Program-made: the position numbers and the translations under genes | Shown here: in pieces, positions 1-64,000 of the stretch | Layout: the number at the start of each line of letters is the position of its first letter | Numbering within the stretch: position 1 is the stretch's first letter | The notes under the pieces: generated by a model | The model's input: only the letters and a program-made list of their open reading frames with translations | Databases searched by the model: none | Told to the model about the DNA's origin: nothing | Assembly (NCBI RefSeq): GCF_014200605.1 | Contig: NZ_JACHCE010000002.1 | Span: forward strand, 115,300 to 179,299 | Source of the DNA: Pedobacter cryoconitis | Lineage (GTDB): Bacteria; Bacteroidota; Bacteroidia; Sphingobacteriales; Sphingobacteriaceae | Length of the DNA: 64,000 bases | Direction of reading: 5' to 3'

Positions 1-10
1 CACATTAAAC

Positions 11-48
11 AAAAAAAGAGTGAAACCAGATGGCTTCACTCTTTTTTT
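11..48. terminator. Bidirectional rho-independent terminator
   Basis: A perfect 14-bp inverted repeat (A7-GAGTGAA at 11-24, TTCACTC-T7 at 35-48) with a 10-nt loop. It has a T tract on the plus strand and, through the A tract, one on the minus strand. It follows the stop of the minus-strand DUF2911 gene and could also end a plus-strand gene that lies left of the window. Confidence 0.85.
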
Positions 49-69
49 ATCCCCGGTTAAGAGGAAGAA

Positions 70-630
70 TTATTTAATCGTTACTGGCACTTCAACCGAA
101 GTTTTGTCCCATCCGATAATCAGATTAGCTCCTGATGCATTCGGTGTAAAAGTAATCGCTAAAGCCTCAACAGTTGTCGTTAATGGCTTAACCGGTACAG
201 TTACTCTGGCTACATCTTTAGTCTCATCATAGGTATATGCGCCCCAGCGGTCAGTCTGTTTATTAATAATCACTACCCATTTATCCTGTTCAGGAATAGC
301 AAATAAGCTATAAGCACCAGCAGGGATAGTTTTTCCACCAATAACAACTGGTTTAAAAAATCTTATCTCTGTGCTTTCATTGGCACCAACTCTCCATACT
401 TGTCCAAAAGGTTCCAGTTTTCCAAAGATTTCACGGCCTTTTACTGAAGGTCTTGAATAAATTACTTTGATCAACGGCGCAGAATCCTGCCCTTTTTTCA
501 CCTTAGTCGTATTTAAGGGGAAATAAGCAATATCTGCCGGACTAGTATCTAAACCCGGGAATTTTACTTCCTGAGCATTAACAGTAAAAGCAAATAATGC
601 CATTACAATAAACAGATTGAGCTTCTTCAT
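70..630 (-). CDS. DUF2911 domain-containing exported protein
   Basis: A 186-residue protein with an N-terminal signal peptide (MKKLNLFIVMALFAFTVNAQ), so it is probably periplasmic. The rest matches the DUF2911 family: a conserved stretch around VIYSRPSVKGREIFG (about residues 57-71), then a W-R-x-GANE-S-T motif, then the PAGAYSLFAIP segment. The biochemical role of the family is not established. ATG start with the signal peptide directly behind it. It stands alone and ends at the terminator at 11-48. The family call is firm; the function is unknown. Confidence 0.85.
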   Translation of the reverse strand: MKKLNLFIVMALFAFTVNAQEVKFPGLDTSPADIAYFPLNTTKVKKGQDSAPLIKVIYSRPSVKGREIFGKLEPFGQVWRVGANESTEIRFFKPVVIGGKTIPAGAYSLFAIPEQDKWVVIINKQTDRWGAYTYDETKDVARVTVPVKPLTTTVEALAITFTPNASGANLIIGWDKTSVEVPVTIK

Positions 631-663
631 TGGATTATAATTAATTTTTAATAATCAGGTCGA

Positions 664-846
664 TTAGTATTTACGTCCTTTTACGATTGAACCCAGGAAA
701 ACTGCTCCCATAATCAATCCTAAAACACCACCGAATAGTGACCATAGGAAACTACCAGAAATAACTGCTGCAGTAGCGATACCACATACCAGGCCTAAAA
801 CCGAATAAACCCAATCAAAACTTTTATTATTTTCTTCTTTAATCAT
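664..846 (-). CDS. Small glycine-rich two-helix membrane protein
   Basis: A 60-residue protein with a short charged N-terminus (MIKEENNKS), two hydrophobic helices at about 13-30 and 34-54, and a basic C-terminus (KGRKY). The second helix has GGVLGLIMGAVFLGS spacing, like glycine-zipper or YtxH-type small proteins. It lies 33 nt upstream of the DUF2911 gene on the same strand and could be cotranscribed with it. No function can be assigned. It is supported as a gene by its composition, start and position rather than by a recognised family. Confidence 0.6.
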   Translation of the reverse strand: MIKEENNKSFDWVYSVLGLVCGIATAAVISGSFLWSLFGGVLGLIMGAVFLGSIVKGRKY

Positions 847-950
847 TGCTAAAATATTGATGATCCAAAGGTATTGATTTATTTCAAATAAGAAAGAATT
901 CAGGGCTTTATCAAAAATAATGATATAAATATATTGTCAATTTTTTGTAA

Positions 951-970
951 TTTGTGATTAGAATCACTAA
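951..970. promoter_or_regulatory. Inverted repeat upstream of the tetR-tolC-emrAB operon
   Basis: GTGATT-AG-AATCAC (954-967) is a perfect 6+2+6 inverted repeat, and the symmetry resumes at 951-952/969-970. It lies 54-73 nt before the tetR start and just upstream of a second palindrome at 983-998. It could be a regulator site; no binding protein is known. Confidence 0.4.
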
Positions 971-982
971 TCTTATATCAAT

Positions 983-998
983 TCAATCGATCGATTGA
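983..998. promoter_or_regulatory. Probable TetR operator (16-bp perfect palindrome)
   Basis: TCAATCGATCGATTGA is a perfect 16-bp palindrome, 25 nt upstream of the TetR-family gene that starts at 1024. A Bacteroidota-type -7 box (TAATTTTG, 1000-1007) begins 2 nt downstream, so bound repressor would block the promoter. Assignment to the adjacent TetR is inferred from position; TetR proteins usually bind palindromes in their own promoters. Confidence 0.65.
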
Positions 999-999
999 T

Positions 1000-1007
1000 T
1001 AATTTTG
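1000..1007 (+). promoter_or_regulatory. Probable -7 promoter box of the efflux operon
   Basis: TAATTTTG matches the Bacteroidota -7 consensus TAnnTTTG and ends 16 nt before the tetR start codon. No convincing TTTG -33 element is visible at the usual 19-21 nt distance, so the promoter may be weak or need help. Confidence 0.45.
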
Positions 1008-1023
1008 TCCCATCAAATCACAA

Positions 1024-1644
1024 ATGGAAAAGCCAGACAAAAGAACCAGCATTCTAATCGCTGCTCAAAACCTGTTTTCTGAGATGGGATACGAAGGAAC
1101 TTCCACCCGCCAGATTGCTAAAGAATCAGGGGCAAATATGTCCATGATCAATTACTACTTCGGATCTAAAGAAGGTGTGTTTCTTGAAGTTATCAATGAA
1201 AGAATTAAAGGTTTCAAAGCACAACTCGATAGTATTCAGGAAGATCGTATTCTACCCCTGGAAAAATTAGTCAAAGTAATTGAAGGATACACCCAAAGAA
1301 TTATGTCAGATATTCCTTTACATAAAATGATGCTTAGAGAAATCTCCCTGGCACAGCGCCCTGAGATGTGTCTTAAATTAAAAGATGCGATGTCAGGAAA
1401 TATGCAGGTCATTGAAAACATCATTGAGAATGGAATTGCAGAAGGGGCCTTCAAACCCATAGATATCCGGATGCTGATCGCAACCATTATGGGTACGATA
1501 ACCAGTGTAGCTACAATGCCGTCAAAAATCACAGAAGGATCTATTTTAGACATTAACATCCCAAAAGACAAAGAAATTTTAACCGACCGTTTAATCGCAC
1601 ATCTGAAAGACTTGGTCACCACCTATTTAACACCCCAGAAATGA
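1024..1644 (+). CDS. TetR/AcrR family transcriptional regulator
   Basis: A 206-residue one-component repressor. The N-terminal TetR DNA-binding domain covers about residues 8-55, with the typical SEMGYEGTSTRQIA and MSMINYYFGSKEGVF helix-turn-helix signature, followed by an all-helical ligand-binding domain. It is the first gene of an operon with tolC, emrA and emrB homologues. Its stop overlaps the tolC start (ATGA), which implies translational coupling. It probably represses its own operon through the palindrome at 983-998 and responds to a compound the pump exports. The ligand cannot be read from the sequence. Confidence 0.9.
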   Translation: MEKPDKRTSILIAAQNLFSEMGYEGTSTRQIAKESGANMSMINYYFGSKEGVFLEVINERIKGFKAQLDSIQEDRILPLEKLVKVIEGYTQRIMSDIPLHKMMLREISLAQRPEMCLKLKDAMSGNMQVIENIIENGIAEGAFKPIDIRMLIATIMGTITSVATMPSKITEGSILDINIPKDKEILTDRLIAHLKDLVTTYLTPQK

Positions 1645-2957
1645 TACACAAAACAATTAAAATGAGTTGCTTCGCTCTCTTGCTGCCAGGCATGCTCTAT
1701 GCACAGAATGTAAAGAAACTGACGCTGCAGGAGGCGATTCAGTTAGGGATACAAAACAGCAAAAACCTTAAGCTTTCTCAGAATAAAATTGAAGAAGCAA
1801 TGGCAAAGCTGGATGTCACCAAAGACAACTCACTCCCGACCGCTAAAGCAAGCGTTATGTATAATCATGCAGAGATCCCGGCCAATCAATTGGTTCTGGA
1901 TGGCGGTAGTCCTATATTTTTACCTAAACGCGCAGATGCCTTTGTAGGTACAGCCTCAGTTCAGCAACTGGTTTATGGTGGCGGTAAACTGAAGTATGCC
2001 AGACAAAGCACCAAATTATTAGCTGATGTTGCCCGTCTTGATGCAGATAAAAATCAGGAAGAAGTAACTTATGCAGTTATCGACACCTATTATTCACTGT
2101 ATAAAGTAGCACAAAGTAAAAAGGTTGTTAACCAGAATTTAGCTTCTATAGCAAGTCAGCTGAAACAATCTCAACGCTTCTTCGAGCAGGGTATTGTCAC
2201 TAAAAACGACGTTTTAAGATTCCAGTTACAGCAGGCCAATATTACATTGACTGACCTGGATATTGAAAGCAACCGTAAGATTATCAACTATAACCTTGAT
2301 ATTCTTTTAGGCTTACCGGAAGACACAGAAATTGATATCACTGATCCTTCAGATGGTCAGAAAGAAGTGGCTCCACTAAACACCTATATTGACCAGGCTT
2401 TATCTTACCGTCAGGAACTAAGAGGATTGGACCTGCAAAATAAGGTTGCTGAACTTGACATCAAGTCCGTTAAAGCAAATGCTTCTCCAACCTTCGGTAT
2501 CGGCGCTGATGTATATTATATCAACCCTAACGGTAGCTTACTGCCTAAATCACATGATTATATCCTGCCTATGACGGCGAGCGCTACACTTTCATGGAAT
2601 ATTGGAACCTTATGGACCAATAAACATAAAGTAACCGAGGCAAGAGTACAGCAAAGAAGCATCGTTCTGCAGAAAGATATCCAGTCTGATAACGTAAAAA
2701 CTGAAATCAACAGAAACTACCAGACCTATCAGGTTGCGAAGAACAAAATCAAGGTATTGGAAACTTCTATTGATCAGGCAACTGAAAATGATAGATTACT
2801 GGAATCAAAATACAAAAACAACGTCGCATCTGCTATTGACAGAATTGATGCCGAAACACTTTTATACCAGGCAAAAATCAATCTGGAGTTAGCAAAAGCT
2901 GACGCAGGTCTGGCTTACTATACTTTATTAAAATCAACAGGAAAAATTTCTCAATAA
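1641..2957 (+). CDS. TolC family outer-membrane efflux protein
   Basis: A 438-residue protein with a signal peptide (cleavage near LLPGMLYAQ) followed by the two tandem OEP repeats of TolC-type channels, which trimerise into an outer-membrane barrel and periplasmic helical tunnel. Long amphipathic helices rich in A, Q, K and L are visible (for example around residues 130-180 and 340-420). It overlaps tetR by 4 nt and precedes the membrane fusion protein by 16 nt, so it should be the outer-membrane part of this exporter. Confidence 0.9.
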   Translation: MIHKTIKMSCFALLLPGMLYAQNVKKLTLQEAIQLGIQNSKNLKLSQNKIEEAMAKLDVTKDNSLPTAKASVMYNHAEIPANQLVLDGGSPIFLPKRADAFVGTASVQQLVYGGGKLKYARQSTKLLADVARLDADKNQEEVTYAVIDTYYSLYKVAQSKKVVNQNLASIASQLKQSQRFFEQGIVTKNDVLRFQLQQANITLTDLDIESNRKIINYNLDILLGLPEDTEIDITDPSDGQKEVAPLNTYIDQALSYRQELRGLDLQNKVAELDIKSVKANASPTFGIGADVYYINPNGSLLPKSHDYILPMTASATLSWNIGTLWTNKHKVTEARVQQRSIVLQKDIQSDNVKTEINRNYQTYQVAKNKIKVLETSIDQATENDRLLESKYKNNVASAIDRIDAETLLYQAKINLELAKADAGLAYYTLLKSTGKISQ

Positions 2958-2973
2958 TATAATCCATCTAGAA

Positions 2974-4038
2974 ATGACAACAGAATCGACAACGGAACAG
3001 ACAATTGAACCAAAAAAGAAAAGTAAAATTGTCCCTATAATATTAACAGTACTGCTTATTGCAGGTGCCATCTTTGGCGCAAAAGAATACATGTACTACA
3101 GAAACCATGTAGATACCGATGATGCACAGATAGACGGTGATATCAGTCCGGTAGTTGCCCGCGTAGGTGGTTATGTAAATGAAATCAAATTTGAAGAAAA
3201 CACCAAAGTTACTGAAGGCCAGATCCTGGTTACTTTAGATGACAGAGACTATAAAGTTAAATTAGAACAAGCAATGGCTGGCCAGAAAGGTGCAGATGCC
3301 GGCGTTGGTGTTTCACAATCTCAAATCGTAGCTACTTCTGCCAACACAGGAACAGCTAAAGCAAATATTGAGTCTGCTAAAGTAAAATTATGGCAGGCAC
3401 AAAAAGATTTTGACCGTTACGCTAATTTGATTAAAGACGGATCAATTACTCAGCAGCAATTTGACCAGGCTAAAGCAACCAGAGATGTTGCCCAGGCTAC
3501 TTACAACGCAGCTAAAGACGAATATACTGTGGCCCTTAAACAAATCGGTACTACAAAATCACAGCTTGCAGTAAGCAGCAATGGTGTATCTCAGCGTCAG
3601 TCGGATGTTGACTTTGCTAAATTGCAGTTATCCTACACTGAAATCAAAGCTCCTGCAACAGGGATCGTTTCTAAGAAAAGTATTCAAAAAGGACAGTTGA
3701 TTCAGGCAGGACAGTCTTTATTCTCTATCGTGAATGAAAACAGCCTTTATGTAACTGCAAATTTCAAAGAGACACAATTACAGGATATCCGTGCCGGTTT
3801 AAAAGTTGAGGTTGAAGTTGACGCTTTCCCTGATCAGAAAATAGAAGCAGAAGTTTATAACTTCTCTCCTGTTACAGGTGCTAAAGGTTCATTGCTTCCT
3901 CCTGATAATGCAACAGGTAACTTCGTTAAAGTTGTTCAGCGTATCCCTGTTAAGATTAAACTTAAAGCCTCAAAAGAAATACTCGAAAAACTACGTCCGG
4001 GTATGAGTGTGAAAGTTTCTGTAACTACAAAAGACTAA
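2974..4038 (+). CDS. HlyD/EmrA family membrane fusion protein
   Basis: A 354-residue periplasmic adaptor. It has a cytosolic lysine-rich N-terminus, one transmembrane helix at about 19-36, then the DTDDAQIDGDISPVVARVGG start typical of EmrA proteins. A split lipoyl domain, a coiled-coil hairpin (about 95-210) and a beta-barrel region follow. It sits between TolC (16 nt) and the 14-helix MFS pump (4 nt) and links them across the periplasm. The anchored N-terminus marks it as EmrA-like rather than a lipoprotein AcrA-like adaptor. Confidence 0.9.
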   Translation: MTTESTTEQTIEPKKKSKIVPIILTVLLIAGAIFGAKEYMYYRNHVDTDDAQIDGDISPVVARVGGYVNEIKFEENTKVTEGQILVTLDDRDYKVKLEQAMAGQKGADAGVGVSQSQIVATSANTGTAKANIESAKVKLWQAQKDFDRYANLIKDGSITQQQFDQAKATRDVAQATYNAAKDEYTVALKQIGTTKSQLAVSSNGVSQRQSDVDFAKLQLSYTEIKAPATGIVSKKSIQKGQLIQAGQSLFSIVNENSLYVTANFKETQLQDIRAGLKVEVEVDAFPDQKIEAEVYNFSPVTGAKGSLLPPDNATGNFVKVVQRIPVKIKLKASKEILEKLRPGMSVKVSVTTKD

Positions 4039-4042
4039 GAAA

Positions 4043-5590
4043 ATGGCCGAATATGGTTTAAAAAAATGGATAATCACGTTTACAGTGATCACAGCCTCCT
4101 TACTGGAGCTGATTGATACCACTATTGTAAACGTGGCTTTACCACAGATTCAGGGTAACCTGGGTGCAACCCTCGAGGATGTAGCCTGGTTATCAACCGG
4201 ATATGCCGTTGCGAACGTAATTGTCCTGCCCATGTCGGGCTGGCTTGGAAGTCGTTTCGGGCGTAAAAATTATTTTCTTACTTCCATAATTGTCTTCACT
4301 ATAGCCTCTTTTCTTTGCGGTAACGCAACTTCACTGGGAGAATTGGTCTTGTTCCGTATTTTACAGGGTATTGCCGGAGGTGGTTTAATTTCCACAGCTC
4401 AGGCTATTCTGATAGAAACCTGGCCACGTGAAGATATTGGTATTGCTACTGCATTATTTGGATTAGGTGCAGTAGTAGGCCCTACAGTGGGCCCTACTAT
4501 TGGAGGTTATATTTTGGACATCAGTTCGTGGCCGTGGATATTTTATGTAAATATTCCCGTCGGAATACTCGCCGCCTACTGTACCATAACCTATATAAAG
4601 GCGACTCCGAAGGACGGGCAGGGTCTACCTGTCGACTGGTGGGGTATCGCATTACTGGCTATTGCAGTAGGTAGTTTACAAACCGTATTAGAAAAAGGAG
4701 AAAGTGAAGATTGGTTCGCCACTCCTTATATTGTTGCTTTATCAATTGCTGCGGTATTAGGCCTTCTTTTATTTATATGGAGAGAAATGTCAACAGACCA
4801 CCCGATTGTAAACTTCAAGATCCTGCGTCACAGAAGTTTCTCTATCGGTCTGGTCACCTCATTTATTCTGGGTTTCGGGCTTTACGGATCAGTATTCGTA
4901 TTCCCTGTATTCTGTCAGAATCTATTAGGTTTCTCTGCCCTGCAAACCGGAGAACTATTATTCCCGGGTGGACTTTGTACCATTGCAATGATGCCTTTTA
5001 TAGGTATATTCCTTAAGAAAGGGATTCCAGCGCAATTTATGGCAACCATAGGAATGTTCCTTTTCTTTGTTTTCTGTAATATGCTGAGTAAATCAACCCT
5101 TTCATCAGGAACAGGTGATTTCTTCCTGCCACTGGTTATCAGAGGTATCGGTATGGCTTTATTGTTTGTTCCGTTAACAACATTAGCTATACAGGACCTT
5201 AAAGGTGCAGAAATTGGTCAGGGTTCAGGATTGAACAACATGATGAGACAGTTAGGCGGATCATTTGGTATCGCAGCCTTAACTACCTTAATCCATACCC
5301 GTCAGGGCTTCCACAGAAGCAGCCTGCTGGCTAATGTGAATGACTATAATCCAGCATTCACAGACAGGATGAATGCCTTTATACATAATTTTATGTCCAA
5401 AGGATACAGCATGTTTGATGCGAAAATCATGGCAATCAAAGCGATTGACGGTACAGTAACCAAACAAGCCTTACTGTTAACTTACAGTGATGCCTATTGG
5501 CTGGTAGGGCTCGTTCTATTATGCTCTATTCCACTGCTTTACCTGCAGAAATTCAAAAAGAATGTCGACATCCCCGTTGATGTTCACTAA
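4043..5590 (+). CDS. DHA2 family MFS multidrug exporter (EmrB-like)
   Basis: A 515-residue inner-membrane protein with about 14 hydrophobic segments, as in the DHA2 (EmrB/QacA) drug:H+ antiporters. The early motif ELIDTTIVNVALPQI and the motif A-like WLGSRFGRKN between TM2 and TM3 are visible, as is the motif C-like GLGAVVGPTVGPTIGG stretch in TM5. It is the last gene of the tetR-tolC-emrA-emrB operon and ends at a strong terminator. The substrate is unknown. Confidence 0.92.
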   Translation: MAEYGLKKWIITFTVITASLLELIDTTIVNVALPQIQGNLGATLEDVAWLSTGYAVANVIVLPMSGWLGSRFGRKNYFLTSIIVFTIASFLCGNATSLGELVLFRILQGIAGGGLISTAQAILIETWPREDIGIATALFGLGAVVGPTVGPTIGGYILDISSWPWIFYVNIPVGILAAYCTITYIKATPKDGQGLPVDWWGIALLAIAVGSLQTVLEKGESEDWFATPYIVALSIAAVLGLLLFIWREMSTDHPIVNFKILRHRSFSIGLVTSFILGFGLYGSVFVFPVFCQNLLGFSALQTGELLFPGGLCTIAMMPFIGIFLKKGIPAQFMATIGMFLFFVFCNMLSKSTLSSGTGDFFLPLVIRGIGMALLFVPLTTLAIQDLKGAEIGQGSGLNNMMRQLGGSFGIAALTTLIHTRQGFHRSSLLANVNDYNPAFTDRMNAFIHNFMSKGYSMFDAKIMAIKAIDGTVTKQALLLTYSDAYWLVGLVLLCSIPLLYLQKFKKNVDIPVDVH

Positions 5591-5595
5591 AATAA

Positions 5596-5626
5596 AAACA
5601 GGCTGTCCTTTTGAGACAGCCTGTTT
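5596..5626 (+). terminator. Rho-independent terminator of the EmrAB operon
   Basis: AAACAGGCTGTC (5596-5607) pairs perfectly with GACAGCCTGTTT (5615-5626) around a 7-nt loop, 5 nt after the emrB-like stop codon. The T-rich stretch CATTTTAC follows. Confidence 0.8.
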
Positions 5627-5813
5627 CATTTTACAAAAAAATACAATGTCGCTACACACAACGAATGCTTATACTTTTAAAAGAGTTAAAAAACCTTAAT
5701 GAAAGCAATTTATAGTATTTGTAATTAAAAAGCAAAATAAATTTATTAACATTATCTATAGATCTTCCCGTCATTATTCCGTAGCTTAAGCTCCCAAAAA
5801 GAAACCTTTTGTT

Positions 5814-8402
5814 ATGACGCAGAAACTAAGAGTTACAGGCCAAAGAGAGTCCATTTTTAACAACGAAGTTGTCTCCCGATTTGAACTTTACAACAGCCTG
5901 TTCCTAACCCTCCCATTTTATAAAATCAAGGATACCGGCACACTATTGCCCCTTTTTATTAAACATTGTGAAGACGGAGTGAGAAATCTCAAGACTCCTG
6001 CCGAAATCATTAAGACCTTTTTTGAGCGGTATACCCAAACCACAGATTCCAAAGACATTATCGACTTATTGTTCCGTTTTATTCAATATATTGAGCGTCA
6101 GGTTGTATTATTTGACGCTGTCGAAGATGCTTCTTTTACTAAATTAAATACAACCGAAGACCATAGTTCACTAAGATCTATGTTGAAAAAAAGCGAATTT
6201 AATGCTGAGCTTCATGAAAAAATAGAAAAACTGATCGAAGATTTTTCTCTTCGCCTGGTATTAACCGCCCATCCCACACAGTTTTATCCGGGCAGTGTAC
6301 TTTCTATTATTAACGATCTTACTGCAGCGATAAAGATCAACGATATTGTCTCCATTAATCAGCTTTTACAGCAATTAGGCAAGACCCCGTTTTTCAATAA
6401 AAAATCTCCGACACCGGTCGATGAAGCATTGAGCTTAACCTGGTACCTGGAGAACGTTTTTTACTTCGCTGCTGCCAATATACAGTCAGAAATAGACAAT
6501 AGTCTGGAAGAATTTAATATCCCTTCAAAAAAGGTAATAGAACTTGGTTTCTGGCCGGGCGGAGACAGAGATGGAAATCCTAATGTACATGCAGATGACA
6601 CCATTCAGGTTTCAAAAATGCTGCGTCAGATATTATTCCGCTGTTATTACAGAGATTTTAGAAACCTGAAACGAAGAATCACCTTCAGAGGGGTAGAAGA
6701 AACCGTTTACAAAGTACAGGATGTACTTTATAAAAATGCATTTGATACTAATATTGAAGCAGAGAATATTTCAGAATTTCTGATTGAAAACCTGAACCAG
6801 ATTAAAGATACACTCATTGAATTCCATGACGGGTTATTTGCAGACCTGGTAGATGATTTATTGCGTAAAGTTGAGCTTTTCGGTTCTCACTTTGCCTCTC
6901 TGGACATCAGACAGGACAGCAGGGTTTTACGTAATGTACATGCCTATTGCAGACAATTCAAGCCAATTATTTCCCTTTTCCCTGAAAACTATGATGAATT
7001 AAGTGAGGATGAGAAAATAGAACAGCTATCCTTTAAAACTGCAAAAGTAAATTACCCGGGAGATGCAGACTCATTAACTAAGGATACGCTGCAGACTATT
7101 GCCGAAATCAAACAAATACAGCATGAAAACGGAGAACTTGCCTGTCACCGCTATATTATCAGTAATTGCCAGCAGGCCAGCGATGTGCTTCAGCTAATGG
7201 AATTATTTTTATGGAACGGATGGGACGAGAAAAATCTGACTATAGATTTCGTTCCGCTTTTTGAAACCGTAAGTGATCTGGAAGGTGCTTCACAAATTAT
7301 GGAGCGTTTATACACGCATCCATTTTACAAGAAACACCTGGAAAGCAGAGGCAACAAACAGGATATTATGCTCGGTTTCTCTGACAGCACCAAAGATGGC
7401 GGCTATTTAATGGCCAACTGGTCTATTTTTAACGCCAAGGTAGCCTTAACTACGACATCGGTGGCACATAATATTCAATTAGCATTTTTTGACGGCCGTG
7501 GCGGCCCGCCATCAAGAGGAGGAGGTAAAACCCACCGTTTTTATGCTTCTATGGGTAAAGAGATCGCTAACAAAAATATTCAGCTGACTATCCAGGGACA
7601 AACCATCAGTTCACAATATGGTTCTATTGACAGTGCCGAATTTAACATGGAGCAGCTGATTAATGCAGGTATTTCGTCCGGGCTGAAAGAAAAGCACAAT
7701 ATTTTACTCGATTCACCGCATAAGGATATCTTAAATGTAATGGCAAAAGACAGCTTTGAAGCCTTTGTTGCCTTACGTAAACATCCATTGTTCTTAAATT
7801 ACCTGGAACGCTTCTCTCCGTTGAGTTTATTATCTAAAATCACGATCAGCAGCAGGCCGGTTAAAAGAAGTTCAGGAGAAAAACTACGTCTCGAAGATTT
7901 AAGGGCCATTAGTTTTGTAACTGCCTGGGGACAGTTAAAACAGAATATCCCTGGTTTCTATGGAATAGGAACTGCTTTAAAGAACCAGGAAGCAGCCGGC
8001 AACTGGGAGGAAATCCGCCGTACCTATCAGGAATCCGGTTATTTCAAAACCATTATAGACAATGGTATGATGTCAATGAGCAAAACTGATTTCTCTATCA
8101 CCGCACATTTTGCCAATGATCCTGAGTTTGGTGATTTCTGGAAAATGCTGCGCGATGAATATGAAAGATCAAAAGAAATGCTGTTAAAATTAGCCGGTCA
8201 TACTACACTGATGGAAAACTATCCTGTCGAAAAAAGATCTATTGCAGTAAGAGAGAAAATCGTTCTTCCTTTAGTTCTGATTCAGCATTTCGCTTTAGAA
8301 AAGCTGCAGCATGAGCTCAAAGACGAAGAACATCAGTCTTACGAGAAATTAGCCATAAGAACTGTTTACGGAATTGTAAATGCAGGCAGAAACTCTGCTT
8401 AA
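5814..8402 (+). CDS. ppc: Phosphoenolpyruvate carboxylase
   Basis: An 862-residue enzyme that carboxylates PEP to oxaloacetate and so refills the TCA cycle. The catalytic histidine motif LTAHPTQ (His153) is present, as are FWPGGDRDGNP and a SDSTKDGGY stretch. The glycine-rich loop reads DGRGGPPSRGGG (from residue 560), where the common form is HGRGGxxGRGGG. The C-terminus is GRNSA, close to the usual RNTG end. These differences mark a divergent Bacteroidota branch, not a broken gene, because length and order of motifs are normal. It is monocistronic, between two strong terminators. Confidence 0.92.
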   Translation: MTQKLRVTGQRESIFNNEVVSRFELYNSLFLTLPFYKIKDTGTLLPLFIKHCEDGVRNLKTPAEIIKTFFERYTQTTDSKDIIDLLFRFIQYIERQVVLFDAVEDASFTKLNTTEDHSSLRSMLKKSEFNAELHEKIEKLIEDFSLRLVLTAHPTQFYPGSVLSIINDLTAAIKINDIVSINQLLQQLGKTPFFNKKSPTPVDEALSLTWYLENVFYFAAANIQSEIDNSLEEFNIPSKKVIELGFWPGGDRDGNPNVHADDTIQVSKMLRQILFRCYYRDFRNLKRRITFRGVEETVYKVQDVLYKNAFDTNIEAENISEFLIENLNQIKDTLIEFHDGLFADLVDDLLRKVELFGSHFASLDIRQDSRVLRNVHAYCRQFKPIISLFPENYDELSEDEKIEQLSFKTAKVNYPGDADSLTKDTLQTIAEIKQIQHENGELACHRYIISNCQQASDVLQLMELFLWNGWDEKNLTIDFVPLFETVSDLEGASQIMERLYTHPFYKKHLESRGNKQDIMLGFSDSTKDGGYLMANWSIFNAKVALTTTSVAHNIQLAFFDGRGGPPSRGGGKTHRFYASMGKEIANKNIQLTIQGQTISSQYGSIDSAEFNMEQLINAGISSGLKEKHNILLDSPHKDILNVMAKDSFEAFVALRKHPLFLNYLERFSPLSLLSKITISSRPVKRSSGEKLRLEDLRAISFVTAWGQLKQNIPGFYGIGTALKNQEAAGNWEEIRRTYQESGYFKTIIDNGMMSMSKTDFSITAHFANDPEFGDFWKMLRDEYERSKEMLLKLAGHTTLMENYPVEKRSIAVREKIVLPLVLIQHFALEKLQHELKDEEHQSYEKLAIRTVYGIVNAGRNSA

Positions 8403-8420
8403 TTAATTTTGTAATTAACA

Positions 8421-8456
8421 AAAAAAGGAGGCCACCTTATATGGGGCCTCCTTTTT
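8421..8456. terminator. Bidirectional terminator between ppc and the RND operon
   Basis: AAAGGAGGCC (to 8433) pairs with GGCCTCCTTT (from 8445) around an 11-nt loop, flanked by an A6 tract on the left and a T5 tract on the right. It therefore works for ppc on the plus strand and for the RND pump gene that ends at 8462 on the minus strand. Confidence 0.85.
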
Positions 8457-8461
8457 CATTG

Positions 8462-11400
8462 CTATACTTTTTCTTCATTCAGATTTTCTTCAACCACTAT
8501 AACCGGAGGTATCAGTTCATAAATAATCGGGGTAACAATTCTTGACAGTAAAGTAGAACTGATCAGTCCGCCAATTAAAACAATCGCTAAAGGTGCAATC
8601 AATGGATTAGTGGAGATTGCAATAGGAATTAACCCACCTATTGCTGTCAGAGAAGTCAATACAATAGGTAAAAATCTCACCTCACCAGCTTCGCGTATAG
8701 CGTCCTGCAAACTCTTGCCCTGCTTTCTCAGCTGATTAGTGAAATCTACCAGCAGAATCGTGTTTTTCACCTCTATCCCTGCCAGTGCAATTAAACCAAT
8801 AATAGCCACAAAAGACAATGAATTACCGGTAACCCATAAAGCTACCGCAGCCCCTACCACCCCCAAAGGAATCACCGATAACACAATCAGCGTACTCTTA
8901 AAGGTCTTAAATAACAGGATCAGCACAGCAATGAACAAGAATACAGTCACCAGAATAATGCTTAAAAACCCGCCAAATGAATTATTTTTCGATTCCACTT
9001 CTCCTCCCATCTCATAGCTATAACCTGCCGGCAAGTGGAACTTATCCATTTTCAGCACCACATCATCGATCACACGGTTGACCAAAAATCCATCCTGAAC
9101 ATTTGCCTGCACAGATACCACTCTTTTCTTTTCCTGGTGATTAATCACCGCCTGCGAAGCTTCCAGTTTCAAATCAGCCACCTGGTTCATTGGCAAAGCA
9201 GTTCCTTTGGCATTATCTACGTACAAATTACGGAAAGCATCCATTCCGGGCCTGCCCTCTTTAGTACGGGTTAACAATACCCCATATCCATTTTTATTAT
9301 CATTGTTATAAAAAACGCCCATATTCAAACCTGTCACAGCTAGCCTTGCTGTCTGATCAATATTGATAGTCGATACTCCCAATAACTGTGCTTTTTCCTT
9401 ATTCACAACCACGCGGATGTCACTTTTAAGCAAAGAAACCGGGTTCCGGACATACATAGTTCCCGGAGCCTCTTTCAATAGCTTTTCTACTTTGATAGAA
9501 AGTGAGCGCAGGGTATCCAGGTTATCTCCAAAAAGACGCACCTCTATCGGCGCTACCACCGGCGGTCCCTGTTCAAAATTCTTCACCTCAACCTTTGCCC
9601 CCGGATAATGTGCCCAGCGCTGCTGTAATTTTTTAATCAGCTTTAGCTTTTCATCAGGCGAAGTATGCTCATCAAGCTGTACAAATAGCTGAGCAAAATC
9701 ACTCCGGTCATTTTCAGGGATTACATTGTAGTAAATACGGGGATTTCCCTTACCCACATTAGAAGAATAGTATTTCACGTCATGCTCTTTCTTCAATTCT
9801 TTCTCAATTGCCCTTGCCACAGTATCGGTATAAGACAGATTAGACTGATTAGGTGTAGTAATATTCACCAGGAACTGAGGTTTTTCGGAAGCAGGGAATA
9901 AACTGAATCCAATCATTTTAAAAAGGAATACAGACCCCGCAAACAGTACTACAGCTATCGAAATAGTCAAAATAGGTCTTTGCAGTGCTTTATCCAATAA
10001 ACGGGCATAACTTCCATGGATCAGCTTTTTCAGACCACGCATCAGCATATTCCCTTCTGGATTGCCTACATGTGTTTTCAATAAACGGCTCGATAAAAAA
10101 GGAATGATTGTTAAAGAAACCAGCATAGAAGCCATCACAGAGAAAATAACTGCCAGCGGTAATGACCTGATAAAATCACCCGATCCTTCTGGTAAAAATA
10201 CCAGTGGCATAAAAGCAATAATCAATGTAATTGTACAGCCTACTACAGCCATACCAATCTGTTTTGTAGCTTTTAAAGTAGCTTCCAGACGGCTATGCCC
10301 TTCCAGCATCCAGCGTTCAATGTTTTCGACGACAACAATACTATCATCCACCAACAGCCCCAATGCGACCACCAGCCCCACAATACTGAGCTGATTGAGG
10401 TTAAAACCAAACAATTGCAGCAATACAATCCCAATGGCCAGCGAAAGCGGTATAGAAATCATCACTATAATAGCCGGGCGCATTCCCAAAGGCAATAGCG
10501 TTACCGCAACCAATAAAATCGCAATGATAAAATCATGTCCCAGGCCGGATAACCTTCTGTTCACATTATCAGCCTGATCAAAATTCTGAACCAGATCTAT
10601 ATTTGCAGGTAAAGTCTTTTTAAAACCCTCCAGCACCAGCTGATAATTCTTCTGCGTTTTACTGATATTCTCTCCTTCTTTCTGTGCAGCAGTCACAAAC
10701 AAACACCTGTGTCCGTTTAACCGGGTAATGTGTTTATCCTCTTCATAACCATAATAAACCTTAGCGATATTCTTTAAGATTATATTTTTCCCACCCGCGG
10801 CATAAACGATCGTATTCTGAACAGCATCTAAAGTCCGGTATTCATTGGTTACAATGTTAAAAGTCTGATGCGCAGCGTCAATACTGCCGCCCGGTATACT
10901 CGCCATTTCACTTTGAAGGCTATTTTTCACCGCACTAACCGGCAGGTTCATCTGTGCCATTTTTTCCAGATCCAGTTCTATACGGACCTGTTGTCTTGGC
11001 AAACCAAAAATGGATACTTTTTTCAATGCAGCCACTTTTTCCAGTTCATCCTGTAGTTTTTCCGCATAATACTGCATCCGGCTGCGCGGCGCATTCTCAG
11101 AAACCAAAGCTACCTGCAGGACATTCACATCCGAGGGCTGCTGCTTTTGCACTTCAATACTATAAATATCTGCCGGCAACTCGCTTCTTTTGCTATTCAC
11201 CTCTCTTACAATCTCCTGGTATTTACCCTCTACACTAGAGCTGTATTTATATTCTACCCTCAGCACAGCCACACCATTAGAGATATTTGTCCGGATTCTT
11301 TTAATATCATCCAATCCGGATATCGTTTTCTCCAGCGGCGTAACCACCCGGTCTTCTATATCCCTTGGACTGGTCCCTGGATACACAATAATTATAGAAA

Positions 11401-11533
11401 AGGCAGGTGCATGCATTTCAGGGTCCTCAGACCTGGGCATACTTAACATCGTGGTTATTCCCAATACAATAATCATCAGGAAAATAACCAGTGTAAACTG
11501 GCTGTTTTTTACAGCATAATCTGATATTTTCAT
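8462..11533 (-). CDS. RND family efflux permease (AcrB/HAE1-like)
   Basis: A 1023-residue proton-driven inner-membrane pump. It shows the RND layout: TM1 near residues 14-32, a large periplasmic loop with porter domains, TM2-6 (about 335-490, including the LVVALGLLVDDSIVVVENIERW motif with the proton-relay aspartates), TM7, a second periplasmic loop, and TM8-12 near the C-terminus. It is the last gene of the tetR-tolC-mfp-rnd operon, 17 nt after the adaptor. The relay DD motif points to drugs or organic solutes rather than heavy-metal CusA-type export, but the substrate is not certain. Confidence 0.92.
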   Translation of the reverse strand: MKISDYAVKNSQFTLVIFLMIIVLGITTMLSMPRSEDPEMHAPAFSIIIVYPGTSPRDIEDRVVTPLEKTISGLDDIKRIRTNISNGVAVLRVEYKYSSSVEGKYQEIVREVNSKRSELPADIYSIEVQKQQPSDVNVLQVALVSENAPRSRMQYYAEKLQDELEKVAALKKVSIFGLPRQQVRIELDLEKMAQMNLPVSAVKNSLQSEMASIPGGSIDAAHQTFNIVTNEYRTLDAVQNTIVYAAGGKNIILKNIAKVYYGYEEDKHITRLNGHRCLFVTAAQKEGENISKTQKNYQLVLEGFKKTLPANIDLVQNFDQADNVNRRLSGLGHDFIIAILLVAVTLLPLGMRPAIIVMISIPLSLAIGIVLLQLFGFNLNQLSIVGLVVALGLLVDDSIVVVENIERWMLEGHSRLEATLKATKQIGMAVVGCTITLIIAFMPLVFLPEGSGDFIRSLPLAVIFSVMASMLVSLTIIPFLSSRLLKTHVGNPEGNMLMRGLKKLIHGSYARLLDKALQRPILTISIAVVLFAGSVFLFKMIGFSLFPASEKPQFLVNITTPNQSNLSYTDTVARAIEKELKKEHDVKYYSSNVGKGNPRIYYNVIPENDRSDFAQLFVQLDEHTSPDEKLKLIKKLQQRWAHYPGAKVEVKNFEQGPPVVAPIEVRLFGDNLDTLRSLSIKVEKLLKEAPGTMYVRNPVSLLKSDIRVVVNKEKAQLLGVSTINIDQTARLAVTGLNMGVFYNNDNKNGYGVLLTRTKEGRPGMDAFRNLYVDNAKGTALPMNQVADLKLEASQAVINHQEKKRVVSVQANVQDGFLVNRVIDDVVLKMDKFHLPAGYSYEMGGEVESKNNSFGGFLSIILVTVFLFIAVLILLFKTFKSTLIVLSVIPLGVVGAAVALWVTGNSLSFVAIIGLIALAGIEVKNTILLVDFTNQLRKQGKSLQDAIREAGEVRFLPIVLTSLTAIGGLIPIAISTNPLIAPLAIVLIGGLISSTLLSRIVTPIIYELIPPVIVVEENLNEEKV

Positions 11534-11550
11534 TTCTTTGCTTTTAGGGA

Positions 11551-12606
11551 TTAATGAATACTGATCGCACTGTGATCAGTCAGATAAGCTGACCCTGAAA
11601 TAATCAGTGCCCCGGCATCCTGTAGCCCATCACTAATTGTTACCGTATTTTTTTCAATTCCGGCAACGGTTACTTTAACCTTATGTGCAGTCCTGTTATC
11701 GTTGGTAATAAATACAAATCCGCTGTTACCATCCCCATCCAGTAAAGCTTCATAAGGTATCTGCCAGGTTCCTTTGTGTTCAGTTGTTCTCGAAGGATGA
11801 AGTGTTGCTTTACCAAACATGCCGGCTGCAATAGCTTTAGGTTTATTCCCTGTTAAGGTGATATAAGCTGTGAAAGTTCCAGTAGCTGCATCAACACCTT
11901 CAGATTTACGGCTCACCACACCATCCAGCATTTGTCCCGGAACTGCAGTCGTCTCGATCGTAGCATGATCATTCAGTTTCAGAATGGCCCATTCCCTGTC
12001 ACTGATCCCCACTTTTAACTGCCATTTTCCTGACTGTGCACCATTCACCTGCAATACTGCTGTACCAGAAGAAACCTGCTGTCCGGCATCAGCCAGTTTA
12101 CGCAGGATGAACCCATTTTCAGGTGCATGTATTTCAGAATATTTCCTGTTAAAAGCAACCAGGTTCAACTGCTGCCCGGCAACCTGAAGTGAAGTTTTGC
12201 TATTTTGAAGTTGTTCCAGCGTAGCTACACTATCAGTATACAGATTTTTTGTACGCTGATAGTCTCTTTTTGCCTTCTCATAAGACAATTGTGCCTGCTG
12301 TACCTGTGCATTAATCTCTGTCAGGTTTAAAGTTGCCAGTAATTGCCCTTTTTTCACCGCATCCCCCTCTTTAACCAGCAGACTATTAATAATCCCCCCG
12401 GTTTTAAAGGACAACATCACTTCATCATCAGTTGTGAATTGTCCGGAGACAGCAATAGCTGCATTGGTATTTTCCTGGTTCAGCTTCATGATTTTAACAG
12501 GGATCGTATCATTTCCTGTTTTTTTACTGACAGCCTGATTTGAATGATTACATGCGTAAAATAATGGTATACACAGCAATAGCGTAGCATAATGAATTGA
12601 TTTCAT
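11551..12606 (-). CDS. RND efflux membrane fusion lipoprotein (AcrA-like)
   Basis: A 351-residue periplasmic adaptor with a lipoprotein signal (lipobox FYAC, Cys19), so it is lipid-anchored. A lipoyl half-motif GGIINSLLVKEGDAVKKGQ lies at about 69-87, followed by a coiled-coil hairpin (YEKAKRDYQRTKNLY), the second lipoyl half (IHAPENGFILRKLADAGQQV) and beta-barrel domains. It is placed 18 nt after tolC and 17 nt before the pump, matching its role as the bridge of the tripartite exporter. Confidence 0.9.
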   Translation of the reverse strand: MKSIHYATLLLCIPLFYACNHSNQAVSKKTGNDTIPVKIMKLNQENTNAAIAVSGQFTTDDEVMLSFKTGGIINSLLVKEGDAVKKGQLLATLNLTEINAQVQQAQLSYEKAKRDYQRTKNLYTDSVATLEQLQNSKTSLQVAGQQLNLVAFNRKYSEIHAPENGFILRKLADAGQQVSSGTAVLQVNGAQSGKWQLKVGISDREWAILKLNDHATIETTAVPGQMLDGVVSRKSEGVDAATGTFTAYITLTGNKPKAIAAGMFGKATLHPSRTTEHKGTWQIPYEALLDGDGNSGFVFITNDNRTAHKVKVTVAGIEKNTVTISDGLQDAGALIISGSAYLTDHSAISIH

Positions 12607-12624
12607 CTTGTATATCTTTTTATA

Positions 12625-13998
12625 TTAATTATTTAATGGATAAGCTGCCTGGTCACGTTCCAGCTCAGCAAGCGTAATTTGCAAATCAGCCTGAGCATCA
12701 GCCATTCTCAGTTTTGCACTTGTTAACTGATCCTGAGCATCAATCAATTCCAGGTATAACAGTTGTCCTGCGCGGTAAGCCTTCAACTGATCCCTGTAAT
12801 ATTTACCCGCAAACGATAAACCCGAAACCGCACTGGCACAAGCGGCTTTTGCCGAATGATAATTATTATAAGCCTGTACTAACTGTAGCTTAAATGACTG
12901 CTCTGTTTCATCAATTTTTGCAAGATTAGACCGTATATTAGACTGGGCCTGCGCTGCGCGGAATTTGTTTTTACCTCCCGTAAAGATGTCCCACTGTAGA
13001 TTCACCCCCCACAGATAGTATCTTGTTTTGTCATTCACTTTGAAATCCATTCCCTGTGAACCCAGGTCGATAAACGTACTCAGTTTTGGAATCAGGTTAG
13101 ACCGCTGTAATTTATAATCCAGGTTATTTACGTCTTTCAATAAAGCCAGCTGTTTCAATTCTTCACGGCCGCCAATACCAGCTGTCGTATCAGGCACAGA
13201 CAATATAGCTGCAATGGCCACACTGTCTGTCTGGATAGTCTCCGTTAAAGAACGATTTAGCAAAAAGTTAAAATAAGCCTTTGCATTATCCGCGGTACGC
13301 TGCGCATTGATTAAAGCAGCGTTATTTTTCTCCAGCTCAGTTTGCGCACGCAGCAAGGCTGTTCCATTTCTTACCCCATTACGCAAAAGGCTCGTGTTTA
13401 CGCGAATATTTTCGTTAATAAGCAGTTCTGCACTCCGGTAAGCTTCGATGCCTTGTAAAGCCTGAAAATAATGATAATAAGCAGTCTTAATATCTTTAAC
13501 TAAAGCTCTCTTATAAACATTTACAGCCGCCTGCTGGCTGCTGATCAGTTTCTGTTTAATCAATTTATTATAACGGATCTCTGCATTGATCAGCGGAAGC
13601 GAGGTCCGTAATTTCACATCATAAAAATTGTCCGGGTTTAATAAGAATGACTGATTCGCAACCTGTGGAAATTTAGAAGATGAAGTCAGTTGATTCAGCG
13701 CCGTATAAATCGGGTTAACCAAATCTCCTACCGGGACGTCTATAGTTCTGCCACCAGCAGACTTGGTATAGCTTCCCAGCATACTTACTGTAGGCATATA
13801 CATTGATTTAGCCTCTTTCAATGCAAACATTGATCTTTCTAAATCAAAATTCTGCTGCTTTAAGCCCTGATTTTGCGCAAAAGCCAATGAAATATAATCA
13901 TCAAGCTGCCGGTTTTGCTGCTGGGCCATGACGGGGTTTCCAAAAATAAGCATCCATCCGGTGAGTAATACAGATGCTCTGATAAATGATGTATACAT
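12625..13998 (-). CDS. TolC family outer-membrane efflux protein
   Basis: A 457-residue protein with a signal peptide (cleavage near GNPVMAQQQ) and two OEP repeats; the helical tunnel segments are visible as long Q/A/K/L-rich stretches. It follows the TetR gene by 36 nt and precedes the adaptor by 18 nt on the minus strand. It is the outer-membrane channel of the RND system and is distinct in sequence from the TolC homologue at 1641-2957. Confidence 0.9.
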   Translation of the reverse strand: MYTSFIRASVLLTGWMLIFGNPVMAQQQNRQLDDYISLAFAQNQGLKQQNFDLERSMFALKEAKSMYMPTVSMLGSYTKSAGGRTIDVPVGDLVNPIYTALNQLTSSSKFPQVANQSFLLNPDNFYDVKLRTSLPLINAEIRYNKLIKQKLISSQQAAVNVYKRALVKDIKTAYYHYFQALQGIEAYRSAELLINENIRVNTSLLRNGVRNGTALLRAQTELEKNNAALINAQRTADNAKAYFNFLLNRSLTETIQTDSVAIAAILSVPDTTAGIGGREELKQLALLKDVNNLDYKLQRSNLIPKLSTFIDLGSQGMDFKVNDKTRYYLWGVNLQWDIFTGGKNKFRAAQAQSNIRSNLAKIDETEQSFKLQLVQAYNNYHSAKAACASAVSGLSFAGKYYRDQLKAYRAGQLLYLELIDAQDQLTSAKLRMADAQADLQITLAELERDQAAYPLNN

Positions 13999-14034
13999 AA
14001 TAAACAGTGTTTAGTAATGGGTCAAAAAAAAGGC

Positions 14035-14646
14035 CTAAGCCCTTATGGATAATAAATATTCTTCTATTGCTTTGTGTAAAATTTCAGGCACAGAAGCTTC
14101 TTCAGGAATCATCACCTTTAAACGGCAGCGAAGATTTAAAGAAACCAAACCATGCGCCATAGACCAGATTTGCAATGCCGCCTGGTTTACATCTTTAAAA
14201 ATTAACAGGCCTGCCTGAATACATTCCTCAATCAAACTGATTGTGTAAGTAAGTGTATCATGGCCGTTATCTCCATGAACTTCTTTATCCACGTTTGTTG
14301 GTGCCCTGATAATAAACATCAGGTCATATAATTCAGGGTTGGCCAAACCGAAAGAAACGTAAGTTTTGCCCAGCTGCTCCAGTCTTTCCAGCAAATCAGT
14401 ACTAGTTACATTTTGTTTGAATGCCGCTAGTAACTTCAAATAAGCTTGTGCCTGAACTTCAAAAAGCAGCTCATCTTTATCTTTATAATATAAGTAAATA
14501 GTGCCGGGGCTGTATTCAATAGCATCGGCGATATTACGGATAGATGTTTTTGCATAACCATCCTCCAGGAACATTTTCATGGCCGCAGTAGTAATCATCG
14601 TTTTCATCTCTTCCCTTTCCCGTTCTTTTCTCTCTGATATGCCCAT
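14035..14646 (-). CDS. TetR/AcrR family transcriptional regulator
   Basis: A 203-residue repressor. The HTH domain covers about 14-60 with the motif EDGYAKTSIRNIADAIEYSPGTIYLYYKDKDELL (cited in parts: TSIRNIA, GTIYLYYKDKDEL), followed by a helical sensor domain. It is the first gene of the minus-strand efflux operon. A perfect 9+1+9 inverted repeat lies between the two promoter boxes directly upstream, which is the classical place for autorepression. The inducer is unknown. Confidence 0.9.
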   Translation of the reverse strand: MGISERKEREREEMKTMITTAAMKMFLEDGYAKTSIRNIADAIEYSPGTIYLYYKDKDELLFEVQAQAYLKLLAAFKQNVTSTDLLERLEQLGKTYVSFGLANPELYDLMFIIRAPTNVDKEVHGDNGHDTLTYTISLIEECIQAGLLIFKDVNQAALQIWSMAHGLVSLNLRCRLKVMIPEEASVPEILHKAIEEYLLSIRA

Positions 14647-14665
14647 TCTCTTAGATTATACGCCA

Positions 14666-14698
14666 CAAATGTACTGAACACTGTTCAGTAATTCCAAA
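14666..14698 (-). promoter_or_regulatory. Bacteroidota-type promoter with TetR operator in the spacer
   Basis: Read on the minus strand, TTTG (14698-14695) is followed after exactly 21 nt by TACATTTG (14673-14666), matching the Bacteroidota consensus TTTG-N19-21-TAnnTTTG. The perfect inverted repeat TACTGAACA-C-TGTTCAGTA (14672-14690) fills most of the spacer. The TetR gene starts 20 nt downstream. Repressor binding would directly exclude RNA polymerase. Confidence 0.85.
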
Positions 14699-14736
14699 TA
14701 AAATGAGATATATTTTCAAAAACCTCCATATACAAC

Positions 14737-14766
14737 AAAAGGAGGCCCTTTTCAGAACCTCCTTTT
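14737..14766 (-). terminator. Rho-independent terminator after the AhpD-like gene
   Basis: AAAAGGAGG (14737-14745) pairs with CCTCCTTTT (14758-14766) around a 12-nt loop. On the minus strand the hairpin ends in TTTTG, 17 nt after the stop codon of the gene that ends at 14783. Confidence 0.75.
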
Positions 14767-14782
14767 CTGTAATAATTATAGA

Positions 14783-15367
14783 CTAATAAATTACTTTACC
14801 GGCAGAAGTAACGATTGAAGCAATACGAATAGCATCAAATACACGTTCTTCAGTAGCACCTAATGCTAAAATAGACTCTTCATGTGCATTCACACACATT
14901 TCACATCCGTTAACAGCAGAAACAGCTAAACTCATTAATTCAAAAAACTCTTTACCGGTAACCGGGTTACCCATTAACTGCATGCGTACACGTGCTGGCA
15001 TTCTTGTATATTTTTCTTTAGCCGTAAAGTGACGGAAACGGTAAAGAACGTTGTTTAAAGCCAATAAAGATGCGCATCCTGCTGCCTCAGCAATTTCTTC
15101 GGCAGTAGCATCTTTTGACTGTGCATATTTCTCAAAGAAATCTGTCAATACTTTATTGTTATTGTTCACAGCGATGCTCACACCTAACAAAGCACATTCT
15201 TTCTCAGTAATATGTGCTGAAGTTAAAGTGCTGCTGAAATTTAATTTCAGGTCACGTACGTATCTTGAATTACCTTTTTCTAAAAGGTGTATGCTTTCAT
15301 TTCTGTAGCCTTCGTTTAAACCAACAATGGCTAATAATTCTTCTATGGTTTCAGTACTTTCACTCAT
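14783..15367 (-). CDS. AhpD-like carboxymuconolactone decarboxylase family protein
   Basis: A 194-residue all-helical protein with the redox motif C155-E-M-C158-V-N-A-H162 of the AhpD/CMD family. In mycobacterial AhpD this CxxC reduces the partner peroxiredoxin AhpC. The peroxiredoxin gene lies 130 nt upstream on the same strand, which fits a reductase-peroxiredoxin pair. A terminator hairpin lies between the two genes, so expression may be partly uncoupled. The length is slightly above the typical AhpD size and the motif is complete. Confidence 0.88.
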   Translation of the reverse strand: MSESTETIEELLAIVGLNEGYRNESIHLLEKGNSRYVRDLKLNFSSTLTSAHITEKECALLGVSIAVNNNNKVLTDFFEKYAQSKDATAEEIAEAAGCASLLALNNVLYRFRHFTAKEKYTRMPARVRMQLMGNPVTGKEFFELMSLAVSAVNGCEMCVNAHEESILALGATEERVFDAIRIASIVTSAGKVIY

Positions 15368-15423
15368 TTTTTTATGATTTTATGAAGCTGTCTTTCGCTT
15401 AAAAAGCAGATTCTATGGATATA

Positions 15424-15458
15424 AAAAACCCCTGCAAAATGCATTTACAGGGGTTTTT
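15424..15458 (-). terminator. Terminator or attenuator between peroxiredoxin and AhpD-like gene
   Basis: AAAAACCCCTG (15424-15434) pairs perfectly with CAGGGGTTTTT (15448-15458) around a 13-nt loop, and the hairpin ends in T5 on either strand. It follows the peroxiredoxin stop by 39 nt and precedes the AhpD-like start by 56 nt. It probably reduces read-through rather than separating unrelated units. Confidence 0.75.
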
Positions 15459-15497
15459 ATGAATTAAACCCTGTTTAAAATAAACAGGAACTTAAAT

Positions 15498-16043
15498 TTA
15501 AACTGTTAAAGTTGCTTCACCTTTTTCCCAGTTACAAGGACAAAGTTCGTCAGTTTGTAAAGCATCAAGTACTCTTAATACTTCTTTTACATTACGTCCA
15601 ACGCTTAAGTCATTTGCACTAGCCCAACGGATAATTCCTTGTGGGTCAATGATGAAAGTTGCACGGTAAGCGATTTTTTCTGTAGGCTCTAAAATGTCAA
15701 GTGCTTCAGCTAAAGATTTAGAAGTATCAGCAAGCATAGGGAATTTTAAACCACGTAAATCATCATGGTTATGTCTCCATGCTAAATGCACGTTTTCTGA
15801 ATCTGTAGATGCACCGATCAAAGTTGTGTCGCGGTCACGGAATTCACCAAAGTTTGCATTGAATTCAGCGATTTCTGTAGGACAAACAAAAGTAAAATCT
15901 TTCGGCCACCAGAACATACAAGTCCATTGGTTGTTCTCATTTACTAAAGAAGCAGAAGTTAATGTTTCAAACTCTTTTCCTTTTTCTATACTAACTACAG
16001 CTGGTTTTGAATAAGCTGGAAATTGTTCACCTATATTAATCAT
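15498..16043 (-). CDS. 2-Cys peroxiredoxin (AhpC/TSA family)
   Basis: A 181-residue peroxidase that reduces H2O2 and organic peroxides. The peroxidatic cysteine is in FTFVCPTEI (Cys54) and the C-terminal region carries C168-P-C170-N-W for resolution. I chose the ATG at 16043 (MINIGEQF). A longer frame opening with TTG at 16067 would start inside the -7 promoter box. The gene is followed by a terminator and the AhpD-like protein that probably re-reduces it. Confidence 0.9.
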   Translation of the reverse strand: MINIGEQFPAYSKPAVVSIEKGKEFETLTSASLVNENNQWTCMFWWPKDFTFVCPTEIAEFNANFGEFRDRDTTLIGASTDSENVHLAWRHNHDDLRGLKFPMLADTSKSLAEALDILEPTEKIAYRATFIIDPQGIIRWASANDLSVGRNVKEVLRVLDALQTDELCPCNWEKGEATLTV

Positions 16044-16064
16044 AATGTTGTTTTTTTCGTTGTG

Positions 16065-16095
16065 CAAAAATACATCAATACCCGCTCTTTACCAA
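16065..16095 (-). promoter_or_regulatory. Promoter of the peroxiredoxin gene
   Basis: On the minus strand TTG (16095-16093) is followed after 20 nt by TATTTTTG (16072-16065), matching the Bacteroidota form TTTG-N19-21-TAnnTTTG. Transcription would begin about 15 nt before the chosen ATG at 16043. Confidence 0.7.
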
Positions 16096-16179
16096 CCCTA
16101 TTCAAAAGATAACAGATACTTAATATTGATGCCCCTATAGACAAAAACTATAGACAGATCTAGACAGATTAGAAGCACT

Positions 16180-18543
16180 CTATTTACTAATTAGTGTGCT
16201 TTCAAATAGCTTAAAGATCCTTTTATACTCATCTGTCCAGCTTGATGGCTGTACAAATCCATGGTCTTCAACCGGATAAACAGCCAGTTCCCAGTTGTTT
16301 TTACCCAGTTCAATAAAGCGCTGGCTCAAACGCACGATATCCTGGAACTGCACATTCTCGTCCACCATGCCGTGACACATCAGTAAATTTCCTTTTAAAC
16401 CTGCAGCAAAATAAATCGGAGAACTGCGTTTATAGGCCAGTTCATCATTGAAAGGCTCATTCAAAATATTAGACGTATAGCCATGATTATAATGTGCCCA
16501 GTCTGTCACTGAACGTAAGGCCGCGCCCGAAGCAAATACCTCAGGTTCATTAAATAAAGCCATCAGCGTAATAAAACCACCATATGAACCTCCGTAGATT
16601 CCCACATGCTTAGGGTTTACATTATATTTTTCAACCAGTAATTTTACACCATCCACCTGATCCGTTAAATCCTTTCCACCCATATGGCGGTAAATACCGG
16701 TACGGTGATTTCTGCCATATCCGGAACTGGCCGTATAATCAATGTCAATTACTGTATACCCATGATCTGCAAGCAGGTTATGAAACATATATTCACGGGA
16801 ATACTGGCTCCACCAGTAATGTACATTCTGCAGATAACCTGCTCCATGTACAAATACCACCGCCGGATGGTTTGCTTCAGGTTTTAATGCAGGATAAACC
16901 CTTGCATACACCTCATCACCATACCTGTTTTTAAAAGATACCATATCCGGTTCTCTCCAGGGATAAGCCTTAAACTCCTCAGATGAAGATTCCGTTACCT
17001 TTATCGCCTTAGCTCCCGGTTTATTCGCCTGGATATATAACTCCCAGGGTTTATTCATATAAGAATAATTAATAGCAAGCCACTGCTCATCGGGAGATAA
17101 GGTAACTTCATTTCCCCCCTTCATACTGGTAATCTTAACCGGGTCCCCACCATTGACACTCACCTTATAAAAGTGAGTAATCCCAGGATGCTCTATATTG
17201 CCGGTAAAATAAAATGTCTGTTTGTTTTTAGCCAGAGAAAGATTTTTCACCTCCCATTTACCACTGGTCAGCTGACGTTTAACACCACTTAAAACATGTT
17301 CCCTGTATAGATGGGAATACCCGCTGGCTTCACTCTGGAAATAAATATTCTCCTCATCTATCCATCCGACATTATCCGTTCCCGTACCAGGGCCACCAAT
17401 CCAGGCCTCGTCACGTTGCCTGTCTAAAAGCGTTAAGCTTCCTGTAAGTGCATCCAGTTTCAAGATCCAGCGATCCTTATTATCCTGCGATTCAGCAATA
17501 ACAACCGCCAGCTTACCTGCCGGATTCCAGATAGGGCCATATAAATTAACCTGTCTGTCTTCATTCTTTTTAACCGCAGCCTCCATTTGTTTCGGATAAT
17601 CTTTCAAATAGTCAGGCAGGTCTTTAATCCCAGGGATCTGTGCCGTTTCCAGCTTATAAATAGTATCACGCTGCTGATCGCAGATGAAATTTTCATATAC
17701 TGGTAAAGGTTCACCAACCTTAGTTCTGCCCGGAATATCCTCTGTATAACCAGATGCAGTAATAAAATTCGGAACAATAGTTTCCTTGCCCCCCAGTGCC
17801 TGGGTTTTTAATCTGTAACTGATATAGCGGCCATCAGGACTGATCACCAGATTGCTAAGTTCCAGATTCCCTAGTTCAATAGCTCTTAAAGGCTTATCAT
17901 CCCCGGTCAGGTTTTTCTTTTTAGCCAGCCTGAATGCCTCTTTTTGCTTCTTGCTTTTAAGCACATCAAACAGCTCATCCTGTTCAGTATTTAGCCAGCT
18001 ATCCTGTAAATTCTTTGTTTTTTGTCCTGCAGCAACTCCTTTTTTTCCTGATACAAAATTAGTCAGCTGCTTCAATTCATTCGACTTTAAATTGAGTGCG
18101 TATAGATTATTGCCTTTTTGAAAAGCAATTGTCCCATTGTTTAAAAAAACAGGATTATGCTCTCTTTCCAGCGTATTGGTTAACCGCTGCTTCTGTTTGG
18201 TCTTAAAAGAATATAGATATAAATCACCCGATTTTTCAGCAATACCAAGACTATGGTCTTTATTATAAATATAATCAGGCATGATTTCCTGATTTGCCAG
18301 CTTTTCGTCCGTCTTTACAGGTTTTCCGGAAGAAATATCCACCTTATAATCCTCATTATTATCCTTACGCTGCGGGTTCCATTTAAAATAGATTGTTTTA
18401 CTATCTGCAGACCAATGATAGTCTGAAGGGGAAACACCGAGCCATTTCTGGTCACGCATGATACTTTCGACCGTTAACACAGGACGTTCCTGTGCTTTTA
18501 CAATACTTGTACCTAATAAAAATAAGAGGCAGAATTTCTTCAT
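16180..18543 (-). CDS. S9 family serine peptidase (DPP IV-like)
   Basis: A 787-residue exported prolyl-oligopeptidase-type enzyme. A signal peptide (MKKFCLLFLLGTSIVKAQ) is followed by a beta-propeller of about 500 residues with WD40-like/PD40 repeats (SPDGRYISYR, SPDEQWLAIN), then an alpha/beta-hydrolase domain. The nucleophile is in GIYGGSYGGF, the acid in HGMVDENV and the histidine in VEDHGF. I chose the ATG at 18543 because it opens the signal peptide; an upstream TTG at 18564 adds only seven residues. It probably cleaves dipeptides from peptides in the periplasm. Confidence 0.9.
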   Translation of the reverse strand: MKKFCLLFLLGTSIVKAQERPVLTVESIMRDQKWLGVSPSDYHWSADSKTIYFKWNPQRKDNNEDYKVDISSGKPVKTDEKLANQEIMPDYIYNKDHSLGIAEKSGDLYLYSFKTKQKQRLTNTLEREHNPVFLNNGTIAFQKGNNLYALNLKSNELKQLTNFVSGKKGVAAGQKTKNLQDSWLNTEQDELFDVLKSKKQKEAFRLAKKKNLTGDDKPLRAIELGNLELSNLVISPDGRYISYRLKTQALGGKETIVPNFITASGYTEDIPGRTKVGEPLPVYENFICDQQRDTIYKLETAQIPGIKDLPDYLKDYPKQMEAAVKKNEDRQVNLYGPIWNPAGKLAVVIAESQDNKDRWILKLDALTGSLTLLDRQRDEAWIGGPGTGTDNVGWIDEENIYFQSEASGYSHLYREHVLSGVKRQLTSGKWEVKNLSLAKNKQTFYFTGNIEHPGITHFYKVSVNGGDPVKITSMKGGNEVTLSPDEQWLAINYSYMNKPWELYIQANKPGAKAIKVTESSSEEFKAYPWREPDMVSFKNRYGDEVYARVYPALKPEANHPAVVFVHGAGYLQNVHYWWSQYSREYMFHNLLADHGYTVIDIDYTASSGYGRNHRTGIYRHMGGKDLTDQVDGVKLLVEKYNVNPKHVGIYGGSYGGFITLMALFNEPEVFASGAALRSVTDWAHYNHGYTSNILNEPFNDELAYKRSSPIYFAAGLKGNLLMCHGMVDENVQFQDIVRLSQRFIELGKNNWELAVYPVEDHGFVQPSSWTDEYKRIFKLFESTLISK

Positions 18544-18623
18544 TAATTTAAGCTTAGACCGCAATTTATGAAAAAATTAAGCCTCCTGTCCAACCCGGAA
18601 AAAAGGTTTTATAAATGTTACGA

Positions 18624-19451
18624 TTAACCTATCCGTACCGAAGTCATGGTTAAAGACCCTCCAACAGCTTTATCATTGAAAACTGAGACTTGTTCTTTAT
18701 CGTTCTGCAATCCCAGCGTATACAATAAAGGCAAATAATGTTCTGGTGTTGGAATGGCCAGCATAGCCGCCTTACCCAGGTTCTGATAAGTCAGCAGCGG
18801 CTGATGTTCTTTATTCATTATTAACGTCTTAAACTTATCGTTCACTTCCAGCGCCCAGTCATATCCACCCCCATTTATCATTTCCCAGTTTAACATTCTC
18901 AGATTATGTACCATATTTCCACTGCCCAGAATCAATACTCCTTTTTTGCGCAGCTGATAAAGCTCTGCGGCAATTTCATAATGCGATTTAGGATCTTTTG
19001 TATAATCGATGCTTAATTGCAGTACTGGAATATCAGCCTTCGGAAACATATGCTGCAATACTGTCCATGCGCCATGATCCAGGCCCCAGTCGTGATCTAA
19101 AACAACTTCCGTACTGGCAATCAGCTTTGCCGTCTCTGCAGCCAGTAAAGGACTGCCCGGAGCAGCATATTCCACATCAAATAAGGCCTGCGGAAATCCG
19201 CCAAAGTCATGTATAGTCTTCGGAAAATTCATTGCTGTAACCGCCGTACCTTTTGTAAACCAATGTGCCGAAACCACAATTACAGCTTTCGGAACAGGTA
19301 TAGTCCGGCCAATTTCTGCCCATTTCAGACTAAATTCATTGTCTTCAATGCCATTCATTGGAGAACCATGACCAATAAACAAAACAGGCATTAGTTCTTC
19401 CTGAACAGGAAGATTACTTGTTAAATTCTTAAGCGCTGATAAATTTGCCAT
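18624..19451 (-). CDS. ygiD: DODA-type extradiol dioxygenase family protein (YgiD-like)
   Basis: A 275-residue member of the class III extradiol ring-cleavage dioxygenases, resembling E. coli YgiD (4,5-DOPA dioxygenase). Metal-ligand histidines are visible in FIGHGSPMNG and VVSAHWF, and conserved stretches are DHDWGLDHGAW and PTPEHYLPLLY. I chose the ATG at 19451. The alternative TTG at 19481 lies in the loop of the upstream terminator, which makes it unlikely. The natural substrate in this organism is not known. Confidence 0.88.
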   Translation of the reverse strand: MANLSALKNLTSNLPVQEELMPVLFIGHGSPMNGIEDNEFSLKWAEIGRTIPVPKAVIVVSAHWFTKGTAVTAMNFPKTIHDFGGFPQALFDVEYAAPGSPLLAAETAKLIASTEVVLDHDWGLDHGAWTVLQHMFPKADIPVLQLSIDYTKDPKSHYEIAAELYQLRKKGVLILGSGNMVHNLRMLNWEMINGGGYDWALEVNDKFKTLIMNKEHQPLLTYQNLGKAAMLAIPTPEHYLPLLYTLGLQNDKEQVSVFNDKAVGGSLTMTSVRIG

Positions 19452-19465
19452 AATCTTTATATTAA

Positions 19466-19508
19466 AAAGGGGGTTATTCAAGCAATAAAATGCTTAAAAA
19501 ACCCCCTT
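19466..19508 (-). terminator. Rho-independent terminator after the YceI gene
   Basis: AAAGGGGGTT (19466-19475) pairs with AACCCCCTT (19500-19508), with an inner AAGCA/TGCTT extension. On the minus strand the hairpin is followed by TTTTTAATAT, 20 nt after the yceI-like stop. Confidence 0.8.
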
Positions 19509-19528
19509 CTCTGTTTTAAGCTATCTTA

Positions 19529-20101
19529 TTATTTAGCCTGAACGAATTCCAGGTTTAACTCAATTTTGATGTCTTTCGCAACTGCCATTCCGGTCGGATC
19601 ATATTTAATATTATAATCTAAACGGTTAACTGTGGTAGTCGCGTGAAAGCCCGCTCTTGTATTTGCCTGCTGATCTTTGGCCGTTCCGCCATAAACAACG
19701 TTGAATTTAACGTCTTTAGTTACATCACGGATCGTTAGTTTACCAGCAAGCTCATAATTATTGTCTTTCAGTTTTTTGAAAGATGAACCCACAAAAGTCA
19801 TGGAAGGATATTTCTCTGCATTAAAGAAATCATCTGTTTTCAAATGGTTATCTCTCATTTCCACACCGGTCGAGACGCTATTTACATCAACTTTAAAGCT
19901 GATTTTAGCATCTGTTAAATCTGGCTTAGCCGCATCAATCGTTCCTTCAAATTTCTTGAACGAGCCGTTGACAAAGGATATCCCTAAATGTTTAACTTCA
20001 AAATTAATGAAGGTATGCATAGGGTCTGCAGACCACTTTGTTTGTGCAAATGAAGCGGTGCTGATCGAGATGACAAGCAGGAATAAAAATATCTTTCTCA
20101 T
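19529..20101 (-). CDS. YceI family periplasmic protein
   Basis: A 190-residue protein with a signal peptide (MRKIFLFLLVISISTASFAQ) followed by a single YceI domain: WSADPMHTFINFEVKHLGIS, then VNSVSTGVEMRDNHLKTDDFF, then GKLTIRDVTKDVKF. YceI proteins are lipocalin-like barrels that bind polyprenoid or amphiphilic ligands. The ATG at 20101 opens the signal peptide; a TTG nine codons upstream is less likely. It closes the metal-related gene set and ends at the terminator at 19466-19508. Its link to copper is inferred from position only. Confidence 0.9.
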   Translation of the reverse strand: MRKIFLFLLVISISTASFAQTKWSADPMHTFINFEVKHLGISFVNGSFKKFEGTIDAAKPDLTDAKISFKVDVNSVSTGVEMRDNHLKTDDFFNAEKYPSMTFVGSSFKKLKDNNYELAGKLTIRDVTKDVKFNVVYGGTAKDQQANTRAGFHATTTVNRLDYNIKYDPTGMAVAKDIKIELNLEFVQAK

Positions 20102-20176
20102 AATTATGTGTTTTAAATAACCATACAAATCTATAGGGAATTATGGCGAAACCCCTTGATGTATGTTAAGAAAGCA

Positions 20177-20686
20177 TTAGTTCTTTTCGAGCGTATCTTT
20201 CACGGTACCACAATCATACATCTGGCTTCCGTAATAAGGGTTCTGTATTTCCTTCACCTCATTTAGCCAGCTGAATTTACCCATAGGACAATATTGAACA
20301 AAAACTTCCTGAGTATTCAGCTTTAATTCTGTTGTTAGTTTTATAAATGCGGTGCTGATCCCTTCAAAGCTTTTACGTTGACTTTTCAAATCTGTTGTTT
20401 TAGCTAACTCTACTGCTTTTTGTTGAATTACAGCAGATTCTTTCATCCATAAAACATGCTGCTGTACATTTGCAAGGCTCTTATGCGGAACCTCTTTTAC
20501 GGCTTTCTGTAACGCAAGCGCCAATTTTGGAGCTTCCTCTGCTTTATCTGTAGCCAATGCATTTTTTAAAGCATAATAGCTTTTCAAACTTTGATTAAAC
20601 TGACCAGCTACACTGGTTTTCTGCGCAAGGGCAGGTTGTAAAGATGCCACCAGAAACAGGGCCAAACCTAAAAGTACTTTTTTCAT
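20177..20686 (-). CDS. DUF3347 domain-containing periplasmic protein
   Basis: A 169-residue protein with a signal peptide (MKKVLLGLALFLVASLQPALAQ) and one DUF3347 domain. Key features are the helical first half with VQQHVLWMKES and a C-terminal signature YCPM-(x)4-W...IQNPYYGSQMYDCG with Cys133 and Cys159. Similar domains occur at the C-terminus of CusB-like copper adaptors. The conserved Cys and Met residues suggest metal contact, which is inference. It lies 31 nt after the barrel-protein gene and 75 nt before yceI. Confidence 0.85.
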   Translation of the reverse strand: MKKVLLGLALFLVASLQPALAQKTSVAGQFNQSLKSYYALKNALATDKAEEAPKLALALQKAVKEVPHKSLANVQQHVLWMKESAVIQQKAVELAKTTDLKSQRKSFEGISTAFIKLTTELKLNTQEVFVQYCPMGKFSWLNEVKEIQNPYYGSQMYDCGTVKDTLEKN

Positions 20687-20717
20687 ATGTATATTGTTTT
20701 TTGAGGGTATTTAAATC

Positions 20718-21527
20718 TTATTTTAAAACGTTAAAGAAATTAAACTCTGCACGTACCAGGTACATGTTTTTATTATATCTGCCAGCCATATCGCCCGCTA
20801 CCTGGAACCTGTAGCCCAGATCAATTCTCGTTCTGCTATTCAGGATCACCTGTAAGGCGGGTGCAAGATCAAGATATGACCTGCCATTTGCCGGGTTTGT
20901 TTTACCCAGCATCTCGAAATAGACATTGAAATTTGGCTGATTATAGTTTTTATAAACGAATGGAAGAACCAGGTATCCCGACGATAAACTGTAACCAATC
21001 ATTTGATCGGGCTGCAAGGTACCCGCTACCCGCTGGCTTTCTACATCAAAAGCCTTTGTGTAACTTATCGTACCGGATAAAGCCAGTTTATGCAGTAATT
21101 GCGTGACGACCAAACCTCCCTGAATACCACTATTGTCACCCTCCAGATTAATATCCTCTGTATAGGTAGGGCGTTTACTCGTACTAACTCTGCCAAATAC
21201 AGCAGCCCGTAAATGCTTTTGTGAGTCATCTATAGAAAGAAAGCGGTATTTCGCATATACGCTTCCCCCTTCCAATCTGTATTTACCATCCATATCAGAG
21301 AAAAATCCCTGAAAATGTGTCATCAGGTTTTTATTGAAGCTAAACATCACTTCGGGCATAGTCCTGTTCCCTCCGCCATTAAAAATACCTTCATTGGTAA
21401 TTCTGACACCAATTGATTTGGCAGCCATATTACTTGCCGGCTCCGTAAAGACATATAATTCCTGTGCCCCTGCACGCAAGCTCCCGCCCAGCAGGAAAAT
21501 TACTGCTGCTAATTGAATATACTTCAT
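20718..21527 (-). CDS. Predicted outer-membrane beta-barrel protein
   Basis: A 269-residue protein with a signal peptide (cleavage near SLRAGAQ) and alternating amphipathic strands ending in a barrel-like C-terminus (YLVRAEFNFFNVLK, last strand aromatic-rich). I do not recognise a named family with confidence. It lies between an HMA protein (8 nt) and a DUF3347 protein (31 nt), so it may be an outer-membrane component of the same metal-handling set. The strands MPEVMFSFNKNLMTHFQGFF include methionines, which is suggestive but not diagnostic. Confidence 0.7.
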   Translation of the reverse strand: MKYIQLAAVIFLLGGSLRAGAQELYVFTEPASNMAAKSIGVRITNEGIFNGGGNRTMPEVMFSFNKNLMTHFQGFFSDMDGKYRLEGGSVYAKYRFLSIDDSQKHLRAAVFGRVSTSKRPTYTEDINLEGDNSGIQGGLVVTQLLHKLALSGTISYTKAFDVESQRVAGTLQPDQMIGYSLSSGYLVLPFVYKNYNQPNFNVYFEMLGKTNPANGRSYLDLAPALQVILNSRTRIDLGYRFQVAGDMAGRYNKNMYLVRAEFNFFNVLK

Positions 21528-21535
21528 TCCGGGAT

Positions 21536-22072
21536 TTAAATACTTAAGTGAAAAATACGCGTTTCTTTACCTTCTACAAGCCCTTTTCCTTTAAGGTAGG
21601 TGTCAGATTTTAACTCTGCAGCTTTCTTTTTAAAGGCCGAAGAGGTGATAAAATCTTTATCCATTATCCTGGCAATAACAGGTCCGTCAAGGGTCTTGCT
21701 TTTTGCATTGATGAATTGAAAAACGCTACCGTCAAGCTGTGCAAGACCAGCATCATCAACCGCTGTATTTTTGAAATTGATAGTTGCAGAAAGGTCACCT
21801 ATTGAAAAACCTGCATCCTGAACTTTATCTCTGATCTGATCCAGATCTACTTTCTGACCTGACTTAAAAGTAAGGACGAAAACGTTTCTGTTCAGGTCAG
21901 GGGTTACATCTTCAATAAAACCAAGACTTTTTAAAGAGGTTTCAGTTGCTCTTGAACACATAGAACAAGTCAAACCATTAACCTGTAACTCAGCTTTAGA
22001 AATTTGCTGTGCGAAAGTACTTCCGCCAATAAACATGAATAAAATTATAATGAAATATCTGATCGTTTTCAT
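21536..22072 (-). CDS. Exported heavy-metal-associated (HMA) domain protein
   Basis: A 178-residue protein with a signal peptide (MKTIRYFIIILFMFIGGSTFAQ) and an HMA ferredoxin-like domain at about 25-90. The metal motif is GLTC36-S-M-C39, the form typical of Cu(I)/Zn/Cd-binding chaperones and ATPase domains. The C-terminal half (about 95-178) is not a recognised domain. The ATG at 22072 opens the signal peptide; an ATG 15 codons upstream gives no sensible leader. An exported HMA domain is unusual because most are cytosolic; it could capture periplasmic copper. Confidence 0.82.
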   Translation of the reverse strand: MKTIRYFIIILFMFIGGSTFAQQISKAELQVNGLTCSMCSRATETSLKSLGFIEDVTPDLNRNVFVLTFKSGQKVDLDQIRDKVQDAGFSIGDLSATINFKNTAVDDAGLAQLDGSVFQFINAKSKTLDGPVIARIMDKDFITSSAFKKKAAELKSDTYLKGKGLVEGKETRIFHLSI

Positions 22073-22146
22073 AATTGAAATTTTACATAAGACCCTGTTT
22101 TTAAAACAGTTCCTCATAGATTAAAAAAATAAATTAATAAAAAAAT

Positions 22147-22172
22147 CAATTACGGATGCTCATCCGCAATTG
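22147..22172 (-). terminator. Hairpin between the HYC_CC_PP-like gene and the HMA gene
   Basis: CAATTACGGATG pairs with CATCCGCAATTG with one mismatch and a 2-nt loop. On the minus strand it is followed by TTTTTTTATT. It lies 20 nt after the stop of the gene ending at 22193 and before the HMA gene, so it acts either as a terminator or as an attenuator within the cluster. Confidence 0.65.
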
Positions 22173-22192
22173 CTGTTAAATTTATTCCTGAT

Positions 22193-22594
22193 CTAATTTC
22201 TGAAAACGCAGTTATAAGCATGCAAGGCAAGCCGGGCGGACAAAGGGGGTACTTTACTTTCCACTTTGCTAAATATTTTCGGCAAAGCAGACTCCACCAT
22301 TCTTAAAAAGAAGGAAGAAAGAAAAACAGGAAGGCTGTAGTTTTTAGGAATATCAATTTTCAGACCTGTCTGGTGACTGTCTTTGATTTTAGCATCAACC
22401 TTAGTGTTTTTGCAGCATGAATCATCTGCTTTAACTGGTTTTTCTGCCTCCTTACATCCGCCGCAATGGGCAACTTCCGTCAAATGAATACCAGACAGCT
22501 GACCTCCGCAAAAATGCAGACTCAAGGCAACACCTATTACGCTAATCAGGTAAAAGGCACACAATCCTAAAGCTATCTTTTGTCTTAGTTTCAT
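22193..22594 (-). CDS. Small Cys/His-rich membrane-anchored protein, HYC_CC_PP-like
   Basis: A 133-residue protein with an N-terminal hydrophobic helix (about 7-26) leading into H27-F-C29-G-G, then H43-C44-G-G-C47, then C60-C61, and later P116-P117. This His-x-Cys, Cys-Cys, Pro-Pro order matches the Bacteroidota family catalogued as HYC_CC_PP, whose function is not established. The density of His and Cys next to an HMA and a DUF3347 protein suggests metal binding outside the cytoplasm. It is the first gene of the minus-strand cluster. Confidence 0.72.
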   Translation of the reverse strand: MKLRQKIALGLCAFYLISVIGVALSLHFCGGQLSGIHLTEVAHCGGCKEAEKPVKADDSCCKNTKVDAKIKDSHQTGLKIDIPKNYSLPVFLSSFFLRMVESALPKIFSKVESKVPPLSARLALHAYNCVFRN

Positions 22595-22728
22595 TATTTA
22601 CCAAAAGTAAGCATAAAATTCTAAAATAATAAAAGGCCGGGTTTAAGAAACGGAAAGATTACAAGATTATGCCATACCAATTTTTAAAAGCAGAATTCTG
22701 TCTTAACTTAGCCAAAAATACCAATAAG

Positions 22729-23451
22729 ATGAAGCCATTCCTTACTTTACTGTTCTTTCTTTGTTTAAATTCTGTCTTTGCTTCGGGGCCAAAACATCAG
22801 TATATAAAGATCGCAACAGCTCAGGGTGAATGTATCATTATGTTATACAATAAAACTCCGCATCACCGTGACAATATGGTCAAACTGGTTAAAAAGGGGT
22901 TTTATGACGGCACATTATTTCATCGGGTAATTAATGCCTTTATGATTCAGGGAGGTGATCCCGATTCAAAAAATGCCCCTGCCGGCAAAGAATTGGGTAA
23001 TGGAGATGTAGGTTATACTATCCCTGCCGAGTTCAGGGACAGCCTGTTTCATAAAAAGGGGGTACTGGCTGCTGCCAGAGACGATAATCCTTTAATGGCT
23101 TCAAGCGGTTGTCAGTTTTACCTGGTACAGGGAAAAAAATTTACAGACGCACAGCTGGACAGTATGGAAGTCAAAAGACTGAAATTTAAAATTCCGCAGT
23201 GGGAGCGTGAAATTTATAAAAATATAGGCGGAGTGCCTCATTTAGATAAAAAATATACTGTTTATGGAGAGATTATCAGTGGCCTGCCATTAGTTGATAC
23301 TATCGCAGCAGTGAAAACCGACCCGAATAATCGTCCTTTAATGGATGTCAAAATGACTGTTACACTCTTAAAACGAAGAAAAGCACGTAAACTGGAAAAA
23401 GAAATGCGAAAATCCGGAGACAGCAGGCTGGCTTTTTTACTGAATCATTAA
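22729..23451 (+). CDS. Cyclophilin-type peptidyl-prolyl isomerase, exported
   Basis: A 240-residue protein with a signal peptide (MKPFLTLLFFLCLNSVFAS) and a cyclophilin domain at about 28-225. Motifs are YDGTLFHRVINAFMIQGGD, then SSGCQFYLVQG, then YTVYGEIISGLPLVDTIA. Between them lies a roughly 30-residue insertion (LDSMEVKRLKFKIPQWEREIYK). It ends in a basic tail. I chose the ATG at 22729; an upstream ATG at 22669 would bury the signal peptide. It probably helps fold secreted proteins in the periplasm. Confidence 0.9.
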   Translation: MKPFLTLLFFLCLNSVFASGPKHQYIKIATAQGECIIMLYNKTPHHRDNMVKLVKKGFYDGTLFHRVINAFMIQGGDPDSKNAPAGKELGNGDVGYTIPAEFRDSLFHKKGVLAAARDDNPLMASSGCQFYLVQGKKFTDAQLDSMEVKRLKFKIPQWEREIYKNIGGVPHLDKKYTVYGEIISGLPLVDTIAAVKTDPNNRPLMDVKMTVTLLKRRKARKLEKEMRKSGDSRLAFLLNH

Positions 23452-23525
23452 AAGAAAATAAATACTACAATGAAACCTGCACAAAGTGCAAGCTTCATCA
23501 CCGTTAAAAAACAATAAAAACTACG

Positions 23526-24296
23526 ATGAAAATACTTTCTTACAACGTCAACGGAATCCGTGCTGCATCAACAAAAAACTTTGTTGGCTGGTTACAGTCA
23601 ACCGATGCAGATATGATTTGTCTTCAGGAAGTGAAAGCACTTCCCTCGCAAATTCCTGAAATAATCGGCCAGATTGAGAACCTTGGTTATCATCATTACT
23701 GGTTTGCAGCAGAAAAAAAGGGATACAGTGGTGTAGCCATTTTTTCTAAAATTAAACCTAACCATGTAGAATACGGCTGTGGTGAAGAATGGATAGATAA
23801 AGAAGGGCGCATTTTAAGAGCTGATTTTGACACTTTCTCCCTGATGAGCGTATATCTTCCATCTGGTTCTTCCGGAGACGAGAGACAGGTTAAAAAGTAC
23901 GAATTCATGGCATATTTTGAGAAGTACATTACCAAACTGCGCGAAACCCATCCAAACCTGATCATTTCGGGAGATTATAACATCTGCCACACTGCTATTG
24001 ATATACATAATCCTAAATCCAATGCCAATTCTTCAGGTTTCCTGCCAGAAGAAAGAGAATGGATGGGCTTATTTCTTGAAGCAGGTTTTATAGATACATT
24101 CAGACATCTCAATAAAGATCCTCACCATTATACCTGGTGGAGCTACAGAGCGGGTTCAAGAGGTAAGAATCTTGGCTGGCGTATTGATTATCATTTAGCA
24201 ACGCAACCAATGCTGGACCGTATTAAACATGTAGAGATCCTCTCTGACGCTATACATTCAGACCATTGTCCAATATTACTGGAACTGAACGCTTAA
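23526..24296 (+). CDS. xth: Exodeoxyribonuclease III (AP endonuclease)
   Basis: A 256-residue Mg2+-dependent endonuclease/exonuclease of the EEP superfamily that cleaves at abasic sites in base-excision repair. Conserved motifs are MKILSYNVNGIRAA (metal Asn), LQEVKA (metal Glu34 region), GDYNICH, WWSYR and the terminal SDHCPI with the catalytic His. Length is normal. It is convergent with the folate gene that follows, with only 13 nt between the stops. Confidence 0.93.
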   Translation: MKILSYNVNGIRAASTKNFVGWLQSTDADMICLQEVKALPSQIPEIIGQIENLGYHHYWFAAEKKGYSGVAIFSKIKPNHVEYGCGEEWIDKEGRILRADFDTFSLMSVYLPSGSSGDERQVKKYEFMAYFEKYITKLRETHPNLIISGDYNICHTAIDIHNPKSNANSSGFLPEEREWMGLFLEAGFIDTFRHLNKDPHHYTWWSYRAGSRGKNLGWRIDYHLATQPMLDRIKHVEILSDAIHSDHCPILLELNA

Positions 24297-24309
24297 AAAA
24301 AACAGGCAT

Positions 24310-24876
24310 TTAATCCTTAAAATAAAAAATCTGATCTGGTGTAATACACAGATCCAGACGAACGTCATTGACGTGGGGATCAGCAATGGTTCCCACGCTT
24401 TTAAAAAAAGACAGTCCGGCTTTCAGACTGCTGCTTCCCTCCAGAAACCGGTCATAAAAACCCTTTCCATAACCAACCCGGTAACCCCGGTCATCAAATG
24501 CCAGTAAAGGCACAATAACAAGGTCTACAATCCCTTTATATTCCTCATCAGCTATTGGCTCCAGAATATTAAATGAACTCTTTAGAAGCTCCTGTTCCCC
24601 TTTATAAGGATGATGAGTCATCAAAGAAGTATTAAAATCAGCGCGGGGAACAATTATTTTAATCAGCGGGTGGTGCTTTTTTAGCCAGGCAATGAACAGA
24701 AAGGTGTCAGGTTCATTTTTTTCTGCGATAGGTAAAAAGATATGGATTGTATTTACAAGACTAAAATCCAGTGTAGCAAATTGTTCAAGGAGTCCTTCAC
24801 TTAGCACAGCAACCTGCTCCTGGCTAAGCGCTTTCCTTTTTAAAGTTTCCTGTTTTCTGATTTCGGTTTTATTCAT
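24310..24876 (-). CDS. 5-formyltetrahydrofolate cyclo-ligase
   Basis: A 188-residue ATP-dependent enzyme (MTHFS family) that converts 5-formyl-THF to 5,10-methenyl-THF. The signature region is FDDRGYRVGYGKGFYDRFL (about residues 129-147), and the N-terminal RKxxLKRKALSQ helix is typical. Length is normal. It is convergent with exonuclease III and followed upstream by a 604-nt gene-free region. Confidence 0.9.
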   Translation of the reverse strand: MNKTEIRKQETLKRKALSQEQVAVLSEGLLEQFATLDFSLVNTIHIFLPIAEKNEPDTFLFIAWLKKHHPLIKIIVPRADFNTSLMTHHPYKGEQELLKSSFNILEPIADEEYKGIVDLVIVPLLAFDDRGYRVGYGKGFYDRFLEGSSSLKAGLSFFKSVGTIADPHVNDVRLDLCITPDQIFYFKD

Positions 24877-25137
24877 TTTTTATGCTGCGCTGCACTGCAA
24901 GTTATAAATCCTCCGGAAATTAGTGCAGGATAATATAATAAACCAGTCAAAAAGGATCAAGTCATAATTTCATTAATCTTCACCCGGTTATGATTTGGTT
25001 CTGCCTGAGTGATGGTCGGTGTAAGACCAGGTTGTAAGCAGGCTTAAAGCATAGTAACTCTATGTCATTTCAACTAGTTGTTTTTACTTGGACTTGCCAT
25101 GCTCTCACGTTACTTTAACATTGCTCTTACCCTAACG

Positions 25138-25170
25138 AGTACCCGGACAGTACCCGGTCAGTACCCGGCC
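25138..25170. repeat. 11-bp tandem repeat, three units
   Basis: Three contiguous copies of AGTACCCGGNC (N is A, T and C in turn) at 25138-25148, 25149-25159 and 25160-25170, followed by a partial GGTATAG. The 11-bp period places each copy on about the same face of the helix. Too short and without spacers, so not a CRISPR array. Confidence 0.85.
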
Positions 25171-25418
25171 GGTATAGATTGATTATTTAGCTATTTTGAA
25201 TCTATTACTAACAGCACGGCCTTGTTTCGGCTTGAGTCATTCCCATGCAAATTGAAAGCTTTCAGAGCAACATTCATATCCATCAGAACATCCCTGGCTC
25301 AAAGACTTTCTGTTTAGCGTGTCAAAATTTATGCTTAAAAACAGCCTGCTCCACAAGTTTATGACTTGATCCGTCAAAAAGACCTGTCAGGCAGATAAAA
25401 AAGCCTGTAAAAAAGTAT

Positions 25419-25442
25419 GGCTTCGGGAACCACTCCGAAGCC
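25419..25442 (-). terminator. Rho-independent terminator of efp
   Basis: GGCTTCGG (25419-25426) pairs with CCGAAGCC (25435-25442) around an 8-nt loop. On the minus strand it is followed by ATACTTTTTTAC, 39 nt after the efp stop. Confidence 0.8.
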
Positions 25443-25480
25443 AAAATCAACCTAAACCTAAAACTAAACTATGAAAATTC

Positions 25481-26041
25481 TTATTTTACTCTTTCTATAT
25501 ATTCGCCTGTACGTGTATCAACCTTAACTTTATCGCCCTGATTGATAAACATTGGCACTTTAATTTCAACATCTGCTCCAACGGTCGCATATTTCAATGC
25601 ATTTGTTGAAGTGTCCCCTTTAACAGCGGGCTCTGTATACGTCACTTCCAGCTCAACATGCTGAGGAGTTTGTGCCAAAATCGGCTCGTCACTCTCAAAT
25701 GATATTACAACATTCATGCCTTCTTTTAAGAATTTAATCTGATCTCCAAATAATGATTTTGGGATGTTAAATTGTTCAAAAGAACTGTTATCCATAACAA
25801 CGAGGAATTCTCCATCTTCGTATAAATATTGGTAATCATTTGTCTCTACCCTGCAAATTGTTACCTCTTCGTCCGTGCGGAATCTATATTCGACTAATTT
25901 GCCGCTTTTAATATTCCTCATTCTAGCCTGGTAGAAAGCTCTTAAATTTCCAGGAGTACGGTGAAGAAACTCTTCTACTTGTATCAATTCTCCGTTAAAA
26001 CGAAGAATATTACCGCTTTTTACTTCTGATGCTTTTGCCAT
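25481..26041 (-). CDS. efp: Elongation factor P with an unusual tip residue
   Basis: A 186-residue EF-P with the three OB-like domains in normal order. EF-P binds stalled ribosomes and helps form bonds at polyproline stretches. The loop that normally reads PGKGQAF (E. coli Lys34) here reads PGNLRAF, with Asn32 at the place of the modified Lys, and Arg34 two residues on. The loop length is unchanged. The later motif FESDEPILAQTPQHVELEVTYTEP matches the family (cited in parts: VELEVTYTEP). It has its own promoter and terminator. Confidence 0.92.
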   Translation of the reverse strand: MAKASEVKSGNILRFNGELIQVEEFLHRTPGNLRAFYQARMRNIKSGKLVEYRFRTDEEVTICRVETNDYQYLYEDGEFLVVMDNSSFEQFNIPKSLFGDQIKFLKEGMNVVISFESDEPILAQTPQHVELEVTYTEPAVKGDTSTNALKYATVGADVEIKVPMFINQGDKVKVDTRTGEYIERVK

Positions 26042-26087
26042 TTTTTTCTGAAATTCATTGCTCTACCAGCAGCGCCATTTCGTGCCG

Positions 26088-26117
26088 CAAAGGTAAAAAC
26101 AATTATTGGTTCTACAA
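26088..26117 (-). promoter_or_regulatory. Promoter of efp
   Basis: On the minus strand TTG (26117-26115) is followed after 19 nt by TACCTTTG (26095-26088), a good match to the Bacteroidota consensus. The leader to the efp ATG would be roughly 40 nt. This separates efp from the lipid A operon upstream. Confidence 0.75.
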
Positions 26118-26197
26118 TAGTTATTTTTAAAATTATATATATAGCTAATTTTCCGTCGATATCTTGACATTAGCCTTGCAATTCATCGCGTTTTGCT

Positions 26198-26815
26198 TTA
26201 TTTATAGTCAGTTATCTTTATAAAATTATCGCAAAAAGAATACTCATTTTCCTGATTAGAACCCACCATCACCAGTTTATCTGCCGTAAAATCTCTGATC
26301 AATTCATGATACCACTCAATTCCTTGTCTATCAAGGTTAGAAGTTGGCTCATCCAGCAATAGCAGTGGTGTGTTAGTGCAGCAGGCCAAAGCAAGTTTTG
26401 TCCGCTGCTTCATTCCCGAAGAAAAATATTTCAGTGCTTTATCCTGAGCTTTCCCTAAACCTAAAAGATCCATAAGATGTGCAGGCCCCGTTCCCGGATG
26501 AAATTCTTTAAATTTAAAATGAAAATCGATAGTCTCCTGCAAAGTAAATTCTTCAACCAGGTCCAGATAAGGGGCAGCAAAACTCACTTGCTTATACCAT
26601 TTCTCAACCGGGATAGCTTTACCATCCTGCGTATAGGTAATTTCCCCCTCAGAAGGCTCCAGATTACCCAGGATCACACTTAACAGCGTGGACTTACCAG
26701 AACCATTAGGCCCCAGTATGGCATATTTACCGGCAGCTTTAAAATCATAGGTGAAATTTCTAAAAATCCACTCCTGGTTAAACCGTCTGCCGGCATTTTT
26801 TAAATCGATTGTCAT
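26198..26815 (-). CDS. Lone ABC transporter ATP-binding protein
   Basis: A 205-residue single nucleotide-binding domain with Walker A GPNGSGKST, signature YFSSGMKQR and Walker B LLLLDEPTSNLD. The position of the switch histidine is Asn187 (GSNQENEY), so the usual H-loop His is missing. No permease gene is adjacent. It lies 9 nt after lpxA at the end of the lipid A operon, so it may serve an envelope-related transporter encoded elsewhere; that is inference. It resembles CcmA-like domains in size but that role is not supported by context. Confidence 0.85.
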   Translation of the reverse strand: MTIDLKNAGRRFNQEWIFRNFTYDFKAAGKYAILGPNGSGKSTLLSVILGNLEPSEGEITYTQDGKAIPVEKWYKQVSFAAPYLDLVEEFTLQETIDFHFKFKEFHPGTGPAHLMDLLGLGKAQDKALKYFSSGMKQRTKLALACCTNTPLLLLDEPTSNLDRQGIEWYHELIRDFTADKLVMVGSNQENEYSFCDNFIKITDYK

Positions 26816-26824
26816 TGAAATTTT

Positions 26825-27610
26825 TTAGCTGCCTGAACCGAAACCTTTCATTACCCCTCTATTCGAATTCCTGATAAAATCAACAATTTCATCACGGATT
26901 TCTGTAGGTGCAAATTCAGCTTCTATTTTATCAAGAGCTTTGGTCACATTGTTATGTTTCACAAACAGGACCCTGTAGATCTCTTGTATTTCATTGATCT
27001 TCTCTGAAGAAAACCCACGTCTTCTTAAACCTACAGAATTAATACCTGCATAAGATAAAGGCTCTCTTGCGGCTTTAACATAAGGAGGAACATCTTTTCT
27101 TACCAGTGAACCACCAGTAATAAAAGCGTGCGAACCTACATTAACAAATTGATGTATAGCAACCAGACCAGCCAGAACGACATAATCACCAATGGTAATA
27201 TGCCCTGCCAGCGTTGTGCTGTTTGAAAAAATACAGTTATTTCCAACCTCACAGTCATGCGCAATATGCGAATAAGCCTGAATCAGACAGTTACTGCCAA
27301 TTACAGTCTTCCATTTATCTTTTGTCCCTCTATTGATGGTCACACACTCCCTGATCGTGGTATTATCCCCGATTTCGGCAGTCGTAACTTCACCTGCGAA
27401 CTTCAAATCCTGAGGAACGCCGGATATAACAGAACCCGGAAAAATCCTGCAATTCTTTCCTATTCTTGCTCCGTCCATGATTACCACATTTGAGGCAATC
27501 CATGTTCCTTCACCAATTACAACGTCTTTATGTATAACAGAAAACGGCTCTATTACTACATTATCTGCTATGATCGCATCAGGATGTATATATGCTAAAG
27601 GTTGTATCAT
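26825..27610 (-). CDS. lpxA: Acyl-ACP--UDP-N-acetylglucosamine O-acyltransferase
   Basis: A 261-residue enzyme that performs the first step of lipid A synthesis in the cytoplasm. The N-terminal left-handed beta-helix of hexapeptide repeats is clear (IHPDAIIADNVVIEPFSVI and following), the catalytic histidine lies in AYSHIAHDCEVGNN, and the C-terminal helical domain begins near GLRRRGFSSEKI. The start overlaps the lpxC-fabZ stop by 4 nt (ATGA). Confidence 0.95.
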   Translation of the reverse strand: MIQPLAYIHPDAIIADNVVIEPFSVIHKDVVIGEGTWIASNVVIMDGARIGKNCRIFPGSVISGVPQDLKFAGEVTTAEIGDNTTIRECVTINRGTKDKWKTVIGSNCLIQAYSHIAHDCEVGNNCIFSNSTTLAGHITIGDYVVLAGLVAIHQFVNVGSHAFITGGSLVRKDVPPYVKAAREPLSYAGINSVGLRRRGFSSEKINEIQEIYRVLFVKHNNVTKALDKIEAEFAPTEIRDEIVDFIRNSNRGVMKGFGSGS

Positions 27611-29019
27611 GATATGCGTTCGCTATCTTTAACTTTTGAAATCTGGGCCATCATCTCTGCCTCTACTACTATTTTCTCTCCTACCATGCCCACGCCTTTC
27701 ATTTGTGCTATACCTCTGCGGATTGGCTCCATCAGATCACATCTGAAAACGATCGTATCACCTGGCAATACTTGCGCCCTGAATCTTACTTTATCTATTT
27801 TAAGGAAATAAGTCAGGTAATTCCGGGGATCAGGAACAGTACTCAATACTAAAATCCCGCCAGTTTGTGCCATGGCCTCAATCTGAATTACACCAGGTAA
27901 AACCGGCGCACCAGGAAAGTGCCCTTTGAAAAACTCTTCATTCATCGTCACATTTTTCACACCAACAACATGTGTTTTAGACAATTCAAGAATTTTATCG
28001 ATAAACAAAAATGGTTGTCTGTGCGGTAAAATGTCCATGATCTGCATCACATCATAAAGAGGCTTTACAGCTGGGTCATAAACATGCTGAACTTTTTTAT
28101 TTTTTTCTTTTTTGATAGCCGCTTTAATCTTTTTGGCAAATGCAATATTTGCAGCATGTCCTGGTCTTGCGGCCATGATATGTCCTTTGATATGCATACC
28201 AACCAATGCAAGATCACCAATCATATCTAATAATTTGTGTCTGGCAGGCTCATTCTGGTAACGCAGTTCCATATTATTCAGGATTCCCTGTGGAGCAACG
28301 TCTATTTTTTCTCTGTGGAAGATTTTAGCCAGGTGATCTAATTCATCACGTGTCACCTCTTTATCTACGATAACAATGGCATTGTTTAAATCACCGCCTT
28401 TAATCAGGTTGTTTTTTAACTGATATTCCAGTTCATGCAGAAAACAGAAAGTACGGCAGGATGCAATTGCACTTTTAAATTCAGCAATATTAGAAATTAC
28501 TGCATGCTGACTGCCCAGAACCGGAGAGTTATAATCAATCATACAGGTAAACCTGTAATCTTCAAGCGGCATAGCCACAATCTCAACCTTACGCTCAGCG
28601 TCAGTATAAGTAATATTATGAGGAATCTGGAAGTATTCACGGTCAATACTTTGATTGACTAAGCCTACACTTTCCAGCGCTTCAACAAAAAGGATCGCAC
28701 TTCCGTCCATAATCGGAGTTTCAGGGCCATCCAGCTTCATTAATATATTATCAAGGTCCATCCCCACCAGAGAAGCCATTACATGCTCAACCGTGCTGAT
28801 ACTAGCCCCATTTTGCGTAATTGTTGTTCCTCTTGCTGTATCTGTAACATTGTCACAGTCAGCATCGATGATTGGTTGACCTGGTAAATCAGTCCTTTGA
28901 AATTTAAACCCGTGGTTTTCCGGAGCCGGACAAAAAGTTAAAGTGACACTTGCACCAGTGTGCAAGCCTACTCCATGTACAGAAACTTCGCTTTTTATGG
29001 TTTTTTGTTTAACGTTCAT
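27607..29019 (-). CDS. lpxC-fabZ: Bifunctional LpxC deacetylase / FabZ dehydratase
   Basis: A 470-residue fusion. Residues 1 to about 310 are LpxC, the Zn-dependent UDP-3-O-acyl-GlcNAc deacetylase, with STVEHVMASL and HKLLDMIGDLALVG (Zn ligands) and GHIMAARPGH. Residues about 325-465 are FabZ, the 3-hydroxyacyl-ACP dehydratase, with HRQPFLFID (catalytic His) and PGVIQIEAMAQ (catalytic Glu). This fusion is a known Bacteroidota trait and couples lipid A and fatty-acid synthesis at fixed stoichiometry. It lies 26 nt after lpxD and overlaps lpxA. Confidence 0.95.
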   Translation of the reverse strand: MNVKQKTIKSEVSVHGVGLHTGASVTLTFCPAPENHGFKFQRTDLPGQPIIDADCDNVTDTARGTTITQNGASISTVEHVMASLVGMDLDNILMKLDGPETPIMDGSAILFVEALESVGLVNQSIDREYFQIPHNITYTDAERKVEIVAMPLEDYRFTCMIDYNSPVLGSQHAVISNIAEFKSAIASCRTFCFLHELEYQLKNNLIKGGDLNNAIVIVDKEVTRDELDHLAKIFHREKIDVAPQGILNNMELRYQNEPARHKLLDMIGDLALVGMHIKGHIMAARPGHAANIAFAKKIKAAIKKEKNKKVQHVYDPAVKPLYDVMQIMDILPHRQPFLFIDKILELSKTHVVGVKNVTMNEEFFKGHFPGAPVLPGVIQIEAMAQTGGILVLSTVPDPRNYLTYFLKIDKVRFRAQVLPGDTIVFRCDLMEPIRRGIAQMKGVGMVGEKIVVEAEMMAQISKVKDSERIS

Positions 29020-29045
29020 TATTGTTTTGTGTGGTACTAATTATA

Positions 29046-30092
29046 CTATGACTGGAGTTTTGCTGTAATTTCAGCCTCTAATTTTGAAATCCGTTTTTCT
29101 ATTCCCGGCAAATGCTTAAATAAAACAGATGCACGCATCCAGTCTCTAAGTGGCTGCGCAGGTGTGCCATGCCATTGTTTATTTTCTTCTGTTATATTGG
29201 AATTAATCCCTGCCTGAGCCCCGATCTGAGTGCCTTTTGCCAGCGATAAATGTCCGGCAATCCCAACTTGTCCGCCAACGACAGATCGTTCTCCAACCTT
29301 GCTGCTTCCGGAAATTCCTGCCTGGGCAGCAACAACCGTATGCTCACCAACCTCAACATTATGCGCAATCTGAATCAGATTATCCAGTTTTGAGCCTTTT
29401 CTGATAAAAGTTGACCCCATTGTCGCCCTGTCAATCGCAGTATTGGCCCCAACTTCTACATCATCCTCAATCACGACATTTCCAATCTGTGCAATTTTAG
29501 TGTAAGTACCATCTGGCTGCGGTGCAAATCCAAATCCATCACTGCCAATTACTGTATTAGAATGGATAACGACGCCATTTCCAATAACAGATCGGTTATA
29601 GATTTTAACTCCCGGATGAAAAGTTCCCCCAGAGCCTATTTTTGAGTCCGAACCAATATGTACCTGCTGTAAAATTTTAGTATTATCGCCTATTTCGACA
29701 TTCTCATCTATATAAGAGAAGGCCCCAATAAATACATTCTTACCGATTTTTGCTGTAGGATGAACAAAAGAAGGCTGTTCAATACCTGTTTTTTGAGAGG
29801 TCTGATTTAAGACTTCATTGTACTTTTCCAGTAAAACAGAAAAAGCACTATATGGATCCTTCACCTTAACCAGCGTACAGCTGATAGGTTGTGAAGGAAC
29901 AAAATCCAACCCAACGATAACCACTGACGCGTTCGTTGAATAGATATAGTTCTCGTATTTCCGGTTAGATAGAAAACATAAGGTCCCTTTTTTCCCTTCT
30001 TCTATTTTCGAGAGCTCTGAAACTGTGATAGTTTCATCGCCCTCAACCGTTCCACTTAAAAAGTCGCTTATCTGCTTGGCAGTAAATTGCAT
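29046..30092 (-). CDS. lpxD: UDP-3-O-(3-hydroxyacyl)glucosamine N-acyltransferase
   Basis: A 348-residue enzyme for the third lipid A step. It has the N-terminal uridine-binding domain (about 1-100), a long hexapeptide beta-helix with the catalytic histidine in [13 protein letters not shown], and a short C-terminal helix. It is the first gene of the lpxD, lpxC-fabZ, lpxA, ABC operon. A strong promoter sits so close that the mRNA may be almost leaderless. Confidence 0.95.
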
Positions 30093-30096
30093 TCTA

Positions 30097-30127
30097 CAAA
30101 GTTAAATGTTAAATTGATATGAACAAA
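30097..30127 (-). promoter_or_regulatory. Promoter of the lipid A operon
   Basis: On the minus strand TTTG (30127-30124) is followed after 19 nt by TAACTTTG (30104-30097), a full match to the Bacteroidota consensus. Only 4 nt (TAGA) separate the box from the lpxD ATG, so transcription would start at or next to the start codon. Confidence 0.75.
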
Positions 30128-30228
30128 TAATCACAACCCCCTATTTTTTCAGCTATTTGACTATTTTTATGCGCTCGTATAATCGGATAAAAAACGGGAT
30201 AATAATTGGATTATTTTGTTAAATAATG

Positions 30229-31467
30229 CTAAATAATTCGTGGATAGCAAAGTATGTGTTTCTTAACCGTTCTGTCAAGCGATTCCAGGTTAGATAAATC
30301 AGATGCTTTTGCAATATCCGTAGTCGTATTATTCTTCATTAATATATTTATTGTACTGTTTCCGCCCCCCGTATTATAGGCCCTGTTGCTGATTACATCC
30401 GTAAAAACAAAGTAAGATACCTCATTCTGTCCAATTCCAAGACTAAAAGCAGTATTTTCACTAATCAGTGCAACCCTGCTGGCTTCTGGCAGTTCATGAC
30501 TAATCTCCGTTTTATATAAATTACGGCTTACCAGCATATTACATAACATAGAAAGTATCCTGTCCTGATGTCCGCACCATACTTTTACAGATGCAAAGAT
30601 GTCCTGATCGTCCAGTTTGGCAAATTGCAGCAAATGTATATCAGTTTCAAAAAATTCTTTCTGAGAGATTTCATTTTTCAGAAAATGCTGTAATGCGGGG
30701 GTTGCAAACAACTCCTCACCCTTAACAGCAAGTTCCTTAGCACGCTTTAAAATTTTAACCAGCAGCATTTCTCCGGCAATAACCGTTTTGTGTAAATAAA
30801 CCTGCCAGTACATCAGTCTTCTTGCAATCAGGAATTTTTCTATAGAATAGATCCCCTTTTCTTCGATCACCAGCTGGTCATCTGCAATATTAAACATCTT
30901 AATGATCCGGTCGAAACTGATGACCCCTTCACTTACGCCTGTAAAAAAGCTATCTCTGTTTAAATAGTCCATTCTGTCCAGGTCAAGCTGGCTGGAGATT
31001 AACTGATGCAGGAATTTCTTTTCATATTCTCCTTTGAATATAGCTATAGCGGTACTTAACTTCCCTTCAAATTCCACGTTCAGACGTTCCATAATTAATA
31101 TAGAAATGTCTTCATGCCGGATACCTTTCACTAATGAATATTCCAGTGCATGTGAAAATGGGCCATGACCAATATCATGGAGTAATATCGCTATCGTTGC
31201 CCCCTCTTCTTCGTCCTTTGTAATTTCATGTCCTTTACTGCGTAAGATCTCTATAGCGAGGCACATCAGGTGCATTGCACCCAAGGCATGATGAAAACGC
31301 GTATGCAAAGCTCCCGGATAAACCAGATGTGTCATCCCCAGCTGTTTAATATAGCGTAAACGCTGAAAAAACCGGTGTGAGATCAGATCAAAGATCAGCT
31401 CTGAAGGTATATTGATAAATCCATATACCGGGTCATTTATTATTTTCTTTTTATTCAATCTTAGCAA
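30229..31467 (-). CDS. HD-domain phosphohydrolase
   Basis: A 412-residue protein of the dGTPase-like HD superfamily. The HD motif set is complete: HTRFHHALGAMHL, then LLHDIGHGPFSH (tandem HD), then DLDRMDYLNRDSFF. Such proteins hydrolyse nucleotide phosphates, but the substrate here cannot be given. The frame opens with TTG at 31467; an in-frame TTG three codons later (31458, giving NKKKIINDPVYGF) is an equally good start, and no ATG is available nearby. It is divergent from porX with a 95-nt shared promoter region. Confidence 0.87.
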   Translation of the reverse strand: MLRLNKKKIINDPVYGFINIPSELIFDLISHRFFQRLRYIKQLGMTHLVYPGALHTRFHHALGAMHLMCLAIEILRSKGHEITKDEEEGATIAILLHDIGHGPFSHALEYSLVKGIRHEDISILIMERLNVEFEGKLSTAIAIFKGEYEKKFLHQLISSQLDLDRMDYLNRDSFFTGVSEGVISFDRIIKMFNIADDQLVIEEKGIYSIEKFLIARRLMYWQVYLHKTVIAGEMLLVKILKRAKELAVKGEELFATPALQHFLKNEISQKEFFETDIHLLQFAKLDDQDIFASVKVWCGHQDRILSMLCNMLVSRNLYKTEISHELPEASRVALISENTAFSLGIGQNEVSYFVFTDVISNRAYNTGGGNSTINILMKNNTTTDIAKASDLSNLESLDRTVKKHILCYPRII

Positions 31468-31562
31468 AATAAATTATACGGTACAAAAATTGCTATTTTT
31501 ATCCGTACTTAAGAAAGAGATCACTCTTTTTAAAGAATTATTTACACCTTATACATACAATA

Positions 31563-33116
31563 ATGCAGGAAACCAGGATTCTATGGGCCGATGATGAGAT
31601 TAACTTATTAAAACCACATATATTATTATTAAACGAAAAAGGATACCACGTGACCACATTTACAAATGGGAACGATGCATTGGAGGCTTTTGGCAAAGAG
31701 CATTTCGACCTGGTATTTCTGGACGAGAACATGCCAGGGATGAGTGGACTGGAAACCCTGTCTGCCATTAAAAATATAAAAAGTGACATTCCGGTTGTCC
31801 TGATTACCAAAAGTGAAGAGGAAAATCTGATGGAGGATGCCATCGGATCAAAAATTGACGATTACCTGATAAAGCCGGTTAACCCTAAACAGGTACTGCT
31901 GACCATCAAGAAAATCATAGATAATAAAAGACTGATCAGCGCCAAAACATCAATGGCTTATCAGCAGGATTTCAGACGTTTAGGAATGACCCTGAATGAT
32001 AAACTGAGCTACGAAGAGTGGACTGAGGTTTATAAAAAATTGATATTCTGGGAACTGGAACTGGAAAAACTGGACGACCCTCAGATGCACGAGATTTTAA
32101 CCATGCAAAAGTCTGAGGCCAATACACAGTTTTCTAAATTTATTGAAGACAACTATATTGACTGGGTAAACAAAAGAGGAAAAACGCCTTTATTGTCAAA
32201 TGAACTGCTTAAAAAGAAAGCATTCCCGCATATCAATTCTACTACACCTGTATTTTTCATCCTGATTGACAACCTGAGATATGACCAGTGGAAGATAATC
32301 AATCCGCTGATTACAGAACATTTCCGGTTAGATGAAGAAGATATTTATACAAGTATCCTTCCCACAGCGACACAATATGCAAGAAACTCAATCTTTTCGG
32401 GTTTAATGCCACTTGAAATGGAAAAACGTTTCCCTTCACTTTGGCAGAACGACGATGAAGAAGGTGGAAAAAACATGCATGAAGAAGCTTTCCTTGCTGA
32501 TCAGATTAAACGTAGTGTACGTAAAGACTGTAAATTCAGCTATCATAAAATCCTTACCTATGATGATGGAAAAGCATTGAATGAACAGATGAATAACCTG
32601 ATGCAGAATGAGTTTAATGCCATCGTTTATAACTTTGTAGATATGCTTTCTCATGCCCGTACAGACATGGCAATGATCAGGGAACTGGCAAATGACGATG
32701 CTGCTTACCGCTCACTGACACTTTCATGGTTTGAACATTCACCTTTACTGGAGCTGCTTAAAAAGCTTGCTCAGAAACAGGTAAAAGTGATTATCACTAC
32801 AGATCATGGTACCATCAGGGTTAAACATCCGAGTAAAGTGATCGGTGACAGGAATACCAATACAAACCTGCGCTATAAACAGGGCAGAAATCTGAATTTT
32901 AATGCAAAAGAGGTCTTTTTGATCAAAAATCCGCATGAAGCACAATTGCCTAAAATAAATATTAGTTCTAATTATATTTTTGCCAAAGAAGACCGTTATT
33001 TTGTTTATCAGAATAACTACAACCAGTTTGTGAACTATTACAATGAAACGTTCCAGCATGGTGGAATCTCCCTGGAAGAAATGATGATTCCTGTAGCGAC
33101 TTACAGCTCAAGATAA
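31563..33116 (+). CDS. porX: PorX-type response regulator with alkaline-phosphatase (PglZ) domain
   Basis: A 517-residue two-domain protein. Residues 1-120 are a CheY-like receiver with acidic pocket D10-D11, phospho-acceptor D54 (FLDENMPG) and LIKP lysine. After a helical linker, residues about 215-515 form a PglZ/alkaline-phosphatase fold with metal-site motifs ILIDNLRYDQW, PTATQYAR, VDMLSH and TTDHGT. In Porphyromonas and Flavobacterium PorX acts with the kinase PorY to control type IX secretion and hydrolyses signalling phosphoesters. It precedes tsaE by 9 nt. Confidence 0.9.
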   Translation: MQETRILWADDEINLLKPHILLLNEKGYHVTTFTNGNDALEAFGKEHFDLVFLDENMPGMSGLETLSAIKNIKSDIPVVLITKSEEENLMEDAIGSKIDDYLIKPVNPKQVLLTIKKIIDNKRLISAKTSMAYQQDFRRLGMTLNDKLSYEEWTEVYKKLIFWELELEKLDDPQMHEILTMQKSEANTQFSKFIEDNYIDWVNKRGKTPLLSNELLKKKAFPHINSTTPVFFILIDNLRYDQWKIINPLITEHFRLDEEDIYTSILPTATQYARNSIFSGLMPLEMEKRFPSLWQNDDEEGGKNMHEEAFLADQIKRSVRKDCKFSYHKILTYDDGKALNEQMNNLMQNEFNAIVYNFVDMLSHARTDMAMIRELANDDAAYRSLTLSWFEHSPLLELLKKLAQKQVKVIITTDHGTIRVKHPSKVIGDRNTNTNLRYKQGRNLNFNAKEVFLIKNPHEAQLPKINISSNYIFAKEDRYFVYQNNYNQFVNYYNETFQHGGISLEEMMIPVATYSSR

Positions 33117-33125
33117 TATCTTTAA

Positions 33126-33542
33126 ATGAACATTGAAATCAATCACCCCGACGAGCTGGGCAATGCTGCAGAAGCATTGCTTGGTTTTGCCGGAAACGAA
33201 AAAATATTCGCCTTCGAGGGCGAAATGGGCGCTGGAAAAACAACTTTTATCAAAGCGCTTTGTGAAAAATTAGGAGTAAAGGATGTAGTGAGCAGCCCTA
33301 CATTTTCTATAGTAAACGAATATGCTGCGGCCGGTCAGATAATCTATCATTTTGATTTTTACAGGATTAAAAACCTGCATGAAGTATTTGATATTGGTTA
33401 TGAAGAATATTTTTATTCTGGCCATATCTGCCTGATAGAGTGGCCTGAACGAATCAGGGAATTGATGCCTGAAAACTACATTGAAGTCGGAATTACTACG
33501 CTGTCAGAAATGCAGAGGTTGTTTTGCTTCACAAAAATTTAA
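33126..33542 (+). CDS. tsaE: tRNA threonylcarbamoyladenosine synthesis ATPase TsaE
   Basis: A 138-residue P-loop ATPase of the TsaBDE complex needed for the t6A37 modification of ANN-decoding tRNAs. Walker A is GEMGAGKTTF, the DVVSSPTFSIVNEY switch motif follows, and the Walker B-like HFDFYRI and LIEWPER motifs complete the family signature. It lies 9 nt after porX, likely in one operon with it. Confidence 0.92.
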   Translation: MNIEINHPDELGNAAEALLGFAGNEKIFAFEGEMGAGKTTFIKALCEKLGVKDVVSSPTFSIVNEYAAAGQIIYHFDFYRIKNLHEVFDIGYEEYFYSGHICLIEWPERIRELMPENYIEVGITTLSEMQRLFCFTKI

Positions 33543-33605
33543 CGCTCGGGAGCTGTTAATTCAGCTTATTTTTCTTAATTTCAATCAAAAAATCAGATAG
33601 ACAAA

Positions 33606-34832
33606 ATGGCTACAGGATTACGGGAAGAAATGGCCTCTATTGCTCAAAAAGGGTTGCTGCAGCCTAAAGAGACATTGTCAGAAATTAAACAGAAAAGCAA
33701 TAGTCTTTATATTGGTATTCCAAAAGAGATCTCTTTTCAGGAAACACGCATTGCACTTACACCATTATCCGTTGCACTTCTGGTCAATCACGGAAACAAA
33801 GTGTTGCTGGAAAGCGGTGCTGGCACAGGGGCAAATTTTTCAGATAATGATTACAGTGAACAGGGCGCACAGATTACATTCAATAAAAAGGATGTATATG
33901 ATGCCGATATCATTGTGAAAATTGCTCCTCCTACTTTAGAAGAAATCGAACTGATGCATAAAGGCCAGACATTGATTTCTGCTTTACAGATGGGCGCACT
34001 CAAAGAAGGCTACCTGAAAGCATTATTGAATAAGAAAATCAATGCCTTATGTTTTGAAAACCTGCGGGATGAAGGAAATATTTTAACTGTGGTACGTGCC
34101 ATGAGTGAAATTGTCGGAGCTACCTCTATCTTCATTGCAGCAGAATATTTAAGCAGTGTTACCGGTGGAAAAGGATTAATGCTTGGTGGATTTACCGGTG
34201 TTCCCCCTACCGAAATTGTCATTCTGGGCGCAGGAACAGTAGGCGAATATGCTGCCAGAACAGCACTTTCCCTGGGCGCTGAAGTTAAAGTCTTTGATAG
34301 CTCTATTTATCGCCTGCGCCGTCTGCAGAATAATTTAGGCAGCCGTGTATTTACTTCTGTTATGCAGCCAATCGTTCTTGGAAAGGCTGTAACTACCTGT
34401 GATGTTGTTATCGGTGCCATCCGTGCTACAAATGGCAGAAGTCCCTGTGTGATCATGGAAGAGACCGTGAGCAGAATGAAACCGGACTCGGTTGTGATTG
34501 ATGTAAGTATAGACCAGGGCGGCTGTTTTGAGACTTCAGAAGTAACGAATCATAAAGACCCCGTTTTCAGGAAACATGACGTCATTCATTATTGTGTCCC
34601 TAATATCGCATCCAGAGTTCCCAGGACAGCTTCTTATGCCCTGACCAATATCTTTACCCCAATTCTGGTAGATATAGGGGAAATGGGCGGCTTAATGAGC
34701 CTGGTATGGAACAAACCTGGTATCAGAGAAGCCCTTTATATTTTTAAAGGCCACCTGACCAGTAAAGATCTGGCAGCCCGGTTTGGCCTTCCTTATAAAG
34801 ATATTGAACTGCTGGTTGCTGCCAACCAATAA
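33606..34832 (+). CDS. ald: Alanine dehydrogenase
   Basis: A 408-residue NAD-dependent enzyme for L-alanine and pyruvate interconversion. The AlaDh/PNT N-terminal domain starts at IGIPKEISFQETRIALTP (about residues 34-51) after a roughly 30-residue helical extension, and the NAD-binding Rossmann part has VILGAGTVGEYAA. The catalytic region MGALKEGYLKALL and the end TNIFTPILVDIGEMGG are conserved. It follows tsaE by 63 nt. Its stop codon directly abuts the stop codon of the convergent MFS gene. Confidence 0.9.
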   Translation: MATGLREEMASIAQKGLLQPKETLSEIKQKSNSLYIGIPKEISFQETRIALTPLSVALLVNHGNKVLLESGAGTGANFSDNDYSEQGAQITFNKKDVYDADIIVKIAPPTLEEIELMHKGQTLISALQMGALKEGYLKALLNKKINALCFENLRDEGNILTVVRAMSEIVGATSIFIAAEYLSSVTGGKGLMLGGFTGVPPTEIVILGAGTVGEYAARTALSLGAEVKVFDSSIYRLRRLQNNLGSRVFTSVMQPIVLGKAVTTCDVVIGAIRATNGRSPCVIMEETVSRMKPDSVVIDVSIDQGGCFETSEVTNHKDPVFRKHDVIHYCVPNIASRVPRTASYALTNIFTPILVDIGEMGGLMSLVWNKPGIREALYIFKGHLTSKDLAARFGLPYKDIELLVAANQ

Positions 34833-36011
34833 TTAAGCTACTTCTGCAGGCCTGGCTTTCCAGATAAACTGAAGATAAACCAATGCCGCAATAGTAATAC
34901 CCGTACAGATAAAAAATGTATAGGGTATGGTTTTGATATTGTCTATAAATAACCATCCGGCAAGCAAAGCCCCCAGCCCAATTCCGGCTTCCAGTGCGAT
35001 ATACATCGTGGCCATAGCCTTTCCGCGGTGTTTTGGATCACTCAGATCTATCGTCCATGCATTTGCTGTTGGCGAGAGCATGCCTGTTGCTACACCGTAT
35101 AAGGCAGAAGCTGCCATTAGGGTAAAAGATGAGTTTGCCAGACCTATACACAATAAGGAAACCGCTAATAAGGCAAGGGATATTTTTAAGATTAAAACCC
35201 GTCCATGTTTATCAGACGCTTTACCGGCAACAAACCTGATCAGTAAAGAAGTGATGGTAAATACCATAAAAAACAACCCTTTATTACTGGTACCCAGATA
35301 TTTACTCCAATCCCCTACAACTGTCAGGATGACGCCATAACTCACATAACTGAGCAAAGTGATCAAAGCAGCCGGTATGACTCTCCATTCAAGAATATCC
35401 TGTCTTTTAATTTTAAGTAATGAAAAACTGAATGGTTGTTTTTCCTTAAGCGTTTCTTTCATATTCCAAAGGATAACAATTGACGATAGCGCAAAAACAG
35501 AAGAGCAGTAAAACAGTATATTGATTGAAAAATGATCAGTAATTGTACTTCCTATAGCCGGTCCTATAGCAAGCCCGGTGCTGAAACAAATCCCATGAAT
35601 ACCCATTGCCTCTCCCCACCTGTTTATAGGGACAAGATCTGCCACATAAGCTGCTGTAGCAGTGGGTTTAAACCCTGTAGAAAATCCATGAATTAACCTA
35701 AGTAATAAAAATCCAGAAATTGTAGTCAATACAGGATATAGAAATCCACAAACAAAACAAACGATAGAACCCACAGCCATGACAGGGACCCGGCCTACTG
35801 TGTCGGTCAGTTTACCACTAAAAGGCCGGCAAATTCCGGCTGTGAGCGTAAATAACGCAACGATTAACCCTTTATAAGAAGCACCGCCCATTGCACTCAG
35901 ATAAGCAGGTAATTCAGGAATTAACATATTAAAACTCGCTGAAAAGAGGAAAGAACTTAAACATACCAGGCCAAATTGCAGGGTATAAATCGATTGATCG
36001 GACTTTTGCAT
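34833..36011 (-). CDS. MFS family transporter
   Basis: A 392-residue inner-membrane protein with about 12 transmembrane segments. The motif A-like GKLTDTVGRVPV lies between TM2 and TM3, and a second-half copy reads GKASDKHGRVLI. The pattern matches DHA1-type drug or sugar exporters. No substrate-specific context is present. It is convergent with ald without any intergenic base. A large hairpin element lies between it and the dacB gene upstream. Confidence 0.88.
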   Translation of the reverse strand: MQKSDQSIYTLQFGLVCLSSFLFSASFNMLIPELPAYLSAMGGASYKGLIVALFTLTAGICRPFSGKLTDTVGRVPVMAVGSIVCFVCGFLYPVLTTISGFLLLRLIHGFSTGFKPTATAAYVADLVPINRWGEAMGIHGICFSTGLAIGPAIGSTITDHFSINILFYCSSVFALSSIVILWNMKETLKEKQPFSFSLLKIKRQDILEWRVIPAALITLLSYVSYGVILTVVGDWSKYLGTSNKGLFFMVFTITSLLIRFVAGKASDKHGRVLILKISLALLAVSLLCIGLANSSFTLMAASALYGVATGMLSPTANAWTIDLSDPKHRGKAMATMYIALEAGIGLGALLAGWLFIDNIKTIPYTFFICTGITIAALVYLQFIWKARPAEVA

Positions 36012-36140
36012 ATCCGGGCAAAAATAGAGATTAAATTTATAGAAGCTGTTTAATTTGTGTTATCAAATGAAGAAGAAGTATAAGGGATGAAAACCGTTAG
36101 TATTCTTGTTAAAAACTGCATTGAAACGCTATTAAACCAG

Positions 36141-36201
36141 CCTTGAGAGGGGGTTGGAAGGACTCAGGTCATTGCAGGGTCCTTCCAATGTCCTTTCAAG
36201 G
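36141..36201. repeat. Large imperfect inverted repeat (hairpin element)
   Basis: The 23-nt left arm (36141-36163) and right arm (36179-36201) match at 19 of 23 positions around a 15-nt loop; the inner 10 bp (TTGGAAGGAC / GTCCTTCCAA) are perfect. A second possible pairing uses GGGGTTG (36149-36156 region) with CAACCCC (about 36219-36226). There is no T tract, so it is not a simple terminator. It lies between the dacB stop and the MFS start on the minus strand. Confidence 0.75.
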
Positions 36202-36261
36202 CCCTTACAACACAGTTTTCAACCCCTTTTCTACCAGGCTGCAAGAGGTCAACCGCAAGTT

Positions 36262-37602
36262 TTAATATTTTTCGTGGATATAGCCCATCATTCTGGCCAT
36301 TTCTGCCTTGATTTCAGCTATCGGACGCATGAAATTATTATTCATGAAAGAGAAGATCAGGGTTCTTCCCTTTTTAGTGACCAGATAACCACTTTGGTTA
36401 TAATTATTAGAAAAAGTCCCCGTTTTAGCAAATACATAAGGATGATCTGTTTTTGGATAGGCGTTTTTCAGGGTGCCCCTCTGGCCTCCTGCAGGCAGCA
36501 TACTAAATAATTTTTCTCTGTTATTGATCTCTTTATCAATCATTTTCAAGAGCATGACCATATCTGCCGGACTAAACAAATTCATCCGGGACAATCCTGA
36601 TCCATCTACCCAGCGTGGTTTTTGAGGCAGATTTTTCAGATATTTATCCAGTACATAACGGATTACATCGGTTCCGCTTAATTCCTGTTGAAACTGATTG
36701 GCATAAACCAGCAGTAATTGTTCTGCAATAAAATTGTCGCTCGGCAACAGCATTTCTCTGAAAACATCCTCCGATTTCATATTATAAACCGTTTTTGCAT
36801 TAACAGGCATCCTCCTGCTGATTAGCTCAATATCACGGTGTAAAGTATCTCTGAGCAATTTTAGTGTAATTAAAGTACTTGTTTGATAAGGAATAAGCTG
36901 CATAAAATCATTTGGGGCAGCTGCCGGGGGGTAGTTAAATTCATTAGTTTTAGTGCTTCTGATCACTGTAAAACCCTTACCTTTCATCGTACTGTCCCTG
37001 ACAAGGCCCCCCTGAAAGTAAGGCAGGTCTGTATGCAGTTTACCTTGTTTATTTTGAACCGCAACCAGGTTATCCATTACAGGAAGTTCAGTAATTTCAG
37101 CCTGCGTATCTTCGTTGTAATCATCCCAGGCCCATCCCTGTCCATAAACATTACCTGCATATCTGCCCGGAGCAAAAAATAGTTTCTTAGAACTTGAAGA
37201 AAGAAAACTTAAGACTTTATCGCCCTGCATTCTTCGTTTCAAAAAAGAAGGGTCGCCTGTTCCCCAGAAAATAAGAGAATCCCCCAGCTCGATATAACGC
37301 AACGAAGGAATAGAATCAGATAGTATTTTAAGCCCTGCGTAAAAAGTATATAATTTCACATTCGATGCCGGTATAAAATACTTATCCGCATCTTTCTGAT
37401 ATATCACCTCATTCTGGTCAGGATCTGCTAAGGAAAAACCAAAAACATGGTCGTTCAGAACAGGGGAATCTTTGATAAAACGCCCCACATTTTTTTCCAT
37501 CTGCTGCCGGACACTGCAGCTTTCAAAAAGAAGTAAAGTCAGCAAAACGAAAACCGACTGCATATAACCTGGTATTTTAACGCTCATCCCTTTGTTTATC
37601 AT
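36262..37602 (-). CDS. dacB: D-alanyl-D-alanine carboxypeptidase, S13/PBP4 family lipoprotein
   Basis: A 446-residue low-molecular-weight penicillin-binding protein that trims or opens peptidoglycan crosslinks. Active-site motifs are SNVK (in IPASNVKLYT), SDN (LLPSDNFIAEQLL) and KTG (VFAKTGTFSNN). The signal sequence ends in LLLFESC, a lipobox, so it is probably an envelope lipoprotein. The ATG at 37602 is used; an internal ATG at residue 6 is also possible. It stands alone. Confidence 0.9.
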   Translation of the reverse strand: MINKGMSVKIPGYMQSVFVLLTLLLFESCSVRQQMEKNVGRFIKDSPVLNDHVFGFSLADPDQNEVIYQKDADKYFIPASNVKLYTFYAGLKILSDSIPSLRYIELGDSLIFWGTGDPSFLKRRMQGDKVLSFLSSSSKKLFFAPGRYAGNVYGQGWAWDDYNEDTQAEITELPVMDNLVAVQNKQGKLHTDLPYFQGGLVRDSTMKGKGFTVIRSTKTNEFNYPPAAAPNDFMQLIPYQTSTLITLKLLRDTLHRDIELISRRMPVNAKTVYNMKSEDVFREMLLPSDNFIAEQLLLVYANQFQQELSGTDVIRYVLDKYLKNLPQKPRWVDGSGLSRMNLFSPADMVMLLKMIDKEINNREKLFSMLPAGGQRGTLKNAYPKTDHPYVFAKTGTFSNNYNQSGYLVTKKGRTLIFSFMNNNFMRPIAEIKAEMARMMGYIHEKY

Positions 37603-37806
37603 TGATCAGAACCGAATATATTGCTTTTTAACAGAACTGACTAAGTTAAGATTAAGATCATGAAAGATAGATAATCGGCATTTATCCTCACCAGGATTTA
37701 AAAATGTGCTGTTTTTGAGACTTATAGCCTTTCGTTTTATTCATCTGCGTTATGATTAGCAAAGAAAGCCTGATATATTTGCAGGAAAAAAAGCGTTGTC
37801 TGTTAT

Positions 37807-38748
37807 ATGAGAGCAATTAACTCCCTGTCAATTTTTGTCAGTTTAAGCCTGCTGTTTACAGCTTGTCATACTAAACCGGAAAAAGAAAAATCAACATCAA
37901 CAGATAAGCTGGATGTCACTACTGTAAAAGGGATCAGATATACCGAAGTAAAACGTCGTTTCAGTAACGGGTTATCATTTGACACTACAGGTTTTCAGCA
38001 GGAACCGAGCTGGATTATTCAGTTTAAATCTGCTGATACAGTCCTGGCCTATGACCCTGCCCAAAAGATTATGCAGGGCTTTCATCTCCACCATGATCAC
38101 GCAGATGTATTTAATTTCGCTAAAGAATGGTTCAGGTTTAAGCTAATCAGTAAAGACAGTCTTGTTTTTCAAAGGCTTCAGGTCACCAAAAAGGAAATTG
38201 CAGATGATATACGCTCTGATGTAAACATGACCTTTTATGCAGATGATTATATCAAAAATAAATTAAAAACAACTGCCGGAAAATTACAACGGCCAAGTAA
38301 AACTGATACTGTTTTTATTAAAGAAATGGTTGCAAGGGCAAATAAATATCCTGATAACCGGGATAGTGTTTTTGCTGGCAGACAAATAGCTACGCTGCGT
38401 GCCCGCGATAACAGGATTACTGTGGAACGATTGAGCAGTGTCGATAAATTAAATGGCAGAACTGAGGCTTATGATTATCTCTATCCCCGTTATAAACTGG
38501 TGATTCCGGATGCTTATAAAGACTTTGCTTACGAATTCAATGTAATCGTTGATGAAAAAGGAAAATTACAACTCAGCTATTTCTTTACTAATCTGCCTGA
38601 ATTTAAAGAAACACGTAAAAAAGTACTTGCTGGAATTACCAGCGTATACCTTCAAAATTTACTTATAATTAAACCAGGAAGCACGTTAGGGATACCACAT
38701 GCCAGTGAAATTACTGTGAACGTAACCGGCAGAAAACCTGCAAAATAA
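37807..38748 (+). CDS. Hypothetical lipoprotein
   Basis: A 313-residue protein with a lipoprotein signal (MRAINSLSIFVSLSLLFTAC) followed by a charged linker (HTKPEKEKSTSTDK). I do not recognise a family. Visible traits are a histidine cluster HLHHDHAD near residue 97, a conserved-looking core KEWFRFKLISKDSLVFQRL, and a C-terminal part that includes LSYFFTNLPEFKETRKKVL. A -7-type box TATATTTG lies at 37774-37781, 25 nt before the ATG. It is monocistronic. Confidence 0.75.
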   Translation: MRAINSLSIFVSLSLLFTACHTKPEKEKSTSTDKLDVTTVKGIRYTEVKRRFSNGLSFDTTGFQQEPSWIIQFKSADTVLAYDPAQKIMQGFHLHHDHADVFNFAKEWFRFKLISKDSLVFQRLQVTKKEIADDIRSDVNMTFYADDYIKNKLKTTAGKLQRPSKTDTVFIKEMVARANKYPDNRDSVFAGRQIATLRARDNRITVERLSSVDKLNGRTEAYDYLYPRYKLVIPDAYKDFAYEFNVIVDEKGKLQLSYFFTNLPEFKETRKKVLAGITSVYLQNLLIIKPGSTLGIPHASEITVNVTGRKPAK

Positions 38749-38843
38749 ATCTCCAAAAATTATATTTATCAAAAAATGAAGCATTTGCACATTATAAAAA
38801 AATAATTACTACATTGCAGACTTAATTATTAATACATAATACA

Positions 38844-39035
38844 ATGCAAGAAGGAACAGTAAAATTTTTCAATGTAACTAAAGGTTTTGGATTTATCGTA
38901 CCAGCGAATGGCGATAGCGAAATTTTTGTACATTCAACAGGCCTTATCGATGAAATCCGTGAAAACGACAAAGTAGAATACGATGTTGAAAGCGGTAAAA
39001 AAGGTTTGAATGCGATCAATGTTAAAGTAATCTAG
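38844..39035 (+). CDS. Cold-shock domain protein
   Basis: A 63-residue single OB-fold protein that binds single-stranded RNA/DNA and melts RNA structure. RNP1 is KGFGFI and RNP2 is IFVHSTGL; the opening is GTVKFFN where KWFN is common. The upstream DNA has a long AT-rich leader with a possible TTTG/TACATTGC promoter pair (38784-38817). A strong terminator follows at 39059-39090. Confidence 0.92.
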   Translation: MQEGTVKFFNVTKGFGFIVPANGDSEIFVHSTGLIDEIRENDKVEYDVESGKKGLNAINVKVI

Positions 39036-39058
39036 ATTATTATAACCATAATTCGTAC

Positions 39059-39090
39059 AAGCTTCCTGATGAGATATCGGGAAGCTTTTT
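39059..39090 (+). terminator. Rho-independent terminator of the cold-shock gene
   Basis: AAGCTTCCTGAT (39059-39070) pairs with ATCGGGAAGCTT (39076-39087), with one G-U pair and a 5-nt loop, followed by a T run. Confidence 0.85.
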
Positions 39091-39225
39091 TTATGCCCTT
39101 TAAAACCTGTTTTGTGTTACGAAACGACTATTCTTCTCCTAAAGGATAAAAAAACAGTAATTACATTCGTTCTCTCTACAAGGCTTTTTTATCTTTAAAA
39201 ATAAAAGCGCTGCTGCGCAACAGGG

Positions 39226-42200
39226 ATGGACAGTAATTACAGACTTTTAATTTCAAAGATTAATGAATTTAAACAGCAGTTTTATCTCAATAAACTGCTT
39301 CATGGCCTGATTTATACGCTTGCCCTGTTATTTGCCCTTTACCTTATTCTATTTATCCTGGTGTATTTTCTGCACCCCGCCCCGCTGATAAAAACAATAC
39401 TTTTCTTTTCTTATTTACTGATTTTACTGGTTTCAACTGCTATAGGGATAATTAAACCTGCATTGGCCTATTTCAGATTAAGTAAAACACTTAGTATGGA
39501 AGAAGCTGCAGAGCTTATAGGGAATCATTTTCAGCCTGTACGTGATAAATTACTAAACACCTTACAGCTCAAAGCCCTCGCCGATTTATCCCCGGTCCAT
39601 AATCAGCTGATCTTAGCCGGAATAGATCAGAAAATTAATGAATTAACCCCTGTGCCTTTTAGTAAGGCCATAAATTTGGGTGACAATAAAAAACTGATCA
39701 AATATTTCCTGGTGCCACTGGCCCTGATTATTCTGATTGGTTTGCTTGCACCCGCTGTATTAAGAGAAGGAACAAAGAGTTTTGTTCAATATGATCAGGT
39801 AATCCTGCCTCCCGCACCTTTTGATTTCGTCCTGCTGAATAAAACACTTGCCGTTACACAAGGTGATGATTTACAGCTTAATTTAAAAATAGATGGTGAT
39901 CAGTTGCCTCAGGAAGTTTACATGAAAGATGGATTGAATACTTTCAAATTCGAAAAAAAAACCAGCAGTCTTTTTCAGTATACACTCAAAAACCTGCAGC
40001 AAACACAGGTAATTCAATTTAATGCAGGCGGTTTTGATTCCAGATCTTATACATTAATTGTCAAGCCAAGACCTGCAGTATTGACCATGGAGGCCAGCCT
40101 GAACTACCCTGCTTATCTGAAGAAAAAGAATGAGTTAATAGCTAATGCCGGTGATTTAATCTTACCCGAAGGCACTACCGTGACCTGGAAGATCTCTACA
40201 GAGAATACAAAACAGCTTTTATTTGCCCTTGGCACTCACACACAGGAGCTTCCGGTAGTAAATAACTCAGCCATTTTTAAAGCTTTGCTTAAAAAAAATC
40301 AGGATTACCGGGTTATTCCTAAAAATGAATTTTCCCTGCATAAGGATTCTATTATGCATAAAATTGAAGTCATTGCTGATTTATCTCCCACTATTGAAGT
40401 CAAAGAAACACCGGATTCAATAAGCCGTAAGGCCTTATATTTTACGGGAAATATCCACGATGATCATGGATTTAGTGCGTTGAAGTTTATTTATACACTT
40501 AAAGAAAATGGAGTCGCGAAGAAAACTGTACAAACAGGAATTCCTGTTAAATCAGATCAGCTGGAAAATGCATTTTTCTATTTCTGGAATCTTAAAAACA
40601 TAACCATCAAACCAGGTCAGTTATTGGAGTATTATTTAGAAGTAGCAGATAATGATGCTGTGAATGGCCCTAAAAAAAGCCGCACCCCTATAAAAATTTA
40701 TGCAGAACCAACGCCTGCCCAGCTTGAAAAACAAATGAATACGGCAAGCACAAAATTAAAACAGCAGATGGAATCGGCCATTAAACTGGCTGGCCAGGTA
40801 GAGAAAGAAAGTAAGAAACTGGGCGAAACTCTCCTGGACAAAAAGGAACTCTCTTTTGAGGATAAAAAAGAAATTAACCAATTGCTGGACAAACAGAAAA
40901 AGCTGGAAGAGGTAGTTAAAGACATACAGGAGGCAAAAAAGAAAAATACATTTAATGCTCAGGAAAATGATGCACTTAAACAGGATCTGGCCGAAAAACA
41001 GAAAAAAATAGACGATTTGTTTAACAATGTCCTTGATGCTAAAACTAAAGATCTGCTTGAGAAACTACAAAATATGATCACTCAGAATAACAAAGATCAG
41101 ACGCAGCAGGAACTGAGTAAGATGACTATGGATAACAAATCTTTAAAGAATGAACTGGACAGGATTCTGGAGTTATATAAACAATTAGAATTTGAACAGA
41201 ACCTTCAAAATAAAATTGATCGTTTAACTGAACTCGCAAAAACACAAAAAGAACTAAGTAAATCAACTGCTGATAAAAAAAATACGCTGGAGTCTTTGAA
41301 AAAAAGTCAGGAGAAACAACAGGAAGATTTCAATACGCTCCAAAAAGAAATGAAAGAACTTGATGCAAAAAATCAGGCTCTGGAACGCCCCAACTCTTTT
41401 AAACCACAGGAGAAAAAACAACAGGAAATTCAAAAGCAACAGCAGCAGAGTTTAGACAAATTAGCACAGAATCAAAGACAGAAAGCTTCAGAGCAACAGC
41501 AAAAGGCAGCTGATCAAATGCAGGAAATGGCGCAGCAGCTTAAAGATGAACAGCAGTCTGCGACAGAAATGGAAAGCAATCTGCAGACAGAAGAATTAAG
41601 ATTATTGTTGCAGCATTTACTTAAAACATCTTTCGATCAGGAAAAAGTGATGCTGAGTTTAAAGAAAATGGCTTTTAATGACCCTGCATATATACAAAAT
41701 GTACAATTACAACGCGGAATAAAGGATAATCTAAAAACCATTTCAGACAGTCTTTCTTCTCTGAGCAGAAGGGTTCCGCAAATCCAGACTGCGGTAAATG
41801 ATGAGATGCAGCAAATCAATTTTAATCTGGATAAAAGTCTGGAAAATCTGGCCGACCGCAGAACTTATGAGGCCGTAAAAAATCAGCAATATACAATGAC
41901 TTCGATTAATAACCTGTCATTAATGCTTAACGAAGCCCTTGAACAACTGGAAAAAAATAAGCGCAATGCGAAGTCGGGTGGAAAGGGAAAAGGAAAACAA
42001 TCCATGCAAACTTTACAGCAAATGCAACAGCAGCTAAATAAAAATATGGAGCAGGCCCGTCAGCAATTACAAAAAGAAGGTAAGCAGGGGAATGTTCCTA
42101 AAGGAGAAATGAGTGAGAACTTTGCGAAAATGGCACAGCAGCAGCAGATGATCCGGGAAGCTTTGCAAAAACTCAATACAGAAGAAAATAAAGATGGAAA

Positions 42201-42540
42201 AGGAAAGCTCGGTAATTTAAACCAGGTCATTAAAGACATGAAAAGTACCGAAACTGAGCTGATCAATAAAAGACTGGAAGAGGCAACAATCAAACGCCAG
42301 CAAGAAGTACTCACCAAGTTACTGGAAGCAGATAAAGCGACCAGAGAACAAAATGAAGATGGTAAAAGAGAAAGCAAAGCTGGAAAAGATTTCCCTCCAT
42401 CCTATCCTAAACTTCTGCAACAATTTAAAAAGAAACAGACCAGTGAACAGGAGTTGTTTCAGAAATTGCCTCCTTCATTAAATTACTATTACAAAAATAA
42501 AATAGCGGACTATTTTAAATTGCTAAATTTGCAGCCGTAA
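39226..42540 (+). CDS. DUF4175 family giant coiled-coil membrane protein
   Basis: A 1104-residue protein. Two transmembrane helices lie near residues 23-47 and 52-74 and a third near 163-180, followed by a large extracytoplasmic part with Ig-like beta stretches (about 200-495). From about 500 to 1090 the protein is a long coiled coil that is rich in Q, K and E, with runs such as KQQQQQ and MQQMQQQ. It matches the DUF4175 family, whose function is not established. It lies 10 nt before ybeY. The lack of proline and the heptad pattern suggest an extended rod anchored in the inner membrane. Confidence 0.85.
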   Translation: MDSNYRLLISKINEFKQQFYLNKLLHGLIYTLALLFALYLILFILVYFLHPAPLIKTILFFSYLLILLVSTAIGIIKPALAYFRLSKTLSMEEAAELIGNHFQPVRDKLLNTLQLKALADLSPVHNQLILAGIDQKINELTPVPFSKAINLGDNKKLIKYFLVPLALIILIGLLAPAVLREGTKSFVQYDQVILPPAPFDFVLLNKTLAVTQGDDLQLNLKIDGDQLPQEVYMKDGLNTFKFEKKTSSLFQYTLKNLQQTQVIQFNAGGFDSRSYTLIVKPRPAVLTMEASLNYPAYLKKKNELIANAGDLILPEGTTVTWKISTENTKQLLFALGTHTQELPVVNNSAIFKALLKKNQDYRVIPKNEFSLHKDSIMHKIEVIADLSPTIEVKETPDSISRKALYFTGNIHDDHGFSALKFIYTLKENGVAKKTVQTGIPVKSDQLENAFFYFWNLKNITIKPGQLLEYYLEVADNDAVNGPKKSRTPIKIYAEPTPAQLEKQMNTASTKLKQQMESAIKLAGQVEKESKKLGETLLDKKELSFEDKKEINQLLDKQKKLEEVVKDIQEAKKKNTFNAQENDALKQDLAEKQKKIDDLFNNVLDAKTKDLLEKLQNMITQNNKDQTQQELSKMTMDNKSLKNELDRILELYKQLEFEQNLQNKIDRLTELAKTQKELSKSTADKKNTLESLKKSQEKQQEDFNTLQKEMKELDAKNQALERPNSFKPQEKKQQEIQKQQQQSLDKLAQNQRQKASEQQQKAADQMQEMAQQLKDEQQSATEMESNLQTEELRLLLQHLLKTSFDQEKVMLSLKKMAFNDPAYIQNVQLQRGIKDNLKTISDSLSSLSRRVPQIQTAVNDEMQQINFNLDKSLENLADRRTYEAVKNQQYTMTSINNLSLMLNEALEQLEKNKRNAKSGGKGKGKQSMQTLQQMQQQLNKNMEQARQQLQKEGKQGNVPKGEMSENFAKMAQQQQMIREALQKLNTEENKDGKGKLGNLNQVIKDMKSTETELINKRLEEATIKRQQEVLTKLLEADKATREQNEDGKRESKAGKDFPPSYPKLLQQFKKKQTSEQELFQKLPPSLNYYYKNKIADYFKLLNLQP

Positions 42541-42550
42541 ATTGTGATAC

Positions 42551-43003
42551 ATGAGCAAACCAGCTATTAATTTTTTTTTAGAAGACGTTAAGTATACCCT
42601 CAAAAATAAAACCCTGATCAGAAACTGGATCAATGATACGATCATTGCCGAAGGCTATCAGTTGGAGGAGTTAACTTTTATCTTGTGTTCTGATGAATAT
42701 TTGCTGGCTATAAACCAACAGTATCTCAACCATGACACTTATACTGATGTGATTACTTTTGATAACTCAGAGACGCTTAAAATGATCGAAGGGGATATCT
42801 TTATCAGTATTGAACGTATTCAGGAAAATGCAAAACAATTCAAAGGAACTGTACTTGATGAATTGTGCAGAGTAATGATTCACGGTACGCTTCACCTGTT
42901 AGGTTACAAAGACAAGGGAAAGGCAGCAAAAACACTGATGACACAAAAAGAAGATGAATATCTGGCCTTATTCAGTGCTTCTTTGGGAAAATTAGCTATT
43001 TAA
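42551..43003 (+). CDS. ybeY: Endoribonuclease YbeY
   Basis: A 150-residue rRNA-maturation endoribonuclease. The metal motif HGTLHLLGYKDK has His111 and His115, but the third ligand position of the canonical H-x3-H-x5-H is Asp121. Flanking motifs are YTDVITFDN and GDIFISIERIQENA. The Asp variant looks like a lineage feature, not damage, because the rest is intact. It follows the DUF4175 gene by 10 nt and is likely cotranscribed with it. Confidence 0.92.
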   Translation: MSKPAINFFLEDVKYTLKNKTLIRNWINDTIIAEGYQLEELTFILCSDEYLLAINQQYLNHDTYTDVITFDNSETLKMIEGDIFISIERIQENAKQFKGTVLDELCRVMIHGTLHLLGYKDKGKAAKTLMTQKEDEYLALFSASLGKLAI

Positions 43004-43528
43004 TCAGAATTACGCTATTAGTTACTTCCACTAAACACTGATTATCAGACAATTACAATTTAGTTTTAATCTCTAAAACAGCGACCTCTTTTAAAGCGAT
43101 ATAAGCCATTTTTAACTTTTCTTAAGGTCATGAGTTCAAAATGACTATAATTGCTTTATATCGTTTATTAAGCCCCGAAAACAAAGGATTAGAAGCTGAT
43201 GCTTTAAAAAAATCGAATTTTATCAAGTCTTTGCTTTTCTGGACCTGGACCTCTTCTTATTTCCTCCGTTTGAATTAATTTATTACCTCCATTTTAAGAA
43301 AATTGAATTTTTCAATTTTGTTCAGCTGCCGGCTCGTCAGTCAAATAATTTCAGCATTCTGATTCCTCAAATCATTGGCCGGGTTGTTTTTGTTTATATA
43401 CTTATAACTCCGTACGTTACTTAATTGTAATATAATATTTAGATGTTCAAACACATGAATATTATACCCACAAATATTGCTTACTTTTGCAGGTAATTTC
43501 TTATCTGATAATTCGTTAAAAATATACT
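43004..43528. other. Gene-free 525-nt region with copy 1 of a 129-bp element
   Basis: No credible coding frame or RNA gene is visible. The left part holds copy 1 of the paired element (43035-43163). The right part is AT-rich and ends with a -7-type box TACTTTTG (43482-43489), 40 nt before the ABC-F start. The middle (43170-43440) shows nothing I can identify. Confidence 0.5.
43035..43163. repeat. 129-bp paired intergenic element, copy 1
   Basis: It opens with ACACTGATTATCAG, has AGCGAC 45 nt and AAAGCGATATAAG 58 nt after the first base, and closes with TTTATATCG. The block CGATATAAGC (43097-43106) and the end GCTTTATATCG (43153-43163) form an inverted repeat with one extra T. Copy 2 at 47436-47564 has all four blocks at the same spacing. 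Confidence 0.8.
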
Positions 43529-45397
43529 TTGAGCACATTAATTGCAGCAGAAAATTTAGGCCATGCCTACAACGATGAATGGTTATTCAAAAATTTAACC
43601 TTAGGCATCCAGACAGGTCAGCGCGTAGCGTTGGTTGGAATCAACGGAGCTGGAAAAAGCACCTTATTAAAATTACTGGCCGAGCGGTTTAATCCGCTTG
43701 AGGGAAAAATAGTAAAAAATAAATTTGTAAAGATTGGCTTCCTTGATCAGGAACCCTCCTTCCCTGATGGATATTCTATCAGTGATTTTATTTTTTCTAC
43801 AGAAAATAAACAGCAGCAGTTAATCAAAGAATATGAAGAACTGATTGAAGATCCTAATCCTGATGAGAAAACGCTTAACCGTTTATACGAAGAATTAAGT
43901 GAACATAATGCCTGGGAATACGAACATGAAATCAAAACGATTTTAAGCCGTATGGGTATTAATCATCTCCAGCAAAAAATTGCTACTTTATCCGGCGGAC
44001 AGAAAAAACGTTTGGCTCTTGCTAAATTATTAATTGAAGATCCAGAAATTTATGTCCTGGATGAGCCGACCAATCACCTGGATATTGATACAATTGAATG
44101 GTTGGAGAAATTACTGACTTCAGGAAATAAAACAATTTTATTAGTAACGCATGACAGGTACTTCCTGGATAATGTATGTAATACTATCGTAGAACTGGAC
44201 AGAGGTAAGATTTATAATTACAATGGAAACTACGCTTATTTCCTTGAAAAAAAATCAGAACGTGAAGCTTCTGATGAGAGTACTTTCCAAAAAAATAAGA
44301 ACCTTCTGAAAAAAGAACTGGAATGGATGCGTAGAATGCCAGCTGCAAGAACTACAAAATCGCAATCCAGAATTGATGCTTTTTATGATTTAGAATCCAA
44401 GACCAAGCAACGCTCCGATAATGGAAGTGTAACGCTAAGTATGAAAATGTCCCGTCAGGGAAATAAAATCCTGGAACTGGATCATATTGGTCAGGCTTTT
44501 GATGAAAAGAAAATTATTAATGATTTCAGCTATACATTTAAACGTGCAGACCGTATAGGTTTAGCCGGAAAAAATGGTACTGGAAAGTCTACTTTGCTAA
44601 ATATTATTACAGGATTTTTAACTCCTGAAAAAGGCAATGTAAGCACTGGAGAAACTACGGTTTATGGTTATTATAAACAAGGTGGTTTAGCATTCAATGA
44701 AAAAGAAAGAGTAATTGATATTGTAAAATCAGATGCCGAATATATTAAGATGGCTGATGGTTCTATGATCTCTGCATCTCAATTATTGACACTGTTTCTC
44801 TTCCCTCCTAAGAAACAACATGGGATGGTAGAAAAGCTAAGTGGTGGGGAGAAAAAGCGTTTACACCTGATGAAGGTTTTAATGCAAAATCCAAACTTTC
44901 TTATCCTGGATGAGCCTACCAATGATTTAGATATTGACACCTTAAATGTATTGGAAGAATTCCTGGAGAATTTTCCTGGTGTGTTAATTCTTGTTTCTCA
45001 CGACAGGTATTTATTAGACAAAATGAGTGAGCAATTATTCATTATGGAAGGTGATGGTGTGGTTAGTATTTACAATGGTAATTATTCTGAATACAGAATC
45101 AGCCTGGAAACGCCTAAAGAAAAACCAGAGCAGAAAGCGGTAAAGAACGAACAGAAAACTACTGCAGCTCCTACTCTTAAGTTAACTTATAAAGAGCAGA
45201 AAGAATTAGAAGATTCTGAAGCCAAAATTGCGGAAACTGAAAATGAAATTGATAAATTAACTCACTCACTGCTTTCTATCGATAGTGCTAACTATATGGA
45301 AATACAGGAAGTAACAAAGTCTATTGAAAAGCTAAATGCTAGCTTAGAACAGACTATGGAACGTTGGGTAGAACTATCTGAGAAAACCAATAAATAA
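43529..45397 (+). CDS. ABC-F family ATPase (Uup-like)
   Basis: A 622-residue soluble protein with two ABC domains. Domain 1 has Walker A GINGAGKST, signature LSGGQKKR and Walker B IYVLDEPTNHLD. Domain 2 has GKNGTGKST, LSGGEKKR and FLILDEPTNDLD. The domains are joined by a basic linker (KELEWMRRMPAARTTKSQSR) and followed by a C-terminal coiled coil (about 550-615). ABC-F proteins act on ribosomes. The start is TTG at 43529: an in-frame stop lies four codons upstream (43517) and no ATG is available, while the domain begins at once (TLIAAENLGHAYND). Confidence 0.92.
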   Translation: MSTLIAAENLGHAYNDEWLFKNLTLGIQTGQRVALVGINGAGKSTLLKLLAERFNPLEGKIVKNKFVKIGFLDQEPSFPDGYSISDFIFSTENKQQQLIKEYEELIEDPNPDEKTLNRLYEELSEHNAWEYEHEIKTILSRMGINHLQQKIATLSGGQKKRLALAKLLIEDPEIYVLDEPTNHLDIDTIEWLEKLLTSGNKTILLVTHDRYFLDNVCNTIVELDRGKIYNYNGNYAYFLEKKSEREASDESTFQKNKNLLKKELEWMRRMPAARTTKSQSRIDAFYDLESKTKQRSDNGSVTLSMKMSRQGNKILELDHIGQAFDEKKIINDFSYTFKRADRIGLAGKNGTGKSTLLNIITGFLTPEKGNVSTGETTVYGYYKQGGLAFNEKERVIDIVKSDAEYIKMADGSMISASQLLTLFLFPPKKQHGMVEKLSGGEKKRLHLMKVLMQNPNFLILDEPTNDLDIDTLNVLEEFLENFPGVLILVSHDRYLLDKMSEQLFIMEGDGVVSIYNGNYSEYRISLETPKEKPEQKAVKNEQKTTAAPTLKLTYKEQKELEDSEAKIAETENEIDKLTHSLLSIDSANYMEIQEVTKSIEKLNASLEQTMERWVELSEKTNK

Positions 45398-45486
45398 AAT
45401 ATCTAAAGAAATAGTTTAGGTCATTATAAGGCTTTTTAAGCTATTGAGGACGGCAAACAAGTCCGTTAATCTGGAATAAAAATAAA

Positions 45487-45502
45487 CGTTCCACGTGGAA
45501 CA
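45487..45502. promoter_or_regulatory. parS: parS-like centromere site 1
   Basis: CGTTCCACGTGGAACA contains the perfect 14-bp palindrome GTTCCACGTGGAAC (45488-45501). The bacterial parS consensus bound by ParB is TGTTTCACGTGAAACA with variants in the inner positions. The site lies in the ABC-F/mnmG intergenic region, 78 nt before the mnmG start. Confidence 0.8.
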
Positions 45503-45532
45503 TAAAGAATAAGAACAGGAAAATACAGCTCT

Positions 45533-45548
45533 TGTTTCACGTGGAACA
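45533..45548. promoter_or_regulatory. parS: parS-like centromere site 2
   Basis: TGTTTCACGTGGAACA differs from the widely conserved parS consensus by one base. It lies 46 nt (centre to centre) from site 1, 17 nt before the mnmG start. A TTG-initiated extension of mnmG would read through this site, which argues for the downstream ATG. Confidence 0.85.
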
Positions 45549-45564
45549 TAAATATAAAAATAAG

Positions 45565-47427
45565 ATGTTTAAAGAATATGATGTGATTGTTGTGGGTGCC
45601 GGACACGCAGGTTGTGAAGCAGCAGCGGCAGCAGCAAACATGGGATCTTCCGTTTTATTAGTCACCATGAACATGGAGACAATTGCGCAAATGAGCTGCA
45701 ATCCTGCAATGGGTGGAGTGGCAAAAGGACAAATTGTAAGAGAGATTGATGCCATGGGTGGTTACTCAGGAATCATCAGCGATAAGACTACTTTGCAATT
45801 TAGAATGCTCAATTTATCTAAGGGTCCGGCTATGTGGAGCCCACGTGCGCAGAACGACAGAAAACGATTTGCAGAAGAATGGAGACTAGCTTTAGAGCGC
45901 ACGCCTAATGTAGATTTCTGGCAGGATATGGTCAGTAGTCTAATTATTGAAAACAATAAAGTAACTGGAGTAAAGACATCAATCGGTGTTGAGATCAAAG
46001 CCAAAAGTGTAGTGCTTACCAATGGTACTTTCCTGAACGGTTTAATTCATATCGGAGAGAAAAAATTTGGCGGTGGCCGTACAGGAGAAAAAGCTGCGAC
46101 AGGCATTACTGAACAATTAACTTCTATAGGTTTCGAAGCTGGCAGAATGAAGACAGGAACTCCCCCACGCGTGGATGGAAGATCGCTGAATTATTCACTA
46201 ATGGAAGAACAATGGGGTGATGAAAACCCAGGAAGATTCTCTTATACTAATGTAGAAAGACCAACAGAAAAAAGATGCTGCTGGATTACCTATACCAATA
46301 GTAATGTACACGAAACTTTAAAAGAAGGATTTGAAAAATCTCCAATGTTTACCGGAAGAATCAAAGGACTTGGTCCAAGATACTGTCCTTCTATTGAAGA
46401 TAAGATAAACAGATTTGCAGAACGTGACAGGCACCAGATATTTGTAGAACCTGAAGGATGGGATACTTGTGAAATCTATGTAAATGGATTTTCTACTTCA
46501 TTACCTGAAGATGTTCAGTACAGAGCATTAATTCAGATCCCCGGATTTGAAAATGCAAAAATGTTCAGACCAGGTTATGCCATTGAGTACGATTACTTCC
46601 CGCCTACCCAACTTTCATTAACATTAGAAACTAAGTTAATTGAGAATCTATATTTCGCAGGACAGATCAATGGAACTACAGGATATGAAGAGGCCGCCAG
46701 CCAGGGCTTTATTGCAGGTATCAATGCGCATTTAAAAATTAATGAGAAGGCTCCATTGATTATGAAAAGATCAGAGTCTTATATAGGTGTATTAATTGAC
46801 GACCTGGTTACCAAAGGAACTGAAGAACCATACCGTATGTTTACTTCAAGAGCTGAACACAGATTACTGCTTCGCCAGGATAATGCTGATATCAGGCTCT
46901 CCCCTATTGGCCATGCTTTAGGATTAATAAGTGATGAGCGTTTAGCCACTGTTCATCAGAAAATAAAAAATTCAGATAACATTGTAGCCTTTACCCGTAA
47001 GCAGGGAATCGAAATGACTGAAGCAAATGATATGCTCGAAAATTTAGGTTCTACACCTTTGGCGCAAAATGTTAAATTGGTTAGCGTTCTTGGCAGACCA
47101 CAAGTTGGTATTGATGATTTGAGAAAGGTGAGTAAAAGCCTGGATGAATACTTAACTCCTTTTGATAAGGAAACTATCGAGCAGGCTGAAATCAAAGTAA
47201 AGTATGAAAGCTACTTTTTGAAAGAACAGGAGATTGTGAATAAAATGCAGAAAATGGAGGATAAAGATATTAACCCTGATTTTGATTATTCTTCATTAGG
47301 CTCGCTGTCAAAAGAAGCCAGAGAGAAATTATTGAAGATCAAACCACGTACTTTGGGCCAGGCTTCAAGAATTTCGGGAGTTTCACCTTCTGATATTTCA
47401 GTTTTGATGGTACATATTAGCAAATAA
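45565..47427 (+). CDS. mnmG: tRNA uridine-5-carboxymethylaminomethyl modification enzyme MnmG
   Basis: A 620-residue FAD enzyme that, with MnmE, makes cmnm5U34 in tRNAs. The Rossmann motif [12 protein letters not shown] opens the protein. Further signatures are [49 protein letters not shown] and the [16 protein letters not shown] stretch. A C-terminal helical domain binds MnmE. The ATG at 45565 matches the family start; an upstream TTG overlaps a parS site. mnmG (gidA) is often near oriC and parS in bacteria. Confidence 0.95.
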
Positions 47428-47435
47428 AACACAAT

Positions 47436-47564
47436 ACACTGATTATCAGTTAATTAAAAACAAAAATAAAGAGATCTGAAAGCGACTTAATTTAAAGCGA
47501 TATAAGAAGCTTTCAGATTTTTTAGACCATAGTTATTAAAAAGGTTAAAGATTTTATTATATCG
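47436..47564. repeat. 129-bp paired intergenic element, copy 2
   Basis: It opens with ACACTGATTATCAG, has AGCGAC at +45 and AAAGCGATATAAG at +58, and closes with TTATATCG, at the same offsets as copy 1 (43035-43163). Outside these blocks the two copies have diverged. Copy 2 begins 8 nt after the mnmG stop and ends 7 nt before the next start codon, so it forms nearly the whole intergenic region. Confidence 0.8.
47474..47524 (+). terminator. Probable mnmG terminator inside element copy 2
   Basis: ATCTGAAAGC (47474-47483) pairs perfectly with GCTTTCAGAT (47509-47518), followed by T6. The loop is 25 nt and contains the conserved AAAGCGATATAAG block. Copy 1 of the element lacks this stem. Confidence 0.65.
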
Positions 47565-47571
47565 CATATAA

Positions 47572-49206
47572 ATGGCTAAAAACAGCATATTAAAGATCGC
47601 AAAGAGTTTCTTTTACCTATTTTCAGGAATTTCCCTGATTTATGGTTGCGCGAGTATCGGACCGGGACCACAGGGCGGTCCTAAAGATAAAACTCCGCCA
47701 AAAGTTCTTTCTATGGTCCCCAAAAATTTAACGAGAAATTTTACTTCAAAAAAAATAGTCATTCAGTTTGATGAGTATTTCAAATTGGTAGATCAATACA
47801 AACAATTTTCAATTTCTCCCGATGTAGAAGCCCTGCCTACTTTAAAGGTAAAAGACAAATCACTCGAAATAACATTTAAAGATTCTTTAGAAAAAAACAC
47901 AACCTATACCCTAAATTTTGGTAAAGCCATTGCGGATGTTAACGAAGGAAATGTAGTTAAAAATCTGAGCTATGTTTTTTCAACAGGCCCCTCTCTGGAT
48001 TCCTTAAGTATATCTGGAAATATTAAAGATTCGCAAACAGGAAAACCATTGATAGAAGGTGTAGCTTTTGTATTTCCCCTATCCAGGGATAGTCTGTTTG
48101 GAAAAAAGAAAGCTTCCATTTATACCTTAACAGATAGTAGTGGAAATTATAAAATAAGTAATTTAAGAGCAGATACGTATAAAGTATATGCGCTAAAAGA
48201 GGCCAGCAGTGATAAAATTTATCAGCAGGTTTCTGATGAAATTGGCTTTATCAAAGATCCTATTGTCTTAAAAAAAGACACGCAAAATGTAAATATGGTG
48301 ATCTTTAAAGAGGATGCAACCGTATTCAGAATCAATGACAGAAGATTAAATCCGGACGGAAGTATTTCAATGAGCTTTAATCAAAAACTTAAAAAGCCGG
48401 AGATAACAGTGACCGAGCCCAAAGAAATTGACCATAAAAAATTCGTGAAATTTAATAAAAAGGGTGATTCTGTTAAAATCTGGTTAACTGATTTAAGCTT
48501 TGATTCTACTAAAATCAGTGTTACTGATGCGGGCAAATTACTGCAGACAGTTAACTTTAACAGGGGTAAAAAAGACACCTATAAAAGAGCTGTTGTAGCT
48601 ACAGATAACATAGAAAGTAATCTGATTAACCCGAACAAACCTTTTACATTAACATTCGGAATCCCGATTACTGCGGTAGATCCTTCCAAGATAATATTGA
48701 TGGAAGACTCTGTTGTAAAAACCAATTTTACAGTAGTCCCAGACAGTTCAGATTTCCTGGCTTATCATATTATGTATCCCTGGAGAGCCAATAATATTTA
48801 TGAAATTAAGTTTAAGGAAGGCTCTTTTACAGGTCTGTTTGATACTAAAAATAAAGAATTCCTGAAAAAATTCCAGCTGGCAAAAAAGGATGACTACGGC
48901 ACATTAATCGTAAAAATTATCGTTCCTGAACCCAATAAACAATATTTGCTGGAAGTAACTAATGAAGCTAAAGCTATTGTAAACAGTTTGGTGGTATCCA
49001 AAGACACCACCGTAAAGTTTGCGAATTACAGAGCCGGCAGATATTTTATCAGAATCATCTATGATACAAATAAAAATGGCATCTGGGATACAGGTAATGT
49101 GAAGCTCAAAATACAGCCGGAAACTATTTATAATGAGCCTAAAGAACTCTCTATAAGGGCCAACTGGGACAGAAATGAAACGATAACCTTACCCAAAGAA
49201 AAATAA
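47572..49206 (+). CDS. Ig-like domain lipoprotein
   Basis: A 544-residue envelope protein with a lipoprotein signal ending in LIYGC (Cys26), followed by the typical SIGPGPQGGPKDKTPP linker and a bacterial Ig-like (Big_5/SbsA-type) domain at about 40-140. A carboxypeptidase-regulatory-like beta sandwich lies near 150-240 (SISGNIKDSQTGKPLIEGV). The remainder is beta-rich. The role of this Bacteroidota family is unknown. Its upstream region is formed by the 129-bp element. Confidence 0.82.
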   Translation: MAKNSILKIAKSFFYLFSGISLIYGCASIGPGPQGGPKDKTPPKVLSMVPKNLTRNFTSKKIVIQFDEYFKLVDQYKQFSISPDVEALPTLKVKDKSLEITFKDSLEKNTTYTLNFGKAIADVNEGNVVKNLSYVFSTGPSLDSLSISGNIKDSQTGKPLIEGVAFVFPLSRDSLFGKKKASIYTLTDSSGNYKISNLRADTYKVYALKEASSDKIYQQVSDEIGFIKDPIVLKKDTQNVNMVIFKEDATVFRINDRRLNPDGSISMSFNQKLKKPEITVTEPKEIDHKKFVKFNKKGDSVKIWLTDLSFDSTKISVTDAGKLLQTVNFNRGKKDTYKRAVVATDNIESNLINPNKPFTLTFGIPITAVDPSKIILMEDSVVKTNFTVVPDSSDFLAYHIMYPWRANNIYEIKFKEGSFTGLFDTKNKEFLKKFQLAKKDDYGTLIVKIIVPEPNKQYLLEVTNEAKAIVNSLVVSKDTTVKFANYRAGRYFIRIIYDTNKNGIWDTGNVKLKIQPETIYNEPKELSIRANWDRNETITLPKEK

Positions 49207-49207
49207 G

Positions 49208-49717
49208 TTATCTGAACCAGTCAGCATACATAATATAATTGTCTGGTAGTTTATTTAATAAAGCCCGTTGCTCTTCAGTAACGGGCTTTATTTTTTTTGC
49301 AGGAGTACCAGCATACAAAAATCCGCTTTCGCAAATCGTATGCTCCAGAACTACAGATCCGGCACCAATAATACAATAGGATTCTACCACTGCATTGTCC
49401 ATGATTATAGCGCCCATACCAACTAAAACATGGTCTTTGAGGATACAGCCATGCACGATCGCATTATGTCCCACAGAGACCCTGTTACCTATCGTTGTTG
49501 CAGCTTTAAGATAAGTTGCATGGATCACAGCTCCATCCTGAATATTACTGTCATTTCCAATAGTAATGGTATTTACATCACCTCTGATCACAGCATTAAA
49601 CCATACAGAACAATTTGTTCCCAGGGTCACATCCCCTACTATAGTTGCATTCGGCGCAATAAAACAATTATCGCCCCATTTGGGATTTTTATCTAAAACC
49701 GGTAAAATAAAGGGCAT
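49208..49717 (-). CDS. Gamma-carbonic anhydrase family protein
   Basis: A 169-residue left-handed beta-helix protein of hexapeptide repeats. The metal-binding histidines are visible in GAVIHATY, VGHNAIVHGC and the conserved VGMGAIIMD stretch. Members such as YrdA and PaaY are thioesterase or carbonic anhydrase-like with uncertain activity. It is convergent with the Ig-like lipoprotein (1 nt apart) and lies 14 nt after nadB, so it may be in one operon with it. Confidence 0.88.
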   Translation of the reverse strand: MPFILPVLDKNPKWGDNCFIAPNATIVGDVTLGTNCSVWFNAVIRGDVNTITIGNDSNIQDGAVIHATYLKAATTIGNRVSVGHNAIVHGCILKDHVLVGMGAIIMDNAVVESYCIIGAGSVVLEHTICESGFLYAGTPAKKIKPVTEEQRALLNKLPDNYIMYADWFR

Positions 49718-49731
49718 ATTATATATTAGGA

Positions 49732-51318
49732 TTAAAAAATAGTATCAGTTAATTGTTCCGAATGCCCGGGATAATCTGTTGTATAATGCAGACCTCTGCT
49801 TTCTTTTCGGGCCATAGCAGATTTAATTACTGTAAAAGCAACCTGTATAACATTTCTAAGTTCACATAATTTGACAGATACCTTATTGGCTTTGTAAAAT
49901 TCTTCTGTCTCTTCGTGAAGTAGAAACAATCTTCTCATTGCTCTTTCCAATCTGAAATCAGAACGTACAATTCCGACATAATCACTCATTAATTTTTGAG
50001 TTTCACGCAGGTTGTGCGTAACCAGAATATCTTCGTCAGATTGAACGACCCCATGATCATTCCATTCCGGAATATGATCAGGAATAAAACTTTCTTTAAA
50101 TTTTTCAATTGCATCCAGATAAATACGGTGCGCAAAAACCGGAGCTTCCAGTAAAGAATTTGAAGCAAGTCTATTCGCTCCATGCAAACCTGTAGAAGAA
50201 CACTCTCCGCAAGCATATAAATTCTGAATAGAAGACCTTCCGAATTCGTCTACCAAAATTCCACCACACATATAATGTGCAGCCGGAGTAACCGGAATTA
50301 AATCTTTAGTCATATCTATACCTATAGATAAACACTTCGCATAGATATTTGGAAAGTGTGTCAAAATGTCAGCTTTTGAACGATGCCTGATATCCAGATA
50401 AACGAAATCTTCGCCCGATTTCTTCATCTCAGAATCAATTGCCCTGGCTACAATATCACGTGGGGCAAGAGACCCTCTTTCGTCATATTCATACATAAAT
50501 TCATCACCATTTTTTCGCTTCAGAACACCTCCAAAGCCTCTCACAGCCTCCGAAATTAAGAAGGATGGATACTCTCCAGGGTTATATAAAGCAGTTGGAT
50601 GGAACTGAATGAACTCCATATTCCTCAATTTTCCCTTTGCACGGTAAACCATCGCCATCCCATCACCAGTTGCAATCACTGGATTTGTAGTGCTGGAATA
50701 CACATGACCAGCACCTCCGGAAGCCAGCACAGTTACCTTTGCTAGTATCTTTTCCACATCGTTAAGCTCTGTGTTAAAGGCATATACACCAAAACAGTTA
50801 ATAACTTTAGTACTCTTGTCAACAAACTCTCCGAGGTGATGTTGGGTAATTAACTCCAAACAGAAGTAATGTGTTAATATCTCTATGTTCGGATTTTCAT
50901 GAATTTGTTTCAATAAAACACTCTCAATTTCATATCCCGTAACGTCTTTATAGTGTAAAACACGGTGCTCAGAATGCCCCCCTTCTTTCGCAAGATCATA
51001 GACCCCTGCGGGGTCCTTGTCAAAATTAATCCCGTAATCTATGATCTCCTGTATGCGCTGAGGCCCTTCTTTCACCACGATTTCCACAATTGCCGGATCA
51101 CAAAGTCCATCGCCCGCAATTAAAGTATCATGAATATGTTTTTCAAAAGAATCATCTTTATCAACAACTACGGCTACACCACCCTGGGCATATTTTGTAT
51201 TCGATTCATCTTCGTTTGATTTTGTAATTATCAAAACTTTACCATGCTTAGCGGCCTTTAAAGCGAAGCTCAAGCCCGCAATCCCCGATCCTATAACTAA
51301 AAAGTCTGTATTCTTCAT
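49732..51318 (-). CDS. nadB: L-aspartate oxidase
   Basis: A 528-residue FAD enzyme that oxidises aspartate to iminoaspartate, the first step of de novo NAD synthesis. The Rossmann motif VIGSGIAGLSFALKAAKHG opens the protein. Also visible are NTKYAQGGVAVV, GGAGHVYSSTTNP, MEFIQFHPTALY and CGECSSTGLHGANRLASNS. The ATG at 51318 matches the family start. It is divergent from nadA, whose product uses the iminoaspartate. The C-terminal helical part (about 420-520) is complete. Confidence 0.95.
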   Translation of the reverse strand: MKNTDFLVIGSGIAGLSFALKAAKHGKVLIITKSNEDESNTKYAQGGVAVVVDKDDSFEKHIHDTLIAGDGLCDPAIVEIVVKEGPQRIQEIIDYGINFDKDPAGVYDLAKEGGHSEHRVLHYKDVTGYEIESVLLKQIHENPNIEILTHYFCLELITQHHLGEFVDKSTKVINCFGVYAFNTELNDVEKILAKVTVLASGGAGHVYSSTTNPVIATGDGMAMVYRAKGKLRNMEFIQFHPTALYNPGEYPSFLISEAVRGFGGVLKRKNGDEFMYEYDERGSLAPRDIVARAIDSEMKKSGEDFVYLDIRHRSKADILTHFPNIYAKCLSIGIDMTKDLIPVTPAAHYMCGGILVDEFGRSSIQNLYACGECSSTGLHGANRLASNSLLEAPVFAHRIYLDAIEKFKESFIPDHIPEWNDHGVVQSDEDILVTHNLRETQKLMSDYVGIVRSDFRLERAMRRLFLLHEETEEFYKANKVSVKLCELRNVIQVAFTVIKSAMARKESRGLHYTTDYPGHSEQLTDTIF

Positions 51319-51340
51319 TGAATTGTTGTAATTCCATCGT

Positions 51341-51352
51341 GTTGTTAACAAC
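51341..51352. promoter_or_regulatory. 12-bp palindrome in the nadB leader
   Basis: GTTGTTAACAAC is a perfect 12-bp palindrome, 22 nt upstream of the nadB ATG. It may be a regulator site for NAD synthesis or part of the origin region. No known binding protein matches that I can name. Confidence 0.35.
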
Positions 51353-51589
51353 GTTGGAAATATGTTGATTACTTGTCTAAATAAATAGAGTAACTATTTA
51401 AGAATGTTTAAAGCTAAGGTAAAATGAGAATTAGACACAATATTTTAAGTTATTTTTCAGCAACTTTGCATGAGTTATTAACTTTTTACTACCAGATAAC
51501 TAATAAACATCTGAGTATGGATAAGTTTTTAATCCAAAAAATATCTAATTGTAAATCAGCGGATATTTTCTAAAAAAAAGTGATTTATT

Positions 51590-51598
51590 TGTGGATAA
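51590..51598 (-). promoter_or_regulatory. DnaA box
   Basis: TGTGGATAA on the plus strand is TTATCCACA on the minus strand, identical to the strong E. coli DnaA box. A single 9-mer can arise by chance, so its weight comes from the composition switch and AT-rich context. Confidence 0.55.
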
Positions 51599-51716
51599 GT
51601 ATAGAACAAGTTATAAAAACGAATAAATATCCCGGAGTTACAAACATTACTAACACACTAATAAACAATAGAAATCTATTTATATTAAATAATTATTAAT
51701 TATTGAAACGTTGAAA

Positions 51717-52709
51717 ATGGATACCTTAGAAGAATTGAACAGAAGAGGATTTGTAGAAGAAAGTATCGACCCAACACTTGATCTTTTTGCGGAAATTGAA
51801 AAGTTAAAAAAAGAGAAAAATGCAATAATTCTCGCGCATTACTATCAAGAGCCTGATATTCAGGATGTTGCGGACTATATTGGGGATAGTTTAGGGCTTT
51901 CCCAGGAAGCAGCCAGAACAGAGGCGGATGTGATTGTATTTGCAGGAGTGCATTTTATGGCAGAAACAGCCAAAATTCTCTCTCCGGAAAAAAAGGTTTT
52001 ATTACCAGATTTGAAGGCAGGGTGCTCATTAGCTGATAGTTGTCCACCACATTTGTTTAAAAAATTTAAAGAGAAATACCCGGATCATCTGGTTATTACT
52101 TACGTAAATTGTACAGCAGAGCTTAAAGCAATGAGTGACATTGTTTGTACTTCAACAAATGCGGTTCAAATTGTAGAAAGTCTGCCAAAAGAGCAGAAGA
52201 TTATTTTTGGTCCGGATAAAAACCTGGGTGCATGGGTAGCTAAAAAAACCGGTAGAGATCTGGTTTTATGGAATGGGGCGTGTATGGTACACGAAATATT
52301 TTCAAGAGAGAAAATAACCAGGCTAAAAGAGCGCCATCCGAACGCAAAATTTATTGCGCATCCGGAATGTGAAGAAGCAGTATTACAGATGGCTGATTAT
52401 ATCGGATCTACTACAGGTTTGTTAAATTATTCTATCAAAAGTGATGCAAAAGAGTTTATTGTAGCTACAGAAAGCGGTATAATTCACCAGATGGAAAAGG
52501 CTAATCCAACAAAAACTTTTATTCCGGCGCCGCCGAATAATAATTGTGCCTGTAATGATTGTCCTTACATGAAGAGAAATACTTTAGAAAAATTGTATTT
52601 GTGTTTGAAAAATGGATCTCCTGAAGTGACTGTACCTGAGCATATTATAACAGAAGCAAGAAAACCAATTGAAAGAATGCTGGAAATATCAGCAAGTCTT
52701 GGATTATAG
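51717..52709 (+). CDS. nadA: Quinolinate synthase A
   Basis: A 330-residue [4Fe-4S] enzyme that condenses iminoaspartate with dihydroxyacetone phosphate to quinolinate. The cluster cysteines are visible in [18 protein letters not shown] and [12 protein letters not shown]. Other motifs are [19 protein letters not shown] and [10 protein letters not shown] chose ATG at 51717; a TTG two codons earlier gives the same protein plus two residues. Divergent from nadB. Confidence 0.95.
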
Positions 52710-52819
52710 GGAAATAGCTGTATTTCAGAGTTCCTAACATCTGTTAATAAGTTCAAAAACTTAAAAACAGAGACAAAAACCGAACAGAAATTTCGGTGGT
52801 TATTATTTATAAAAAAAAT

Positions 52820-53860
52820 ATGTTTGAAAATAAAGAACGTACAGAATTAGGTGAATTAGGTGAATTTGGCTTAATTGAACACCTGACAAATAATTTCAAA
52901 ATAAGACACGAGAGTAGTGTTAAAGGGATTGGAGATGATGCTGCGGTATTACATTCTGGTGATAAAGAAATGTTAATTTCTACAGATTTACTACTGGAAG
53001 GAATTCATTTTGACCTGGCTTATGTACCTTTAATGCACCTGGGTTATAAAGCTGTCCAGGTTAATCTGAGCGATATTTACGCAATGAATGGAGTTGCTGC
53101 TCAAATTACGGTTTCTATCGGGGTTTCGAGTAAATTTCCTCTGGAAGCTGTAGAAGAAATTTATAAAGGGATAGAGCTGGCCTGTAATAAATTCAATATC
53201 GATTTGATTGGTGGTGATACTTCTTCGAGTAAACAGGGGTTAGTACTCAGTGTAACCAGTATTGGCTATGCTGCAAAAGAAGATATCTGTTACAGAAACG
53301 GAGCTAATGACGGAGATTTAATCTGTGTTTCAGGTGATTTGGGAGGTGCTTATGTTGGTCTTCAGATTTTAGAAAGAGAAAAACAAATTTTCCTGGAAAA
53401 TCCTAATATTCAGCCTGATCTGGAAGGAAAAGATTATATTATTGAAAGACAGTTAAAACCTGAAGGAAGAAGGGATATTGTTGATTTGCTTGCGCAGATG
53501 AAGATTGTTCCGACTGCAATGATTGATATCTCTGATGGTTTAGCTTCTGATATTATGCATATCTGCAAGCAATCTGAAAAGGGATGTACACTGTATGAAG
53601 ATAAGTTTCCAATTGATCCGATGACTTATGAAACTGCAAGGGAACTTGGGCTTGATCCAACTGTTTGCGCGTTAAATGGCGGAGAAGATTATGAATTGTT
53701 ATTTACCATTAAACAGGAAGATTATACAAAATTAAAACATGATGTGGATATCACTGTGATCGGGCATATCACGGATAAACCATCAGGTTGCAAAATGATC
53801 TCTAAATCGAATGTGGTTCATGAGCTTAAAGCTCAGGGATGGAACGCATTTAAATTATAA
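52820..53860 (+). CDS. thiL: Thiamine-monophosphate kinase
   Basis: A 346-residue AIR-synthase-like ATP enzyme for the last step of thiamine diphosphate synthesis. Motifs are GIGDDAAVL (Mg/ATP site), STDLLLEGIHFDL, NLSDIYAMNG and IDISDGLASDI. The ATG at 52820 matches the family start; a GTG at 52796 is less likely. It follows nadA by 110 nt. Its last bases overlap the convergent rmuC stop (TTATAA). Confidence 0.93.
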   Translation: MFENKERTELGELGEFGLIEHLTNNFKIRHESSVKGIGDDAAVLHSGDKEMLISTDLLLEGIHFDLAYVPLMHLGYKAVQVNLSDIYAMNGVAAQITVSIGVSSKFPLEAVEEIYKGIELACNKFNIDLIGGDTSSSKQGLVLSVTSIGYAAKEDICYRNGANDGDLICVSGDLGGAYVGLQILEREKQIFLENPNIQPDLEGKDYIIERQLKPEGRRDIVDLLAQMKIVPTAMIDISDGLASDIMHICKQSEKGCTLYEDKFPIDPMTYETARELGLDPTVCALNGGEDYELLFTIKQEDYTKLKHDVDITVIGHITDKPSGCKMISKSNVVHELKAQGWNAFKL

Positions 53861-55177
53861 GATTTCGTCGTCTATTAAAGCTGGGTCTAAAAATTTACGA
53901 TCAATCTGTTTCGTTGTTTTTGCACCCAGTTTTTTTATTTTGTCTGCGGTAACAGCCAGGTTTCCAGTTCCGGAAGATAGCTTTCCAAGCGCTTTATCAT
54001 AAGCGTCCTGGCTTTGACGGATGTTTCGTCCAATACTTTCCATATCAGTCACAAAACCTACAAATTTATCGTACATACTACCACTTAAACGGGCTATTTC
54101 CAATACATTTCTGTTTTGTCTTTCTTGTTTCCAGATGCTGGAAATGGTTCGCAGGGTGGCCAGTAATGTGGAAGGGCTTACGATGACTACTTTTCTTTCC
54201 CATGCATAATTAAAAAGTTCCGCATCTTTTTGAACAGCAATTCCGAAAGAAGATTCTATAGGAATGAAAAGTAATACAAAATCAGGTGAGTTAATTTGAT
54301 AAAGGGCCTGGTAATTCTTTCCTGATAAATCCTGAATATGATTTTTTAAAGAAAGCAGATGCTGTTTAACGAATATTTCTCTTTCTTCTTCTGTTTCGGC
54401 AGTAACGTATTTTTCATAGGCTATCAGTGATACTTTAGAATCGACTACGATGTGTTTATCGTCCGGCAGATCGATAATTACATCTGGTTGGACCCTGTTG
54501 CCTGTCGAAGTACTGAAACTCGATTGTATGCGATATTCCTGGTCTTTAACCAGCCCTGAGCGTTCCAGTACACGCTCTAAAATAACCTCGCCCCAATTCC
54601 CCTGTTTTTTATTATCCCCTTTCAGTGCTTTGGTCAGATTGTTTGCATCTTCCTGTATTTGTCTGCTCTGATCCATGAGCTGTGAAATGACGCCTTTGAG
54701 TATATTCCGCTCGTCTGACTCTGCTTTGTATACACGGTCGACCTTTTCTTCAAATGCTTTTATATTTTCCTTTAGAGGGCTTAAAATGAGATCCATGTTA
54801 GCCTTGTTATTTGCAGTAAATTTTGATGTTTTTTCTTCCAGAATCTTATTGGCTATATGTTCAAATTCCATTTTGAATTTTTGCTGCAATTCTGCAATAT
54901 ATTTTTCCTGCTCTGATTGTTTGTCTAACTGGGCTTTAAGCATTTCTTCTGCTTTGACTGCACGACTTCTTTCGTCCATAAAACCAGTACGTAAATCAAT
55001 GATTTCGTCTTCCAGATTTTGTTTTTCCTGTTTGTAATAGGATAAAATCTTTTCATGTTCAGCTTCTTTGAGACTTAAAAGATCAGTTTGGTTGCTGGCT
55101 GCGGCTGGTTTTTTTAAGAGTATAAAAAAAAGGGCAATCAGGACAACAACAAGCAATATTATAATCAGGATATTCAT
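53855..55177 (-). CDS. rmuC: DNA recombination protein RmuC homologue
   Basis: A 440-residue protein with an N-terminal transmembrane helix (about 2-21), a long coiled coil (about 35-190) and a PD-(D/E)XK-like nuclease domain (about 200-370) with VQPDVIIDLPDDKHIVVDSK (Asp and D-x-K). RmuC family proteins limit inversions at short repeats in E. coli and have been linked to phage defence. Here it is a single gene with no defence neighbours. Confidence 0.92.
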   Translation of the reverse strand: MNILIIILLVVVLIALFFILLKKPAAASNQTDLLSLKEAEHEKILSYYKQEKQNLEDEIIDLRTGFMDERSRAVKAEEMLKAQLDKQSEQEKYIAELQQKFKMEFEHIANKILEEKTSKFTANNKANMDLILSPLKENIKAFEEKVDRVYKAESDERNILKGVISQLMDQSRQIQEDANNLTKALKGDNKKQGNWGEVILERVLERSGLVKDQEYRIQSSFSTSTGNRVQPDVIIDLPDDKHIVVDSKVSLIAYEKYVTAETEEEREIFVKQHLLSLKNHIQDLSGKNYQALYQINSPDFVLLFIPIESSFGIAVQKDAELFNYAWERKVVIVSPSTLLATLRTISSIWKQERQNRNVLEIARLSGSMYDKFVGFVTDMESIGRNIRQSQDAYDKALGKLSSGTGNLAVTADKIKKLGAKTTKQIDRKFLDPALIDDEIL

Positions 55178-55493
55178 TTGCTAATATTTTTATCAAAAAT
55201 CTATATTATAAACCATTTTAACAAGTATTTTAGTATTATTCAGTTTAATAACTTCATAATTTATGAAGTTTTTAGAAGACATAATTGTTTTTGTAAAAAA
55301 TAAATTGATTATTTTTTGAGCTAAATGTGATAATTAATTTACTTATTGATAATAAATTAATTATTATGACTGTGTTTTAATTAAAAAAGCATGTTTAAAT
55401 TTATAATAGAGATTTAATTGAAGAATAGTCCGGATTGAAGAATTATAGGAACAATTTTTGATTTAACAATTGTGTAAAATGAGAAATTAAGAG
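55178..55493. other. Very AT-rich divergent promoter region with two palindromes
   Basis: A 316-nt region between divergent rmuC and the zinc protease. It has two perfect inverted repeats: AACTTCATAA-T-TTATGAAGTT (55250-55270) and TAATTAATTTA ... TAAATTAATTA (55331-55341 with 55353-55363). No coding frame is seen. The palindromes may be operators or simple AT-rich hairpins. Confidence 0.5.
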
Positions 55494-56189
55494 ATGGGAA
55501 CCTATTTATTTTTTATAATTCCGATGCTGATTCTGAGCATGTTCGTACAATGGAAGTTCAGAAATAAATTTTCCAGATACGCTGAAATGCAGTTGAATTC
55601 GGGATTTTCAGGACATGAAGTTGCCGAAAAAATGCTGCATGATAATGGTATATACGATGTGAGGGTAATGAACGCAGACGGTCAATTAACAGATCATTAT
55701 AATCCAGCCGATAAAACGGTTAATCTAAGCACGGATGTTTATTATGGCAGAAGTGTTGCCGCAGCAGCTGTCGCCGCACATGAGTGCGGGCATGCGGTGC
55801 AGCATGCTAAATCTTATCACTGGCTGCAATTCAGAACGAATATGGTCCCTGTAGTCAGTATATCGTCTAATCTTTTACAATGGGTGCTGATTATAGGTAT
55901 TCTGCTGATTGGTTTTACAGGAAACCCTTTTGTATTGGGGATTGGTGTTGCAGGACTTTTATTAATAACTATTTTTAGTTTTATCACGCTCCCTGTTGAA
56001 TTGGATGCCAGTAAAAGGGCTTTAATATGGCTTAAAAACAATCAGGTTGTGATGCACAGCAAAGAAGAGAATGCTCAGGCTAAGGATGCTTTATGGTGGG
56101 CAGCAATGACCTATGTAGTAGCTGCCCTTGGTGCATTGGCTAATTTGTTATATTATGCATCCATGTTATTCGGAAGAAACAAAAACTAA
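55494..56189 (+). CDS. Zinc-dependent membrane protease (YugP-like)
   Basis: A 231-residue integral membrane protein. It has an N-terminal transmembrane helix (about 4-20), a zinc motif A-A-H-E-C-G-H (HExxH) near residue 100, and two to three helices behind it (about 115-165 and 200-225). This is the putative neutral zinc metallopeptidase family (Zn_peptidase_2, YugP). Its substrates are unknown. Its stop overlaps the convergent apaG stop by 4 nt. Confidence 0.88.
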   Translation: MGTYLFFIIPMLILSMFVQWKFRNKFSRYAEMQLNSGFSGHEVAEKMLHDNGIYDVRVMNADGQLTDHYNPADKTVNLSTDVYYGRSVAAAAVAAHECGHAVQHAKSYHWLQFRTNMVPVVSISSNLLQWVLIIGILLIGFTGNPFVLGIGVAGLLLITIFSFITLPVELDASKRALIWLKNNQVVMHSKEENAQAKDALWWAAMTYVVAALGALANLLYYASMLFGRNKN

Positions 56190-56572
56190 TTTAAACGGTA
56201 AGGTACAATCAGTTGAAATTCAGGGATATCTACTGTAAAATCGCTGTCGTCAACTATACGGTGCATCAGGTAATTTCCTGACATTGATCCCATATCTGTA
56301 GTCAGGTTACAACCAGAAACATAAGAATAACTTTCCCCTGGTTCTATAACAGGCTGGATACCTACAACTCCTTCTCCTTCTACTTCACGTTGTGTGCCAT
56401 TGGAATCAAAGATGAACCATTGACGACGCATTAATTGTATAGCGTAATCTGACAGATTTTCTACAGAAATCTGGTATGCAAACATAAAATGTTCTTTTTC
56501 AGGATTAGAATATTCTTCCTGATACACCGTATCTACCGAAATCTTAACGCCTTGTGTAATCGCTGTGACCAT
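56186..56572 (-). CDS. apaG: ApaG domain protein
   Basis: A 128-residue immunoglobulin-like fold protein. The conserved core is FAYQISVENLSDYAIQLMRRQWFIFDSNG (cited in parts: VENLSDYAIQLMRRQW), then VVGIQPVIEPGESYSYVSGC. ApaG is linked to Co2+/Mg2+ and nucleotide stress, with no settled mechanism. It follows dusB by 38 nt on the same strand. Confidence 0.92.
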   Translation of the reverse strand: MVTAITQGVKISVDTVYQEEYSNPEKEHFMFAYQISVENLSDYAIQLMRRQWFIFDSNGTQREVEGEGVVGIQPVIEPGESYSYVSGCNLTTDMGSMSGNYLMHRIVDDSDFTVDIPEFQLIVPYRLN

Positions 56573-56610
56573 TATAATCTAAATTCTAATTATGTAGTGG
56601 TTTTCAAAAA

Positions 56611-57618
56611 TCAAGCCATTTCTCCTTCCAGGAGCATGTGATGATATTTATCTGCCACTTCGTCTAAAATAGCATGAATTATTTCAATATTATCTTCTTT
56701 TACCAATAACATTCTATAATTCTTGAAATCAGGTAATCCTTTGAAATAATTTGCATAATGACGTCTCATCTCAAATATACCCACTTTTGGACCTTTCCAG
56801 GCAATGGATTTGTCTAAATGTACCCTGCAAACAGCAACTCTTTCAGCAACTGTAGGCCCGGCAAGTTTTTCCCCGGTTTTAAAGAAATGGGCAATTTCTC
56901 TGAAAATCCATGGGTAACCAATAGCAGCTCTGCCGATCATAATTCCATCAACTTCAAATTCTCTGCGCCAGTCTAATGCTTTTTGCGGACTGTCTACATC
57001 TCCATTACCAAAAACAGGTATCTTGATCCTTGGATTTCTTTTAATATCCCGGATCATCCGCCAGTCGGCTTCTCCTTTATACATTTGTGATCTTGTCCTG
57101 CCGTGAATGGTCAGTGCCTGAATACCTATATCCTGTAACCTTTCAGCAACTTCGTCCACGTTTTTAGTATTGTCATCCCAGCCTAAGCGGGTTTTAACAG
57201 TAACGGGTAAATGAGTTGCTTTTACAACTGCTTCAGTCATTTTGACCATTTTATCTATATCCTGCAAGAGGGCAGAACCAGCACCTTTACAAGCTACCTG
57301 TTTAACAGGGCAGCCATAATTGATATCAATCAGGTCTGGTTTGGCAAGTGTAGCAATTTCTGTAGCTTCGTGCATGGTAGAAATTTCACTTCCAAAAATC
57401 TGTATACCAATTGGTCTTTCATATTCGAAAATGTCCAGTTTCTGCCTGCTTTTTGCCGCATCACGTATCAGTCCTTCGGAAGAAATGAACTCTGTGTACA
57501 TCATATCCACTCCACTTTGTTTACATACAAAACGAAAAGGCGGATCGCTTACATCTTCCATTGGTGCAAGCAATAAAGGGAACTCTCCCAAGTCAATATT
57601 TCCTATCTTTACAGACAT
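56611..57618 (-). CDS. dusB: tRNA-dihydrouridine synthase
   Basis: A 335-residue FMN TIM-barrel enzyme that reduces uridines in tRNA. The catalytic region NYGCPVKQVACKGAGSALL holds the active cysteine, and LLAPMEDVSDPPFR, TVKTRLGWDD and IHGRTRSQMYKG complete the Dus signature. Divergent from the CPBP protease (53 nt between starts), it forms an operon with apaG. Confidence 0.93.
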   Translation of the reverse strand: MSVKIGNIDLGEFPLLLAPMEDVSDPPFRFVCKQSGVDMMYTEFISSEGLIRDAAKSRQKLDIFEYERPIGIQIFGSEISTMHEATEIATLAKPDLIDINYGCPVKQVACKGAGSALLQDIDKMVKMTEAVVKATHLPVTVKTRLGWDDNTKNVDEVAERLQDIGIQALTIHGRTRSQMYKGEADWRMIRDIKRNPRIKIPVFGNGDVDSPQKALDWRREFEVDGIMIGRAAIGYPWIFREIAHFFKTGEKLAGPTVAERVAVCRVHLDKSIAWKGPKVGIFEMRRHYANYFKGLPDFKNYRMLLVKEDNIEIIHAILDEVADKYHHMLLEGEMA

Positions 57619-57671
57619 TTTTCTATCTTCAATCCAAAATTAAAAGACAAAGGTACAAACTATTCCCAATA

Positions 57672-58604
57672 ATGAATTCCATTTACAACGAGGCAGAAGA
57701 AAAGGATGCTTATATACAGCTACTTATGATTCTCTGTTATACTATACTAGGTTTAGTTATTGGCTCTGTTCTGAGTATAGGTGCGATTGTGGGCGTTTAT
57801 GGAACAGATGGTCTTGGAAATGCTGCTGTTTTGAGCAGTGGTGACCCGGTTTCTGCGGCTGTACTTAAAATTTCGCAAGTACTTACAACGGGCTGTATGT
57901 TCATTTTACCGCCTTTAATGCTTGCCTGGACAGAAAAAATTAAAATTGGTAATTTTTATGGCTTTATTAAACCAAAAGCTTCACTTCTTTTGCTGGTCTT
58001 TCTGATTATGGTCTGTTCGATGCCTTTAATGGAATCGATTGGTTTGGCGAATCAGAAAATGACACTGCCTGAGTTTTTAAAACCAGTAGAAAACTGGATG
58101 CGAAATAAAGAGGATGAAGCCATGAAAATGACAATTTTATTATTAAAAACCAGGAATGGTTTTGATTTTTTCATCAATATTCTGGTTATTGCATTGCTGC
58201 CGGCGATTGGAGAAGAACTCATGTTCAGAGGCGGGGTACAAAGATCTTTTACCAGGATGTTTAAGAATCCGCATGTTGCGATCTGGATTTCTGCATTTAT
58301 TTTCAGTGCTATACACCTCCAGTTTTTTGGTTTTTTTCCAAGACTCTTTTTAGGTGCGGCATTTGGTTATATTTATCTGTGGACAGGAAGTTTATGGTAT
58401 GCCATGCTGGCCCATTTTATGAACAATGCTTATGCGGTTAGTGTAGCCTGGTATTTGCAAAAACATAATATTCCATTAGCCGAAGCAGATAATTCTTCAA
58501 ATTTTCCATGGTATGGATATGTTATTAGTTTAATTTTGAGCATCTTTTTATTTAAGTATTTAAAAAACAAAACCACGGCGAACCATGGAGAACAATTGGG
58601 TTAA
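57672..58604 (+). CDS. CPBP family intramembrane metalloprotease
   Basis: A 310-residue membrane protein with about 8 hydrophobic segments. The CPBP/Abi (CAAX protease-like) motifs are EELMFRGGVQ (motif 1), FSAIHLQFFGFFPRLFLGA (motif 2) and HFMNNAYAV (motif 3), so the active-site residues are complete. I chose the ATG at 57672; an upstream ATG at 57561 would start inside divergent dusB. The DUF2007 gene overlaps its end by 20 nt. Confidence 0.9.
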   Translation: MNSIYNEAEEKDAYIQLLMILCYTILGLVIGSVLSIGAIVGVYGTDGLGNAAVLSSGDPVSAAVLKISQVLTTGCMFILPPLMLAWTEKIKIGNFYGFIKPKASLLLLVFLIMVCSMPLMESIGLANQKMTLPEFLKPVENWMRNKEDEAMKMTILLLKTRNGFDFFINILVIALLPAIGEELMFRGGVQRSFTRMFKNPHVAIWISAFIFSAIHLQFFGFFPRLFLGAAFGYIYLWTGSLWYAMLAHFMNNAYAVSVAWYLQKHNIPLAEADNSSNFPWYGYVISLILSIFLFKYLKNKTTANHGEQLG

Positions 58605-58794
58605 GGTTTATACCACAGAAAATCCTGTTACAGCAGAGATTATTAAACAGGGATTAATTGAAAATGATATTGCAGCGGTAATTATGAATAAAAAAGATTC
58701 GTCTTACCAGACTTTCGGTATCATTGAAGTATTAGTCAATCAAAAAGATTTCGACGCTGCGGATGCTTATATAAAATCTACAGAAACGGAATGA
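58585..58794 (+). CDS. DUF2007 domain protein (putative signal-transducing)
   Basis: A 69-residue protein with the DUF2007 ferredoxin-like pattern: WVKVYTTENPVTAEIIKQGL, then the acidic-basic turn, then IEVLVNQKDFDAADAYI. The family is PII-like in fold and of unknown function. It overlaps the CPBP protease end by 20 nt and the cdsA start by 4 nt (ATGA), so the three genes must be tightly coexpressed. Confidence 0.85.
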   Translation: MENNWVKVYTTENPVTAEIIKQGLIENDIAAVIMNKKDSSYQTFGIIEVLVNQKDFDAADAYIKSTETE

Positions 58795-59600
58795 AAACCA
58801 GAGCAATAACAGCATTCTTTTTTACAATTGTAATGTTAGGTTCTATCTTTCTCGGAGCTTATACTTTTACTTTTTTTTACCTGCTTTTAAGTGTTTTTTC
58901 ACTGGCAGAATTTTATAAACTTATTCAGACCTCAGGGATCAGGCCTCATCGTAATATTGGTTTGGTTGTGAGTGCAATGATATTTTTAATGACAGCAGGC
59001 TATCATATGTATCAATTTGAAACTAAATATTTACTGTTACTCATTCCAATGGTATCAGCAGTATTTCTGGGTGAATTATACAAGAAAGACAAGATTCCTT
59101 TTGGTAATATTGCCTATACTTTTGTTGGTTTTGTCTATGTAACTGTTCCTTTCTGTTTTTTCTATTCTTTAGCTTTTATACAAGACTGGACTACGCATAA
59201 TTATCATTTACCCCTGGCTTTTTTGTTGTTGCTGTGGGGCAGTGATACCGGCGCTTATCTGTTTGGCAGAAAACTGGGGAGTCATAAATTATTTGAACGT
59301 CATTCCCCTAAAAAAACATGGGAAGGGTTCTTTGGGGGAATGTTTACCAGTCTTTTGGTTTCATTTATCATCTCTTTGTTTTTCAAAGAAATATCTATGC
59401 TGGTCTGGGCTGGTATGGCAGTTTTAATTGTGAGTTTCGGAACATTGGGTGATTTGGTAGAATCTATGCTGAAAAGAAGTCTGGACGCGAAAGATTCCGG
59501 CACACTTTTACCAGGCCATGGTGGTTTGCTTGACAGATTTGATGGCTTATTAATAGCTGCCCCAGTTGTTTTTGCTTATTTATACCTGGTTTTAAACTAA
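58791..59600 (+). CDS. cdsA: Phosphatidate cytidylyltransferase
   Basis: A 269-residue polytopic membrane enzyme that makes CDP-diacylglycerol from phosphatidate and CTP. The CDS signature is visible as SMLKRSLDAKDSGTLLPGHG followed by GLLDRFD. Upstream features are DTGAYLFGRKLG and SPKKTWEGFFGG. It overlaps DUF2007 by 4 nt and precedes a lipoprotein gene by 6 nt. Confidence 0.93.
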   Translation: MKTRAITAFFFTIVMLGSIFLGAYTFTFFYLLLSVFSLAEFYKLIQTSGIRPHRNIGLVVSAMIFLMTAGYHMYQFETKYLLLLIPMVSAVFLGELYKKDKIPFGNIAYTFVGFVYVTVPFCFFYSLAFIQDWTTHNYHLPLAFLLLLWGSDTGAYLFGRKLGSHKLFERHSPKKTWEGFFGGMFTSLLVSFIISLFFKEISMLVWAGMAVLIVSFGTLGDLVESMLKRSLDAKDSGTLLPGHGGLLDRFDGLLIAAPVVFAYLYLVLN

Positions 59601-59606
59601 TATCTG

Positions 59607-60248
59607 ATGAATAAATCAGTTTATTTTATTTTACTGTTTGTAGCATTTTTTGTTTCCTGCAGCCCGGACTCCGGATCGGGCAAAAATAGTGCTGATTCTG
59701 CTATGGATCAGACACAGCGGGATCAGCATGATGATGCGGGTAAAAAGAAATTAATCATTGCTGAGCTAAAACAAATGCAGCAGGCATTTGCCGATAAAGA
59801 TGTCAGCAGGATTGAGAAATATTTCAGTTTTCCACTTGCAGATACCACCTTATCCCTGTATGAAATTAATGAGGATTTTGATCTGGCAAGAAAAGCTAAT
59901 GATGGTCATATCAGCAAAGAACTCTTTGTCAAAAACTTTAATGACATCTATGATTATTTTCAGATGGGTGGTTTCAGCGATTTGTTTAAAGCTGTTGATC
60001 TGTCTGAATTAAAAGGCAAACAGGAACTTGCAAGTGAACATCATATAAAGGATGAAGGCTGCTATACTTTTTACCGGATCAGTATTGAAGGAGATACTGT
60101 AAACTTACAATACGGTACAAATTCAGATCAGACTTATAGAGAAGCACATCCTGATGAGGAGGAAGTTTGCGGAGAGTCTGCATTCAACTGGGTGTTCAGG
60201 CTGGAAGGTAATAAACTGCGTTTTGTCAGAGAAATGACTGCCGGATAG
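59607..60248 (+). CDS. Hypothetical lipoprotein
   Basis: A 213-residue protein with a lipoprotein signal (MNKSVYFILLFVAFFVSC) and a low-complexity polar linker (SPDSGSGKNSADS). The folded part is helical with KKKLIIAELKQMQQAFADKDVSRI, and a later beta-rich part has GCYTFYRISIEGDTV. I do not recognise a family. It is the last gene of the CPBP-DUF2007-cdsA unit, 6 nt after cdsA. Confidence 0.72.
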   Translation: MNKSVYFILLFVAFFVSCSPDSGSGKNSADSAMDQTQRDQHDDAGKKKLIIAELKQMQQAFADKDVSRIEKYFSFPLADTTLSLYEINEDFDLARKANDGHISKELFVKNFNDIYDYFQMGGFSDLFKAVDLSELKGKQELASEHHIKDEGCYTFYRISIEGDTVNLQYGTNSDQTYREAHPDEEEVCGESAFNWVFRLEGNKLRFVREMTAG

Positions 60249-60264
60249 CATCCTGACAGTCATT
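60233..60264. terminator. Possible weak terminator hairpin
   Basis: AATGACTG (60233-60240) pairs perfectly with CAGTCATT (60257-60264) around a 16-nt loop. It overlaps the lipoprotein stop and lies 4 nt before the end of the convergent DUF3820 gene. The T tract is weak. Confidence 0.4.
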
Positions 60265-60268
60265 CCGT

Positions 60269-60481
60269 TTATCTTGTTTTCAGTGGTTTTAACAAATATT
60301 CCAGGCCATTTAACCTGATTTCGTACATCGTACCGATCAGTTCCCCCAGTTTGCCGGGAGGAAGGCCCTGGTTATTAAACCAGATCAGGTATGATTCTGG
60401 CAGATCACAGATCTTTTTGTCTTTGTATTTACCAAAAGGCATTTTAAAGGTAACCAGGTCGTTTAATAATTGCGGATTCAT
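60269..60481 (-). CDS. DUF3820 family protein
   Basis: A 70-residue protein matching the DUF3820 family: MPFGKYKDKKICDLPESYLIWF, then NQGLPPGKLGELIG (cited in two parts). The short conserved block is complete and the function is unknown. It lies 11 nt after mfd on the same strand, so it is likely read with it. Confidence 0.83.
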   Translation of the reverse strand: MNPQLLNDLVTFKMPFGKYKDKKICDLPESYLIWFNNQGLPPGKLGELIGTMYEIRLNGLEYLLKPLKTR

Positions 60482-60492
60482 GTGGTTTTGAT

Positions 60493-63400
60493 TTATTGTG
60501 GAACCATTTCCAGCATCTGAATTGCTTCATCCACGGTTTTCAGGTCTTCAAAAGCGATACGTAAAGTGTTTTTTACTTCTTTCAGGTTACACATCCGGGG
60601 ATGCTGCTGGGCGAAGTTTAATATTTTATGAAACATTGGGGAATCAAAGAAATTGGATTGTTTATCGGCAATAAAATAACCTCTTAATACGCCCTTTTTA
60701 AAGCTTAATTTTTCAAATCCAAGCTTTTTAGCCGCCCATTGTAACCTCAATACATTTAACATCGTCTTTACAGGCTTCGGGACAGTACCAAAGCGGTCTT
60801 TTAAAGACGTTTCAAACGTGGTTAGCTGTAATTCGTCATCCAGCTTAGAAAGTTCGGTATAGAGGTTGTAACGCTCTGTAATATTCGTTACATAATCATC
60901 TGGTATATATAATTCCAGATCGGTATCTATTTGTGTAAAGGTAACAAAAGGACGTTCTTTATCATCCTTGAACAATTCTTTGAATTCATCAGATTTTAAT
61001 TCCTGTATCGCCTCGTCCAGTATTTTATGATACATTTCAAAACCTATTTCAGCAATAAACCCGCTTTGTTCAGCACCTAAAAGGTTTCCACTACCGCGTA
61101 TATCTAAATCGCGCATGGCTATGTTAAAGCCGCTGCCCAGATCAGAAAACTCTTCAATGGCACTCAGACGTTTTCTTGCTTCGGAGGTCAGTGTGGATAA
61201 TGGCGGGCTCAACAGATAACAGAAGGCTTTTTTGTTAGATCTTCCTACACGTCCGCGCATTTGGTGCAAATCACTCAGACCAAACATATGTGCATGGTTA
61301 ATGATGATTGTATTGGCATTAGGAATATCCAGGCCGGCTTCGATAATCGTGGTTGCTACTAAAACATCTTTTTCTCCATTGATAAAATCAAGCATGACAT
61401 CTTCCAGTGCATCACCGTCTAATTGTCCGTGTGCAATACCAATACGTGCTTTTGGAACCAGTGTTTGTATCAGTCCGCCGAGCTGCGGCAAATCATTTAC
61501 CCTGTTATGGATAAAGAATACCTGTCCGCCACGATCCAGTTCAAATTGTACGGCTTCCTGTATCAATTTATCATTAAATACATGAAGTTCTGTATTTACA
61601 GATTGCCTGTTTGGCGGTGGGGTGCTCATAATGGATAAATCCCTTGCGCCCATCAGTGAAAAATGAAGTGTTCTTGGTATCGGGGTTGCAGTAAGCGTAA
61701 GAGTGTCTACATTGACTCTGAGTGCTCTGAGTTTTTCTTTAGCGGAAACACCGAATTTCTGTTCTTCATCGATAATCATAATACCGAGAGATTTAAACTT
61801 CACGTCTTTACTTAACAGACGGTGGGTCCCGATAATGATATCAACTTTACCTTCTTCTACTTTAGCCAGGGTTTCCTTGATCTGTTTATTCGTTTTAAAA
61901 CGATTGATATAATCTACTTTGCAGGGAAAATCTTTTAGCCTTCCTGAAAATGTTTTGAAATGCTGCAGGGCAAGAATAGTTGTAGGGACTAATACCGCAG
62001 CCTGTTTTCCGTTTGCTACGGCTTTAAATGCAGCTCTGATAGCTATTTCTGTTTTTCCGAAACCTACATCACCACAAACTAGCCTGTCCATTGGATGCGG
62101 GGCTTCCATATCTTTTTTAACATCATTGGTAGCTTTCATCTGATCTGGGGTGTCTTCATAAATAAATGAAGCTTCCAGTTCAGTTTCCAGATAACCATCA
62201 GGATCGAAAGCAGTTCCTACCTGCGATTTTCTCAGGGCATAGAGCTTGATCAGGTCCCGGGCGATGTCTTTAACTTTTTTTTTTGTGGTCTTTTTGAGTT
62301 TATCCCAGGCTTCTGTACCCAGTTTATTCATTTTTGGCGGTGTACCGTCTTTTCCACTGTATTTTGCGATACGGTTCAGCGAGTTGATATTGACATATAA
62401 CAGGTCATTATCAGCATAAACCAACCGGATCATTTCTTGCGTTTTGCCGTTTACTTCTACTTTTTCCAGACCTGCATATTTTCCAATTCCGTGATCGATA
62501 TGGGTAACGAAATCTCCTGGTTTCAGATCTCTCAGGTCTTTCATGGTTATCGCCTGACTGCGCTGATAACCGCGTTTGAGTTTGTATTTATAAAACCTGT
62601 CAAAGATCTGGTGATCGGTATAAAAAGCAATGGATTGCTGCGGATCAATAAATCCTTCTCTTAACTGAATATTGACAGGGACGAATTTCGCTGTTTTATC
62701 AATATCATCCAGTATCGCATACAAACGCTCAGTTTGTTTAGGAGAAGAGCTGGAGATAAAGTTGTGAATGCCGTTTTTCTCGTTTTCTTTCAGATTGTGG
62801 ATCAGCAGATTGAAATCTTTGTTGAAAGAAGGCTGTGGTTTGGTGTCAAACAGAAATACATGGTCTGTTTTATAGAAAAATTGCTTTCCAAATTCTATCA
62901 GAGAGAAATCATGGAGAATATCGCCGATCATTCTTTCGTCTGAGAAAGCAAACTTAGGATCTATCCAGTCCAGGTTTTCCTGTTTTTCTTTTGCAGGAAG
63001 TGCTTTCCATAATTCTACTGCTTTTTTATAGCCTGTTTTGATGATATCGAGGGTGAACTCTACGTCTTTAAACCAGAGCTGAGTATCATTTTCGATGTAA
63101 TCGAGTAGATTTATATTACTTTCTGTAAGGTATTTGGACTGTACGTTAGGGATAATAGTAAAGGTCTTCACGTCCTCGACAGAAAGCTGGCTTTCAATTT
63201 CGAATGTTCTGATGCTCTCTACTTCATCGCCAAAAAACTCAATTCTGTAAGGTAAATCATGGGAGAAAGAGAATATATCTACAATCCCACCGCGAATAGA
63301 GAACTGACCTGGTTCATAAACAAATTCTGTCCGGTTAAAATCATAATCAACCAGGAATTCATTAATGAAGTCTATGCATAATTTTACGCCCAGACTAATC

Positions 63401-63834
63401 TCAAGTGTGTTTTTCTCCAGAATATCTCTGTTGATTACCTTTTCGGCCAGTGCTTCAGGATAGGTAACTACTATTTTTCCAAAAGAGGAATTATGGTTTA
63501 GTTCATTGAGTACTTCTGCTCTTGCAAGCACATTGGCGGTATCTACCTGGGTAAAGTCAAAGGCTTTACGGAAAGATGAAGGGAAAAGTAATACTTCTTT
63601 TTCAATTATACTTTCCAGATCGGCCATAAAATAAGCGGCCTCTTCTCTGTCCGGAAGGATAAATAATTGTGGTTTATGCAACAGGAAATAGGTAGTTACT
63701 GCAATTACGGCATCAGCAGAGCCAACTAAACCTTTTAATTGAAGTTTATTACCTTTACCCGAGTTGAGGGTCTTTGCAAGCGCTTCGATGCGCTCATCAG
63801 TTTTATATCTATTGATCAGGTCACGGATGTTCAC
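60493..63834 (-). CDS. mfd: Transcription-repair coupling factor
   Basis: A 1113-residue ATPase that removes stalled RNA polymerase and recruits UvrA. Domains run in order: UvrB-like region (about 1-330), CarD-like RNA polymerase-interacting domain (THIDHGIGKYAGLEK, about 440-520), SF2 translocase (GDVGFGKTEIAIRAA Walker A, DEEQKFG as the DExQ box, and motif VI QMRGRVGRSNK) and the C-terminal D7 domain. The start codon is GTG at 63834 (NIRDLINRYKTD). A TATCTTTG box lies 4 nt before it, so the mRNA may be nearly leaderless. Confidence 0.95.
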   Translation of the reverse strand: MNIRDLINRYKTDERIEALAKTLNSGKGNKLQLKGLVGSADAVIAVTTYFLLHKPQLFILPDREEAAYFMADLESIIEKEVLLFPSSFRKAFDFTQVDTANVLARAEVLNELNHNSSFGKIVVTYPEALAEKVINRDILEKNTLEISLGVKLCIDFINEFLVDYDFNRTEFVYEPGQFSIRGGIVDIFSFSHDLPYRIEFFGDEVESIRTFEIESQLSVEDVKTFTIIPNVQSKYLTESNINLLDYIENDTQLWFKDVEFTLDIIKTGYKKAVELWKALPAKEKQENLDWIDPKFAFSDERMIGDILHDFSLIEFGKQFFYKTDHVFLFDTKPQPSFNKDFNLLIHNLKENEKNGIHNFISSSSPKQTERLYAILDDIDKTAKFVPVNIQLREGFIDPQQSIAFYTDHQIFDRFYKYKLKRGYQRSQAITMKDLRDLKPGDFVTHIDHGIGKYAGLEKVEVNGKTQEMIRLVYADNDLLYVNINSLNRIAKYSGKDGTPPKMNKLGTEAWDKLKKTTKKKVKDIARDLIKLYALRKSQVGTAFDPDGYLETELEASFIYEDTPDQMKATNDVKKDMEAPHPMDRLVCGDVGFGKTEIAIRAAFKAVANGKQAAVLVPTTILALQHFKTFSGRLKDFPCKVDYINRFKTNKQIKETLAKVEEGKVDIIIGTHRLLSKDVKFKSLGIMIIDEEQKFGVSAKEKLRALRVNVDTLTLTATPIPRTLHFSLMGARDLSIMSTPPPNRQSVNTELHVFNDKLIQEAVQFELDRGGQVFFIHNRVNDLPQLGGLIQTLVPKARIGIAHGQLDGDALEDVMLDFINGEKDVLVATTIIEAGLDIPNANTIIINHAHMFGLSDLHQMRGRVGRSNKKAFCYLLSPPLSTLTSEARKRLSAIEEFSDLGSGFNIAMRDLDIRGSGNLLGAEQSGFIAEIGFEMYHKILDEAIQELKSDEFKELFKDDKERPFVTFTQIDTDLELYIPDDYVTNITERYNLYTELSKLDDELQLTTFETSLKDRFGTVPKPVKTMLNVLRLQWAAKKLGFEKLSFKKGVLRGYFIADKQSNFFDSPMFHKILNFAQQHPRMCNLKEVKNTLRIAFEDLKTVDEAIQMLEMVPQ

Positions 63835-63873
63835 TTCACAAAGATAATATTTATGATTTGCTAATATGTAACA

Positions 63874-64000
63874 ATGCAGCCATTTATGACTCTAAAATTC
63901 AAAAGTGTGATGCTTAGCCGGTTAGGCCGTATACCATGGGAGCTGATTTTCTGGGTTATGGGTTTATTCCTGCTGGCCATAGCTGAACCACAGGGACATG
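63874..64000 (+). CDS. N-terminal part of a DUF2752-like membrane protein (truncated by window)
   Basis: An open frame from ATG 63874 (or in-frame ATG 63886) runs off the window end. The translation includes LSRLGRIPWELIFWVMG and LFLLAIAEPQGH, a pattern I associate with DUF2752 proteins, where a proline/cysteine motif would follow. The gene is divergent from mfd. The family call rests on 42 residues only. Confidence 0.6.
   Translation, partial: MQPFMTLKFKSVMLSRLGRIPWELIFWVMGLFLLAIAEPQGH

Follow-up and report, generated by a model that had tools for sequence, protein, structure and literature searches.

In the genome of Pedobacter cryoconitis, an exported HMA protein and an outer-membrane beta-barrel form a strict pair within a five-gene envelope cluster, for which copper is the best-supported metal as judged from profile matches and gene company. 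The cluster may represent an envelope copper-handling operon that would detoxify or buffer Cu(I) by coupling its capture in the periplasm to the barrel; this reading, drawn from protein families and structure models, stands at close to an even chance.

All coordinates refer to the window, i.e. the whole stretch of 64,000 nt of contig NZ_JACHCE010000002.1 that was analysed. Five ORFs, all on the minus strand, occupy positions 19529-22594, and both their placement and the families named in a preliminary description of this DNA were confirmed by the ORFs and by profile matches over the cut-offs. In the order of transcription these are a HYC_CC_PP family protein of 133 aa (22193..22594; NF047658 with 44.7 bits at a cut-off of 28), an exported two-domain HMA protein (21536..22117, with the likely start at ATG 22072, MKTIRYF...; PF00403), a predicted 12-stranded outer-membrane beta-barrel (20718..21527; no Pfam or NCBIfam model), an exported DUF3347 protein with two conserved cysteines (20177..20686; PF11827 with 63.5 bits at a cut-off of 25.5) and an exported YceI-domain protein (19529..20128; PF04264 with 159.4 bits at a cut-off of 23.7), which is the last gene before a terminator. 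Signal-peptide-like N-termini with an A before Q at their end were recognised by eye in the HMA, barrel, DUF3347 and YceI proteins. As described previously, several members are without assigned function, and neither an RND pump nor an adaptor was found among the five genes using the ORF list and Pfam; the window cluster is also devoid of a multicopper oxidase. The statement about the pump holds for the cluster, but the absence is a feature of the lineage, as relatives carry a CusA/CzcA pump or a multicopper oxidase beside the pair in 22 of 62 loci. In a full-text literature search, judged by titles and the starts of abstracts among the papers listed, no description of the HMA-barrel pair was found.

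The pairing was surveyed in 151 genomes of the order, 89 of which contain the barrel, four the HMA gene only and 58 neither. In all 89 barrel-positive genomes the HMA gene is located upstream of the barrel gene on the same contig and strand at a gap of at most 792 bp. Among 80 named Bacteroidota loci, comprising 18 with Pedobacter-type synteny and 62 outside it, the HMA gene lies upstream of the barrel gene on the same strand in 74, the pair is broken off by the contig end in one more and the barrel is found without an upstream HMA gene in five; the loci are related to each other and the counts are not independent. Chance clustering was rejected on these figures. The HYC gene adjoins the pair in 17/17 genus loci and is present in 51 of the 80 named loci. 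Gene-neighbourhood conservation, which had been suggested as a check of the proposed conserved envelope metal cluster, was thus observed within the genus, across the named loci and across the order. YceI, on the contrary, was found in 15/18 loci of Pedobacter-type synteny and in 0/62 others (window YceI as query, E 1e-5); due to this absence it was dropped as a working member, contrary to the preliminary description, and is probably a lineage-specific passenger. A DOPA dioxygenase gene was likewise rejected as a working member, since its family was detected in 17 Pedobacter-type loci only and the gene is located beyond the hairpin that follows YceI.

The N-terminal domain of the HMA protein has the copper-chaperone fold with the motif GLTCSMC. 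The PF00403 match spans residues 44-104 (29.1 > 24.8 bits), both cysteines of the CxxC are present in 51/51 aligned relatives and the structure model has a pLDDT of 91.0. Structural matches (Foldseek, VIA) to Ccc2a, CopZ, HMA7, Atx1 and MerP cover approximately residues 24-98, and the HMA domain of ZntA is also among them; the nearest HMA structures are mostly copper proteins. From fold and motif we infer Cu(I) binding by the CxxC. All of the structural matches listed fall on the N-terminal domain and none informs the additional C-terminal domain, which comprises about 80 residues. Among the NCBIfam matches listed the protein remains below every CopZ/MerP cut-off. The preliminary description had regarded HMA domains as normally cytosolic, which is valid as a rule of thumb only: MerP, an HMA protein, is exported, and its PDB title names it periplasmic.

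The barrel model is of high confidence (pLDDT 91.2) and contains 12 strands. That the barrel had not been recognised is in agreement with the searches, since the window protein has no Pfam match at E 1 and no NCBIfam match, while 61 barrel members compared with Pfam at E 0.1 gave weak and mixed matches to six families in all, including Phenol_MetA_deg for one member (E 0.0042). CopB, the Pfam family of the CopB/PcoB outer-membrane proteins, is absent from these six families. A profile search of the PDB with the barrel alignment returned only chance matches to RadA and no barrel. By structure, the matches listed include FapF (VIA Z 21.4), the COG4313 channel 4rl8 (20.4), KdgM (19.6) and NanC (18.2), at sequence identities of 8-11%; the PcoB structure 7PGE is not among the 50 structural matches listed. 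In one scan, 225 relatives of the barrel were confirmed. Several alignment columns are rich in Met or His (H105 in 61/61, M69 in 51, M61 in 43, H71 in 36 and M57 in 34), and of seven strand columns rich in Met/His, six show lumen parity, the strands concerned alternating clearly in hydrophobicity and the lumen assignment being derived from residue alternation and not from coordinates. Furthermore, the Met content of the family amounts to 3.6% vs 1.1% in two other outer-membrane-like families from the same loci. The pore of the barrel appears to be lined with Met and His.

The two cysteines of the DUF3347 protein that had been described as conserved ([YH]CPM and CG; YCPM ... CG in the window protein) are indeed present in 15/15 aligned genus relatives. 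Fusions of DUF3347 with an HMA-like domain occur in 11 named loci, where one fusion passes the Pfam HMA cut-off, eight are below it and two have no HMA match; in four proteins DUF3347 is joined to a CPMH (HMBD-like) motif. Two other DUF3347 genes of the same genome are located upstream of a multicopper oxidase. Context and fusions suggest that DUF3347 binds metal. The match to NF047615 is partial (44.3 bits, cut-off 100), and the full-text match to DUF3347 was a pneumococcal paper. The HYC protein has one N-terminal hydrophobic segment and HFC, CxxC, CC and PP motifs; the full-text literature search for HYC_CC_PP found nothing.

The company of the pair was counted in those 62 loci that do not show Pedobacter-type synteny. 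At least one of multicopper oxidase, CusA/CzcA pump and copper-type ATPase occurs in 22 of them, and copper is the best-supported metal because of the pumps and oxidases in these loci. Multicopper oxidases are encoded in 11 loci; 10 of the 11 were tested and all exceeded Pfam cut-offs, with two of those tested remaining below the TIGR01480 cut-off (400 and 371 vs 478.95). CusA-type matches were obtained in 15 loci, 13 of which were confirmed with TIGR00914 (nine over the cut-off and four as split or cut pieces), while those of L055 and L057, which are pieces at contig ends, were not. Copper-type ATPases (TIGR01511 over cut-off) were found in five loci, in each case together with a multicopper oxidase. 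Zn/Cd-type ATPases, for which TIGR01512 is the best match and the score is below the copper cut-off, likewise occur in five, with locus L113 having both types; the ATPase of L054 is a calcium-type pump. The loci with such reassigned or unconfirmed matches also encode a multicopper oxidase or CusA, and the total of 22 is unaffected. Sixteen of the 62 loci lack any scored neighbour family. The earlier proposal of copper as the likeliest metal was upheld by this company, though the Zn/Cd-type ATPases slightly raise the chance of another metal as a rival and slightly lower that of the copper reading. Elsewhere in the P. cryoconitis genome a copper ATPase, CusA-type pumps and a multicopper oxidase are encoded. 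An HMA-MauE membrane protein, considered as a possibly missing importer, gave no match in the genome, an empty answer of little weight.

A probable intrinsic terminator follows YceI (19464..19511, minus strand) with a GGGGG/CCCCC stem, the 3' arm of which ends in UUUUU. It is very stable at -29.3 kcal/mol (z -6.9), a value reached by none of 200 shuffles, and it was missed by a simple terminator scan, the U run being partly paired in the predicted stem. A terminator-like hairpin between HYC and HMA (22147..22172, minus strand; an 11-pair stem, then ATTTTTTTAT) may partly uncouple HYC; the scan returned six sites vs a shuffle mean of 3.0, so that this hairpin is weak alone. The Bacteroidota -7 promoter consensus is TAnnTTTG, and a possible -7 box, TACTTTTG, is located at 22602..22609 on the minus strand, 15 nt before the HYC start. 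A match to the consensus begins 12-15 nt upstream of the HYC start in 31/35 genus-type loci and TACCTTTG as the HYC box in 20/35, some of these loci being the same genome twice. Sigma-70-type promoter matches were at chance level (10 found vs 9.6 expected), and the palindrome CTGTTTTTAAAACAG before HMA (22095-22109) was rejected as a shared regulator site since by eye it is absent from the gaps of relatives. A gene for an AraC-type regulator with CxxC adjoins DUF3347 in 12/17 genus loci and is absent from the window cluster. In the P. cryoconitis genome an approximately 50%-identical AraC paralogue is encoded after a copper ATPase (TIGR01511 600 > 397) and a 70-aa HMA protein.

In the proposed operon, the exported HMA protein would bind periplasmic Cu(I) through its CxxC and exchange it with the barrel via the lumen Met/His column towards the periplasmic side, while the DUF3347 and HYC proteins may bind copper in the periplasm as well, through Cys and Met. 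Observations comprise the genes, their pairing, the recurring company and the predicted folds; copper binding, its transfer to the barrel and the direction of flow are all inferred, the first from fold and motif. The small AraC-type regulator with its N-terminal CxxC, the gene of which is missing from this cluster, would control expression in the majority of genus relatives. Most likely, the net effect would be that excess copper is captured and then removed or buffered, so that the periplasm is protected, which would complement the copper ATPase, pumps and oxidase encoded elsewhere. A more specific form, namely a dedicated outer-membrane Cu(I) conduit in which the chaperone, docked on the periplasmic side of the pore, feeds a Met/His ladder in the 12-stranded barrel and copper crosses the outer membrane with no TolC duct or TonB energy, is unlikely; if true, Bacteroidota would possess a type of metal channel that is served by a chaperone of its own.

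Copper may instead flow inwards, the barrel admitting it and the HMA protein receiving it to feed copper enzymes or to serve an unorthodox defence of the kind proposed for PcoB, where the periplasm deals with the copper that has been imported (PMC9210255, excerpt). In the same excerpt PcoB is described with 12 strands and reported to permit copper import; its operon also encodes a multicopper oxidase and proteins that bind copper. MbnP-like genes in 5/80 loci could also mean acquisition, and TonB receptors are found near 3/80 (three query receptors). However, genes for efflux or detoxification are the more frequent neighbours outside the genus (22/62) and by sequence the barrel does not belong to CopB, and import is considered somewhat unlikely. 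TonB-dependent uptake as such was rejected, receptors having been found in these three loci and, by eye, in two distant ones, L038 and L039.

That HYC, HMA and DUF3347 constitute a periplasmic copper sponge or sensor set, with the barrel as a merely co-transcribed general small-solute channel or surface structure, would fit a fold common to the functionally unrelated FapF, COG4313, KdgM and NanC and the five of 80 loci with a barrel but no HMA gene; a pairing of 89/89 is very strict for a bystander, though, and together with the enrichment of lumen-parity Met/His makes this explanation improbable. Still less probable is the same device for silver, mercury, zinc, cadmium or several metals: the structural matches include MerP and ZntA, CusA/CzcA pumps transport several metals and Zn/Cd-type ATPases occur in 5/62 loci, but multicopper oxidases (11/62), copper-type ATPases (5/62) and the mostly copper-related nearest HMA structures argue for copper. 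A ResA/TlpA-like thioredoxin family recurs in 18/80 loci by clustering and in 23 when a looser profile is used, its gene in some cases separating HMA from barrel, which could indicate an envelope thiol-redox module managing disulfides with metal being incidental; the window cluster has no thioredoxin and such a protein might just as well maintain the HMA cysteines in the reduced state for copper; this explanation is very improbable.

Should a copper route fed by the chaperone end at the barrel in the outer membrane, this would be the first function for the barrel family as well as for DUF3347 and HYC_CC_PP, and Bacteroidota would gain a counterpart of PcoB/CopB. A group of unknown envelope genes is thereby turned into a single copper hypothesis that can be tested and in which the residues are named. 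The pair suggests that copper may be handled at the outer membrane in a manner that is little known.

Compared with known systems, the HMA fold with CxxC is common to MerP and CopZ, which differ in that the window protein has the C-terminal domain and a recurring outer-membrane partner. The COG4313 channel, FapF and KdgM/NanC have a similar barrel fold but unrelated roles, and a common fold shows no function. The DUF3347 protein resembles the LIC13259-LIC11441 family by its match over the Pfam DUF3347 cut-off and its partial NF047615 match, whereas NCBIfam describes LIC13259 as plasminogen-, vitronectin- and complement-binding and the context and fusions here suggest metal binding. CusCFBA likewise combines a small periplasmic Cu(I)-type protein with an outer-membrane route, and CusA/CzcA pumps adjoin in 13/62 relatives; the barrel here, however, is predicted as a single-chain 12-stranded one and not a CusC/TolC duct, and pump and adaptor are absent from the window cluster. 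Pco/Cop (PcoB/CopB, PcoA/PcoC/PcoE) is similar in joining a 12-stranded barrel, here predicted, to periplasmic metal-binding partners and, in 11/62 relatives, to a multicopper oxidase, but the window cluster has no oxidase, no CopB match was obtained among 61 barrel members and the partner is HMA instead of PcoC. By analogy, the HMA-barrel set is best read as a putative functional analogue of PcoB/PcoC rather than as a member by sequence.

The five minus-strand genes, encoding a HYC protein (22193-22594), an HMA protein (21536-22117), a barrel (20718-21527), a DUF3347 protein (20177-20686) and YceI (19529-20128), were present in the window of the 6.2 Mb genome as open reading frames at the coordinates of the preliminary description, whose family assignments agreed with the profile matches in Pfam and NCBIfam. 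The start of the HMA gene is most likely at 22072. Downstream of YceI a very stable hairpin was found by folding analysis, absent from the list of the simple terminator scan. The terminator scan placed a terminator-like hairpin between HYC and HMA, and HYC may therefore be partly on its own transcript. The element TACTTTTG is located 15 nt ahead of the HYC start in the window, and TAnnTTTG, which we take to be the Bacteroidota -7 consensus, begins 12-15 nt before the HYC start in 31 of 35 genus-type loci. The palindrome CTGTTTTTAAAACAG lies at 22095-22109, shortly ahead of the HMA gene, and by eye it was not seen in the corresponding gaps of relatives. Elsewhere in the window, genes of the peroxiredoxin (AhpC/TSA) and carboxymuconolactone decarboxylase types on the same strand (14783-16067) form an ordinary-looking peroxide-defence pair.

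The pairing of the HMA and barrel genes is the strongest result. The barrel was present in 89 of 151 order-level genomes, the window genome counted, and in each of the 89 an HMA gene preceded it, sharing contig and strand, across a gap of at most 792 bp. With the window HMA protein as query (E <= 1e-15), 93 of the 151 genomes matched, 4 carrying HMA without barrel; 58 carried neither gene. Due to the relatedness of these genomes by descent, a Fisher test of the pairing overstates their independence. The barrel alignment matched 18 of 296 genomes sampled across the phylum, and 225 barrel relatives were confirmed in a scan of named genomes, some of which duplicate members of the other sets. Locus comparisons were performed with the best 80 of these 225, which by their titles are Bacteroidota (Flavobacterium, Chryseobacterium, Chitinophagaceae, Taibaiella, Thermonema, Pedobacter and MAGs). 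In 74 of the 80, HMA precedes the barrel on its strand, so that the gene co-occurrence to which the preliminary description had looked is conserved for this pair. One locus (L053) begins at the contig start, yet the HMA tail is visible; the barrel lacks an upstream HMA in L050, L051, L081, L091 and L099. In L077, L081, L091 and L099 the pair or barrel is preceded by a divergent gene for a DUF6370 protein, its identity checked on one member.

In the 17 genus loci examined at length, HYC, HMA and barrel were always contiguous, accompanied by DUF3347 in 15, a CxxC-AraC regulator in 12 and YceI in 11. Three near relatives (L002, L003, L005) share the identical five-gene set without the regulator, and in a fourth (L004, genome G006) YceI seems broken, as judged from split matches. 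Split matches also suggest an interrupted barrel gene in another genus member (L036, genome G026). The 80 loci comprise 18 with Pedobacter-type synteny, 15 of them with YceI, and 62 outside it, none with YceI. By own profiles, 33 of these 62 loci have HYC and 36 have another small, exported HMA-like family (its 11 fusions to DUF3347 counted); a TlpA-like thioredoxin was detected in 21, the CxxC-AraC regulator in 11 and MbnP-like genes in 5, and 16 of the 62 contained none of the scored metal-associated families.

The HMA protein was modelled with a pLDDT of 91.0. Its residues ~24-98 match copper chaperones with VIA Z values up to 8.1, middling according to the tool's note, and the best Foldseek matches were Ccc2a, CopA and CopZ, with Atx1 and MerP lower in the list. 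For the barrel, the structure prediction proposed in the preliminary description yielded 12 strands (pLDDT 91.2). The window protein had no Pfam or NCBIfam match, and 61 relatives gave only weak, mixed outer-membrane matches in Pfam; the closest folds among the matches listed were FapF (Z 21.4), a COG4313 channel (20.4), KdgM (19.6) and NanC (18.2). The residue most often found is Met or His at the barrel positions M57 (34/61), M61 (43/61), M69 (51/61), H71 (36/61) and H105 (61/61). Six of seven Met/His-rich strand columns have lumen parity, as read from residue alternation and not from coordinates; the sixth is position 55, an Arg in the window barrel, and the seventh, position 108, has membrane-facing parity. 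These columns sit in strands 2, 3 and 5, where alternation is clear; strands 4, 6 and 8 show weak hydrophobic alternation. Termini of outer-membrane barrels are usually periplasmic, and such an orientation would place M61, M69, H71 and H105 close to the periplasmic mouth. Met accounts for 3.6% of the barrel family vs 2.3% of all ORFs; two further families encoded at the same loci, presumed outer-membrane proteins, have 1.1%. The barrel neighbouring MbnP-like genes reached 8.0% over 4 members (L041, L042, L045, L050), and this Met-rich presumed outer-membrane protein possibly represents a second copper barrel family; a small CxGKC protein is encoded near it at these loci. The distant barrels of L037 and L039 carry a His-rich insertion (HHG and THTHT in L037) in a predicted extracellular loop, missing from Pedobacter in the alignment.

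Metal-gene matches were rechecked against curated models (Pfam, NCBIfam). The copper-specific portion of the company is formed by multicopper oxidases (11 of the 62 outside loci) and copper-type ATPases (5/62: L053, L056, L058, L074, L113). All 10 oxidases scanned, L074 left out, passed the Pfam Cu-oxidase cut-offs, including that of L066 with its unusual domain order; the two scanned against NCBIfam copper_res_A, from L057 and the own genome, scored below its cut-off. CusA/CzcA was found in 13/62 loci, 9 above the TIGR00914 cut-off and 4 as split or cut pieces scoring 552-622; contig-end pieces in L055 and L057 were not confirmed by this recheck. Background was taken from TIGR00914 at E <= 1e-50, with at least 382 pieces, AcrB-like pumps included, in 61 phylum genomes (~209 Mb). 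On that count ~1.6 would be expected in the 0.90 Mb of the 62 loci against the 13 loci confirmed, a roughly eight-fold enrichment (background rate for CusA/CzcA alone). Altogether, 22/62 loci carried a CusA/CzcA pump, a multicopper oxidase, a copper ATPase or a combination of them. The L054 ATPase was ruled out as a copper pump, being calcium-type by curated model. The earlier assignment 'probably for copper' is strengthened by this company and tempered by Zn/Cd-type ATPases in 5/62 loci (L043, L052, L055, L057, L113), a hint that some relatives carry multi-metal islands.

DUF3347 domains occurred in 12/62 outside loci, in 11 of them fused to an HMA-like domain (Pfam HMA: 1 over cut-off, 8 under, 2 without match). 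The window genome has three further DUF3347 places: two are neighbours and precede a multicopper oxidase gene, accompanied by a small protein rich in His and Cys, and the third place has no obvious copper neighbour. On contig C5, genes for a HYC-like protein rich in His and Cys, two DUF3347 proteins, a small CxxCH protein (haem-like motif) and a multicopper oxidase (L129:5633-9987) form a second copper-looking operon. On contig C1, a copper ATPase (TIGR01511 600 > 397), a 70-aa HMA protein and a CxxC-AraC regulator paralogue of 49-51% identity follow in a row (L123:6631-9679); another long paralogue (L124:9317-9937) reads MVSNRC, one motif Cys being lost. The AraC helix-turn-helix of the regulator was matched by Pfam, and its CxxC half, unmatched there, appears HMA-like by eye.

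Taken from gene context and models, the pair belongs to a conserved Bacteroidota envelope module, probably for copper, of which the window cluster is a reduced form with an undescribed outer-membrane partner; both the metal and the direction of flow are predictions. The exported HMA protein would carry Cu(I) through the periplasm and exchange it with the barrel, DUF3347 and HYC would be further periplasmic binders, and the net outcome would be protection. A full-text search, outside which most subscription journals lie, so that it is no proof of absence, found no description of DUF3347 function, HYC_CC_PP or the HMA-barrel pair. The nearest functional parallel is the Pco system. According to PMC9210255, PcoB, a barrel of 12 strands, lets copper in, and this import was proposed to serve a defence that involves copper build-up in the periplasm. 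As the case of PcoB shows, gene company alone does not give direction, and import of copper through the barrel is therefore kept as a serious rival to the protective exchange proposed here. Although the window barrel is not a CopB member by sequence in Pfam searches, its predicted 12 strands equal the number in PcoB.
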